From positions 1 through 46,389 of the forward strand of contig JAFYPU010000028.1 in assembly GCA_017547385.1 (NCBI GenBank): 46,389 bases of DNA, written 5' to 3'. Numbering within the stretch: the first letter of the stretch is position 1; the number at the start of each line of letters is the position of its first letter. Positions 1-46,389 of the stretch are shown one piece after another. The position numbers and the translations under genes were made by a program. Source of the stretch: Bacteroidaceae bacterium (GTDB lineage: Bacteria; Bacteroidota; Bacteroidia; Bacteroidales; Bacteroidaceae). The notes under the pieces were generated by a model that ran no database searches, was not told the DNA's origin, and was given only the letters and a program-made list of their open reading frames with translations.

Positions 1-370
1 AGAAAAAGTGGACACAACCCATACATAACTGGGGCTTGATTATGAACCAATTTATACTTATATTTGAAAACAGAATCCAGATATAAGTATTATATCCGAA
101 TCCTGTTTTTCTCATTTACACAAAATATTGGACACTGCCAAAAAAATTATGTATGTACCGTAAAGAAGCATACTTTTGGAAAATTTTCTTACACGCGTAC
201 ACGCACTGAGAAGTTTTTATTTTACTGCCCTACTACCATTATTTCATTCAATACAATGTGCTTGAAAGAGTTAGAGAGTGACAGATAAAGTGACAGATGA
301 CATTTTGATCTGTCACATCTGTCGCTCCTTTTAATTGTCCAATCACCCTCCGATGTAACAAACACTATTT
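1..370. other. Gene-free left edge with clustered GTGACAGAT motifs
   Basis: No credible gene is seen here. Positions 66-113 form an imperfect palindrome (AAAACAGAATCC against its degenerate complement) followed by a T run. Positions 277-327 hold four copies of a GTGACAGAT-like motif: two direct copies at 279-287 and 290-298, one inverted copy at 308-316 (ATCTGTCAC), and one inverted degenerate copy at 318-326. The direct-plus-inverted arrangement resembles a protein-binding site cluster or the edge of an integrated element. What lies further left is outside the window. Confidence 0.4.
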
Positions 371-378
371 AGCAATGC

Positions 379-421
379 GCCGCCCACAGCACGTACATTC
401 GAGCTGTGGGCGGCTTTTTTT
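379..421 (+). terminator. Strong rho-independent terminator
   Basis: A perfect 12-bp GC-rich stem (GCCGCCCACAGC at 379-390 with its complement at 403-414) encloses a 12-nt loop and is followed by seven T on the plus strand. The T tract makes it a plus-strand terminator, although no plus-strand gene is visible upstream in the window. It could stop transcription entering from the left. It may also help end the dnaB transcript, which arrives from the other side, but there is no T tract in that direction. Confidence 0.75.
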
Positions 422-496
422 ATCGCTCTATCACAAATGCCTCACCTTTGCGCCTGTTGTTTCAGTTTTGCGTTCTGCGTTTCGGTTCGCGTTTCG

Positions 497-2044
497 TCAG
501 AAGGGCAGCGGTCCGCGGCTGGGGCCGAAAGCGTCGGCTTCGGGCGGAGGGATGCTGCCGGGGGGCGGCGGTTCGCCGGCGTTGATGCGCGAGCCGATGA
601 TGCCGCCGGGCTCACCGGGCATGGGGATGGCATCGTCGTGCCCTTCGTTTTGGAAGCGCGCATACTGCCCCTTGAAGATGAGACGCTTGATGCCCACCTC
701 GCCGTTGCGGTGCTTGGCGATGATGATTTCGGCCTTGCCGCGCATGTCGTTCTGGTTCTCGTCCTCGTAGATGCGATAGTATTCGGGGCGGTGGATGAAG
801 AGCACCATATCGGCGTCTTGCTCGATGGCACCGGACTCGCGCAGGTCTGACAGTTGCGGACGCTTGCCCTCGTTGCCCTCGCGGCTCTCCACACCGCGGT
901 TGAGCTGTGAGAGGGCCAGGATGGGGATGTTGAGCTCCTTGGCCAGACCCTTGAGCGAACGGCTGATGGTGCTGACCTCCTCCTGACGGCTGCCAAAGTG
1001 CATGCCGGAGGCATTCATGAGCTGCAGGTAGTCAATCATGATGACCTGCACACCGTGTTCGCGCACCAGGCGGCGTGCCTTGGTGCGGAGCTCGAAGACG
1101 GAGAGGTTGGGCGTGTCGTCCACATAGAGCGGGGCGCCGATGAGGCGATTGATTTTGCTGTCGAGGGCTGCCCACTCGTGGGGTTCGAGCTGGCCGCTCT
1201 TCATCTTGTTGCCCTCAATCTCGCAGACGTTCACGATGAGGCGGTTGACGAGCTGCACGTTGGACATTTCGAGCGAGAAGAAGGCCACTGGGATTTGCTG
1301 GTCCACGGCGATGTTTTTGGCCATGGAGAGGGCAAAGGCGGTCTTGCCCATGGCGGGGCGTGCTGCCAGAATGACGAGGTCCGACCGCTGCCAGCCGCGT
1401 GTCATCTCGTCAATCTTGTCGAAACCGCAGGGGATGCCGCTCATGCCGTCGGCGTTCTTGGAGGCTTGCTGCAGGGCCACGATGGCTTCGTTGATGACGG
1501 GGTCAATCTGTGTGTAGTCTTTCTTAGTGTTTTCCTGCGAGAGCTTGAAGAGGTTGCCCTCGGCTTCCTGCATGAGTTCGTCAACGTCTTGCGTGGCGTC
1601 GAATGCCTTGGTCTGCACCTGGCTGGTGAAAGTGATGAGTTGGCGTGCCAGGTGCTTCTGGGCGATGATGCGTGCATGGTATTCGATGTGGGCGGAGGAT
1701 GCCACCATGCCGCTGAGGCGCGTCACGTAGAAGGGTCCTCCCACCTCGTCGAGTGTGCCGGCGCGCTTGAGCTGCTCGGTGACGGTGAGTATATCGACGG
1801 GCTTCTGCTCGAGGTTGAGACGGCGTATGGCTTCGTAGATGAGCTGGTGGCGGTGTTCGTAGAAGCTTTCGGGCTTGAGGATTTCGCCCACCAGTGAGTA
1901 GGCGTCTTTCTCGATCATGAGTGCGCCGAGCACGGCTTGCTCGAGCTCGGGTGCCTGGGGCTGCAGGCGGCCATATTCGTCGGCTGCGGGAGCGGGGGCC
2001 GACTTGGCTTTTGCCTTGTATGTTCTTGCTTTTTGTTCTGCCAT
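497..2044 (-). CDS. dnaB: Replicative DNA helicase DnaB
   Basis: Hexameric 5'-3' helicase that unwinds DNA at the replication fork and binds primase. From the chosen start the protein has 515 residues, close to the usual DnaB length. An N-terminal DnaB domain covers about residues 25-130. A RecA-like motor follows, with Walker A ARPAMGKT near residue 228, Walker B VIMIDYLQL near 334, and the conserved FIHRPEYY segment near the C-terminal end. The tail after residue about 490 is proline- and glycine-rich. The frame is open further upstream to 2263, but that stretch overlaps the neighbouring lipoprotein gene in another frame and is proline-rich shadow sequence, so the ATG at 2044 (MAEQKARTYK) is preferred. 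It is the last gene of the pepD-lipoprotein-dnaB run, 28 bp after the lipoprotein stop. Confidence 0.95.
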   Translation of the reverse strand: MAEQKARTYKAKAKSAPAPAADEYGRLQPQAPELEQAVLGALMIEKDAYSLVGEILKPESFYEHRHQLIYEAIRRLNLEQKPVDILTVTEQLKRAGTLDEVGGPFYVTRLSGMVASSAHIEYHARIIAQKHLARQLITFTSQVQTKAFDATQDVDELMQEAEGNLFKLSQENTKKDYTQIDPVINEAIVALQQASKNADGMSGIPCGFDKIDEMTRGWQRSDLVILAARPAMGKTAFALSMAKNIAVDQQIPVAFFSLEMSNVQLVNRLIVNVCEIEGNKMKSGQLEPHEWAALDSKINRLIGAPLYVDDTPNLSVFELRTKARRLVREHGVQVIMIDYLQLMNASGMHFGSRQEEVSTISRSLKGLAKELNIPILALSQLNRGVESREGNEGKRPQLSDLRESGAIEQDADMVLFIHRPEYYRIYEDENQNDMRGKAEIIIAKHRNGEVGIKRLIFKGQYARFQNEGHDDAIPMPGEPGGIIGSRINAGEPPPPGSIPPPEADAFGPSRGPLPF

Positions 2045-2072
2045 GATTTGGGGTTGTGTCTTGTCTTTGGGG

Positions 2073-3557
2073 TTATTCTTCCGCTTGCCATACAGCTTGG
2101 TAACAGCCCATGTTGGGCCGTCCCTCTGCCGTGCGGTCGGTGCCCATGATGTCGGTGGGGGCGTATTGCAGCGACAATTCGGGGTCGGCAGTGCCGACGG
2201 CCATGGACCGGGGTGAGAGGGTGAAGGTGAAAATGAGTTTGTCGAGGTCGAATTCGGGGGCAAAGTTCTTGTCGCGGCTCACGGGGTGCTCGTCGTTGTC
2301 CCACAGGCAGTTGACGATGCGGGGGTCGTCCACCGGGGGTGTGTTAAGCAGGCAGCTGCGGAAGAGATAATTGAAGGCATCGTCTGCGTAACGTTCGCTC
2401 TGTGCGCCCATCACCTCGTCGGAGGAGTATCCGGTGATGATGCAATTCAGGAAGGCGGCATTCAGCAGGGGGAGACGTGCGTCGCCATCGTAGTTGGCAA
2501 AATCGAGGGCCACGCTGCGACCTCCGGCAAAGGCGTAAAAATTTGCGATGGTGCAATGGATGAAGACGTTGTCGCCACCGCGCAGGGTGACGCAGTTGCC
2601 GCCGGCGTTTGTGAGTTGGGTGTTGACAGCCGTGACGTAGGCGGAGCGTGCGCTGAGGGCATCGCCTTTGACGTTGTGCAGGATGCTGTTGAGCAGTTGC
2701 AGCTTTTCGCGACCGGTGTCAGCACTGTCGATGCGCACACCATAGTTGCCGCTGTGAATGTCTGCGTGGGCAATGATGTTGCCGTAACTGGTGGAGGTGA
2801 GGGTTATGCCGCCCCATTGTCCGGGGATGCGGTCGTATGGTTGGTCGGAGAACATGTTTCCGAGCCGGTCGCCTCTGAAGACCACGGGGTGTGCTGCCGT
2901 GCCTTGCACCAACAGCGTGCCATGCACCACGAGCGATGCTCCGGCTTCGAAATAGAAACGAACACCTTCGCCAATGGTCAGCGTTACCCCCCGGGCCACG
3001 ACCAAACTGTCAAGCACATGGTAGGGACGACGCGCACTGAGCAACGTGTCGCGCGAGAGCACCACGCCATCGAGTTGCACCACGTCCTGACCATAGGCTG
3101 TGAGGGTTACGTGTTGCTGCACACCATTCTGGAGCCGGAAGAGCAATTTGTCGATGGTTTCCACCGGGGTGTCGCTATCGTGCTCGGCGGCGGTCATTTC
3201 CAGGAAGACGCGCATGCTGTCGTTAGCAGCGATTTCGAAATCCGTGCCACTGCCTCCCGTCAGGTACGTGCCGTCCACGTTGACGCGAAAGGGCGACTCA
3301 CTCCCTTTCTCCAAGCCCACACGCGCCAGGCGCACTGCCTCGTCGTTGCGATTGTAGACCATGAAGGTGTAAGTGTTGGTGGGGCGTCCGCTGATGACGG
3401 TGTCGAAGGCTACGGTGTCGGTCGAAAATTCGAGCCGCGCATCGGGTGAAAGAGTGTAGCCCTCGTCGTCCATGCAAGAGGCTAACACACCCAGGCAGCA
3501 GCACACTGCCGGCAGCAGCAGAGGCAAGAGACGCTCGAGTTGGCGGAGAGGAAACAT
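2073..3557 (-). CDS. Predicted lipoprotein with right-handed beta-helix repeats
   Basis: A secreted lipoprotein of about 494 residues with no known enzymatic role. The N-terminus is a hydrophobic leader ending in a lipobox (VLASC), so the mature protein should start at the Cys near residue 28. The first third of the mature part looks like a beta-sandwich. From about residue 170 onward come repeated short strands rich in V, I, N and G (for example GVRFYFEAGASLVV), typical of parallel beta-helix proteins. No catalytic signature is recognised. An ATG at 3557 is preferred to the in-frame TTG at 3566. It starts about 20 bp after pepD stops and ends 28 bp before dnaB, so the three genes are probably cotranscribed. 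Function unknown; an envelope role is inferred only from the lipobox. Confidence 0.8.
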   Translation of the reverse strand: MFPLRQLERLLPLLLPAVCCCLGVLASCMDDEGYTLSPDARLEFSTDTVAFDTVISGRPTNTYTFMVYNRNDEAVRLARVGLEKGSESPFRVNVDGTYLTGGSGTDFEIAANDSMRVFLEMTAAEHDSDTPVETIDKLLFRLQNGVQQHVTLTAYGQDVVQLDGVVLSRDTLLSARRPYHVLDSLVVARGVTLTIGEGVRFYFEAGASLVVHGTLLVQGTAAHPVVFRGDRLGNMFSDQPYDRIPGQWGGITLTSTSYGNIIAHADIHSGNYGVRIDSADTGREKLQLLNSILHNVKGDALSARSAYVTAVNTQLTNAGGNCVTLRGGDNVFIHCTIANFYAFAGGRSVALDFANYDGDARLPLLNAAFLNCIITGYSSDEVMGAQSERYADDAFNYLFRSCLLNTPPVDDPRIVNCLWDNDEHPVSRDKNFAPEFDLDKLIFTFTLSPRSMAVGTADPELSLQYAPTDIMGTDRTAEGRPNMGCYQAVWQAEE

Positions 3558-3578
3558 GAGGTTCAAGGCTTCAGTTGT

Positions 3579-5042
3579 TTATGATTTAACGGGGATGTTC
3601 TTCAAGATGTCGAGCAGGTGCTGCCACACCAGGTCAACCGTGGGGATGAGGAGACGCTCCTCCGGCGAGTGCACTCCGCGCAACGTGGGGCCGAAGCTCA
3701 CCATGTCGAGATGGGGATACTTCTCACTGAAGAGTCCGCACTCCAATCCGGCATGGATGGCCAGGATTTTTGGTTCTTTGCTGAAAAGGCGGCGATAACT
3801 TTCAGCAGCTATCTGCACTATTTCGCTGTGTGGGTTCATCTTCCATCCGGGATAACCCTCGTTGGTCGAAACTTTTGCACCGGCCAGTTGGAAGGTGGCA
3901 CGCACTGTGGCACACATGTCGTCGCGCCGACTGCCCAAGCTGCTGCGCTGACTGCTATTGATGAGCACTTTGCCGTCTTCGGTCTTGTTGATTGAAGCCA
4001 AATTGGAGGATGTTTCGACCAACCAGTCCAGGTCTTGACTCATGGCCATGATGCCGTTGTGCACAGCACGACAAGCCAAAAGAATGCGAGCCGCCACTCC
4101 GCTCTCGATGGCTGTATCGGCTGCTCCGGCACTCTCGAGCAACATCTTCAGAGAGGGTTCGGTAACGCTATACTCCTCCTCCAAATCTGCCTGATAATGG
4201 TTCAAATCAATGCGAAGTTGCTCCTTGAATTCAGCCGGCACAGCCACAATGGCATAACCATCACGCGGGATGGCATTGTGCTTTCCGCCGCTCTGTATGT
4301 CAACCAAGCGTAAATCCGTCTTCTCCATTTCGTCGCACAAGAAGCGCACGAGCAGTTTGTTGGCATTGGCTCTTTTCTTATTGATGTCATCGCCTGAATG
4401 TCCGCCGGTGAGTCCTTTCACGTCAATGCGGAAATTGAGGAAACCTGCCGGCACTTTTTCTTCCGTAACGTCGAATTCGGCAGTGGTTCGGGCACCACCG
4501 GCACAACTCACAAAGAGTTCGCCCTCATCTTCAGAGTCAAGATTGATGAGATAGTCGCCGTTCATAAATCCCGGTTGCATGCCCATGGCACCGGTCAGGC
4601 CGGTCTCTTCGTCCACGGTGAAGACGCATTCGATGGGACCATGTTCCACGTCGTCCGACATAAGGAGGGCCATTTGCATCGCCACACCTATGCCATCGTC
4701 TGCCCCCAGCGTGGTGCCGCGGGCTTTCATCCAATCGCCATCAATATAGGTCTGGATGGCTTGTGTGTCGAAGTCGAATGCTGTATCATTGTTCTTCTCG
4801 CACACCATGTCCATGTGGCTTTGCAGAATCACGGTCTTGCGATTTTCAAAACCGGGAGTGGCCGGTTTGCGTATCACAACGTTCCCTGTGGCATCGGTGT
4901 CGGTTTCCAAACCGAGTTTTTTTCCGAAATCCTGTAGGAATGCTATCATTTTTTCCTCGTGTTTGGACGAGCGAGGCACTTTGTTGACTTCTGCAAAACA
5001 ATCGAAAACGATTTTGGGCTGCAATGCTGCGTTGGTATTCAT
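3579..5042 (-). CDS. pepD: Aminoacyl-histidine dipeptidase (M20 family)
   Basis: Cytosolic zinc dipeptidase that releases amino acids from X-His dipeptides (PepD/carnosinase type). From ATG 5042 the protein has 487 residues, the usual length. Metal ligands are visible in order: H76 and D78 in QSHMDMV, D115 in GADDGIG, E145/E146 in VDEETGLTG, D169 in NLDSED, and a late His in GVHSPEERL near residue 460. The GHSGDDI loop of the lid domain is present near residue 215. The frame is open further to 5141, but the added residues overlap the duplicated promoter region and look random, so MNTNAALQPK is taken as the start. First gene of the three-gene run ending in dnaB. Confidence 0.93.
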   Translation of the reverse strand: MNTNAALQPKIVFDCFAEVNKVPRSSKHEEKMIAFLQDFGKKLGLETDTDATGNVVIRKPATPGFENRKTVILQSHMDMVCEKNNDTAFDFDTQAIQTYIDGDWMKARGTTLGADDGIGVAMQMALLMSDDVEHGPIECVFTVDEETGLTGAMGMQPGFMNGDYLINLDSEDEGELFVSCAGGARTTAEFDVTEEKVPAGFLNFRIDVKGLTGGHSGDDINKKRANANKLLVRFLCDEMEKTDLRLVDIQSGGKHNAIPRDGYAIVAVPAEFKEQLRIDLNHYQADLEEEYSVTEPSLKMLLESAGAADTAIESGVAARILLACRAVHNGIMAMSQDLDWLVETSSNLASINKTEDGKVLINSSQRSSLGSRRDDMCATVRATFQLAGAKVSTNEGYPGWKMNPHSEIVQIAAESYRRLFSKEPKILAIHAGLECGLFSEKYPHLDMVSFGPTLRGVHSPEERLLIPTVDLVWQHLLDILKNIPVKS

Positions 5043-5082
5043 AGTATGTATATATTTATATTGTGTATTTCCACGATTCATG

Positions 5083-5241
5083 CTGCGGTTCGGAAGAACC
5101 AAAAACCGAGAAACAAGTTTTTCATTTTGTTCTTCACTCACCTTGCACTAACTTTTGATAACTTAGGCTGCGGTTCGGAAGAGCAAAAGTCGAAAAACAA
5201 GTTTTTCATTTTGCTCTTCGCTCACCTTGCACTAACTTTGC
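5083..5241 (+). repeat. Two-copy 85-bp promoter repeat (family 1, locus A)
   Basis: Two tandem copies begin at 5083 and 5168, an offset of exactly 85 bp. Each runs from CTGCGGTTCGGAAGA, through a palindromic middle (GAAGAGCAAAA paired with TTTTGCTCTTC in copy 2), to CTCACCTTGCACTAACTTT. The downstream copy ends in a functional-looking -7 box (TAACTTTG); the upstream copy has TAACTTTT. The same architecture with the same 85-bp offset recurs at 15319-15486 and 30385-30545. Confidence 0.8.
5210..5240 (+). promoter_or_regulatory. Bacteroidetes-type promoter for 5261/ompH-like operon
   Basis: TTTG at 5210-5213, a 19-bp spacer and TAACTTTG at 5233-5240 match the Bacteroidetes TTTG/TAnnTTTG consensus. 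Transcription should start near 5247, about 14 nt before the ATG at 5261. The promoter lies inside the second copy of the 85-bp repeat. Confidence 0.75.
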
Positions 5242-5260
5242 GGCTACAAAAATAGGAATA

Positions 5261-5476
5261 ATGTTACGCTTGTTCGGTATCATCACGTTAATAATTGCAA
5301 TCGGAATTGCTTTTATGTGCTTCAAAATTCTTCTGGGTCGCCGTTTCCCCCATCTGCACTTGGATGGAAACAAAGCCATGCGCAAAAGGGGAATTGGCTG
5401 CGTGCAATCAATGGATGCCGCAGAGCGAAGAGAAAATCCGCACCGCGTGGCTGAGAAACATAAAACAACCAAATAA
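5261..5476 (+). CDS. Small single-pass membrane protein
   Basis: A 71-residue protein with one N-terminal hydrophobic segment (about residues 3-25) followed by a basic soluble tail containing IGCVQSMDAAERR. I recall this tail pattern from short Bacteroidales proteins but know of no function. It sits right behind a good promoter and 6 bp ahead of the OmpH-like gene, so it is probably translated and cotranscribed with it. An envelope location is inferred from the hydrophobic segment. The Cys in IGC is too far in to be a lipobox. Confidence 0.7.
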   Translation: MLRLFGIITLIIAIGIAFMCFKILLGRRFPHLHLDGNKAMRKRGIGCVQSMDAAERRENPHRVAEKHKTTK

Positions 5477-5482
5477 ATCATT

Positions 5483-6079
5483 ATGACAAATCTGAAAAAA
5501 CTCGGTGTGCTGACACTGAGCATCGCATTGGCCGCTGCAACTATCGGTTGCAACAACAAAGAAGGTAAACCTGCCGAAGTGAAATCGCCCAACCTGCCCG
5601 AAGCAGGCAAAGCGGAAGCACAAAAGATTGCTTACATCGAAGTGGACAGCCTGATGACACAATACACTTTCTGTCTGCAATATAAGGATTCGCTCACAAA
5701 CTTGAGCAACAGCTACCAAAGAACCGTGGAAAACAAAATGCGCGCCCTGCAACAGGCCGGTGCATCGTTCCAAAAGAAAATTCAAGACGGAACTTTCACC
5801 ACGCAAGAGCAAGTGCAGAAAGCGCAAGCCTCGCTGGCCAAACAGGAGCAGGACTTGCAGAAACTCCAAGAGGACCTCACGCTGAAGTTTGATGCCGAGC
5901 AAGCCAAGTTCAACCAGGCACTTCGCGACAGCCTGCAGAATTTCCTGGCAGACTATAACAAGAAACACAAGTACACGCTCATCCTCAGCAAGGCAGGAGA
6001 TAATATCCTCTATGCCGCTCCCTCGATGGACATCACCGCCGACGTGATTGCAGGCTTGAACAAGCGCTATAAAAAGTAA
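5483..6079 (+). CDS. OmpH/Skp-family periplasmic lipoprotein
   Basis: A 198-residue protein resembling the Skp/OmpH chaperone family, which holds unfolded outer-membrane proteins in the periplasm. A signal sequence ends in a lipobox (ATIGC, Cys near 23), so unlike Escherichia coli Skp it is probably lipid-anchored. A family-typical opening strand (KIAYIEVDSLMTQY) follows near residue 48. A long Gln/Lys/Glu-rich coiled coil spans about residues 65-155, and the end (YTLILSKAGDNILYA) is also typical of OmpH. It lies 6 bp downstream of the small membrane protein and ahead of a strong terminator. It is not the canonical skp next to bamA, so its clients are unknown. Confidence 0.82.
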   Translation: MTNLKKLGVLTLSIALAAATIGCNNKEGKPAEVKSPNLPEAGKAEAQKIAYIEVDSLMTQYTFCLQYKDSLTNLSNSYQRTVENKMRALQQAGASFQKKIQDGTFTTQEQVQKAQASLAKQEQDLQKLQEDLTLKFDAEQAKFNQALRDSLQNFLADYNKKHKYTLILSKAGDNILYAAPSMDITADVIAGLNKRYKK

Positions 6080-6121
6080 GTTCGCATCATCTGAAAGCCC
6101 ATTCCGGGCCACCCTTCATAG

Positions 6122-6157
6122 CTCCGCCAACGACACAAGCCGTTGGCGGAGTTTTTG
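6122..6157 (+). terminator. Terminator of the ompH-like operon
   Basis: Perfect 11-bp stem (CTCCGCCAACG at 6122-6132 with its complement at 6141-6151), 8-nt loop, then TTTTTG. It lies 42 bp after the ompH-like stop codon. Confidence 0.85.
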
Positions 6158-6255
6158 TTTCACCATTCGGCTCACGCCACAGACAGATTGCAGCTCTTCC
6201 CGGATGGAGAAAAATCGGCCTTTATCGCACCCCGAAACACAGAGACGCATTCCGC

Positions 6256-6318
6256 GAAAATCTGCAGTGCTTGCAGAAATTTCTGCAAGGCGTTTAGAAA
6301 AATCTGCAAGCACTGCAG
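6256..6318. repeat. 21-bp-period palindromic array (family 2, locus a)
   Basis: Three 21-bp units lie head to tail at 6256-6276, 6277-6297 and 6298-6318. Each starts with an A-rich block and continues with TCTGCA and a short palindromic module. The outer modules TGCAGTGCTTGCA and TGCAAGCACTGCA are reverse complements of each other, so the array can also fold as a long hairpin. It lies between the ompH-like operon and tRNA-Ser. Apart from this array, 6160-6455 holds nothing I can support. Confidence 0.7.
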
Positions 6319-6455
6319 AAAATCCATGCACCTCCCCCACTCTTTCACCCTTGGGGCAGCATTGTTTTCTCTCGGCTCTCACGCTTTTTCTTCGCCACAA
6401 TGCAAATTCTTTCTTCTCGTGCCCATTCGGTTTCTTCTTTTTTTGACATCGAGCC

Positions 6456-6486
6456 TTGGCAGGAAGAAAAATCCGTCGTAATTTTG
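6456..6486 (+). promoter_or_regulatory. Promoter of tRNA-Ser
   Basis: TAATTTTG at 6479-6486 fits TAnnTTTG, with a weak -33 TTG at 6456-6458 and a 20-bp spacer. The predicted start, about 6493, is some 10 nt before the mature tRNA. Confidence 0.55.
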
Positions 6487-6502
6487 CGGTGCTCCAATCG
6501 GA

Positions 6503-6592
6503 GGAGAAATGCCGGAGTGGTCGAACGGGCCGCACTCGAAATGCGGTGAACGGGTAACTGTTCCGGGGGTTCGAATCCCTCTTTCTCCGCCA
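6503..6592 (+). tRNA. tRNA-Ser (anticodon CGA)
   Basis: A 90-nt tRNA with acceptor stem GGAGAAA/TTTCTCC, anticodon stem CCGCA/TGCGG and loop CTCGAAA (anticodon CGA, decoding UCG). It has the long class II variable arm expected for serine, a T arm with GGTTCGAATCC, discriminator G and an encoded CCA at 6590-6592. Confidence 0.95.
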
Positions 6593-6602
6593 TAAAATCA
6601 CA

Positions 6603-6646
6603 AAGCACCTTATCAGCATCGGCCGATAAGGTGCTTGTTTTTTTTC
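6603..6646 (+). terminator. Terminator downstream of tRNA-Ser
   Basis: Perfect 12-bp stem (AAGCACCTTATC at 6603-6614, complement at 6625-6636) followed by a long T run. Confidence 0.85.
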
Positions 6647-6748
6647 ATACACCTCTGCGTAGTTCTGCATCGCACCCCCGAAAACAAACATTTGCCGGCA
6701 ATGCGTTTTTAGAATGTGTAAAAATGCATAATTCTATGAAGAATTGTT

Positions 6749-6756
6749 TACCTTTG
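6749..6756 (+). promoter_or_regulatory. -7 box for the glycosyltransferase operon
   Basis: TACCTTTG matches TAnnTTTG. No clear -33 TTTG lies 19-21 bp upstream. The ATG of the first gene is about 100 bp downstream. Confidence 0.5.
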
Positions 6757-6857
6757 CCCTTAACAAACAACCGACGGCACAAACTGGAAATGGCACAACC
6801 TTATGCAATGACCATCAAACGCTTCGGTTATCACGAAATCTGAAATACAAAATCCGT

Positions 6858-7664
6858 ATGACTTTAGACATACTCATCTGCTCGCTCAACAAAGGCATTG
6901 TGCGTATCGGCGACATGCTGCGCCCTGCCCGGGAAAATGTTCGTTACATCGTTTCATATCAATATACGGACGACAGATACCTTGAGCTCATTCCGGAAGA
7001 GTTGAAACAGCGCACAGACGTTTCTGTGTACAAATATCGCGGTCAGGGACTCTCAGCCAATCGCAATCTGGCCCTGGAAAAATCCACTGCCGACCTTGTG
7101 ATGTATGCTGATGACGATGCCCGTTTTTCCGATAACAGTTTCGACATTATTTTCAACACTTTCGAAACTCATCCGGAGGTGGATGTGGCATTCTTCTGTG
7201 CCAGCACATACAAGGGAAAAGCACTTAAAAGTTACCCCCAGGAAGAGCAAGCCATCACTGCACTTCCCGAAACTTATTCCATCTCAACCATCGAAATGGT
7301 GTTCAGACGCGGAAAAGTGAAAGGTGCGGTTCGATTTGACGAACGCTTCGGGCTGGGAACGAAATTCCTGACTTGCGGCGAGGAAGACGTATGGCTGACA
7401 GATGCCTTGCGTCAGGGATTGAACATGCGCTACTTCCCGAAAAAAATTATTGAGACATCGACGATGCTGAAACGCAACCTGGTGTATATCGATGTCGGCG
7501 TGCAACGCAGCAAAGGCGCTTTCGAATACTATCTCCATGGCAACAAAGCATGGTGGAAGTGTTTCTGTTTTGCTCTCACCTCAACACGAAAAGGCATGTG
7601 CCATTTTCTGCCCATGATGAGGCATCTGGCCGAGGGCATACGCTATATGCAACGCACAAAATAG
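6858..7664 (+). CDS. Glycosyltransferase (GT-A fold, tandem paralogue 1)
   Basis: A 268-residue putative glycosyltransferase of the GT2-like (GT-A) superfamily. It has a nucleotide-sugar-type region ending in the metal-binding stretch VMYADDDARF near residue 90, and later FGLGTKFLTCGEEDVWL, where the acidic pair could supply the catalytic base. The N-terminus is atypical: the usual P-x-YN opening is replaced by MTLDILICSLNKG. It is about as similar to the next gene as an old duplicate (shared YQY, ANRN/TNRN, ADDD, FGLG, CGEE, RSKGA). The ATG at 6858 is preferred because an upstream frame to 6744 reads low-complexity leader sequence. The following gene starts 1 bp after the stop. Substrate unknown. 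Confidence 0.8.
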   Translation: MTLDILICSLNKGIVRIGDMLRPARENVRYIVSYQYTDDRYLELIPEELKQRTDVSVYKYRGQGLSANRNLALEKSTADLVMYADDDARFSDNSFDIIFNTFETHPEVDVAFFCASTYKGKALKSYPQEEQAITALPETYSISTIEMVFRRGKVKGAVRFDERFGLGTKFLTCGEEDVWLTDALRQGLNMRYFPKKIIETSTMLKRNLVYIDVGVQRSKGAFEYYLHGNKAWWKCFCFALTSTRKGMCHFLPMMRHLAEGIRYMQRTK

Positions 7665-7665
7665 T

Positions 7666-8490
7666 ATGAAACGCCTCTCTCTGCTCATATCGACCATCAA
7701 CGATCGCATCAAGTCGGTGCCCTCCATGCTCCTGCCGGAGCGTGAAGACATTGTCTATGTGGTTTCGTTCCAGTATTCACAGCCGGAATTCCTTGACTAT
7801 ATTCCCGACGTGCTTCGCCAAAGACCGGACGTTGAAATTCATCCCATCGAGGGCTTCGGACTGACAACCAATCGCAACAATGCCCTGCGGCATTGCCACA
7901 CGGAATTGGCAGCTATCGCTGACGATGACCTTGTTTACAACAACGAAAGCCTCAGCCGGCTCATCGAATACTTTGACACTCACCCCGAAACCGACATTGT
8001 CTGTTGTCAGGTGGCCGATATGCAAGGAGTGCCTCTCAAGAACTACACGGAGAAATCTTTCAGTTACGACCTGCGACCGAAAGGAACGTATTTCAGCTCG
8101 GTGGAAATCGCATTCCGCATGTCGCCGGAGCTGCCGGAATTTGACACACGCTTCGGCTTAGGTTCGGAGCGGTTGGCTTGCGGCGAAGAAGAGGTCTTTC
8201 TTTTTCAAGCTCACCGCTTAGGTTTTCGCATAGCCTATGCACCGATTATGCTATGCCGAACATTGAAGCGCGAAACCACCGGAGCACTTTTCATGACCGA
8301 CCGGCGTGTGCGCCGTTCGAAAGGTGCGATGCTGAGAATGCTGCACCCGAAGTGGTCTGCCACATTGCGGTGCATCAACGAAGCCTTGCATCTGCCCCGC
8401 AAAGCCTCTCGCATAAAATTCCTTTGCGACATGCTTGATGGCATGCGCTATATCGAACAAAGCGGTATCGACATACGTTTTCGCCCATAG
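7666..8490 (+). CDS. Glycosyltransferase (GT-A fold, tandem paralogue 2)
   Basis: A 274-residue relative of the preceding protein with the same motif order: VVSFQYSQPEF, LTTNRNNAL, AIADDDLVYN (metal site near residue 88), FGLGSERLACGEEEVFL and RRSKGAML. The two genes probably arose by tandem duplication and diverged considerably. No membrane segment is evident, so it should act at the cytoplasmic face on a lipid-linked or surface glycan. It is followed 3 bp later by a conventional GT2, forming a three-gene unit. The glycan made is not deducible from this sequence. Confidence 0.8.
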   Translation: MKRLSLLISTINDRIKSVPSMLLPEREDIVYVVSFQYSQPEFLDYIPDVLRQRPDVEIHPIEGFGLTTNRNNALRHCHTELAAIADDDLVYNNESLSRLIEYFDTHPETDIVCCQVADMQGVPLKNYTEKSFSYDLRPKGTYFSSVEIAFRMSPELPEFDTRFGLGSERLACGEEEVFLFQAHRLGFRIAYAPIMLCRTLKRETTGALFMTDRRVRRSKGAMLRMLHPKWSATLRCINEALHLPRKASRIKFLCDMLDGMRYIEQSGIDIRFRP

Positions 8491-8493
8491 CTC

Positions 8494-9432
8494 ATGTTCT
8501 CACTTATCATCCCCATACATAATCGTGCCGGATTCCTGCCTCGACTGTTTCGCTCTTTGGACGCTCAATGCTTGCAACCCGACGAAACCATTTTGGTGGA
8601 CAATGCTTCGCAGGATGGCTCGTACGAAATTTGTCTGGATTATGCAGAAAAGCGAAAAGCCGAAGGAGTGAGCATCATTGTGCTACGGCAAGAAAAAGCG
8701 GGAGCTTGTGCTGCACGCAACAAGGGATTGCAAGTTGCACGAAGTGAGTACGTATTCTTCTTTGATAGTGACGACGAAATTTCGAAAGACTTTCTGAAAG
8801 ACATCAAGACACGGATTAAAAATGCGACATGCCCACCCGACCTTGTGTGTGCACCTGCTATGCTCTGTTTTGCCAACGGAAGAACAAAAGTGCGCGACTA
8901 TCGTGCCACGGATTGTGTGGCAGACCAGGTGATCACCGCCATGCTCTGCACACAAAGCATGGTGATGAAACGTAAATGGCTGATGGAATGCGGAGGATGG
9001 GATGAAAATTTGCCCAGATGGAACGATTGGGAACTGGGCGTGCGCCTGCTAAGCCACAAACCAAGCGTGGAATGGTTGGAAAACAAAGCCTATCACCGCA
9101 TACACCTTCATCCGGAAAGTATAACGGGAAAAACCTTCTCTGCAGACCACACCCATCTGCTGAAAGCCATCATGAAAGCGAAACAAACCATTGATGAAAG
9201 CCGCTTGTCAACGGCTGAAAAGCAAAAAAGCCGAAATGCCTTGGCCGGAAAGCTATTACTATTATCGGCACAGCTATGCAGGGAGAATCATCCGGCTCCC
9301 GCAAAAACATACTCCGCACATGCTCTTTCGTGGGTCTCAACCCCGTTGCGACGACGGGCATTTGCGTTATTCCACAGAGCTTCGGCTTTCGGAATACCCG
9401 GAGTTTGGCGATGTTATGCCGCATTCATGTAA
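8494..9432 (+). CDS. Family 2 glycosyltransferase
   Basis: A 312-residue GT2 with the classical opening FSLIIPIHNRAGFL, the sugar-nucleotide segment ILVDNASQDGS near residue 33, KAGACAARNKGL, and the DxD-type metal motif FFFDSDDEIS near residue 90. A later WNDWELGVRLL fits the ED-like acceptor-side motif. The C-terminal 80 residues are basic and helical. Last gene of the three-gene glycosyltransferase unit. It converges with the minus-strand genes that end at 9521. No strong terminator is seen between them. Confidence 0.85.
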   Translation: MFSLIIPIHNRAGFLPRLFRSLDAQCLQPDETILVDNASQDGSYEICLDYAEKRKAEGVSIIVLRQEKAGACAARNKGLQVARSEYVFFFDSDDEISKDFLKDIKTRIKNATCPPDLVCAPAMLCFANGRTKVRDYRATDCVADQVITAMLCTQSMVMKRKWLMECGGWDENLPRWNDWELGVRLLSHKPSVEWLENKAYHRIHLHPESITGKTFSADHTHLLKAIMKAKQTIDESRLSTAEKQKSRNALAGKLLLLSAQLCRENHPAPAKTYSAHALSWVSTPLRRRAFALFHRASAFGIPGVWRCYAAFM

Positions 9433-9520
9433 AAACGGCAACCTATCGTGCACTTTTCCCAAGGAGACACATTTCCTCATAAAGGATTTCTCACAACAAA
9501 GAAAGGAACAGACACACGGC

Positions 9521-9697
9521 CTATTCCTTCCAAAAATAATCTCCTCCCAACCATTCTGTCGACGCAAGCTCTTCTGTCAATGGAAAGTGGCTTTTAGGTA
9601 TTTCACCTTCCAATTCAACAACCTGATTGTATAACACACGTCCATTTGGAAAGTGCAGACGTGATACTGCTATGCGCCGCAACTTTTTGCTTTCCAT
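9521..9697 (-). CDS. 58-residue protein downstream of DUF4296
   Basis: A short frame of 58 codons plus stop, beginning MESKKLRRIAVSRLHF and ending EWLGGDYFWKE. It lies 9 bp downstream of the DUF4296 stop codon in the same direction. Composition is protein-like: alternating hydrophobic and charged residues, PNGRVLYNQVVELEGE in the middle, and an aromatic acidic tail. I recall similar short proteins after lspA/DUF4296 in other Bacteroidales, but cannot name a function. No signal sequence or membrane segment. Probably a soluble partner cotranscribed with the lspA group. Confidence 0.65.
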   Translation of the reverse strand: MESKKLRRIAVSRLHFPNGRVLYNQVVELEGEIPKSHFPLTEELASTEWLGGDYFWKE

Positions 9698-9706
9698 ATT
9701 TATTTG

Positions 9707-10684
9707 TTAAGGATGGCGGTGAGCATTTCGCAAAGTGCGTTTAGGGGCTGTAATGGCACGTACCGGGCGAAGGCTGTCGCCTTTCGCATTTTCATCCTCA
9801 CGGAAATGCGGTCGTCCTTCACCATTGTTACTTCTGATGATGCTATCCACTCTCTTTCGAGCCACGTCCAGCGAATCCACCTTTGCATTGGCAGAATCCT
9901 GCACTGCATTCGAAGGCATGGCAGAGGCTCTCTCCTTATTTCGGAACCTGACAAGACTGATGTCGGAAAGCATCAACAATTTCGGCGAAGCACTCCAAGG
10001 TGCATTCTGATAGACAAAGCAAGTGATGCTCTTGGGTTTTCGTTTTCCTAACTTCTGCACCACAGATTGCTTACCCGAACTGTACACATATTGAATGGAC
10101 GTTGCCACCGAGTCATTGTCATAGCAAACACTCATGACGGCAGTAGCCGATTTTGTTCCCTCACCATAAATCCACCGCGTGGAGAATTCACACTGCAAAC
10201 GGTCTCCTGAATGATAAGATGTGTCCGCCAAAAGTTCGAAAGTAAATCTGTTGATTCCCGAAGAGCATAACAACTGATGGGAAGGGCCTTGCCACAAATG
10301 AACCGTGTCTCCCATAACATTCAAAGGGTTAATGGAAACTTGCCCTCCGTCCATAGAAAGAGAGGCTTCTGTATATCGTTTGTCCAAACCCTGATATATT
10401 TCATACAAATCCTCTGTGTGTCGCGTGTACCACCGCAGACTGTGAAGAAATTCCTTTTCGGAAATTCCATGTTTGCGAAACACAGCTTCCACATACAAGT
10501 GCTTGAAATAAGCTGTGCTGTCCGAACTTCCCGCTTGCTCTGCCATGGCTTGCGCCAGGTGATAATCGTAAAGCACTTTGGACATCTTACTTTTGCGAAG
10601 CACACCTTCTTCCTGCTTAGACCGACAAGAAGAAAATGCACACAAAAGGAAAAGACAAACTATGGACGCAACGAAACGCTTCAT
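9707..10684 (-). CDS. DUF4296 domain lipoprotein
   Basis: A 325-residue lipoprotein. The leader MKRFVASIVCLFLLCAFSSC has its lipobox Cys at residue 20. The DUF4296 region follows (about residues 28-115), with the family-typical LYDYHLAQAMAEQ and FRKHGISEKEFLHSLRWYTRH. The rest is a beta-rich region, then a low-complexity Arg/Ser/Asp tail after about residue 260. Its ATG overlaps the end of lspA by 4 bp, so translation is probably coupled. Pairing with lspA is common in Bacteroidales. The function of DUF4296 is not known. The basic tail is unusual and might be strain-specific. Confidence 0.82.
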   Translation of the reverse strand: MKRFVASIVCLFLLCAFSSCRSKQEEGVLRKSKMSKVLYDYHLAQAMAEQAGSSDSTAYFKHLYVEAVFRKHGISEKEFLHSLRWYTRHTEDLYEIYQGLDKRYTEASLSMDGGQVSINPLNVMGDTVHLWQGPSHQLLCSSGINRFTFELLADTSYHSGDRLQCEFSTRWIYGEGTKSATAVMSVCYDNDSVATSIQYVYSSGKQSVVQKLGKRKPKSITCFVYQNAPWSASPKLLMLSDISLVRFRNKERASAMPSNAVQDSANAKVDSLDVARKRVDSIIRSNNGEGRPHFREDENAKGDSLRPVRAITAPKRTLRNAHRHP

Positions 10685-11331
10685 TCTTTGGTATTATTGT
10701 TTTCGGCTTTGGGAGAATTTATCGTGATGTATTTGCTGTAAAAAAGCAGCATGGCTACAGCTCCACAACTGATGGAAGCATCTGCAAAATTGAACACGGC
10801 ACCAAAGAACACATCACCGCCAATCAGCGGCCAAGATTCCGGCCACGTGAACAGGGGGAAATAAAACATATCCACCACTTTTCCACTCAAAAAGCTGCCA
10901 TATCCTTCTCCCAGAGGCACGAGGCAAGCCGTTTCAGCCGCGAAAGACCATTCGGGAAGGCTTTCCGTGAAACACAGACCATAGAAGCAATTGTCTATGA
11001 TGTTTCCGGCGGCTCCTGAGACAATCATTGAAAGACAAACAACCAATCCCAAAGGATAGCGAGGGCTTTTCACCATTTTTCGCAAGAAGAGGATAAACAC
11101 CACAACAGCCAGCAGACGAAAGAGCGTAAGGAACATGGTGCCGATGAAGTCCATGCCGAAAGCCATACCCTCGTTTTCGGTGAAATAAATTTGGAACCAA
11201 GAGGTGATATCCACCTTCTGGAACAACAGCATTCGGGTTTTTACAAGATACTTGATGCTTTGGTCCAACACCAAAACAAGGATGGAAATGCCCCAAGCCG
11301 TTGCAGCTCTTTTTGAAATGAATTTGCTCAC
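10681..11331 (-). CDS. lspA: Lipoprotein signal peptidase (signal peptidase II)
   Basis: Inner-membrane aspartyl protease that cleaves the signal peptide of prolipoproteins after the Cys is lipidated. The protein has 216 residues and four hydrophobic segments. Catalytic aspartates are visible in GNIIDNCFYG near residue 114 and in NFADASIS near 182. NEGMAFG near residue 53 corresponds to the conserved N-x-G-x-A-F/W-G motif. The start is GTG at 11331, since an in-frame stop lies just upstream and no nearby ATG fits. It serves the many lipobox proteins in this window and overlaps the DUF4296 gene by 4 bp. Confidence 0.93.
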   Translation of the reverse strand: MSKFISKRAATAWGISILVLVLDQSIKYLVKTRMLLFQKVDITSWFQIYFTENEGMAFGMDFIGTMFLTLFRLLAVVVFILFLRKMVKSPRYPLGLVVCLSMIVSGAAGNIIDNCFYGLCFTESLPEWSFAAETACLVPLGEGYGSFLSGKVVDMFYFPLFTWPESWPLIGGDVFFGAVFNFADASISCGAVAMLLFYSKYITINSPKAENNNTKE

Positions 11332-11377
11332 GCGCAGTCAGAGTTTAGCATATCGGAAATCCGATACTTAATTGCAC

Positions 11378-11435
11378 AAAACAAAAGGGAGCATTCCTAA
11401 GAGCGACATAAAAATGCGCCCTACGGATGCTCCCC
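11378..11435 (-). terminator. Possible terminator between the DksA-like gene and lspA
   Basis: An 8-bp stem (GGGAGCAT at 11387-11394, complement at 11427-11434) with a 32-nt loop is followed, reading leftwards, by TTTTGTTTTG. The long loop lowers confidence. A small perfect palindrome (TATCGG/CCGATA) sits at 11351-11366. Confidence 0.45.
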
Positions 11436-11449
11436 TTCTTATCCTTATA

Positions 11450-11836
11450 TCAGTCTTTTCTGTCTTTCATTTGTTTGGCCTCTATACTCAGTGTGGCATG
11501 AGGCACAGCCATGAGACGTTCTTTGGGAATGAGTTTTCCGGTTACACGACACACTCCGTAAGTTTTGTTTTCAATTCTGACGAGTGCAGCCTGCAATCCT
11601 TGGATAAACTTCTGCTGTCGAACGGCCATCGTAGTGAGTTCTTCTTTGGTTTGAGTGGCAGAGCCTTCTTCCAGGATCTTGTATGTGGGCTGCGTGTCGT
11701 CCACTCCATTTCCGCCACGATTCATCAAAACGTCCATCATCTGGTCGTATTCTCTCTTGGCCAATTCGATTTTTTCCATGATGAGTTTCTTGAATACTTC
11801 AAGCTCTTCATCTGTGTAACGATTCTTTTCTGACAT
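11450..11836 (-). CDS. DksA/TraR-family zinc-finger-like transcription factor
   Basis: A 128-residue protein with a long N-terminal coiled coil (about residues 8-90, including NRYTDEELEVFKKLI) and a C-terminal DksA/TraR-type module (YGVCRVTGKLIPKERLMAVP). Family members bind the secondary channel of RNA polymerase and tune initiation, often with ppGpp. The four zinc cysteines of canonical DksA are mostly lost: only one Cys remains, with Thr, Ala and other residues at the other positions. Such degenerate fingers occur in Bacteroidetes homologues and fold without zinc in some relatives. It lies 32 bp downstream of ileS and is probably cotranscribed. Confidence 0.83.
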   Translation of the reverse strand: MSEKNRYTDEELEVFKKLIMEKIELAKREYDQMMDVLMNRGGNGVDDTQPTYKILEEGSATQTKEELTTMAVRQQKFIQGLQAALVRIENKTYGVCRVTGKLIPKERLMAVPHATLSIEAKQMKDRKD

Positions 11837-11868
11837 AACTGATAATGTTTTCCGGTATTTCCTTAATG

Positions 11869-14800
11869 TTATTTCGTAATGCTTACGTTCACTTTGAAAT
11901 CTTCGAAATCGAATTCTGTTCCAGCAGGAAGTTCATCTACAAATTCGAAAGTATCAGCGAGCACCTGTCCGCATATATAGTCGCGGAACGAAGATACGGC
12001 TTCTTCAAGGACGGGATACTTCTGCATTTTTACAGAGATGCGGTCGGTGATTTCAAAGCCACTCTCCTTGCGGTGATTTTGGATGCGCTTCACGATTTCA
12101 CGCGCCAAGCCTTCTCGGCGAAGCTCGTCAGTGATTTCAATATCGAGTACCACAGTCAACACTCCCTCGTTGGCTACAGTCCATCCGGGAATGTCTTGAC
12201 TCACAATCTCTACATCGGCACGTTCGATGAGTGCGTTTTCGCCTTCCACCATAAGAGAAATGCTACCAACGCTTTCGAGCGTTGCAATTTGCTCTTGCGA
12301 CATCTCTGCCACAGCTGCGGCTACGGCTTTCATGAGTTTACCGAACTTCTTACCCATCACACGGAAATTGCACTTCACTGTTTTCTCAAGCATGTTGCCT
12401 TCAACGAAACGCAATTCCTTTACGTTAACTTCATCAAGGATGAGTTGCTTCATGGCTTCCAGTCGTGCCTTCTGCTTTTCGTCTGTAACAGGCACAGAAA
12501 TGCATCCGAGGGGCTGACGAACGATGATGTGTTCCTTCTTACGCAATGAGAGCACCATGGAAGTGATTTTCTGAGCCATCTCCATGGAAGCTTCGAGTTC
12601 GCTATCAATCAATGTTTCATCCACCTTGGAGAATTCGGCCAGATGAACGCTGTCGGCAGCTTGACATCCTGCTGTCAGATCTTTGTACAAACGATCGGCA
12701 TAGAACGGAGCAATGGGTGCCATGAGTTTGGACACGGTGAGCAAACATGCGTAAAGCGTTTGATAAGCACTGAGCTTGTCTGCATCCATTGTTCCGGCCC
12801 AGAAGCGATTGCGATTGAGGCGCACGTACCAATTGGAAAGGTTGTCGATAACAAACGCTTCAATCTTTCGTCCGGCACGTGTGGGCTCATAATCTTCAAA
12901 ATCGGCTGCTACGTTTTTCACGAGCGTATTCAGTTCGGAAAGAATCCAACGGTCGATTTCGGGACGCTCGTTGATATCAATGAGAGCTGCTTCGGGATCA
13001 AATCCGTCCACATTGGCATACATCGCAAAGAACGAGTAAGTCTGGAAGAGTTTGCCGAAGAAAGTGCGAGACACCTCTTTCACACCGTCTTGGTCGAACT
13101 TAAGATTGTCCCAAGGCGATGAATTGGTTATCATGTACCAACGCAAAGGATCGCTGCCATACTTCTCAATTGCTCCGAAGGGGTCAACAGCATTTCCGAG
13201 ACGCTTTGACATCTTGGCTCCATTCTTATCGAGAACAAGACCGTTGCTGATGACGGCTTTGAAAGACACACTGTCGAAAACCATCGTTGCGATGGCATGA
13301 AGTGTGAAGAACCATCCGCGTGTTTGGTCAACGCCTTCGGCAATAAAGTCCGCAGGATACACTGTGCGGCTGTCGAGCAATTCCTTATTTTCGAACGGAT
13401 AGTGGATTTGTGCATAAGGCATAGCACCACTGTCAAACCATACGTCAATCAAATCTGTTTCGCGCTTCATGGGTTTACCCGTTGCTGAAACAAGGATGAT
13501 ATCATCGACGTAGGGACGGTGGAGGTCTATCTTGTGATAATTTTCTTCGCTGTAATCACCGGGCACAAAGCCTTTGTCCTTGAGAGGATTGGATGCCATA
13601 AATCCAGCCTCCACACTGCGCTCGATTTCATCGTAGAGCTGCTGCACGCTTCCGATGCACAGTTCTTCGTTGTCGTCGTTGCGCCAAATGGGCAAGGGAG
13701 TTCCCCAATAGCGACTGCGGCTCAGGTTCCAGTCGTTCAGGTTTTCGAGCCACTTGCCAAAGCGGCCGGTGCCTGTAGACTCGGGTTTCCAAAGTATGGA
13801 CTTGTTGAGCTCCATCATGCGCTCCTTGCAAGCTGTGCTACGAATGAACCAAGAATCCAGAGGATAGTAAAGCACAGGCTTGTCCGTGCGCCAGCAATGC
13901 GGATAGTTGTGCACGTGTTTCTCAATGCGGAATGCTTTGCCTTGCTGCTTCAAGTCCATGCAGATGGCGATGTCGAGCGTTTCGTCTTTTTCGGTGAGTG
14001 CATCATCGTAGGCGTTTTTCACATAACGACCGGCATAGGGGGCGTATGCTTCAACATTGACATTGGATTTCACAAAATCGGCGTCCAAATCCTCCAATGG
14101 GAAGAAACGTCCTTGCAAGTCCACCATGGGCGCAAGCTTACCCTTTGCCGTGAGCATCTGCAAGGGAGGCACACCGGCCTGCTTCGCTACAAAGGCATCA
14201 TCGGCACCAAAGGTAGGTGCGATATGCACGATGCCGGTACCGTCTTCTGTGCTTACGTAGTCGCCGGGAATCACACGGAACGCACCCTCGCCGGGGTTTA
14301 CGTAAGGCAAAAGCTGCTCATAGTGCATGCCCACGAGATCCGCACCTTTCCACTCGCCTACCACTTGATAAGGAATGAGCTTATCACCTTGTTTATAGCT
14401 TTGGAAATCTGCATTTTCTGCCTCGCTGTTAAAGTAAGAACTCAAGAGTGCTTTTGCCATCACAACGCTGATGGGCTGTCCGGTGTAGGCATTGAAAGTG
14501 CGAACGCACACGTAGTCAATTTTAGGGCCAACGCAGAGCGCAGTGTTTGAGGGAAGCGTCCACGGAGTGGTGGTCCAAGCCAAGAAATAGGGTTCGCCCC
14601 ACTCTGCCATCTCCGGCTTGGGGTCTACAATCTTGAATTGTGCTGTCAGGGTGGTGTCCTTAACATCGCGGTAGCATCCGGGTTGGTTCAGCTCGTGGCT
14701 GGAAAGTCCGGTACCTGCAGCGGGAGAATAGGGTTGAATGGTGTAGCCTTTGTAGAGCAGTCCTTTATCGTAAAGTTGCTTCAAAAGCCACCAAAGCGTT

Positions 14801-15276
14801 TCGATGTAAGAATTTTCATAGGTAATGTAAGGATGCTCCATGTCCACCCAATATCCCATGAGGTGGCTGAGGTCGGTCCACTCCTGTGTGTACATCATCA
14901 CATTCTTTCGGCATTGCGCGTTGTAGTCTTCAATACTGATGCTCTTGCCGATGTCTTCTTTGGTGATGCCGAGTTCTTTTTCCACACTGAGTTCCACGGG
15001 CAGACCATGGGTATCCCAACCGGCCTTGCGCTTCACCTGAAATCCCTGCATGGTTTTGTAACGACAGAACACGTCCTTGATGGTACGAGCCATCACATGG
15101 TGAATGCCCGGGTGACCATTGGCAGAGGGAGGACCTTCGAAGAAAACAAACGACGGACATCCCTCACGTTCGGACATACTGCGGTGGAACAAATCGGCAG
15201 CATCCCATTCGTTCAGCACTTCTTTATTAACATCGTAAAGGCTCAGCTCTTTACGCACAGTGAACTTCTTACTCAT
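11869..15276 (-). CDS. ileS: Isoleucyl-tRNA synthetase
   Basis: Class I synthetase that charges tRNA-Ile and edits mischarged valine. From the ATG at 15276 the protein has 1135 residues, the length of the larger, eukaryote-like bacterial type. Visible signatures: the HIGH motif GHPGIHH at residues 54-60, the CP1 editing domain (about 210-420, with TTTPWTLPSNTA), ENLNDWNLSRSRYWGTPLP near 511, DVWFDSGAMPYAQ near 611, and KMSKR at 688-692. The C-terminal half carries the anticodon-binding helices. The frame stays open to 15429 through the promoter repeat, but that part is shadow sequence. A promoter inside the 85-bp repeat drives it. Confidence 0.97.
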   Translation of the reverse strand: MSKKFTVRKELSLYDVNKEVLNEWDAADLFHRSMSEREGCPSFVFFEGPPSANGHPGIHHVMARTIKDVFCRYKTMQGFQVKRKAGWDTHGLPVELSVEKELGITKEDIGKSISIEDYNAQCRKNVMMYTQEWTDLSHLMGYWVDMEHPYITYENSYIETLWWLLKQLYDKGLLYKGYTIQPYSPAAGTGLSSHELNQPGCYRDVKDTTLTAQFKIVDPKPEMAEWGEPYFLAWTTTPWTLPSNTALCVGPKIDYVCVRTFNAYTGQPISVVMAKALLSSYFNSEAENADFQSYKQGDKLIPYQVVGEWKGADLVGMHYEQLLPYVNPGEGAFRVIPGDYVSTEDGTGIVHIAPTFGADDAFVAKQAGVPPLQMLTAKGKLAPMVDLQGRFFPLEDLDADFVKSNVNVEAYAPYAGRYVKNAYDDALTEKDETLDIAICMDLKQQGKAFRIEKHVHNYPHCWRTDKPVLYYPLDSWFIRSTACKERMMELNKSILWKPESTGTGRFGKWLENLNDWNLSRSRYWGTPLPIWRNDDNEELCIGSVQQLYDEIERSVEAGFMASNPLKDKGFVPGDYSEENYHKIDLHRPYVDDIILVSATGKPMKRETDLIDVWFDSGAMPYAQIHYPFENKELLDSRTVYPADFIAEGVDQTRGWFFTLHAIATMVFDSVSFKAVISNGLVLDKNGAKMSKRLGNAVDPFGAIEKYGSDPLRWYMITNSSPWDNLKFDQDGVKEVSRTFFGKLFQTYSFFAMYANVDGFDPEAALIDINERPEIDRWILSELNTLVKNVAADFEDYEPTRAGRKIEAFVIDNLSNWYVRLNRNRFWAGTMDADKLSAYQTLYACLLTVSKLMAPIAPFYADRLYKDLTAGCQAADSVHLAEFSKVDETLIDSELEASMEMAQKITSMVLSLRKKEHIIVRQPLGCISVPVTDEKQKARLEAMKQLILDEVNVKELRFVEGNMLEKTVKCNFRVMGKKFGKLMKAVAAAVAEMSQEQIATLESVGSISLMVEGENALIERADVEIVSQDIPGWTVANEGVLTVVLDIEITDELRREGLAREIVKRIQNHRKESGFEITDRISVKMQKYPVLEEAVSSFRDYICGQVLADTFEFVDELPAGTEFDFEDFKVNVSITK

Positions 15277-15309
15277 ATTGTGTTGTTTTATACTCTTTTT
15301 AATAGCTTG

Positions 15310-15340
15310 CAAAGATAATGCAAGGCGAGCGGAATACAAA
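15310..15340 (-). promoter_or_regulatory. Promoter of ileS
   Basis: Reading on the minus strand: TTTG (complement of 15337-15340), a 19-bp spacer and TATCTTTG (complement of 15310-15317), a full match to the Bacteroidetes consensus. Predicted start near 15303, giving a leader of about 27 nt. Confidence 0.75.
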
Positions 15341-15486
15341 ACAAAATGCGAAGCTTTTGTTATTATTCCCGAGCCGAAGCCTATCTTGGGCGAAGCCAAA
15401 GTCTGCAAGGCGAGCGGAATACAAAACAAAATGCAAAGCTTTTGTTGTTATTGCCGAGCCGAAGCCTATCTTGGGCGAAGCCGAAA
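15319..15486 (-). repeat. Two-copy 85-bp promoter repeat (family 1, locus B)
   Basis: Copies at 15319-15401 and 15404-15486, offset exactly 85 bp and differing at only a few positions. Plus-strand landmarks are GGCGAGCGGAATAC, a palindromic middle (AACAAAA against TTTTGTT) and CCGAGCCGAAGCCTATCTT. The ileS promoter lies at and inside the ileS-proximal end. Confidence 0.8.
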
Positions 15487-15524
15487 TCACATTAAGAGCG
15501 CGTAAATTTGCCCTATGGGTTTAG

Positions 15525-15587
15525 AAAAATCTACACGGCGTTTAGAAATTTCTACAAGCACTGCAGAATTTTCTAAACGCCGTGTAA
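15525..15587. repeat. 21-bp-period palindromic array (family 2, locus b)
   Basis: Three exact 21-bp units at 15525-15545, 15546-15566 and 15567-15587. Unit 1 (CTACACGGCGTTTAG) and unit 3 (CTAAACGCCGTGTA) are mutually complementary, and the middle unit has CAAGCACTGCAG. About 45 bp further right, up to the helicase stop at 15630, the sequence (ACCAA, GCC, TTTTC, CAAAGTGTCAGC) also matches 33346-33381, so the element is longer than the array. Confidence 0.7.
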
Positions 15588-15629
15588 ATTTTTGCTTACC
15601 AAAGGCCTGATTTTCGAACAAAGTGTCAG

Positions 15630-16967
15630 CTATCTGCGCATGGGTTCGATGAGCGTCTTCATACCTTTGATTTTCTCACCCGCCACCGCTTTCAGCACGC
15701 TCCTCAGCTTGGTGCGAGACACTGCCACACAGGCATAATGCGCACCAAGCTCGATGCGTCCGATTTCGTCGGAACGTAAACCTCCTTTCTTGCAGAAGAA
15801 ACCAACGATATCCATGCGGCTGAGTTTATCTTTCTTACCGCGCCCCACATAAACAGCACTCCAACGAGGCAGTACAGGCATGATGGCATTTTCCTCCACT
15901 TCCACAACATCGGCATCGGCCGGTGCATATTCGGGCAGAACTTCCCCCTCACTCATTATCAGAAAGATATTTCCACCGGCGTCCCAGCGAGCTGTGCGAC
16001 CGTTGCGATGAACAAAGGCATCGACATCGGCAGACGGGTGATAATGGATGACGGAACGCACTTCCGGTATATCAAGACCGCGTGCTGCCAAGTCGGTGGC
16101 CACCAAGATGTTGCTGCAACCACTGCGAAACTTGCTGAGCGCTCGCTCACGGCGTTCTTGCTCCATTCCGCCATGATATACCTCCGCACAGAAACCTTTT
16201 TCTTGAAGGTACTTCCCCACTCTGTCGGCGCTCTCGCGATGCAGCACGAAAACCATTGCCAAGCCGTCTTGCTGCACCGACAACAGACGCGCCAAAGTTT
16301 CGAGTTTGTCCTTGCGCGGAGAAGGTACGATGTGGAACTTCTGACGCCGGTGCAATTCTTCCGAATTTTCAAGAAAATCCAGACGCGTGGCAACACTGCC
16401 CTGCGCTTTCTCAAATACACCGATAAACGCCGGAATTTCCTCTGCATCAGTGGCAGATGTGAGCACACACTGCTGCACACGAGGCAAACGGCGAACCACA
16501 TTTTCCATTTCCTCCAAGAAACCGAGTTCCAAGCACTTATCAAACTCATCTACCACTAACACTTTAACGGTTCCGCCGAGAATATTTTCCTTATTCAAGT
16601 GATCAAGCAAGCGGCCTGGAGTGGCAAACACAATGTGAGGCTTCACTTCTTTCAAAGTGCGATGCTCATTCATGGTGGGCCGACCGCCATGCAGACAGAC
16701 CGAACGGAGCGGAGTTTTCAAACTGCGAAAAACCTCATCGCATTGTTGCGCCAATTCGCGCGAAGGAACAACCACCACAGCCTGCAAATGTTGAGCTTCG
16801 GCATTCAAGCTACTGCAGACGGGCAACAAATAGGCCAAAGTTTTGCCCGAACCCGTGGGCGAAAGCAACACCACGTTGCGACGACTGTTCACTGCATCAA
16901 TGGCAGCCTCCTGCATTGGCGTAAGCGTAAAACCTAATTTCGAAAGTATTTGTTCGGTGAAATTCAT
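15630..16967 (-). CDS. DEAD-box RNA helicase, DbpA-like
   Basis: ATP-dependent RNA helicase of 445 residues. Motifs in order: Q motif FTLTPMQ (13-19), Walker A SPTGSGKT (36-43), PSREL (68-72), ATPGR (115-119), DEFD in place of DEAD (140-143), TSAT (170-173), YHGGM near 266, and ATDLAARGLDIP near 292 followed by HRNGRTAR. The C-terminal 70 residues (VYVGRGKKDKLSRMDIVGFFCK) match the DbpA RNA-binding domain, which in E. coli recognises hairpin 92 of 23S rRNA, so a role in large-subunit assembly is likely. Its stop codon touches the end of a family-2 repeat. Whether it is the true DbpA orthologue cannot be settled here. Confidence 0.9.
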   Translation of the reverse strand: MNFTEQILSKLGFTLTPMQEAAIDAVNSRRNVVLLSPTGSGKTLAYLLPVCSSLNAEAQHLQAVVVVPSRELAQQCDEVFRSLKTPLRSVCLHGGRPTMNEHRTLKEVKPHIVFATPGRLLDHLNKENILGGTVKVLVVDEFDKCLELGFLEEMENVVRRLPRVQQCVLTSATDAEEIPAFIGVFEKAQGSVATRLDFLENSEELHRRQKFHIVPSPRKDKLETLARLLSVQQDGLAMVFVLHRESADRVGKYLQEKGFCAEVYHGGMEQERRERALSKFRSGCSNILVATDLAARGLDIPEVRSVIHYHPSADVDAFVHRNGRTARWDAGGNIFLIMSEGEVLPEYAPADADVVEVEENAIMPVLPRWSAVYVGRGKKDKLSRMDIVGFFCKKGGLRSDEIGRIELGAHYACVAVSRTKLRSVLKAVAGEKIKGMKTLIEPMRR

Positions 16968-17076
16968 TTTTCTTCCTGATTTAACATTTCAGCCAAGACA
17001 CAAACAACCTTGTCAAGGCGTTGCATTTTTCTATCGAAAGCTCGGCAAAAAAATGCAATGCGTTCAAAGAAACAAT
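16968..17076. other. Intergenic hairpin between helicase and glgP
   Basis: An AT-rich inverted repeat (TTGCATTTTT near 17023 and its complement near 17051) with a 17-18-nt loop lies upstream of the helicase. No clear TAnnTTTG box was found for the helicase. The repeat does not show the 21-bp spacing of family 2. Confidence 0.35.
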
Positions 17077-17119
17077 GAAGCCCCTCGCCATCTCCCCCAA
17101 GGGAGCGGAAAGGGGCTTC
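17077..17119 (-). terminator. Terminator of glgA-glgP
   Basis: GAAGCCCCT at 17077-17085 pairs with AGGGGCTTC at 17111-17119. On the minus strand the stem is followed by ATTGTTTCTTTG. It lies 30 bp after the glgP stop. Confidence 0.65.
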
Positions 17120-17149
17120 ACTTGAATTATAGTTTGCTAAAACCTTCGT

Positions 17150-19780
17150 TTAGAACCAGCGAACGTATGCGAAGTCCTGACGATAGGGCAATTCCTGATG
17201 TTTGGGGAACATACGGAACGCTGTGCGGAACGAACCGGCATAGTCAATGGTAGCTGTAAGTTTGAAGGTATAGAGGTTGCCTTCCTTCTTCACAACTTCC
17301 ATCGGATACTTCTCGAGGATAACTTCGCGGCCATCAACGCCGTTAGCCATCACGATAAGTTCGATACCTACTGCATCTTCAAGACCTTGTTCGTCCACAA
17401 CGTGAGTGATAGAGAACTCGCTACCGCTAACCAATGTACCGTTTACGAGATTTTCGCTATACTCTGTAGAAACCACATTGATGCCATCCCAACGTTCGGC
17501 CACGCTTTCCTTCCAAGCAGCCATCTCTTTGGCTTTCTTGTTGTTGTCGGCCGAAAGTTCCTTGTAGCGTGCAGCTTCTTTGTTGTAGAAGCGATCGAAG
17601 TAGTCGTCAAGCTGACGCTTCATGGTGTAGTGAGGAGCGATTTGTGCAATGCTGTTCTTCACCGTGCGTACCCAGCTTTCGCTGAAGCCTTGGCGGTTGC
17701 GAGCATAGTACAAAGGAATAATCTCCTGTTCCAACATAGAGTAGATGGTTGAAGCATCGAGCTTGTCTTGGTGCTCTTGGTTCTGGTAAGTACGCTTGTC
17801 GGTCAAGGCCCAACCTGCGCCGGGACGATAACCTTCGTACCACCAACCGTCAAGAACCGAAAGGTTAACAACACCATTCATCAAAGCCTTTTCGCCGGAT
17901 GTACCGGAAGCTTCGAGAGGACGGGTCGGCGTGTTCATCCAGATATCAACACCGCTCACGAGGCGACGAGCTAACTGCATGTCGTAGTTGTCGAGGAAGA
18001 TAATCTTACCAATGAACTCGGGACGCTGAGAAATCTCGTAGATACGCTTAATCAGACCCTGGCCGGCTCCATCTGCGGGGTGAGCCTTTCCGGCAAAGAG
18101 GAACTGAACAGGATAGTCGGGGTTGTTCACAATCTTAGCCAAGCGATCGAGGTCAGAGAACAATAGGTGAGCACGCTTGTAGGTGGCAAAACGACGAGCG
18201 AAGCCGATGAGAAGCGCGTTGGGGTTAATCTTGTCAAGCAGACTCACTACGCGAGAAGGATCACCCTGGTTCTTGAGCCAGCTTTCGCGGAAACGACCAC
18301 GGATATACTCAATGAGTTTTGTCTTAAGCTTTACGCGAGTTTCCCAAACCTCTTTATCGGGCACTTCATAGATTTTAGACCAAATGCTCTCGTTGCTCTG
18401 ATCTTCCATGAAGCTCTTGTCAAAATACTTGTTGTAAACAGCTTTCCACTCCTTGGCACACCAAGTGGGGAAGTGCACACCGTTGGTTACGTAACCCACG
18501 TGGCTTTCACCGGGCTGCAAGTCGTAAACGTCAGCATACTCGTCGTGAGTGAGGATTTGGTGTTTGCGAGCAGGCTCATCGGGCAGATAACCATTCCAAA
18601 TGCCCTTGAACATTTGCTGACTCACTTTACCATGCAACCAGCTCACACCGTTAACTTCTTGACAGGTCTTGCAGAGGAACGTACTCATGCAGAACTTTTC
18701 GCCACGGTCTTCAGGGTTGGTGCGACCCAATCCCATGAAGTCGTCCCAGGAGATACCGAGCTTAGCGGGCACATTGCCAAGGTACTTACCGAAGAGAGAT
18801 TCTTCGAAGTAGTCGTGGCCGGCAGGCACCGGAGTGTGCACGGTGTAGAGAGAGCTGGCGCGAACCAACTCGAGGGCTTCGCCAAAGTTGAGACCGCTTT
18901 CCACGAAATCGATAAGGCGTTGCACGTTACACAAAGCGGCATGACCCTCATTGCAGTGGTACACCTCTTTTGTGATACCGAGCTTCTTGAGCATCAGCAT
19001 ACCACCAATACCGAGCAGATATTCCTGCTTGATGCGGTTTTCCCAATCACCGCCATACAGAGCATGAGTGATGGTGCGGTCGTACTCAGAGTTCTTTTCG
19101 TTGTCTGTGTCGAGCAAATACAGAGAAATGCGTCCCACGTTTACGCGCCAAACTGCGGCGTGCACCATGTAGTTGGGGAAAGGCACATCTACTATTATCT
19201 GATTTCCGTTCTCGTCAACCACGCGTTCGATGGGCAAGTGATCGAAATCCTGCGCCTCGTAGTTAGCGATTTGCTGACCGTCCATTGACAGGCTCTGGGT
19301 GAAGTAACCATAACGATAGAGGAAACCAACGGCAACCATGTCAACGTTGCTGTCTGAAGCCTCTTTCAGATAGTCGCCGGCCAAGATACCGAGACCGCCG
19401 GAGTAGATCTTAAGAATGTGATTGAGTCCGTATTCCATGCAGAAGTATGCCACAGAAGCACGCTTGCTGTTGGGTTTCACGTCCATGTACTTACGGAAGT
19501 CGGCATACACTTTGTCCATGCGGGCAACGAGTTCTGCGTCCTTCGAAAGTTCTGTCAGACGTTCGTAGCTCAGACGGCTGAGCAGTTCCACGGGATTTTG
19601 ATCCACCTGACGGAACAAATCTTTGTCCAAACTGCGGAAAAGCTCAATGCCTTCCACATTCCAGGTCCACCAAAGGTTGTGGGCCATTTCGTCAAGTTTC
19701 TTCAAGGCAGCCGGGATGTGGCTCTTGACAGATACCACTTTCCAATTAGGCTGATTGGAGTTGCTAACTTTTACTTTCAT
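17150..19780 (-). CDS. glgP: Alpha-glucan (glycogen) phosphorylase
   Basis: PLP enzyme that releases glucose-1-phosphate from the non-reducing ends of glycogen. The 876-residue length and the opening ([20 protein letters not shown]) fit the bacterial/archaeal type with an N-terminal extension (DUF3417-like), not the short muscle-like form. Recognisable stretches: [29 protein letters not shown] near residue 128, HCNEGHAAL near 278, [10 protein letters not shown] near 425, [12 protein letters not shown] near 530, and the PLP-lysine loop [14 protein letters not shown] near 640. The last 100 residues are a beta-rich extension. It lies 42 bp behind glycogen synthase, so synthesis and breakdown of the store are encoded together. 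Confidence 0.93.
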
Positions 19781-19822
19781 TTTGGTTTATAATGTTTGTA
19801 ATGTTGATTTCGAATTTTATTC

Positions 19823-21550
19823 TCACTTTGCCTGTTTCTTAGCACAAGCTTTTCTGCGCTTGGGAGCGGCAGATGGAGCCACACGCTCTGCTGCTTTATT
19901 CAAAGCCACGGCATATGCCTCATAATAGTGCTTAATGAAGTGTTTCCACTGCGCTTGCGCAGCAAGGGCTGCAGCATTCTTGCGAACTTCATCCACTTCA
20001 GCGGCTTTCATATCAAGCATTTCAGTGATGCAGGCACACATGTCGGCTGCCACTTCATAGTAGTTGCCATCGGTGCGAGGAATTACGCGCACACCGTCCT
20101 GCAATGTTCCCTCATGACCCAGCACTTCATTCACCCACTGACCAAATCCGCTGAGGTCGGTCGTGATGCACGGAGTGTTGAAAGCGCAACTTTCAAGCGG
20201 CGTATAGCCCCACGGCTCATAATAGGAGGGATAGAGCGACAAGTCGTTGGCTGTGAGCAACTGATAATAAGGCAAATTGAAAATGCCGTCGTTACCTTCA
20301 AGATAGCAAGGCACGAGCACCACTTTCACAGGGTCGTTGGGCGTATTCCAAAGCCCCATTTGCTTGATCAGACAAAGTATGTGGTCTTCATTTTGATTGA
20401 AGAGTGTATGCGTAATCATGGGATCTGCCAAAGCACCTTCGGCTTGCACACCGCTATCAATGCGTTCGCGCAGGTCGGTACGTGCTTCCTTGGTCCAACA
20501 AGGCACTTCAATCAACGCCAACACAGATTCGCGCTTACCGCCATCGGCTTGACGCTGTTTGAGTTGTGCATTGAGTTGCGCCATGGCTTCCAGATAAACA
20601 TCAAATCCTTTGCAGCGGAAATCATTGCGACCGCTAGTGGAAACAATGAGCGTGTCGGCAGGCAAAGTTTCGCCCACAAGTTGCGACACCACATTAAGGA
20701 TAGTGGCACGTGCTTCCTTACGCCAACGTGCAAAGCCGGTCTTTTTAGGAACAAAGTCGCTTTCAAATCCATTGGGCAGCACTACATCGGCCAGTTTGTC
20801 CAGCAATTGGGCACATTCGCGGTCGGTGAAGCGACTCACAGTGGTGAAACAGTCGGCATGATGAGCACTTTGCTTCTCTATGCTATGCTTGGCCTCCATT
20901 GAAAGCTCAGCTGCCATTTGGTCGCCGTTATATCCTGAGAAATAAGCATAGAGTTGCTTATTATTGCCGGCAATGCTGCGACCAATGCTGGTAGCATGGG
21001 TGGTAAAGATGGTGGCAACGGCAGGAGCATTCTTGGCCAAATGCAACATACCAAGGCCCGACATCCATTCGTGGGCCTGATAAACCACACGCTGACCTTC
21101 GAGGAAACTTTTGAAAACGATTTCCACAAAACGTCCGGCAGCATAGGAGAACATGGACGACTCGTCGTAGTCGCCATACGCACGCAGGCTGTCAACACCA
21201 AAATCGTTCCAGGCTGCAGCATAAAGCGCATCTTTAATTTCGAAGAAAGGCTCGAAGTCCACCAACACTGCGATGGGCATTCCGGGCACCTGCCAACGGC
21301 CGATGCGCACACCCAATCCCTGTTTTTCGGCGGCCTTACGCCAATCTGCCAAAAGCACCTCATCCTCTACGAACAAGGCATTCGGCTTTTCTTTCCACAC
21401 ATCCGGTCCCACGAAAATCACGTGGTCGGAAAATTTTGTTTGCAATGTTTTAGCTCGGGAGGAGAGCACAGTGTAAATACCTCCCACTTTATTACAGACT
21501 TCCCAACTTGCTTCGAAGATATAGTCCGGTTTTAGCAGTTTTTGTTCCAT
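19823..21550 (-). CDS. Glycogen synthase, GT3-like
   Basis: Builds alpha-1,4-glucan from a nucleotide-glucose donor. 575 residues. The opening FEASWEVCNKVGGIYTVL and the C-terminal YYEPWGYTPLES (acceptor and donor loops) resemble the animal/fungal-type GT3 synthases, not the bacterial GlgA of GT5, which opens with KTGGLADV. Other supports are YQAHEWMSGLG near residue 157 and FTTHATSIGR near 184. The tail is a Lys/Arg/Ala-rich stretch. ATG 21550 is chosen because 20 further upstream codons run through the promoter. A -7 box lies at 21569-21576. First gene of a two-gene operon with glgP. No branching enzyme is seen in the window. Confidence 0.9.
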   Translation of the reverse strand: MEQKLLKPDYIFEASWEVCNKVGGIYTVLSSRAKTLQTKFSDHVIFVGPDVWKEKPNALFVEDEVLLADWRKAAEKQGLGVRIGRWQVPGMPIAVLVDFEPFFEIKDALYAAAWNDFGVDSLRAYGDYDESSMFSYAAGRFVEIVFKSFLEGQRVVYQAHEWMSGLGMLHLAKNAPAVATIFTTHATSIGRSIAGNNKQLYAYFSGYNGDQMAAELSMEAKHSIEKQSAHHADCFTTVSRFTDRECAQLLDKLADVVLPNGFESDFVPKKTGFARWRKEARATILNVVSQLVGETLPADTLIVSTSGRNDFRCKGFDVYLEAMAQLNAQLKQRQADGGKRESVLALIEVPCWTKEARTDLRERIDSGVQAEGALADPMITHTLFNQNEDHILCLIKQMGLWNTPNDPVKVVLVPCYLEGNDGIFNLPYYQLLTANDLSLYPSYYEPWGYTPLESCAFNTPCITTDLSGFGQWVNEVLGHEGTLQDGVRVIPRTDGNYYEVAADMCACITEMLDMKAAEVDEVRKNAAALAAQAQWKHFIKHYYEAYAVALNKAAERVAPSAAPKRRKACAKKQAK

Positions 21551-21568
21551 TGTGTAAAATTTCAGCCG

Positions 21569-21576
21569 CAAATTTA
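21569..21576 (-). promoter_or_regulatory. -7 box of glgA-glgP operon
   Basis: Minus-strand TAAATTTG fits TAnnTTTG, about 18 bp ahead of the ATG, so the leader would be very short. No convincing -33 box. Confidence 0.5.
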
Positions 21577-21832
21577 CATTTTTTTTATCATACAGCGAAG
21601 ACACACGCAAGCATCCGACCGAAAATCATCATCCTTTTACCATTTTGGGGCTTGTTTTGCCAAGTAGGCTTCACACACTTGACAACTTTTCATGATTTTC
21701 TTCCGGTTTCACCAAAGCATTCCGTAAAATTTTGCATCCACAAATGAAAGGTAACAAGTCCAATTCGCTTCTTTAAGACATATTTTTTCGCCTTTCGGCT
21801 TACAATCTGTCAAAATCGCCTCACTGAAGAGA

Positions 21833-21904
21833 TTTGTTCAAGTTGCTTTTTTGTTGTATCTTTGTACTACACAAGAGAACTCTCGGATGGGTTCTCTTTT
21901 TTGT
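21833..21904 (+). ncRNA. Candidate very short plus-strand transcript (promoter then terminator)
   Basis: TTTG at 21833-21836, a 20-bp spacer and TATCTTTG at 21857-21864 form a full consensus promoter. A transcript would start near 21871. An 8-bp stem (AAGAGAAC at 21873-21880 with its complement at 21891-21898) followed by six T would end it within about 35 nt. No ORF follows. It may be a tiny RNA, an abortive or decoy promoter, or a relic of a lost gene. Confidence 0.4.
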
Positions 21905-21960
21905 TACCCTTATTTGCGTCTGCATAAGCATCTGGAACAATTTTCGTGCATGCTTTTCTG

Positions 21961-22002
21961 AAAAATCTGCAAGGCTTCCAGAAATTTCTGCACGCCTTTT
22001 TG
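21961..22002. repeat. 21-bp-period repeat (family 2, locus d, two units)
   Basis: Two 21-bp units at 21961-21981 (AAAAATCTGCAAGGCTTCCA) and 21982-22002 (AAATTTCTGCACGCCTTTTT) share the A-rich head and TCTGCA core with loci a and c. The gene-free stretch 21551-22220 contains this repeat, the glgA promoter, the short-transcript candidate and the sulfatase terminator. I see nothing else in it. Confidence 0.6.
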
Positions 22003-22156
22003 ATTTTCGCCGAAGCACTCTGCGCATTTCTTCATGTCTAATAGATAATTCCACTCCTATCGGAAAGGCGTGCAGACGGCTTTCACGCTTATTTAAGAAA
22101 GATTAAGAATGTAGCAAAATGTCAACCGGGCTTCAGGAAATTTGTTTACTGTTTTG

Positions 22157-22198
22157 GAAAACAAAAGGCGGACAACTCTGCAAAGAGTTATCCGCCTT
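22157..22198 (-). terminator. Terminator of the sulfatase operon
   Basis: A near-perfect 15-bp stem (AAGGCGGACAACTCT at 22165-22179, partner at 22184-22198, one G-T pair) is followed on the minus strand by TTGTTTTCC. It lies 22 bp after the sulfatase stop. Confidence 0.85.
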
Positions 22199-22220
22199 GA
22201 ACAATTTGTGAACGCGCAGC

Positions 22221-23729
22221 TTAGTTGGGCAACGTTACTTTGAACAACTGGCTGTCTGTGTGCTCGCGCCGTATGATTTCCTTCATCTTGTTCACAATGT
22301 CGGGGTACTTTGAAGCCACATTCGTATCCTCGTGCACATCGGTGGCGAGGTCGTAAAGACTGCAAGCTCCGTTCTTGACCACAAGTTTCCAATTGCCCAT
22401 GCGGAGTCCCATCATGTTGGTTTCATGAAACTCCCAATAGAGGAAGTCGTGCTTCTCCTGCTCTCCCTTTCCTGTGAGTGTGGGGAGGAATGATATGCCG
22501 TCGAAGTAGTCATTGGCAAGGTCGGGGTTGGAGTATTTGGAAACATAATCCTCAACACCGGCCAGGTCGCAGAACGTGGGCATCAGGTCATAGAAAGCCA
22601 ATTGGTGGTCGCTCACCACTCCGGCAGGCACTGTGCCGGGCCAACGAACGATGAAAGGCACACGGATACCCCCTTCGTGAGTGCTTCGTTTGGTACCTTT
22701 CAGCACGCCATCGCGGTTGAAGAATGCTGGATCTGCCCCACCCTCTTCGTGAGGACCATTGTCGGAAGTGAAAATCACAATGGTGTTTTCGTCAAGGCCT
22801 TTTTCTTTGAGTTTCGCCAGGATTTCGCCTACTTGAACATCCAGACGCGTAATCATAGCTGCAAACTCGGCATGTCCGTATTGCGTAGGATTGTAGCGCG
22901 AAGAAGCATCACCGCCGTAAGTCTTCTCTTGGCAGAATTTGCCCTTGTAAGCCAAAAGTATGGAGTCCTCCGGCTGAGCCAATTCTGCGTGCGGCAGTGT
23001 GTAGGTAAAGATACCCAAGAAGGGTTGGTCGGCCGTTTGCTTATCGAGCCAAGCCATCGCCTTTTGGTGAATAAGATCGGCAGTGTATTGCTTGCGGTTC
23101 TTATAACCATCGCCGTGCATCGGATGATCGATGTTGTCCTCCAAAACAACGCGACGCACTTCTGTATCACCGGCCGAACGACTGTATTCATTCAAGAAGT
23201 TGGGATAATAAAGGTGGGCTTGGAACTGACAGATATAGCCATAGTATTCATCAATGCCACGCTTGTCGGGTGTACTGGCCGAACCTTCATAACCACCGGC
23301 CCACTTACCGAACATGCCGGTGGTGTAGCCTTCTTTTTTCATGATTTCTGGAATGATGACATGGTCCGTAGCATACGGTTCTTGTCCCACAAGAGCATAA
23401 TCGGTGTTATTACCATAAATCACAGTTCCCACACCACGCCAATACTCCTTGTTGCCTCTCACGTGTGTGTGACCGGTGTGCTGACCTGTCATGAAAGAGG
23501 CACGAGATGGGGCCGAGACGGGGCTGCCGGCATAAGCTTGGGTGAAACGCATTCCCTCGGCGGCCATGCGGTCTAGGTTGGGGGTGGCAATCAATTGCTG
23601 ACCATAGCAACCCAAATCGCCCCACCCCATGTCATCACACATTATATATATTATATTAGGCTTGCTTTGTGCACCGGCTGCCAATGCGGAGAGAGCTCCG
23701 ACGCCACAAAGAATAAATTTCTGCTTCAT
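22221..23729 (-). CDS. Secreted serine-type sulfatase (S1 family)
   Basis: Formylglycine-dependent sulfatase of 502 residues, with a signal peptide ending AAGAQS near residue 22 and so exported. The metal site DD is in CDDMGWGDLG (residues 32-33). The activation motif is S72-A-P-S-R76 in VSAPSRASFMTG, so the catalytic residue would be made from Ser rather than Cys, which requires the radical-SAM anSME maturase (not in this window). FTSDNGPHEEGG and KGTKRSTHEGGIRVPF are further family landmarks. It lies 44 bp after the large GEVED protein in the same operon. Likely substrates are sulfated glycans of host or algal origin; the exact linkage cannot be read from sequence. Confidence 0.9.
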   Translation of the reverse strand: MKQKFILCGVGALSALAAGAQSKPNIIYIMCDDMGWGDLGCYGQQLIATPNLDRMAAEGMRFTQAYAGSPVSAPSRASFMTGQHTGHTHVRGNKEYWRGVGTVIYGNNTDYALVGQEPYATDHVIIPEIMKKEGYTTGMFGKWAGGYEGSASTPDKRGIDEYYGYICQFQAHLYYPNFLNEYSRSAGDTEVRRVVLEDNIDHPMHGDGYKNRKQYTADLIHQKAMAWLDKQTADQPFLGIFTYTLPHAELAQPEDSILLAYKGKFCQEKTYGGDASSRYNPTQYGHAEFAAMITRLDVQVGEILAKLKEKGLDENTIVIFTSDNGPHEEGGADPAFFNRDGVLKGTKRSTHEGGIRVPFIVRWPGTVPAGVVSDHQLAFYDLMPTFCDLAGVEDYVSKYSNPDLANDYFDGISFLPTLTGKGEQEKHDFLYWEFHETNMMGLRMGNWKLVVKNGACSLYDLATDVHEDTNVASKYPDIVNKMKEIIRREHTDSQLFKVTLPN

Positions 23730-23773
23730 ATCTTTATTGTTTCTTGATGTTTTGATAATTATTTAATCCGGAC

Positions 23774-26275
23774 CTACTTCACCATAACCTTGGCGGCTGT
23801 ATCTGCCACATCCGTTACCACTTTCACGATGTAGGCTCCCACGGGCAGGTGTGCCACATCCACAACGTTGGTGTGCGACTGCGCCACCAAAGAGCCCTCA
23901 GCGGTAAACACCAACAGGCGAAGCACTTTGGCAGAAGTGTTCACGGCAATCTGCTTGTGCCCGGCCACAACTTCCACCAGAAGGTTGTTTTCTGCCACAG
24001 GCGCACCGGGGATTCCCACCTCGGTTTCATCGGTGTTGGGTGAGAAGTAGGCAGTCAGCGTTGCGGAGTGCGTAGGTTGGAAAGCATATTCAGATTTCAC
24101 AGACACAAGTTTGTTACCCTCTTTCCAGCACACAAAAGCTGCATTGCCCAAAGCTTTGGCCGCTACTGTGGTTGTTCCGGCTTCCGAACTCACTGTGGCT
24201 GTTCCGCGCGTGGGGTCATTGGTTTCCACTTTCACTTCGAACATATCGGGAACGTTCTCCACTACTTCAACAACGAAGTCGAGAATTTGTCCCACCACTT
24301 CGTCTTCGGCATCTGTCAGTCCGTTGCTTGTCAGACGCACACGCAGACGTGTTTTGCCGGGAACTGCCTCTTCGGGAACTTGAAGCGTGGCCGTCATCTT
24401 GGTCTTGATGGCGAGCTGCTCCATGGTTTCAAACACACCATCGCGGTTCCAGTCGGCATAAACATACACGGCTTGTCCGGTGATGGGTGCCGAATTGAGC
24501 TGCACCATGAGGTCGAAAGCTGTTCCGCGAGCCAGCGAAGCCTTGTCCGAGGTATAGAGTGTGTACCACGAAGCGGGAGTTGTGGCCGAGTTTGCAACGA
24601 CAGAGGTGCCCGACTTCTTGGGCAAGGGATAAGCCATGGGGCGAACCACACTCTCACCATCGATGGTGGCACGTGCCACAAAGCGATTGCCGAGCGTGCC
24701 ACAAGGCAATTCGTACACCTGGTTGCGGCGTGCAAAGTCGCTGCGCAAAGCCTTGAACTGCACGAGCGAATCACCGGACACGACGAGGGCTGTTCCCTCT
24801 TGCTTGGCTGAGGCATGCGGACGGAAATAGTAAGCCAAATCCTCCGTATTGGCAGTTAACACGTTCCAGTGCGTGGCTTCTTCATCGGGCAAAGAAAGGG
24901 TGCGGTGGCTTTTTGCATTGGCGATAAGATAACCACCGGCATTGTTGCCCTCGCCCACGAAATACCAAGCCTGTGCTTCGGCATCTTGTTTGGGCTGCCA
25001 CGAAAGTGTGCCATCTTCTGCCATTTGCAGAGCTTGGGTGGGATGCTGTGCCGAAACCACTGCATATTTGAACTGCGGTGCTCCCAGCGCGGCAGAAGCT
25101 GCAAAGGGACGCACTTCATAGAGATCTTCGGTGGCTGTCAGCGTCCAGTAGGAACCTACGCGTGAAGTTCCGGCTTGCCAAGTGATGATGCTGCTTGATG
25201 CTCCGTCCTTGTTGAGCGCACGCGGACCGGCAGCTTCGTCATCATAACCGCTGCAATCGGTGGACGAGAACCAGTGGCAACCTTTGATTTCGCCGGAGGT
25301 GGCTGCTGTGGCACCGACATAGTATTCCACCGGTGCTGTTCCGGTTTTTATCTTCGAGGCCGAAGAAGGTGTGAGGTTGCAGCTCGAGATGTAGCGTCCC
25401 GTGGCTGTGTTTCGGATGTAGTAGCAATTGTCTTTACCTGTGGGGATAAATTCCCAGAAGATGCGTTGTGCCACATCATAATCCTTTACCACCAAGGAGC
25501 CGTCGGCTTCCTCGGCGATGTAGGACGAAGTGTTGTTTTTCCACTTGATGGTGTAACATTGGTTGTTGCTTTCGCCAGGGTTGGGATTGGGTTCCGGCTC
25601 CGGTTCGGGTTCGGGCTCGGGAGCCGGCTCGGTGTTTCCGTCGTTGGTCAATGTGATACCGGAAAGGCCGAAGAAGCAGCCGCTGTTGGCTGTGCCTTTT
25701 GTGATGGTGAGCTGCAGCACCAGCTTGTTGCCGGCCGCAACGACAGTTTCGGAGGTGGCATTCCACATTTTATGAACAGCACCGGCACTTCCCACACCGG
25801 CTGCAATGTCGATGTCGGAGTAGTTAACAAATGTCTGAAGTGCTGAGGCCGAATTTCCTTGCAGCACTTCCACGTTCCATTGACGCGCCACACCGTCGCC
25901 ATTCTCCTGATAGTTGCCGCCTCCATTCAGGGCATGAATGTCCAGTCCCACGGTGTTAAACTGCCATTCGGTCGGCAAACCGCTCACCTCAAGGGTCAGC
26001 ACAATGTTGGGTGATGTGTTGGCATTCACATTGGGACAAAGAATTTCGGCCGTAACGGCATTGCCCGTTGCCTTGAAAGCCTGATTGCAGCTCACCGTTG
26101 CCGTGGCACCGGCAATGGCTTGGCCCTCACCGTCGACCACATTAACCACCACATCGGCGGCATCCGTGCCGGTGCGAGTGAAGGTCAGCCCCACTCCATC
26201 GGCCGATAAGGAAGGCAGCACGCCTGTCAGAGCAATGAGCCCCGTCAAACAGAATTTTCGGAATGTTTTTTTCAT
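23774..26275 (-). CDS. Large secreted GEVED protein with type IX sorting domain
   Basis: An 833-residue exported protein. A signal peptide (MKKTFRKFCLTGLIALTG) is followed by a beta-sandwich of about 200 residues. A Pro/Glu repeat linker ((EP)n then NPNPGE, near residue 230) comes next, then two lectin-like beta-trefoil stretches (CYTIKWKNN, CYYIRNTATGRYIS). A GEVED domain follows near 620-690 (YADWNRDGVFE, LTDAEDEVVGQILDFVV). The last 75 residues (LRLLVFTAEGSLVAQS, LPVGAYIVKVV, AAKVMVK) have the form of a type IX secretion C-terminal sorting domain, so the protein is probably delivered to the cell surface. No catalytic motif is evident; a glycan-binding role beside the sulfatase is inferred. 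The ATG at 26275 gives a clean signal peptide. Confidence 0.82.
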   Translation of the reverse strand: MKKTFRKFCLTGLIALTGVLPSLSADGVGLTFTRTGTDAADVVVNVVDGEGQAIAGATATVSCNQAFKATGNAVTAEILCPNVNANTSPNIVLTLEVSGLPTEWQFNTVGLDIHALNGGGNYQENGDGVARQWNVEVLQGNSASALQTFVNYSDIDIAAGVGSAGAVHKMWNATSETVVAAGNKLVLQLTITKGTANSGCFFGLSGITLTNDGNTEPAPEPEPEPEPEPNPNPGESNNQCYTIKWKNNTSSYIAEEADGSLVVKDYDVAQRIFWEFIPTGKDNCYYIRNTATGRYISSCNLTPSSASKIKTGTAPVEYYVGATAATSGEIKGCHWFSSTDCSGYDDEAAGPRALNKDGASSSIITWQAGTSRVGSYWTLTATEDLYEVRPFAASAALGAPQFKYAVVSAQHPTQALQMAEDGTLSWQPKQDAEAQAWYFVGEGNNAGGYLIANAKSHRTLSLPDEEATHWNVLTANTEDLAYYFRPHASAKQEGTALVVSGDSLVQFKALRSDFARRNQVYELPCGTLGNRFVARATIDGESVVRPMAYPLPKKSGTSVVANSATTPASWYTLYTSDKASLARGTAFDLMVQLNSAPITGQAVYVYADWNRDGVFETMEQLAIKTKMTATLQVPEEAVPGKTRLRVRLTSNGLTDAEDEVVGQILDFVVEVVENVPDMFEVKVETNDPTRGTATVSSEAGTTTVAAKALGNAAFVCWKEGNKLVSVKSEYAFQPTHSATLTAYFSPNTDETEVGIPGAPVAENNLLVEVVAGHKQIAVNTSAKVLRLLVFTAEGSLVAQSHTNVVDVAHLPVGAYIVKVVTDVADTAAKVMVK

Positions 26276-26307
26276 GGATATATACTTAAATTGGAATTTG
26301 CTGTCAT

Positions 26308-26847
26308 TCATTCGTTCAAATTGTCGGGGCGAGTGCGCACCGCAAACTGCTTCTTCACAACAATGCCATAGAGCAACTGACTCAGCGTCTTGTATTCCAC
26401 CGTTCCGTTGTTCGGCAACTGAACAGTAGAGTTATAGTTGTCCCACTGTCCGTTCACATCAAAAGTCTGCTCAAGCCTCATTTCATATCTTCCGGCCGTG
26501 GACGGAGCAATGAATGTGTCGGTCGGCACAATGCGAGTTTTATCATCATAGATATAGCCGGTGGGGGCATTGTGTTGCACATCCACAGGTGTGCACGTCC
26601 AAGTGTTCTTCACAGCTCCTAACAAGCGACCTCTGCGGCTCTCCACCACACGGGCCACCACTCTGTCGCCGGTGTAGATAATGTCGCGGTCGGCGTCCAG
26701 CACTTCAAACTCCACGTCGGCATACGTGGGCAGTTGACTGCGATAAGCAGGGTCGTCCGTGTTTTCCGAACAAGCCGCAAACACCCATGCCAAAAGCATC
26801 AGGCAAAGGGCTGCCGGGCAATGATTTCTTTTTGTGTTGTTCTTCAT
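26308..26847 (-). CDS. Predicted lipoprotein, first gene of the sulfatase operon
   Basis: A 179-residue lipoprotein. The leader MKNNTKRNHCPAALCLMLLA ends in lipobox FAAC, Cys near residue 26. The mature part is beta-rich with ADVEFEVLDADRDIIYTGDRVVARV and a later RYEMRLEQTFDVNGQWDNYN. I do not recognise the family. The stop lies 32 bp ahead of the GEVED gene and the two are probably cotranscribed with the sulfatase. ATG 26847 is preferred; an in-frame ATG at 26877 is possible but would leave a poorer leader. Upstream is a leader of about 185 nt carrying a nested hairpin. Confidence 0.72.
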   Translation of the reverse strand: MKNNTKRNHCPAALCLMLLAWVFAACSENTDDPAYRSQLPTYADVEFEVLDADRDIIYTGDRVVARVVESRRGRLLGAVKNTWTCTPVDVQHNAPTGYIYDDKTRIVPTDTFIAPSTAGRYEMRLEQTFDVNGQWDNYNSTVQLPNNGTVEYKTLSQLLYGIVVKKQFAVRTRPDNLNE

Positions 26848-26889
26848 GGTTTGTTGTTTGAATGTTTGAAATTTCATAAGCGTTGGGTG

Positions 26890-26956
26890 AAAAGTGGCAG
26901 GCCTTGCCAGTTTTTTGGCAAGCCGTGCCACTTTTGTGGCAAGGCCTGCCACTTTT
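26890..26956. repeat. 21-bp-spaced palindromic array forming a 20-bp hairpin (locus e)
   Basis: Three palindromic modules TGGCAGGCCTTGCCA (26895-26909), TGGCAAGCCGTGCCA (26916-26930) and TGGCAAGGCCTGCCA (26937-26951) start exactly 21 bp apart, separated by six T/A-rich bases. The outer two are reverse complements, so 26890-26909 pairs perfectly with 26937-26956. It sits inside the predicted 5' leader of the lipoprotein-GEVED-sulfatase operon. Confidence 0.75.
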
Positions 26957-27039
26957 TGAGAAAAGCACTCGCAAAAACAGAGCCGGCGCACCGAAGTTTC
27001 CTTGATGGGCTAAAACGTCTTGCCAAATGCCAATCGGTG

Positions 27040-27047
27040 CAAAGATA
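27040..27047 (-). promoter_or_regulatory. -7 box for the sulfatase operon
   Basis: Minus-strand TATCTTTG, about 190 bp ahead of the lipoprotein ATG. No clear -33 TTTG at the right distance. The resulting leader would include the locus e hairpin. Confidence 0.5.
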
Positions 27048-27095
27048 AGGCTTTTCTCCAATTATCACACGGCCTTGGCCTCTTCTTTCACGATA

Positions 27096-27120
27096 CAAAA
27101 AAAGAGGCCAAAGCCTCTTT
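27096..27120 (-). terminator. Terminator of the Sua5/YciO operon
   Basis: AAAGAGGC at 27101-27108 pairs with GCCTCTTT at 27113-27120 around a 4-nt loop, with a run of seven T on the minus strand. A weaker T-rich tail on the other side may make it bidirectional. Confidence 0.75.
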
Positions 27121-27187
27121 CGTTTTCAAGGATGGGAATGAGCATTATTCAAGTTTTATCGGGATTTCTCGGCATGCACGCCTCAGC

Positions 27188-27799
27188 CTATAGCAATGCG
27201 GCCTCACCCTCGCGCAGCACTTCCGGCTCATCACCCGTGCAATCGACAACCGTGGTCAGTGCATATCGGCCTTCGCCTCCGTCGATGACCAAGTCCACCT
27301 GCGCTTCCATCAATTCGGCCACCAGGTCCGGATGTGTGTGGCACTCGGGTTCGGTGCTTTCAACGGGCAACGAGGCCGTCATGAGCGGAGCATCGAGCAA
27401 TTGGAGAAGCTCTGTTACTATGGGCGAAGCCGGCAGACGCACGCCCACCTCCTTGTCCTTTCGCATCCGCATCACTGAGGGAAGTTTGCGCAAAGCCGGC
27501 AGCAAAAAGGTGAAGCCTCCCTGAACGTTTCGCTTGATGAGCTTGAAATTGTCTGTCGACACTTCGGCATATCTGCTCACCACGCTCATATCGAGGCACA
27601 CCATGGCCAAAGGATGCTCCTTGGGGTCGATGTTTTTGATGCGACAGATGCGTTCCACCGCCCGCTCTTTCAAGGCATGACATCCCAAGGCATAGGTTGT
27701 GCCTGTGGGGTAAACAATCACTCCCCCATCGTTGAGCACACGCACCACTTCTGCGAGACGGCGCGGGTCGTTATTCTTCTCGTAAAGTCGTATTTTCAT
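27188..27799 (-). CDS. Sua5/YciO/YrdC-family protein
   Basis: A 203-residue member of the family that forms threonylcarbamoyl-AMP from Thr, bicarbonate and ATP for t6A37 tRNA modification. Seen: GGVIVYPTGTTYALGC near residue 25, KNIDPKEHPLAMVC (the KxR/SxN-like nucleotide site is degenerate here) and GFTFLLPA near 95. PTGTTYALGC and the short length fit the YciO-like branch better than TsaC itself, so the tRNA role is likely but not certain. Last gene of a five-gene operon, starting 13 bp after maf. Confidence 0.82.
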   Translation of the reverse strand: MKIRLYEKNNDPRRLAEVVRVLNDGGVIVYPTGTTYALGCHALKERAVERICRIKNIDPKEHPLAMVCLDMSVVSRYAEVSTDNFKLIKRNVQGGFTFLLPALRKLPSVMRMRKDKEVGVRLPASPIVTELLQLLDAPLMTASLPVESTEPECHTHPDLVAELMEAQVDLVIDGGEGRYALTTVVDCTGDEPEVLREGEAALL

Positions 27800-27812
27800 G
27801 TTCTTTCTGTCT

Positions 27813-28412
27813 TCAGAATTTCTTCAGCACTTGATACAGACGTTGCACCGGCAGACCCATCACATTGAAATAACTGCCATGAAGTTCGGCCACTGCCACC
27901 AAGCCAATCCATTCCTGTATGCCGTAAGCTCCGGCCTTGTCGAAGGGACGGTAATGATGCACATAGAAGTTTATTTCCTCGTCATCCAGTTGGGCAAACA
28001 CCACCCGGCTTGTTACCGAAAAGCATTCCCGACGCTCGCGAGTGAAGACCGTAACTCCCGTAATCACCTCGTGCTCACGACCGGCGAGGGCACGCAGCAT
28101 GGCACGGGCTTCGGCAGCATCGGCAGGCTTGCCCAACACCTTTCCATCGACACACACAATGGTGTCGGCGGTGATTATCAACTCGTCGGCCGCCATGCCC
28201 TTTTGATAGGCCGCCGCTTTCTTGCCGGAGATGTGCTCGGCAATGTCTTCACCACGCAGATCGGAGGGATAACTCTCGTCGATGTCTTGCAAGGTGCGCA
28301 CTTCAAATTTCAGGCCCAGGCCCTGCAACAGTTCACGTCGGCGAGGCGAATTGCTGGCCAGCACCACCCGATAGCGGTCAAGGTTCTCCAACACCTTAAA
28401 GTTCGTTTCCAT
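27813..28412 (-). CDS. maf: Maf-family nucleoside triphosphate pyrophosphatase
   Basis: House-cleaning enzyme that hydrolyses non-canonical or excess NTPs (dTTP/UTP type in the YhdE branch). From ATG 28412 it has 199 residues. The signature SNSPRRRELL is at residues 20-29, the catalytic Asp in ITADTIVCVDG near 83, and GKPADAAEARAML near 94. The family-typical YGIQEWIGL and GSYFNVMGLP close the protein. An in-frame ATG at 28430 is also possible. It lies 33 bp behind the KdsC-like gene. Confidence 0.92.
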   Translation of the reverse strand: METNFKVLENLDRYRVVLASNSPRRRELLQGLGLKFEVRTLQDIDESYPSDLRGEDIAEHISGKKAAAYQKGMAADELIITADTIVCVDGKVLGKPADAAEARAMLRALAGREHEVITGVTVFTRERRECFSVTSRVVFAQLDDEEINFYVHHYRPFDKAGAYGIQEWIGLVAVAELHGSYFNVMGLPVQRLYQVLKKF

Positions 28413-28445
28413 AGAATTTGCTTTGAGCATTCGTTTTTCAAAGGA

Positions 28446-28967
28446 CTACCAACCGAAGGCCGTGTCCTCTTGCATCCATTTTCCTTGGGCACGAAGCACT
28501 TGTTCGAGCACATCACGCACACAACCTTCGCCTCCGCATTTGTCGCTGATGTAAAGACAAATTCGTTTAATCTCGTCAGCCGCATCGGCAGGGCAACACG
28601 GACAACCGCAAGCGCGCAACACTTCATAGTCGGGGATGTCGTCGCCCATGTAGAGCACCTCCTCGGGTTGCAGGCCGTACATGGCCAACCAGTCGTCGAA
28701 GCAATCGATTTTCAGCGACGCTCCCATAAACACGTCCTGAATGCCCAGTGCTTCGTAGCGGGCACGAACAGCCGGACTCTTGCCACCTGTGATAATGGCC
28801 AGACGGAGACCACACTTCACCGCCAACTGCAGCGCATAGCCGTCCTTGATGTTGGCCGTGCGGCAGGGCTGCCCGTTTTCGTCGAACAACACCACGTTGT
28901 TGACACTCAGCACGCCATCCACATCGAATGCCAGTGCCTTTATTCGGGTCAAATCATAGTTTATCAT
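28446..28967 (-). CDS. HAD phosphatase, KdsC-like (KDO-8-phosphate phosphatase)
   Basis: A 173-residue C0-type HAD phosphatase without a cap domain. Nucleophile and acid are D15 and D17 in AFDVDGVLS, motif II is IITGG near 59, the Lys is in SLKIDCF near 85, and motif III is [10 protein letters not shown] near 106. The gene matches KdsC in size and motif spacing; KdsC makes free KDO for lipopolysaccharide. The C-terminus has a Cys-rich stretch ([11 protein letters not shown]). It lies 5 bp from the DUF2520 gene and 33 bp from maf. Confidence 0.88.
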
Positions 28968-28972
28968 ATATG

Positions 28973-29809
28973 CTATTTGTTTTTTTCAGAAGAAGCATCG
29001 AGACCCTGCAACGGCTCTCCGGCAGCACGCGCCTCGGCCATGGCATGAATGCCCTCGCTCATGAGACGATAGAGGCTGCCGGCATGCGAACCTTCGCCCA
29101 GCAGAGACAAATGGCGGTTCATCACCGAAGTGTCCCAACGCACGGCCGGCCCCGTTTGAGCCTCTGCCGGTGTCAGATTATGCACCTTGCGAGCCGTTTC
29201 GTCAAGGAGCGGCAACAGCACACGGGGGGCGAGCTGCTGTTCTTGCAACAATTGCCACGCCACATCGTAGCAGTGATTAACAAAGTTGCAGGCAAAAACT
29301 GCCGAAAGGTGCAGATGTCGCCGTTTTTCGCTGTCGAGCACTTCAACACGGCCCGACACCATTTCTGCCAAACGCTTCAGAGCCTGCAAAGCCTCTTGCG
29401 TGGAAGCCTCGATAAAGCAAGGAATTTCGCGAAAGCACACAGCACGCTCCCGACTGAAGGTTTGCAAAGGATAGAGCACCCCATGGCGTTCGGCCTTGCC
29501 CTTGAACACCTCCATCGGCACACTGCCTGCCGTGTGAAGAAGCAGTGCCTGCGGAGGCGAAACGAGTTCGCTGATCAGTCCAGGCAATGCATCATCTTTC
29601 ACTGCAAAGACATATACTTTGGCCTTGGGAACATTTTTCAACGAAGTGAAGGCCGGACATTGCAGAGTGTCGGCCAATCGTTGGGCGTGCTTTTCCGTGC
29701 GACTGTAAACGCCCATCATCCGATGTCCTGCGGCACGCAAGGCTTCAGCAAGATGGGTGGCCAAATTGCCGGAACCAATCATGAATATGCTTTGACTGCT
29801 TTCGTGCAT
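28973..29809 (-). CDS. Rossmann-fold and DUF2520 domain protein
   Basis: A 278-residue protein. An N-terminal NAD(P)-binding Rossmann fold ([17 protein letters not shown], residues 8-24) is followed by a C-terminal helical DUF2520 domain (about 130-270; [30 protein letters not shown]). The fold is like pyrroline-5-carboxylate reductase and 6-phosphogluconate dehydrogenase, but the substrate is unknown. ATG 29809 is preferred to the in-frame start at 29860, which lies inside the nitroreductase gene. It begins 2 bp after the nitroreductase stop and is clearly part of the same operon. Confidence 0.85.
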
Positions 29810-29811
29810 GT

Positions 29812-30357
29812 TTAGTCTTGGTTTGCGTTGTTCCAACCATTGGTGTGCACCTTCTCCCAAGGAAGTTCCTCATCGTGCGGCCTGCTGTCGCGCAGTTTTC
29901 TGCCCACGGAAATAATGGCCAAAGGTTCCACCTCTGCCGGAAGGCCGAGCACACTTCTCACCACCAAGGCTGCCGGCGTGTCATCATCAAGTCCGCGTTC
30001 GCGCACTTGCACCCAGCAAGCCCCCAAGCCGAGTGCTTCGGCCTGATAGAGCAAAGTGGTCGCCGCCACCGAGGTGTCTTCAATCCAAACATCCGACACA
30101 TCCATGCGTCCGCACACCACAATTCCCAACGATGCTTCGCGCAACATGGCCGCTCCGAAGTTTTTACATTCGGAGAGTGCTACAAGTTTTTGCTTATCGT
30201 CCACCAGAATAAACTCACAGGGGCGTTTTCCTTTCGAACTGGGAGCCAACAAGGCTGCCTCCATCAGCTGCACCACCATCTCGGGGTCCAATGGTTCGGT
30301 GGCGTATTTACGAATGCTGCGACGGCTGCGCAACAAATCAACAAAGCTCTTTGTCAT
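29812..30357 (-). CDS. Nitroreductase-family flavoprotein
   Basis: A 181-residue FMN-dependent oxidoreductase of the nitroreductase superfamily. RRSIRKYATEPLDPEMV near residue 12 is the FMN phosphate-binding opening; APSSKGKRPCEFILV near 38 and GLGACWVQVRERGL near 110 are typical. No iron-sulfur motif is present. It heads the operon with the DUF2520 protein, KdsC, Maf and Sua5/YciO. The physiological electron acceptor is unknown. Its promoter lies in an 85-bp repeat pair. Confidence 0.88.
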   Translation of the reverse strand: MTKSFVDLLRSRRSIRKYATEPLDPEMVVQLMEAALLAPSSKGKRPCEFILVDDKQKLVALSECKNFGAAMLREASLGIVVCGRMDVSDVWIEDTSVAATTLLYQAEALGLGACWVQVRERGLDDDTPAALVVRSVLGLPAEVEPLAIISVGRKLRDSRPHDEELPWEKVHTNGWNNANQD

Positions 30358-30383
30358 GGTTTCACTCCTTTTTTATTATGCCG

Positions 30384-30391
30384 CAAAGATA
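30384..30391 (-). promoter_or_regulatory. -7 box of the nitroreductase operon
   Basis: Minus-strand TATCTTTG, 27 bp ahead of the ATG, at the end of the promoter-proximal 85-bp repeat copy. The -33 position carries no TTTG. Confidence 0.55.
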
Positions 30392-30545
30392 GTGAAAGGC
30401 GAGCGGGAAGTGTGGAAATGAGCCTGCGAAATTTCCAAAAACTTGCCCGAGCCGCATCCTATCTTATCAAAAGATAGTGAAAGGCGAGCGGGAAGTGCGG
30501 AAATGAGCCTGCGAAATTTCCAAAAACTTGCCCGAGCCGCATAAA
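30385..30545 (-). repeat. Two-copy 85-bp promoter repeat (family 1, locus C)
   Basis: Copies begin at 30385 and 30470, again exactly 85 bp apart and almost identical. Plus-strand landmarks: AAAGATAGTGAAAGGCGAGC, a middle with GGAAAT/ATTTCC arms, CCCGAGCCGCATCCTATCTT, then ATCA leading into the next copy. The ends match loci A and B while the middle differs. Confidence 0.8.
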
Positions 30546-30564
30546 ACATGCAGACTTGCGCGAA

Positions 30565-30616
30565 AGAGACAAAAGAAACGGAGCAGGATGTGGGGAAAGC
30601 CCTTTCATCCTGCTCC
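30565..30616 (-). terminator. Terminator of the phosphate transporter gene
   Basis: Perfect 11-bp stem (GGAGCAGGATG at 30580-30590, complement at 30606-30616), followed on the minus strand by GTTTCTTTTGTCTC. Confidence 0.7.
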
Positions 30617-30662
30617 GAAGAGAATTTGTTTTATTGAAACTTCAGTTCAAAACTTGCGGAAC

Positions 30663-32909
30663 TTATTGTTGGAAACGCTTGGCAGCACGCAGCAGGTGGC
30701 GAACGGTGCTGATGATTTCCTGCGTTTCTTGCAGCGTACTCAGATAGAGCATGGCAAGTTTGATATTGGTATTCTCACTTTGAATACGGTCTTGCTGCAT
30801 GTGGCGTATCTGAGATATGCGACTCTTCAAGGCATTGCCTTCCACCAAGAGTTCGTCTTGATTTTTGAAATCGCATGTTTCAATCATGTGAGCCGCTTCT
30901 TGCAAGAAACGATCAACATCGTTGCAAACGGGCACCAGTTCATCAACATACTTCTGCGGCAGCGGCGCAAAATTGTTATCGACGTGCTCCATAATGGGCT
31001 CGAGCATGCGTTTCAGCGAATAGATGATTTGCGAATTGCTGTTGCATCCCAGGTGGAACCAAGTGTTTTTCTCGACAGCCAAGAGGTAGTCGATTTTGCG
31101 CATACCAAGGATTTCTTTGCGGCGATAGCGTTTCCACATGTGCTTTTCCTCACTTGTACGCACCAATACACTGCGCAAACGACGCACATCGTCCTGCATC
31201 AATCCCTGCGTGATACCGGCAAAGGCTTCACGTGCATAGTTCACAATGCCGCTCTGCGTTCTTGCCACGTGCTGTTGCAAGAGCTGCCATGTTTCTTGCT
31301 TGTCGTGCGACTGCACCAGCTGTCTGTAGAGTGTATCGACATTGTCCTCCTCTTTTTTCTTCTTGAACTTGCGATTGTTGTTCACCATCACGGCCACGAT
31401 AACTCCGATGACGGCCACCATGGCTATGATGCCGCCGAGGTGGTTCAGCATGGCGATGGTGAAGCTAAGGATGAAAGCTGCTCCGGCAGTGATGAACCAT
31501 CCACCGATAACGGTGATAACACCTGTTACGCGGTAAACAGCAGTTTCTCTGCCCCATGCACGGTCTGCCAAAGAGCTACCCATGGCCACCATGAAAGCCA
31601 CATAGGTGGTGGAGAGCGGCAACTTGAGCGACGTACCCACAACGATGAGCAATCCTGCCAGCACCAAGTTGACTGAAGCGCGTACCAGGTCGAACGCCAC
31701 TCCCTCTTCAAGCACAGCTTCTTCTGTGTTGAAACGTGCGTTCACCCACTGCTTCAATCCGGCAGGTACAAATCGCATCACAAAGGAGGTTGAGTCGAGC
31801 ACGTTGCGCACTGTTTTTCTTGCCACACGCGAACTACTGAACACTTCATCGCCATTGTCCTGACGAGCAAGGTTCACGGATGTTTGTATCACCTTGTGAG
31901 CTTTTTTGGAAGTGCAAACAGCCACAGCCATGATGGTTCCGGCACCCACCAAGAACCATTGTATGTAAGGCAGCGTGGAGTCGCCTGCCAACACATTCAT
32001 ATAATAATTATCGGCACTGACGCCGGCACTATTGGCAGTGAAGTCAAGATAACTCTCCAAACCGGCCAAAGGAACTCCGATGAAGTTCACCAAGTCGTTA
32101 CCGGCAAATGCCATGGCGAGAGAGAATGTTCCGAAAAGCACAATCAATTTGAAGATATTCACCTTGCAAAGATGCAGCAACTGCACCAAAATGGCGGCTA
32201 CCACGAAGATGACCGAAAGCATCAACAAGCGGTTGTCGGCAATGTATTCGGGAGTGAGACCCACCGAAGCACCCAGTTTGGAACTCTTCATGCCCACCAC
32301 CAAAAGGAAGTAGATGATGGAGGTGATGGAAATTCCGCCAAAGATAGCGATGGTCCAACGCAAGTGCTTTTTGTAAGTGAACGTGAACACCACACGTGCC
32401 AACCACATCACGATGAAACCAAAGACAAAGGCGATGGCCACAGACAAGAAGATGCCGATAATCATCGTCAGTGCCTTGTCGGTGTTAATGAGTTCGGCAT
32501 ACGATTGTCCCTCGGTTATCATCTTTGAGAGGGCCAAAGCCGTGCTACCACCCAACAATCCGAACACCATACTTACGGTGGTGGAAGTGGGCATACCGAG
32601 CGTGTTGAAGATGTCCATCACAATGACATCGGTAGCCGACACAGCCAGGAACACACACATCACATCAGCAAATGTGTAGAGCGTCGGTTGCAAAACACCG
32701 TGGCGAGCCACATCCATCATGCCGCTACTCGATGAAGCACCGACAATGATACCTATCACCGCCACAATCAGAATGGTACGAAACTTTGCAGCTTTCGCTC
32801 CCACAGCCGGACTCATAAAGTTCACCGCATCGTTGGCCACACCCACAGAGAGGTCCACCGTGGCCAGAATGAGCAGAAAGCCCAGCACAAACAAATACAT
32901 GATATCCAT
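30663..32909 (-). CDS. PiT-family inorganic phosphate transporter with C-terminal helical domain
   Basis: A 748-residue inner-membrane transporter of the PiT family (phosphate/cation symport). The N-terminal two thirds have many membrane segments with both duplicated PiT signatures: VANDAVNFMSPAVGAKA (24-40) plus NTLGMPTSTTVSMVFGLLGG, and later FAGNDLVNFIGVPLAG plus LPLSTTYVAFMVAMGSSLADRAWG. From about residue 525 a charged soluble helical region follows (KFKKKKEEDN to the end), resembling a PhoU-like domain, which would explain the unusual length. No pho-type operator was recognised. A -7 box lies at 32979-32986. Confidence 0.92.
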   Translation of the reverse strand: MDIMYLFVLGFLLILATVDLSVGVANDAVNFMSPAVGAKAAKFRTILIVAVIGIIVGASSSSGMMDVARHGVLQPTLYTFADVMCVFLAVSATDVIVMDIFNTLGMPTSTTVSMVFGLLGGSTALALSKMITEGQSYAELINTDKALTMIIGIFLSVAIAFVFGFIVMWLARVVFTFTYKKHLRWTIAIFGGISITSIIYFLLVVGMKSSKLGASVGLTPEYIADNRLLMLSVIFVVAAILVQLLHLCKVNIFKLIVLFGTFSLAMAFAGNDLVNFIGVPLAGLESYLDFTANSAGVSADNYYMNVLAGDSTLPYIQWFLVGAGTIMAVAVCTSKKAHKVIQTSVNLARQDNGDEVFSSSRVARKTVRNVLDSTSFVMRFVPAGLKQWVNARFNTEEAVLEEGVAFDLVRASVNLVLAGLLIVVGTSLKLPLSTTYVAFMVAMGSSLADRAWGRETAVYRVTGVITVIGGWFITAGAAFILSFTIAMLNHLGGIIAMVAVIGVIVAVMVNNNRKFKKKKEEDNVDTLYRQLVQSHDKQETWQLLQQHVARTQSGIVNYAREAFAGITQGLMQDDVRRLRSVLVRTSEEKHMWKRYRRKEILGMRKIDYLLAVEKNTWFHLGCNSNSQIIYSLKRMLEPIMEHVDNNFAPLPQKYVDELVPVCNDVDRFLQEAAHMIETCDFKNQDELLVEGNALKSRISQIRHMQQDRIQSENTNIKLAMLYLSTLQETQEIISTVRHLLRAAKRFQQ

Positions 32910-32978
32910 ATAGATAATTTATTGATTGATTGCAATCTCACTGTAAGCACCCGACAATTCGGCCGAATGCAAGCGAGG

Positions 32979-32986
32979 CAAAAATA
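32979..32986 (-). promoter_or_regulatory. -7 box for the phosphate transporter
   Basis: Minus-strand TATTTTTG, about 70 bp ahead of the ATG. -33 box unclear. The stretch 32910-33600 otherwise holds a small hairpin at 33237-33253 and the repeats listed next; no gene is supported. Confidence 0.45.
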
Positions 32987-33272
32987 ATACATTTTCCGTA
33001 TTGTTTCATAAAATTTATCAAAAAGAAATGTGCTTTTGAAAAGTTTCTTTCGGCCATGAAAATTACAAAAGCCGACTTTTCCGAGGCTAAACATAGCAAT
33101 ATGAAACTACAGAAAGGGAAAGACAGCCAAGAGGCTGCATACTTACACTTTCGCACCTTACATTTTGAGTTTTTTAATCATAGGCAAGAAGCGACATGCG
33201 CACCTCTCAAAAAATGGGAATAACATACAAAAACACGAAAGCAACACTTTCGTAAACGGCATAGGCATCCAT

Positions 33273-33335
33273 GAAAATCTGCAAGGCGTTTAGAAATTTA
33301 TACAAGCACTGCAGAAATTTCTAAACGGCGTGTAA
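33273..33335. repeat. 21-bp-period palindromic array (family 2, locus c)
   Basis: Three exact 21-bp units at 33273-33293, 33294-33314 and 33315-33335. Unit 1 has TCTGCAAGGCGTTTAG as at locus a, unit 2 CAAGCACTGCAG, and unit 3 CTAAACGGCGTGTAA. The flank to 33381 matches the flank of locus b. Confidence 0.7.
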
Positions 33336-33367
33336 ATTTGTGCGACACCAAGCCCCGTTTTTCTATC

Positions 33368-33443
33368 AAAGTGTCAGCAAAACGAGTTGAGAGTGAAACG
33401 AAACTTATCTCGGCTTCTTATTCCGAGCCGAAGCAATACTTGG
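33368..33443. repeat. Degenerate single copy of the family 1 repeat (locus D)
   Basis: CAAAGTG at the left and ATTCCGAGCCGAAGCAATAC near the right end match the two ends of the family 1 unit, with an inner CGGCTTC/GAAGCCG-type palindrome. There is only one copy and it is shorter (about 76 bp). It directly follows the family 2 array. Confidence 0.5.
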
Positions 33444-33599
33444 ATTTCAACCAATGTGGCAGACCGAAGTGGATGGTTGTCGTGGTGTTTGTCCTCCCTG
33501 TTACATTTTTTTTGTATCTTCGCGCCACTATCCCAACAATCCTCGGGAAAGAGCAGAGCCCTTATTTAGACTTCTGCCCCACCCTGCACATTTTTCATC

Positions 33600-34376
33600 A
33601 TGAAGATAAGCATCATCACCGCCACATACAACAGTGCAGAAACCCTGCGCGACACCATGGAAAGTTTGTTGAGACAAACCTACGACAACTACGAATATAT
33701 CGTGGTGGATGGCAATTCAAAGGACGAAACCATGGAGTTGGTGCGCGAATATGAGCCACGTTTCGAGGGACGCATGCGCTGGATCAGCGAAAGCGATAAG
33801 GGCCTCTATGATGCCATGAACAAAGGGCTGAAAATGGCGCAAGGAGATGTGGTGGGATTGCTCAACTCAGACGACTTCTACACCTCCAACGACGTGCTGG
33901 AACAAATTGTTCGCACATTGAGCGACGAAAAAGCTGACGCCGTGTATGGCGATGTGCACTATGTCAACGCGAACAATTTGCAACGCTGCGTGCGCTATTA
34001 TTCGTCAAAGGATTTTCGACGCAGTTGGATGCGATTGGGATTTATGCCGGCGCATCCTTCCTTCTACTGCCGAAGAGATTTGTATCTGAAACACGGACTT
34101 TTCGACACAAGCTATAAAGTAGCAGCCGACTTCGAACAATTGTTGCGACTGATCTATGTGAACAACATCCGCACCTGCTACTTGCAGAAAGACTTCGTAA
34201 CCATGCGTACCGGCGGTGTGAGCAACGCAGGCTGGCGCAGCCATCTCAACATCATGAGAGACCATCGCCGTGCCTTGCACACCAACGGTGTACGCAGTTG
34301 TTATCCGCTTCTGGCCCTCAGATATTTTTATAAAATATACGAGATTGTGAAGAGCAGAGGCGTGTCCTTACAATGA
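33600..34376 (+). CDS. Family 2 glycosyltransferase (WcaE-like)
   Basis: A 258-residue GT2. Opening KISIITATYNSAETL, sugar-nucleotide segment IVVDGNSKDET near residue 34, SDKGLYDAMNKGL near 65, and metal motif LLNSDDFY near 91. PAHPSFYCRRDLY near 150 is typical of the colanic-acid WcaE type. The only plus-strand gene of the polysaccharide locus, convergent with the operon on the other strand. A weak promoter (TATCTTCG at 33515-33522) precedes it. The 175-bp gap to the WecA-like gene shows a small AATAGC/GCTATT hairpin and no strong terminator. Confidence 0.87.
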   Translation: MKISIITATYNSAETLRDTMESLLRQTYDNYEYIVVDGNSKDETMELVREYEPRFEGRMRWISESDKGLYDAMNKGLKMAQGDVVGLLNSDDFYTSNDVLEQIVRTLSDEKADAVYGDVHYVNANNLQRCVRYYSSKDFRRSWMRLGFMPAHPSFYCRRDLYLKHGLFDTSYKVAADFEQLLRLIYVNNIRTCYLQKDFVTMRTGGVSNAGWRSHLNIMRDHRRALHTNGVRSCYPLLALRYFYKIYEIVKSRGVSLQ

Positions 34377-34550
34377 TTGTATGCAATATCAAATAGCCTT
34401 TATGCTATTCCTGTTCTAAATCGTAATAAGAAAATAAACTCCGGCACTCCATGAACAAAAAGGCTCAAACTTGACGCAAAAAATAGCCAAGCCTCTCACA
34501 CCTTGCAAACTTGCATATAAATATTTCAGGAAGCCGTATTCTTTCTCCCT

Positions 34551-35654
34551 TTACTTAGAGACAGCTTTTCTTTTTGAGATGAAAAAATTTAGAAGCAAAT
34601 GAAAAAGCGTATAGAGCAAGATGTCTATCACTACTATTAAATTAATATTCACCTGTAATGCGTAGAGCAAATTGTTCAACACTATAAAAAATATGGCCAA
34701 CAACAGGATGACTCCTAACGTGCTTCTCATTGACTTTCCCGCCAGCATCAATTTGTGATGTATATGCGTTTTGTCGGGATGAAAAATGGAAACACCACGA
34801 CGTATTCTGCTTAAAGCCACTCTTATCAAGTCGAAAGTAGGCACTAACATCAAGCTGTAACTTATTAATAGGGAGTCAGGACGATATGGCATCTGATCCG
34901 GTTTATCCATCGCGTATTTTATCGCAAAATATGCCAATGCATACCCCAACACCAAACTTCCTGCATCTCCCATGAATGTTTTCGTGTTACGCTCCACACT
35001 GCCAAACATATTGTAAATATAGAAGGCCACTACACTCCCCAAAAAGCCACAAGAGAAAAGAGTATAGCCTAGAATCCCCATCTGATAAAACAAATAAGTA
35101 AACGAAGCTAACACTAATATGCAAAGCCCTGAGGCCAATCCATCAATTCCATCAATCAAATTAACAGCATTGACAATCAACAAAGAAACAAAGACGGTTA
35201 ATGGATAGCTTATCCAAATAGAAATCTCCCATACCCCTAAAAATCCATATAAATTATTAATCTGCACGCCACAAAGGGGATAAAATATAGAAGCCAGAAT
35301 CTGAATGACAAGCTTTATGCGAGCATCCATACCGAAGATGTCATCCATAAGCCCAATAAGATATATCAAGAAGAAACCCGATAGAAGAATTAGACCGGTA
35401 GTTTTTATCTCAAATGTTTCTAAACTTCCTAACATGAGAGTCAATGCAGCAATTGTTCCGACCAACATTGCAGGAACAAACAACACTCCTCCTAAGCGTG
35501 GGATATTATTACTACGATGCACTTTGCGTTCATCTGGAAGATCATATAGCTTTTTCTTCTTACACAGATATAGTAAAAAAGGCATCAACACTAATGTCAA
35601 TGTCATACTGACCATAAACGATACCAAAGGATAAGCCCAATTACTCAATAACAT
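34551..35654 (-). CDS. WecA/TagO-like undecaprenyl-phosphate glycosyl-1-phosphate transferase
   Basis: Polytopic transferase of 367 residues, MraY/WecA family, which puts a sugar-1-phosphate (often GlcNAc-1-P) on undecaprenyl phosphate to start a glycan chain. Conserved loops: DLPDERKVHRSNNIPRLGG near residue 38, LMDDIFG near 102, NAVNLIDGIDGLASG near 161, FMGDAGSLVLGY near 228, and HPDKTHIHHKLM near 292. About eleven membrane segments. Last gene of the eight-gene operon. The locus also has a second initiating transferase of another family at 43307. Confidence 0.9.
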   Translation of the reverse strand: MLLSNWAYPLVSFMVSMTLTLVLMPFLLYLCKKKKLYDLPDERKVHRSNNIPRLGGVLFVPAMLVGTIAALTLMLGSLETFEIKTTGLILLSGFFLIYLIGLMDDIFGMDARIKLVIQILASIFYPLCGVQINNLYGFLGVWEISIWISYPLTVFVSLLIVNAVNLIDGIDGLASGLCILVLASFTYLFYQMGILGYTLFSCGFLGSVVAFYIYNMFGSVERNTKTFMGDAGSLVLGYALAYFAIKYAMDKPDQMPYRPDSLLISYSLMLVPTFDLIRVALSRIRRGVSIFHPDKTHIHHKLMLAGKSMRSTLGVILLLAIFFIVLNNLLYALQVNINLIVVIDILLYTLFHLLLNFFISKRKAVSK

Positions 35655-35732
35655 AATGTGTATTCTATCTTTTGAGTTTATTTAATAACGTAGCGAGACA
35701 TTCATTTATTACACTTGCGCTTCATAAAACCA

Positions 35733-36446
35733 TCACGAGCTACGCAACAGTCTTTTTATGATGTTATATATTAAATATATACGGTATGAGATTTTGAAAA
35801 ATAAGCTCGTGGGCTTTGCAAACCCACCTCCGGATGCATTTGATGAATGTCGACGATAAATGATGCAAGGCTCGGAAAGAGATACAGCACGAAAGAATGT
35901 AGCACCTACCAAATAAATCCAATTGTCATGCGTACATAAACTATAATTCCGAGGAAAAGGTAATGCCTTTTGCAATACATTTTTTTTAAAGCACATGCAA
36001 CATCCCAAATAACTGAATTTTATATAATTCCCGATTAAAGACTTGTATGATTTTCTCTTATCGAAAAAAGTTTCGGGAAGAATTTTACCATCTTCTAATT
36101 GTATTAAAGCATTAGTTACAACCAAATCAGAATCAGTCAACTCTTTCATGCACATTTCCACCTTGTTTGGCAACCAGATGTCATCTTGATCACATAAAAA
36201 GATGACGTCACCTTTGGCATAAGTCAAGGCACGTTCAAAATTACGGGTATATCCTAAACGATTCGTGTGCTTGTAAACACGAACCAAACTTGACGAAAGG
36301 GCTTCTATTTGTAACAAAGTATCATCCGTAGATCCATCGTCAGAAATTATAATTTCATCTGTTGCATCCAATTGAGGCAAGATACTTTCAATCTGCTGGC
36401 GAATATATTTACCACCATTATATGTTGCAATGCATACACTTATCAT
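35733..36446 (-). CDS. Family 2 glycosyltransferase
   Basis: A 237-residue GT2. Opening ISVCIATYNGGKYI, IIISDDGSTDDTL near residue 33, then the metal motif CDQDDIWLPNKVE near 86, shared with the preceding gene and common in rhamnosyltransferase-like enzymes. The C-terminus is a basic amphipathic helix that may touch the membrane. Start codon and previous stop share one base (TAATG), so translation is probably coupled. AT-rich like its neighbours. Donor sugar unknown. Confidence 0.85.
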   Translation of the reverse strand: MISVCIATYNGGKYIRQQIESILPQLDATDEIIISDDGSTDDTLLQIEALSSSLVRVYKHTNRLGYTRNFERALTYAKGDVIFLCDQDDIWLPNKVEMCMKELTDSDLVVTNALIQLEDGKILPETFFDKRKSYKSLIGNYIKFSYLGCCMCFKKNVLQKALPFPRNYSLCTHDNWIYLVGATFFRAVSLSEPCIIYRRHSSNASGGGFAKPTSLFFKISYRIYLIYNIIKRLLRSS

Positions 36447-37303
36447 TACTTATCTTGTTTGCGGTTATAGGCAAAATAATACCAAATTTTATAATACAAG
36501 AACTTTAATGGAGAACCATAAGACAGAGCACTCAACATACGATAATAAGATATATTTTCTTTAATGACCCCTCTCAGTCTTTTAAATTTATTCAAGACAT
36601 AATTATATCTAAAATCCTTTGCTCCTAAAGTATTGTGTCCATGTTGCCGATAAAGTATTGTTGGATCTGAAATGTATTCAATAATTCCTTTTTCTTTATA
36701 TACTTTTAAAGCCATCCAGACATCGTGCATGATTGCTGCGTCAGACATAGGCAGGGAGACACTTTTTGCTTTTTTATTGAAAGCCATCGCACATCCGGTC
36801 ACAAGGCAGTGCCCTCCCAACCTATCAAAAGTATTTAGCAAAGAAGGTTCTATTCTAAACATTTGCCACAATGAGGGACAAATGGTGCTTAGAGATTCGT
36901 TAACAACCTTCAAATCTGTATGTACAATTAATGGCAAATTGGGATATTTTGCTTCTAATTCCTGCAAAGCCGATATAGACTTTTCCACCTTGTTAGGCAA
37001 CCATACATCATCTTGGTCTGAAAACATATAATAATCTGCATCTATGGCCTCCATCATAGATGTAAAGTTTCCTTTAGCACCACATTTATCTACACTATCC
37101 AAGAGTACAATTCGGTCATCAATAGCTGCATACTTCCGAACTATTGATAGTGTCGAATCCATGGATAAATCATCCTTAACATATAACGTCCAATTGCGAT
37201 ATGTCTGACTTAAGATTGATTCTATTTGTTCAGATATATAGGATTCGCCATTATACGTAGCCATGAGTATTGCCAAACGCTTATTAACTGCTTCCTTATT
37301 CAT
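36446..37303 (-). CDS. Family 2 glycosyltransferase
   Basis: A 285-residue GT2 related to the following gene. LAILMATYNGESYISEQIES, LYVKDDLSMDST near residue 36, metal motif FSDQDDVWLPNKVE near 93, and MHDVWMALKVY near 188 (acceptor-side acid). The motif set resembles alpha-rhamnosyltransferases, but the sugar cannot be fixed from sequence. It starts 2 bp after the EpsG-like gene stops. AT-rich composition suggests it entered with the rest of the variable cassette. Confidence 0.86.
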   Translation of the reverse strand: MNKEAVNKRLAILMATYNGESYISEQIESILSQTYRNWTLYVKDDLSMDSTLSIVRKYAAIDDRIVLLDSVDKCGAKGNFTSMMEAIDADYYMFSDQDDVWLPNKVEKSISALQELEAKYPNLPLIVHTDLKVVNESLSTICPSLWQMFRIEPSLLNTFDRLGGHCLVTGCAMAFNKKAKSVSLPMSDAAIMHDVWMALKVYKEKGIIEYISDPTILYRQHGHNTLGAKDFRYNYVLNKFKRLRGVIKENISYYRMLSALSYGSPLKFLYYKIWYYFAYNRKQDK

Positions 37304-37305
37304 AA

Positions 37306-38352
37306 TTATGAGACACTTTGCAATAACAAGTTATTATAGAATACATCTTGCAGAAATACGGCAAACACAAAAAGCACGACTAATAAGCGAGCAACATTAA
37401 TCGGGCGCACCGCATAGACAAGATAAGGAATTAATACTATTTCCACAACTGCCAACATTTCACTTCCACGATAAGCCAACACCGGCATAAAAGAGAAGAG
37501 TAAAAAGACAAGAGTGCTAAATGCATATATTTTTAACATAATAGGCATGTAGCGCGCTCTATCTTTAATCACCTCATATTTCATCAACAGGAAATAATAT
37601 ATTAGAAGCTTCAGTAGAAAAGCAACATTAAAAATATTTATATCATCACCGGCCATTACTCCTTTATCTTTCATTTCCTGATAAACCTTAATCTTATCTT
37701 GAAAGAAAGGTATGGGTACTAATTCCAACAAATCTATTCTTAGGATAGCCAATAAATACCCCATCAAAGGAGCTAAATATAAGAAATACTTCCAACGAGT
37801 GCTCAAAGAAGAATTTCCTAAAAACACTAAAGGTAAGTATAGTAACGAAGAATAGTGAAATATCATAGCAACCATTATTGCCAGCAAATACTTTTTCTTC
37901 TTACCCTCTGACAAAAATCTTATAGCATATAAAAATATAGCAACAGCTACTGCTGCACGAATTTGGGTACACTCATGAATAATAAAAAAATGTCCCATCC
38001 ATATTAAAACAGCCAATAAAGAGTACTCAGATAGTTTGTGTATAGACCATGCTTTTAAGGGAATTGCAAGCAATGCATACATAATAAAAACTCCACGAAC
38101 ATCGCCCAACACTAAAGAAGAAATTGAAGATATCCATTTGAAAGTTGGCTCAACCATGAAATCGGGATCAGAATACATCTCCGTGTACATCATTGAGTCT
38201 TTGTCTATTCCTATAGGACGAAATGCAACTATAAAAAACATCAGCAGCACAACTGCAGTATATATAAGTAATTCTACATGCTTATCTTCCTTGTCGAAAA
38301 AGATAAGCACTGCAACCACAGCCAACAATATGCCGATAATTGTAATATACAC
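37306..38352 (-). CDS. EpsG-family polysaccharide polymerase (Wzy-like)
   Basis: A 348-residue inner-membrane protein with about ten hydrophobic segments and a large loop (about residues 190-230). The early RPIGIDKDSMMYTEMYSD and HEEC-like HECTQIRAAVAVAIFLYAIRF near 127 are typical of EpsG/Wzy polymerases that join repeat units at the periplasmic face. The start is GTG at 38352, since no ATG fits between it and the Wzz stop 13 bp upstream. Poor conservation of the family makes the precise linkage unpredictable. Confidence 0.8.
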   Translation of the reverse strand: MYITIIGILLAVVAVLIFFDKEDKHVELLIYTAVVLLMFFIVAFRPIGIDKDSMMYTEMYSDPDFMVEPTFKWISSISSLVLGDVRGVFIMYALLAIPLKAWSIHKLSEYSLLAVLIWMGHFFIIHECTQIRAAVAVAIFLYAIRFLSEGKKKKYLLAIMVAMIFHYSSLLYLPLVFLGNSSLSTRWKYFLYLAPLMGYLLAILRIDLLELVPIPFFQDKIKVYQEMKDKGVMAGDDINIFNVAFLLKLLIYYFLLMKYEVIKDRARYMPIMLKIYAFSTLVFLLFSFMPVLAYRGSEMLAVVEIVLIPYLVYAVRPINVARLLVVLFVFAVFLQDVFYNNLLLQSVS

Positions 38353-38365
38353 AGTTGAGTATCTG

Positions 38366-39436
38366 CTAGAAAGTTATCGTATCATCTTTACGAATCAGCA
38401 ATATAGTCCTTACCAAAAATGTTATGAAAAGAACACACAACACAAAGATCATACGTTTGGGTCCCGCATGTTTAATAGGCACTGTTGAATTTTGTATTGT
38501 CGTAAAAGCCGGTGTACGCTCCATCAACTTGGCTTGAGCCAACTGCTTTTGTTGAGTAAACGAACTATAGGTATTGTAAGCAACCTGCATTTCATTTTCA
38601 TAATTTTCCTCAATACTTTTATACGACTGCAGGACCAAGTCTTGATGAGAGTCTGCAAATTCAGAATATGCACGCTGCGCCTTTTCATATTCCTTTCTTG
38701 CTTTCTCGCACAAGCCGGTTACATGTTCCAGGTCTATACGCGCTTTATTAGTTCTATATTCTGTAATAAAATCCTGTAACTTCATCTTTATCGTATCTGC
38801 TAATTGAGCAGCCACCAAAGGGTCTTGCGCAGTTGTGGTTATAGAAATCACATCTGTTTTCTTGTCAACCATACATTTGATATTAGCTGAGATAGCCGAA
38901 ACCACTTCATTTTGCTTCTTACTTAAACGGAAAGGATCAACTTTATACTGCTTTTGTCCTTGCACATCTTCTTGTGATGTTGATAATTTCTCCACCAAAA
39001 AACCGATAGCAATATCCCACCAAGCAAACTTTTGTTCTTTTGTTAAATAGTCCACATATTTACCCTTAAACTTACCATCTTTGGTTTCCACAACCACATC
39101 CATCAAAGGAACTAAGAAGTCTGTAGACTTCATCAAATCAGGATAGAATGTGGGCGTAATAGCATCGCTTGATGATAAGTTATTCATATTTATGCCCATC
39201 ATTGAAGCAATTCCACTTAGGCCACCTGAAATGCTGCTTCCGGAGGAACTGTATTCCGGAGCCAAGGTTACTTTTACCTTATAATACCTTGGAACACAAA
39301 GTGCCAAAGCAGAGGCTACTATCCCAGCCACTAATAAAGGAACAATATACTTTTTCTTGTTCTTAATTATCACACGAAACAATAGGTCCAACCTAAGTTC
39401 TTTTTTTAATATAGACTGCATTTCTTTTTCTGACAT
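38366..39436 (-). CDS. Wzz-type chain-length determinant
   Basis: A 356-residue inner-membrane protein. One membrane segment lies near residues 32-52 (YIVPLLVAGIVASALALC) and another near 325-345. The periplasmic middle is a long coiled coil (about 200-290). RKNQNEVV-like segments and the proline-rich PIKHAGPKRMIFVLC before the second segment are typical of Wzz/GumC. It lacks a fused tyrosine kinase, and no kinase gene is seen in the locus. Its start overlaps the end of the flippase gene by 31 bp, which points to tight coupling. It sets polymer length together with the polymerase next door. Confidence 0.87.
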   Translation of the reverse strand: MSEKEMQSILKKELRLDLLFRVIIKNKKKYIVPLLVAGIVASALALCVPRYYKVKVTLAPEYSSSGSSISGGLSGIASMMGINMNNLSSSDAITPTFYPDLMKSTDFLVPLMDVVVETKDGKFKGKYVDYLTKEQKFAWWDIAIGFLVEKLSTSQEDVQGQKQYKVDPFRLSKKQNEVVSAISANIKCMVDKKTDVISITTTAQDPLVAAQLADTIKMKLQDFITEYRTNKARIDLEHVTGLCEKARKEYEKAQRAYSEFADSHQDLVLQSYKSIEENYENEMQVAYNTYSSFTQQKQLAQAKLMERTPAFTTIQNSTVPIKHAGPKRMIFVLCVLFITFLVRTILLIRKDDTITF

Positions 39437-40716
39437 AACTTATAAGTATTTTTATCAATACATAATTTATAGCTCACGTACATTGCAACTCCCACAAAAG
39501 CTTCCGTTACCAATAAAGATACAGCAGCTCCTAATTCTAAATAAAGCGGAATGAATGTAAACACCAATGATACTGCTACAATGGCTGCTATCATATAAAC
39601 ATTCCTAAAATATCGTTTTGATTTACCGGTTCCAATGGCTATTAAACCCATTAAACCATAAACACCTCCCCATCCAATAAACAAGGGGGTGAATGACAAA
39701 CATCTTAGTAACCTACTAATTCCAATATAATCGCCACCCAAAATATTTTCCGCCCAATCAGCACCGACAAACATTGCAACACATATTGCCATCATACCTA
39801 TTACAAGTAAGGTGCGCACTTGCGTGAGTGTTTTTTTTGCATTCTCAACACTCTGCTTTGCTAATTGTGAGATTTTAGGAAAGAAAGCCTGATATAACGG
39901 AACAAACAAGCCATTACATAGACTGCGCATGATTCTGTCGGCGGCTGCATATTTTCCCACCACATCCACTGTCGTAAAAAAGCCTAACACCACAACAAAC
40001 ATTTGAGTATATATGCTTGTTGAGGCATTTGACACAAATAAAGGGAAACTATCTTTCAATTCTGCTGTTACGGATACCCAGGAATAGAATGGACGTTTAA
40101 CAATATGCCATTTGTAAAGATAGATATTCGAAATGATAGCTGTTAGCAAGAAAACAGAAGATTGCAAGAAGGCAGCCCATAAGTAATCACCTCGTTCCTT
40201 TACAACAAAAAAAATAAGCGGAAGCAATAACAGCTTTGAGACTGTATTTATAATTGCCATTTCACGCACTTTTCCAACACCTTGAAACAACCAAACGAAA
40301 GTAAAAGTTGTCCCTATCACCATAGGAAGTGTAAAAATGATTGCCCAATAATAAAGTTTGAACGTAGGTACGATATGCATTAACACTATTAATAGCAGCA
40401 ATGTTACCACCAATAATAAACTCTTAGCCCAAACAACACTCCAAAAAACACGGTTAATAGCTTCTTTGTCATCCAAACATTGAGCTATTTTCTTCGTTGC
40501 ACTGAAATTGAATCCAAAGTCAACAATTAACACCCCATACTGTATCAGAGAAAAAGCAAAACCAACAAAACCATATCCCTCTCCTCCAAGAATATAGAGT
40601 AGGTAAGGCATAATGAACAAAGGCAATAGTTGATTGATGCCTTGCATACCGATTAGATATGCCGAATCAACTAAAGCCTTCTTGTTGTCCTTTATTATCC
40701 CTTTCAGTATAGTCAT
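39406..40716 (-). CDS. Wzx-type polysaccharide flippase (MATE/MOP superfamily)
   Basis: A 436-residue inner-membrane protein with about twelve hydrophobic segments. NQLLPLFIMPYLLYILGGEGYGFVGFAFSL near the N-terminus is the usual opening of Wzx proteins, which move lipid-linked repeat units across the membrane. The middle has YKWHIVKRPFYSWV and the segment VVGKYAAADRIMRS, also family-typical. It starts 2 bp after the SLBB gene stops. This gene marks the point where the base composition shifts to AT-rich, going from right to left. Confidence 0.88.
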   Translation of the reverse strand: MTILKGIIKDNKKALVDSAYLIGMQGINQLLPLFIMPYLLYILGGEGYGFVGFAFSLIQYGVLIVDFGFNFSATKKIAQCLDDKEAINRVFWSVVWAKSLLLVVTLLLLIVLMHIVPTFKLYYWAIIFTLPMVIGTTFTFVWLFQGVGKVREMAIINTVSKLLLLPLIFFVVKERGDYLWAAFLQSSVFLLTAIISNIYLYKWHIVKRPFYSWVSVTAELKDSFPLFVSNASTSIYTQMFVVVLGFFTTVDVVGKYAAADRIMRSLCNGLFVPLYQAFFPKISQLAKQSVENAKKTLTQVRTLLVIGMMAICVAMFVGADWAENILGGDYIGISRLLRCLSFTPLFIGWGGVYGLMGLIAIGTGKSKRYFRNVYMIAAIVAVSLVFTFIPLYLELGAAVSLLVTEAFVGVAMYVSYKLCIDKNTYKLCQKKKCSLY

Positions 40717-40718
40717 AC

Positions 40719-43310
40719 TTATTTCACCAAAGTAGCTACCACTGTTGCCAAACTGGCTGTTACCGTGCCAAGACCTAAAATTTCAGAGAACGACATGCCT
40801 TTTCGCTTGGGCTTGGCCGGAACAACTATTTCGCATCCCGGCTGTATGTCCTTGGCAGAACGAATACGCGTAACCGTACCATTCATGTTCACGGCAAACA
40901 CACGGCTTTTCTTGGCATTCATGCCATATCCTCCGGCTTGGTTGATATAGAACTTAAGATCTTCTCCTGCACAGAAAGCCACAGTATTGGGATACATCAC
41001 TTCACCATTGATGGTTACAGTGTTATTATATTGTGGAACGATGATGCGGTCGCCTTTTTGCAAAACGATGTCCCATTCATCACTTCCGGGATTTTCAAGT
41101 GCTTTATCCAAATTTATACCCACATATCGTGTGTCACCCAATTCCAATTTGCGCATATCCACACTGTCGCCGGCAGTTACGAGTCGCAGCAATGATTGCT
41201 GCTTCAGCTTTTCGGCTGCCGTCAGGCGACGCTCCAGACGAGCACCGCGCGGATAAGCCTGGTCTGTCAAACCTCCGGCATTACGAATGAGATCGCTCAG
41301 ACGAAGTCCCTTGTTGGTGATAACATAAGTACCTGTGAATGAAACTTCGCCTTCGATGGTTACGTGCTCCTGCTCACTGTATCCCGGCGAACGACGCACG
41401 TACACTTCATCAAATGGCTCAAGCACAAAACCGGGAGTGCCGTCCACCACAAAACCTTCTTTCAGTGAGAATGAATAGTATTGTGCCACTTGGTCTGAAG
41501 CCGTCAGTGCCGTATTGTTACGAATTCGACGTGCCACATCCACTTTCACGATGGAGGCTGCATCCTTCAGACCGCCGGCTTGAAGCACAAGGTCCTCAAG
41601 GGTAGTATTCTCTGCGTATTCATAAATTCCCGGATAATACACTTCTCCATCAATGGTCAAGGTGCGCTCACCTTGCATTTCCGACAATCCGGGAACAAAA
41701 AGCACGTCTTCGTTTTGCAGTGCCACATCAGGAATTGTGTGTTCCATCACTCCTTTCAGGTCGATGGCCAAAACTTCCAAGGTTCGGTCGGCACGTCGAC
41801 GATGCATCACAGCACGATTTTTCAAAGCGTCTTCCGTAAGTCCGCCGGCACTTTCCACCAATTGGCGCACAGTGGTTATTCCTCCATCCATCTGATACAT
41901 ACCCGGACGGAACACCGCTCCTTTCACTTCCACCATGTTGCGGTAACGTGTTAAAACCGAATCCACATAAAGAGAGTCGCCATCGGTAAGTTGGAACGAA
42001 GCACGTTCAAACTCGTCTAAACTATATATGGCCATTTGCCCTTCGCTCTTTCTGATGAGCCGAACGCTACCTTGGTAAGCATCACCGGAAAAACCACCGG
42101 CATAACCAATGAGCGTGGCTACGCTCTCCGTACGCTTCATTTCATAGAACATGGGGCGCTTCACCTTACCGGCCACATCCACAAGGCAGTCATACGGTCC
42201 CACAATGATAACATCGTCCGAAGCCAAATGCACATTGCCGGAAAGTTTTCCGTTAAGGATATAGTCGTAAATATCTACGCTGGTAATCAGTTTGCCTTTG
42301 CGATAAACCTTAATATCGCGCAATGTTCCGATTTCGTTGATACCGCCGGCCATATAGAGAGCATGGAACACTGTGGCAAAAGCCGAAAGAGTGTATGTTC
42401 CCGGCACTTTCACTTCACCTATCACATTCACGCTGATGGTCTTGGTCTGCCCCACTGTCAAACGTATTTGCGACCCGGCAAAACGTGAGCCCAACGTGGA
42501 ACGCAACCGTGAGTTGGCAGCTTCCACTGTCATACCTGCCACATGAATGGGGCCATAACCTTCAACATTCACTGTGCCATCGGGCGTTACAGTCAGTTCC
42601 TCGCTACGCTGCGAAGCTCCCCAAATATCAATGTTCACAGCATCACCGGGACCCAAAACATAGCCTGCAGGTGTTGCAATGTTCATGTTCGGTTCGAAAG
42701 AAAGCATGCGCTTATTGAAGATGTCGCGACCAAAAACCTTGCGCGTCTTATCCTTCTTATCCTCCTCGAAACCATCAAGATAAAGGTCTATTGAATCAGG
42801 AACAATAAAGTCGAGCGCATCCGAATACTCCTCACGACGCTGCTCCAGCAAGCGAGCCCTTTGCTGTTCAGACAGAGAAGACAAATCCACATCATAAGGA
42901 TCGTCGTTAACATCTCCTCTTCGCTGGAATGTACGCTCGTCACGAACGCGGTTTTCATAGCCCGCAGCTCCGGCTTCTCCACCTTGTCCGCCACGGCGAT
43001 CACCATTGGATTGACGCAAACGGGATTCGTTGCCTGAAGAAGAGCCGGACAAATCGCGAGCACCCAGGTTTGAATTGTTACGTTCGCGCTTATATTTTTG
43101 TTCGAGGCGGCGTATCTGTGAGATAGGCACACCTTTTTCAATCAGTTTCGTTACGATTTTGTCGCGACTTGTTCCCCGTTCATTCTCTTTGATGATAAAT
43201 TCCATCACTTGGCGATCTGTCATCGACGATTGCTGTGCAAGAGCTGTTGGCACCAAGCTGAATGCCAAAAGCATCATCACTAAAAACTTTTTCACTGACA
43301 TGTATTTCAT
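40719..43310 (-). CDS. Outer-membrane polysaccharide export protein with SLBB repeats (Wza-like)
   Basis: An 863-residue exported protein with signal peptide (VKKFLVMMLLAFSLVPTALA). A Gln/Arg/Gly-rich linker lies near 75-140. A poly-export domain follows (YVLGPGDAVNIDIWG near 215). Then come about six SLBB-like units, each with a strand of the form VEGEV-x-x-PGxY or similar (VNVIGEVKVPGTY, VEVKGAVFRPGMY, LTIDGEVYYPGIY, VTIEGEVSFTGTY, VTINGEVMYPNTV). That is more units than in E. coli Wza, as in Bacteroides capsule exporters. The C-terminal helix would span the outer membrane. ATG 43310 overlaps the sugar transferase stop by 4 bp; the in-frame ATG at 43301 is the alternative. Confidence 0.9.
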   Translation of the reverse strand: MKYMSVKKFLVMMLLAFSLVPTALAQQSSMTDRQVMEFIIKENERGTSRDKIVTKLIEKGVPISQIRRLEQKYKRERNNSNLGARDLSGSSSGNESRLRQSNGDRRGGQGGEAGAAGYENRVRDERTFQRRGDVNDDPYDVDLSSLSEQQRARLLEQRREEYSDALDFIVPDSIDLYLDGFEEDKKDKTRKVFGRDIFNKRMLSFEPNMNIATPAGYVLGPGDAVNIDIWGASQRSEELTVTPDGTVNVEGYGPIHVAGMTVEAANSRLRSTLGSRFAGSQIRLTVGQTKTISVNVIGEVKVPGTYTLSAFATVFHALYMAGGINEIGTLRDIKVYRKGKLITSVDIYDYILNGKLSGNVHLASDDVIIVGPYDCLVDVAGKVKRPMFYEMKRTESVATLIGYAGGFSGDAYQGSVRLIRKSEGQMAIYSLDEFERASFQLTDGDSLYVDSVLTRYRNMVEVKGAVFRPGMYQMDGGITTVRQLVESAGGLTEDALKNRAVMHRRRADRTLEVLAIDLKGVMEHTIPDVALQNEDVLFVPGLSEMQGERTLTIDGEVYYPGIYEYAENTTLEDLVLQAGGLKDAASIVKVDVARRIRNNTALTASDQVAQYYSFSLKEGFVVDGTPGFVLEPFDEVYVRRSPGYSEQEHVTIEGEVSFTGTYVITNKGLRLSDLIRNAGGLTDQAYPRGARLERRLTAAEKLKQQSLLRLVTAGDSVDMRKLELGDTRYVGINLDKALENPGSDEWDIVLQKGDRIIVPQYNNTVTINGEVMYPNTVAFCAGEDLKFYINQAGGYGMNAKKSRVFAVNMNGTVTRIRSAKDIQPGCEIVVPAKPKRKGMSFSEILGLGTVTASLATVVATLVK

Positions 43311-43954
43311 TTACTGCTTTTATCGTTAAACACAATTCCTATGGTTTTCAGCATTATAAGGCAATCACGACCAAGCGAAGCCGTTTCCATATATTGCAAA
43401 TCCATGTTCAATCTGATGAGCATCTTCTCCATCGTGTCGGTATAGCCATTATAGAGAGTTGCCTCCGAGGTTACGCCGGGACGCATGGAGAGAAGCCATT
43501 CGTAGCGACTGTCTTCTTTCATGATACGCTCCACGAAGCAAGGTTGCTCGGGCCTGTAACCCACCATCGACATATCTCCACGCAACACGTTCCAGAGTTG
43601 CGGCAATTCATCCAAATGATGACGACGCATAAAACGGCTGAAGCCATCCAAACGACTGTCTCCCTCCATTGTGAGTTGTGCGTTTTCACTTTCAGAATCG
43701 GGAGACATGGTGCGAAACTTTAGGATATGAAAAACATGCCCTCCTTTCCCCACACGACCTTGTGTAAAGAAAGGACGACCCTTCCACTTCCAAGCCAGCA
43801 CCGGCGTAAGTAAAATATATACGGGCAAAAGCAACACGATGCCAATCAGTGCCAGAACTATATCGAAGAAACGCTTCATTTTCTCCTCCGTAGCACTCAT
43901 TTTCGGCCGCACCACGCCCACTTCATTTTTGCGATTCACAATTCTATATTGCAT
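43307..43954 (-). CDS. Initiating sugar transferase (bacterial sugar transferase family)
   Basis: A 215-residue monotopic/bitopic transferase that puts a hexose- or N-acetyl-hexosamine-1-phosphate on undecaprenyl phosphate. A hydrophobic segment covers about residues 27-50. The catalytic domain shows FFTQGRVGKGGHVFHILKF near 62, RFMRRHHLDELPQLWNVLRG near 107 and MSMVGYRPEQP near 128, followed by MRPGVTSEATLYNGY. First gene of the eight-gene polysaccharide operon and 4-bp coupled to the SLBB gene. A -7 box lies at 44057-44064. Two initiating enzymes of different families in one operon is noteworthy. Confidence 0.9.
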   Translation of the reverse strand: MQYRIVNRKNEVGVVRPKMSATEEKMKRFFDIVLALIGIVLLLPVYILLTPVLAWKWKGRPFFTQGRVGKGGHVFHILKFRTMSPDSESENAQLTMEGDSRLDGFSRFMRRHHLDELPQLWNVLRGDMSMVGYRPEQPCFVERIMKEDSRYEWLLSMRPGVTSEATLYNGYTDTMEKMLIRLNMDLQYMETASLGRDCLIMLKTIGIVFNDKSSK

Positions 43955-44056
43955 GGCTCCGTTTTAAGGATATGCTTGGCAGATCATCACCCTTGGTTGG
44001 GCAAACACTTCAACGCCAACTTTATCTTTCAAACGTGAATGCCGTGTTATATATTG

Positions 44057-44064
44057 CAAAAGTA
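44057..44064 (-). promoter_or_regulatory. -7 box of the polysaccharide operon
   Basis: Minus-strand TACTTTTG, about 103 bp ahead of the sugar transferase ATG. The -33 element is unclear. The operon and the tmRNA are divergent and share this 217-bp gap. Confidence 0.5.
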
Positions 44065-44171
44065 AGCATTTTTTTTGGTCAGAAGCCCGTTTGCCCGTAA
44101 ATTTGCAACGCTTTGACAAAGTGCAAACGGTTTTCTGCAAGCCGAACACGCTTTTTCAGAGACACTATTCC

Positions 44172-44567
44172 GGGGCAGACTGGATTTGACAGCGGGTCGG
44201 AGTGGTGTGTAAGCATGCAGTGCGGACGGAGGCGGGCACTTTAATCTCGGCTTTCAAAAATTTAACTGGCGAAAACAACTACGCTCTCGCTGCCTAATCG
44301 AAGCACAGTAGATAGGGCTTAATTCCGTTGCAAGGCGATGGAACGAGACATCACCCGGACGCCGTCGTCCCGAGGCAGTTCGACAAGGTGGTGCAGATAA
44401 ATCGGGAATAGTCATGGCGGGCCTCGCCGTCGTGATGAAGTTTTAGAGGATAAGGCATCGGTTGGTAGCTTCGGTCTTGCCGCTGCTCGAAAACTAAAGC
44501 GAAGATAAGCATGTAGAAAGCACATTGTTTCCCCGTTTGGACGAGGGTTCGATTCCCTCCTGCTCCA
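44172..44567 (+). ncRNA. ssrA: tmRNA (SsrA)
   Basis: Rescues stalled ribosomes. The 5' end GGGGCAG (44172-44178) pairs with CTGCTCC (44560-44566) as the acceptor stem, followed by discriminator A at 44567; CCA is not encoded. A T-arm GGTTCGATTCC precedes it. The tag frame at 44268-44297 reads GENNYALAA and stop, the Bacteroidetes form of the degradation tag. The last 7 nt (44561-44567) are also the first bases of the left inverted-repeat arm. Confidence 0.95.
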
Positions 44568-44777
44568 CTCCTAACTGGGTTAAATAACCCTGAAAGCAAC
44601 CGAAAGACATTGATAATCTGATAGATTACCGATGTCTTTCTTTGTTTTTGCACCAATCACCCTGACAGCACCCGTTAAAACCTATTTCTGATAGCGGGTC
44701 GGTGCAGAAAGATGTTGATAATCTTACAAATATCCACACAACACCCCCCGCAGTATGCTGTCTGAAACGGATGGGGA
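44561..44777 (+). repeat. Left 217-bp inverted-repeat arm of the recombinase cassette
   Basis: Aligned base by base against the reverse complement of 46041-46257, only two positions differ. The arm starts inside the tmRNA 3' end (TGCTCCACTCC). It holds a small palindrome GGGTTAAATAACCC (44577-44590), an 18-bp stem terminator-like hairpin (44602-44640), a split hairpin (TGCACC at 44649 with GGTGCA at 44701) and two TTGATAATCT motifs (44610, 44715). Confidence 0.95.
44602..44649 (+). terminator. Terminator of tmRNA inside the left arm
   Basis: Arms 44602-44619 and 44623-44640 pair over 18 positions with one G-U and one mismatch around a 3-nt loop, followed by TTTGTTTTT. The same structure is mirrored in the right arm, where it would end minus-strand transcription. 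Confidence 0.75.
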
Positions 44778-44800
44778 GGGTGATTGGAAAATGTTCAAAA

Positions 44801-44833
44801 TCTGATACCAACTTTTTTTCATCTGAGACCAAT
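44801..44833 (+). promoter_or_regulatory. Tandem TCTGAkACCAA motifs upstream of the recombinase
   Basis: TCTGATACCAAC at 44801 and TCTGAGACCAAT at 44822 are direct repeats 21 bp apart, each followed by a T run. The second is repeated in reverse (ATTGGTCTCAGA, 46324-46335) outside the right arm. They may be operator or recombinase accessory sites. Confidence 0.45.
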
Positions 44834-44876
44834 TTTTTCTGTGTGAAATATTGTCTAACATTAAACTTATACCCCT

Positions 44877-46022
44877 ATGACTATCACATTCGTTTGCAGA
44901 AGTGCAAAAGTCAGTAAAAAGGACGGACTGACCCCATTGGAACTATACGTTATCATCAAAGGGAAAAGGCGGTTCGTCTCCCTTAACCGTAAAATTGACT
45001 ATAAACTTTTCAACCCCAAGAAACAGATTGTCCGTGGAGACCCACAGACCAACGAATACATTGAAGCAGTCCGTATGAAGTGTTATTCGCTGGAAACGGA
45101 AATGTTGAAGCGTGGTCTCCTCCTCACAGTGGATACCTTCGTCTATGCGTTCAAGCACGGTATCAGACAGAACAGCATATCCGTCTATGCACTATTTGAT
45201 AACTTTATGGAAAAGCAGTTGGAGAAGGAGGAAGTGGGTCTGATTACACACGCTATATATGTCAAATACCGATGCACAATCCGTTATTGTAAGGAAGCGA
45301 TGCAGACCGACAAGATGCTGTCTGAACTTACCACATCTGATATGGAAGACATTTACACGTATATGCTCCATCAGATGTCCAACAACAGTGCAATCTGCTA
45401 TATGAGAAAGTTAAAGACTATATTGATATATGCTATCAGTCAAGGATACATATCAAGCAACCCACTCACCTTCAAATTACATAAGGATAAGGTAAAGAAA
45501 GAACCTCTTACCCTTGAAGAAGTCCGTCGGATACGGACAAAGGAATTGGGGTCAAGGAGTTTGGAAAATATCAGAGACCTTTTCATTCTGCAATGTTATA
45601 CGGGACTTGCGTTTAGGGATATGTCCAGTTTGACCGAGAAGGACATTGAGATAGACAAGGACGGTAAAGAATGGATTGTCAAGGAGCGTATCAAGACAGG
45701 TGTTATTGCGTTTATCCCCATCCTCCCAGTTGTCAAGGAAATACTGGTCAAGCATAACTATCACCTGCCTACATTGACAAATCAGAAATACAATTCATAC
45801 CTGAAAGAAATACAGGAGATATGTGGTATAAAGAAGACACTGCACTCCCATCTTGCACGCCATACCTGTGGAACGCTGCTCCTCAATGCTGGTGTGGATA
45901 TGCTTACCGTATCAAAGGTTCTCGGACACAGTTCAACAAAGACCACCGAGATGGTGTATGCTAAACTACTCCCCGAAACAATAATGAAGCGTGTAGAGGA
46001 AGTGTCTGACAAACTGATGTAA
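44877..46022 (+). CDS. Tyrosine recombinase/integrase (Bacteroidetes type)
   Basis: A 381-residue site-specific recombinase. An arm-type DNA-binding region covers about residues 1-70 (VCRSAKVSKKDGLTPLELYV), a SAM-like core-binding domain about 100-205, and a catalytic domain from about 210. Catalytic residues: K273 in RIKTG, H325 and R328 in HLARH, H351 in LGHSS, and nucleophile Y361 in MVYAKL. The usual first Arg site (GLR) is replaced by A, with an Arg three residues on (TGLAFRD, R247), comparable to the IntDOT-like family, which also lacks it. Intact frame. It lies alone between the two 217-bp arms, beside the tmRNA. No excisionase gene is seen in the window. Confidence 0.92.
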   Translation: MTITFVCRSAKVSKKDGLTPLELYVIIKGKRRFVSLNRKIDYKLFNPKKQIVRGDPQTNEYIEAVRMKCYSLETEMLKRGLLLTVDTFVYAFKHGIRQNSISVYALFDNFMEKQLEKEEVGLITHAIYVKYRCTIRYCKEAMQTDKMLSELTTSDMEDIYTYMLHQMSNNSAICYMRKLKTILIYAISQGYISSNPLTFKLHKDKVKKEPLTLEEVRRIRTKELGSRSLENIRDLFILQCYTGLAFRDMSSLTEKDIEIDKDGKEWIVKERIKTGVIAFIPILPVVKEILVKHNYHLPTLTNQKYNSYLKEIQEICGIKKTLHSHLARHTCGTLLLNAGVDMLTVSKVLGHSSTKTTEMVYAKLLPETIMKRVEEVSDKLM

Positions 46023-46040
46023 GAAGACTATCCAACCGTA

Positions 46041-46257
46041 TCCCCATCCGTTTCAGACAGCATACTGCGGGGGGTGCTGTGTGGATATTTGTAAGATTAT
46101 CAACATCTTTCTGCACCGACCCGCTATCAGAAATAGGTTTTAACGGTTGCTGTCAGGGTGATTGGTGCAAAAACAAAGAAAGACATCGGTAATCTATCAG
46201 ATTATCAATGTCTTTCGGTTGCTTTCAGGGTTATTTAACCCAGTTAGGAGTGGAGCA
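46041..46257 (-). repeat. Right 217-bp inverted-repeat arm of the recombinase cassette
   Basis: Mirror of 44561-44777 with two substitutions. It ends in GGAGTGGAGCA, the reverse complement of the tmRNA 3' end TGCTCCACTCC. It begins 18 bp after the recombinase stop codon. The spacer between the arms is 1263 bp. Confidence 0.95.
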
Positions 46258-46389
46258 TTAGCGAACTGATAGCAATCTCCTTATTTTATTGATAATCTTG
46301 ATGTTTCAAAATCCTATTTTTAGATTGGTCTCAGATTTTGACCAATAAAAAGCACGTTTTTACATACTGATGATTTACCTTTATATACA
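46258..46389. other. Sequence beyond the right arm
   Basis: No gene is visible. It contains a fifth TTGATAATCT (46289-46298) and an inverted copy of the TCTGAGACCAAT motif (46324-46335), both also found on the other side of the cassette. This suggests the mobile element continues rightwards past the window. Confidence 0.5.

Follow-up and report, generated by a model that had tools for sequence, protein, structure and literature searches.

The window, that is, the whole stretch of 46,389 nt analysed here, is the entire contig C19 of a MAG with 34 contigs and a completeness of 86.5%, and close to its right end it carries a tmRNA gene (ssrA; 44172..44568, plus strand; ARAGORN and Rfam RF00023) that encodes the tag GENNYALAA and whose final 8 nt, TGCTCCAC (44561..44568), are the putative attachment core. 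Beginning with these 8 nt, a left arm (44561..44777, plus strand) is repeated in inverted form as a right arm (46041..46257, minus strand), which closes with the inverted copy of the core (46250..46257, minus strand), and the contig stops 132 nt further on. Direct comparison showed that the arms are reverse complements of 217 nt with 215 identical positions (215/217), the two mismatches falling at left-arm positions 44671 and 44741, and that the spacer between them measures 1263 nt. A repeat search gave 225 nt at 98% for the same pair, which is a loose extension into the tmRNA, exact identity beginning at TGCTCCAC. Both arms harbor an inverted-repeat hairpin followed by a T-rich stretch, located by the repeat search at 44602..44640 (plus strand) and 46178..46216 (minus strand); the left one was folded, with a z of -6.8, and this terminator-like hairpin probably stands in for the native terminator of the tmRNA. 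The spacer contains a single intact tyrosine recombinase (integrase) of 381 aa (44877..46022, plus strand), which matches Pfam PF00589, PF13102 and PF17293 above their cut-offs and displays arm-binding, SAM-like and catalytic domains. The residues R247, K273, H325, R328, H351 and Y361, which were located by script and are all present, are its candidate catalytic residues according to the motif that we assume for such enzymes. A search of solved structures returned weak matches only, five of the six being integrases or recombinases. A sequence-only reading of this DNA had described a 217-bp inverted pair with two mismatches, one intact recombinase gene in the spacer, and the last tmRNA bases with a terminator-like hairpin in each arm, and our comparison agrees with all of these points.

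The same reading had proposed a search for relatives with such arms around a recombinase beside ssrA, and five were found at tmRNA 3' ends. They came from a pattern-based protein scan of 84,980 species genomes, in which 38 pattern matches were reduced to five confirmed relatives with 79-89% identity to the integrase protein of the window. All five originate from MAGs, three titled Alistipes and two titled Bacteroidales, and all lie directly behind the tmRNA 3' end with the integrase facing away, including L006, where the contig boundary truncates the tmRNA so that only its 3' part is present and ARAGORN makes no call. Long arm pairs were observed in the window (217 nt), L008 (225 nt), L009 (214 nt) and L007 (at least 108 nt, up to the contig end), the right arm being complete in L008 and L009, while the contig of L010 stops inside the integrase gene. 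Chance would not produce an inverted pair as long as 217 nt, and the arrangement comes back in independent genomes whose arms differ in sequence; it is therefore not a one-off artefact. L006 is rearranged: a short piece of an arm follows the integrase, and behind it lie an ATPase_2/DUF234 gene and an arm that has diverged. Its region L006:1700-3420 resembles a second cassette, made up of the arm fragment, the ATPase_2/DUF234 gene, an inverted arm nearest to that of L010 and a hairpin in the opposite sense, so the arms may carry genes other than the integrase.

This putative mobile element of gut bacteria is rare in the genomes searched. Within the family of the window, the integrase was detected in one of 201 genomes, its own (E <= 1e-60), and at the level of the order in 8 of 393 (E <= 1e-50), namely its own and seven with distant relatives at 32-38% identity; an alignment query at 1e-90 in the family of the MAG G589 found 3 of 268 genomes, all of them among the relatives already known. 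Scans of viral contigs seeded by exact short patterns disclosed no relative of the integrase, the integrase alignment, the resolvase, the cargo helicase or two DNA patterns. In plasmid and phage collections, all integrase matches were below 60% identity, with 33% as the best among the matches listed, and the DNA matches covered the tmRNA end only; no long inverted pair was seen in three helicase-related and three integrase-related phage records.

Counted from the right core, the final 140 nt of the window recur with one mismatch on another contig of the same MAG (G000), C28, and 132 of them, the putative P flank (46258..46389, minus strand), extend beyond the core (131/132 nt identical). On its other side, the C28 junction has a sequence with a strong terminator-like hairpin, which is read as the native 3' flank of the tmRNA (B'), so that C28 would hold attR and the 132 nt that close the window would be the P flank; a strong hairpin follows the core in all four attR found (G000, G590, G591 and G592). 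The core TGCTCCAC is common to three junctions of G000: CTCC-TGCTCCAC-TCCTAAC at attL (tmRNA-core-P'), GCTAA-TGCTCCAC-CCATGC at attR, and GCTAA-TGCTCCAC-TCCTAAC at the internal, inverted site, and these differ only as the tmRNA, B', P and P' halves predict. The left arm would thus be the body of P' and the right arm an inverted copy of it, and the latter together with the P flank reads as a complete inverted attP (P-core-P'), a third att site just behind the integrase, which places the integrase between inverted att sites. The junction is also found in other MAGs, as the right arm of L009 overlaps contig C145 of G591 by 55 exact nt (48 beyond the core) and the right arm of L008 overlaps contig C34 of G590 by 26 exact nt (just 13 beyond the core); in all three MAGs with an assembled outer arm end, the right arm therefore runs into the P flank of attR (132, 48 and 13 nt). 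An attL and a direct attR with the same core are present in G000, G590, G591 and G592, on different contigs in each. The earlier notion of a lone cassette in place of the usual direct repeats is thereby overturned: the MAG also has a direct attR, and the right arm belongs to an extra inverted attP of what looks like a larger element. For the remaining MAGs, attR was the only one of the two junctions found in G592, both G592 and G589 are without an outer right arm, G588 is rearranged, and queries with the P of the window and with the resolvase found no P end in G588 or G589. On the B' side of attR in G590, contig C34 (L062:3998-4098) shows similarity to the initial 78 nt of an arm, with 82% identity to that of L007, as if the arm of an older element had remained behind the tmRNA.

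A serine recombinase of the resolvase/invertase type adjoins P in G000, G590 and G592, its domains being documented for the G000 copy. It points at the P end (L050:1632-2339, L063:423-1097) and is weakly Mpi-like, at a score far below the model cut-off. The element thus seems to have recombinases of both classes, one per end. Further close homologues of the resolvase occur in G589, G590 and G592, but not beside such a junction. In G592, the 7.6 kb of contig that follow attR encode, after the resolvase, a lipoprotein-like protein, a helicase of the DEAD type and products lacking any Pfam match; this cargo (L063:1744-7793) consists of the lipoprotein-like gene, the helicase of 651 aa and genes without a family match. 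Distant relatives of the 651-aa helicase occur in phage records, and another distant relative, on contig C4 of G403 (L085), lies between a 70-nt inverted pair of 81% identity (339-408 and 2663-2730). For the inner ends of C28 and C34, 1.1 kb past attR, no continuing contig was found with the end of C28 as the query, a longer repeat of P having been considered. C28 ends (L050:2379-2612) and C18 of G589 begins (L108:1-190) directly upstream of one and the same small gene, at 78% DNA identity, and the region upstream of this gene may be variable.

With regard to the asymmetry of the cassette, two candidate arm-type repeats, AATCTGATACCAA and CATCTGAGACCAA (44799..44832, plus strand), stand 21 nt apart between the left arm and the integrase, and they are conserved in the relatives. 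With a AATCTGAKACCAA-type pattern that was written after viewing the alignment of the relatives, the first copy was recognized in 6 of 6 cassettes and the second in 5 of 6 at one mismatch. One further repeat of the type lies in P, at 46325-46337 in the window and in each of the three attR where P is long enough, once with a mismatch, the P of C145 being too short. From the stop of the integrase to the right core, none was found in the three complete right arms, so the repeats are confined to the 5' side of the gene. When two mismatches are allowed, the motif by itself occurs in the window no more often than chance would readily produce, with 3 occurrences against 2.28 expected and 43 of 100 shuffles reaching 3, and it is solely position and conservation that make these repeats candidates. 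By analogy with lambda-type integrases, we presume that they are probably arm-type Int sites. As the two repeats beside the integrase stand on its 5' side only, a flip of the segment would change which att site is complete, and we propose that the observed orientation is the one with the complete attL.

The arms are 99-100% identical within one element and 46-73% identical between elements, with the exception of three comparisons at 82-85% (the left arm of L006 versus the left and the right arm of L007, 85% each, and the right arm of L006 versus that of L010, 82%), and the integrase DNA is 74-90% identical between elements. L006, where the ATPase gene parts an arm from the integrase, serves as a broken-pair control: the separated arm has 68-72% identity to its own left arm and 82-86% to that of L010. 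Because arms are identical within elements and divergent between them, and because the broken pair has diverged, these comparisons indicate that exchange continues between the arms of intact cassettes, via Int, homologous recombination or both. A search of six genomes with the L007 arm gave matches at E < 0.01 only at cassettes, at attR or at the second arm of L006, weaker matches of 26-28 nt occurring elsewhere; this search is blind to arms of the L009 type and ran over binned contigs.

What the sequences show directly is that matching cores stand at three junctions, that these junctions recur, that the arms agree within an element and that the candidate repeats occupy one side. From these findings we consider it somewhat better than an even bet that the arms and the integrase form the left end of a larger integrative element at the tmRNA 3' end, with the layout tmRNA-core-[P'-int-inverted P']-inverted core-[inverted P ... 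cargo ... P]-core-B', a single molecule deduced from the contig ends, as no contig was found to run from the internal site across the cargo into attR. The main competitor, which we hold to be rather unlikely, is an ordinary tmRNA island seen in a mixture of integrated and excised forms, in which case the attP behind the integrase would be that of the circle and the contig would have joined it to the integrase through the repeated arm. Excision would generate exactly the set of attL, attR and attP observed, and when the assembly graph was modelled, the vertex of core plus P that the junctions share fitted, taken alone, such a mixture as well as our layout. However, while excision to a circle could account for an attP junction, it could not place an inverted P' arm at the back of the integrase 3' end, and this arm, seen in the window, L008, L009 and partly in L007, is left unexplained by the mixture. 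Moreover, the arm joined to P in the window has the bases specific to the right arm, at least 111 nt from P, which favors the one-molecule layout, and no other cargo neighbor of the right arm was found in the six genomes searched with the L007 arm.

A third inverted core would also allow the entire cargo to invert, with the internal site and attR as its boundaries and with two different ends, P and Q, so that one P would yield both the arm-core-P and the B'-core-P junctions. This improbable arrangement predicts two neighbors each for arm-core and B'-core, and modelled contigs then stop at the core, whereas in G591 the contigs on either side continue for 48 nt into P, and C28 continues for 1.1 kb; no Q end appeared in the searches made, and the continuity of the contigs disfavors such isomers. 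We also considered a compact recombinase transposon with terminal inverted repeats that inserts only at tmRNA ends, since the unit of about 1.7 kb is clear, has long inverted ends and occurs in several genomes. This idea of a stand-alone unit was rejected as very improbable, because what flanks the unit on the outside is the P of the element itself, which is present again at attR, and because strong matches to the L007 arm (E < 0.01, six genomes) lie only at tmRNA-derived loci. Least probable of all is a fold-back chimera at the contig ends, which was rejected: the contigs of the window, L007, L008 and L009 do stop in or just after the right arm, but the sequence past this arm is not reversed tmRNA, it is found elsewhere in the same MAG, the overlaps vary by assembly (140, 26 and 55 nt) and the layout recurs with different arm sequences.

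Under the favored layout, in which the integrase-bearing left end and the cargo form one molecule, recombination of attL with attR would excise a circle, and the integrase would there lie between two inverted full att copies, as FLP does in the 2-micron plasmid. Int or homologous recombination would invert the integrase segment between the inverted sites, and exchange between the arms would keep them identical, while the hairpin in each arm would keep the tmRNA terminated in either orientation. Since an inversion would carry the two arm-type repeats along with the 5' portion of the integrase gene, it would move them from attL to the internal site and thus shift competence for excision, one orientation being competent and the other not. 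Inversion during replication of the circle could further raise the copy number. For the sequence-only claim of self-inversion, there speak the inverted cores, the conserved layout, the arms kept identical and the prospect that an exchange would restore the tmRNA end and its hairpin; against it, the integrase points away from the tmRNA in all six cassettes (the window and the five relatives), so that the opposite orientation that this reading had asked for among relatives was met in none of six loci, each represented by one sequence per genome. The inverted repeats with their sites flank the segment as in an inversion system, the role of the cores as recombination sites being drawn from the junction sequences, and the inversion itself is plausible.

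The tRNA- and tmRNA-targeting tyrosine-recombinase elements of Bacteroidales share with this element an integrase with arm-binding, SAM-like and catalytic domains that lies beside attL and points inward, a core at the tmRNA 3' end and a direct attR. The distant integrase relatives (32-38% identity) adjoin tmRNA, tRNA-Lys or tRNA-Leu in 6 of 8 loci, and no long inverted arms were found around their genes in 11 loci with up to 1.5 kb of flank (shortened by contig starts in L012 and L025), the sole pair flanking a gene being one of 38 nt at 82% in L026. The present element differs from them in its third complete att site, which is inverted and stands behind the integrase. Tyrosine-recombinase inversion switches are known from Bacteroides (Tsr), and the RecV switch of C. 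difficile reportedly inverts DNA with inverted repeats by means of a tyrosine recombinase as well; unlike in these, the arms here are attachment sites of a mobile element and exceed 200 nt, the segment is the recombinase gene itself and none of the six loci is reversed. In vitro, the archaeal tyrosine integrase of Thermococcus pTN3 catalyzes inversion of DNA flanked by inverted att sites, the sites tested being tRNA genes, whole or in part, placed on a plasmid to model chromosomal ones (PMC5495485). The inverted att sites are thus a shared trait, but in our element they are built in around the integrase.

The nearest layout known to us is that of the 2-micron plasmid, where the recombinase gene FLP is carried on the replicon and its inverted FRT targets lie within inverted repeats of 599 bp (PMC6594588, PMC3147054). 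Both have a tyrosine recombinase gene with inverted target copies in long inverted repeats; unlike the plasmid, the present element is bacterial, integrates at the tmRNA and displays its arm-type repeats on one side only, and replication of a circle, isomers and amplification are hypothetical here. No replication gene was identified in the element, the cargo of G592 containing the DEAD-type helicase. The attL and one full inverted attP were observed, and the second full site would be expected only after excision. We therefore put forward only tentatively that the element is a bacterial counterpart of the 2-micron plasmid, that is, a circle with the integrase between inverted full att sites, whose flip locks or unlocks excision by moving the arm-type repeats and can amplify copies via flipped replication forks.

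In the titles and abstract openings of the literature consulted, we recognized no description of an integrase between inverted att sites at the tmRNA in Bacteroidales. As contigs tend to break at the diagnostic junction, such elements may be missed in short-read assemblies. In our judgement, the feature is real, conserved and unusual, and we regard it as a novel form of integrative element targeting the tmRNA, in which an inverted attP is built in around the integrase. Integrative elements classically have two direct att sites, between which an exchange means integration or excision. The third, inverted and complete att site behind the integrase would add inversion to this two-site scheme, whereby excision could become heritable and open to switching, and the element offers a bacterial test case of the 2-micron layout.
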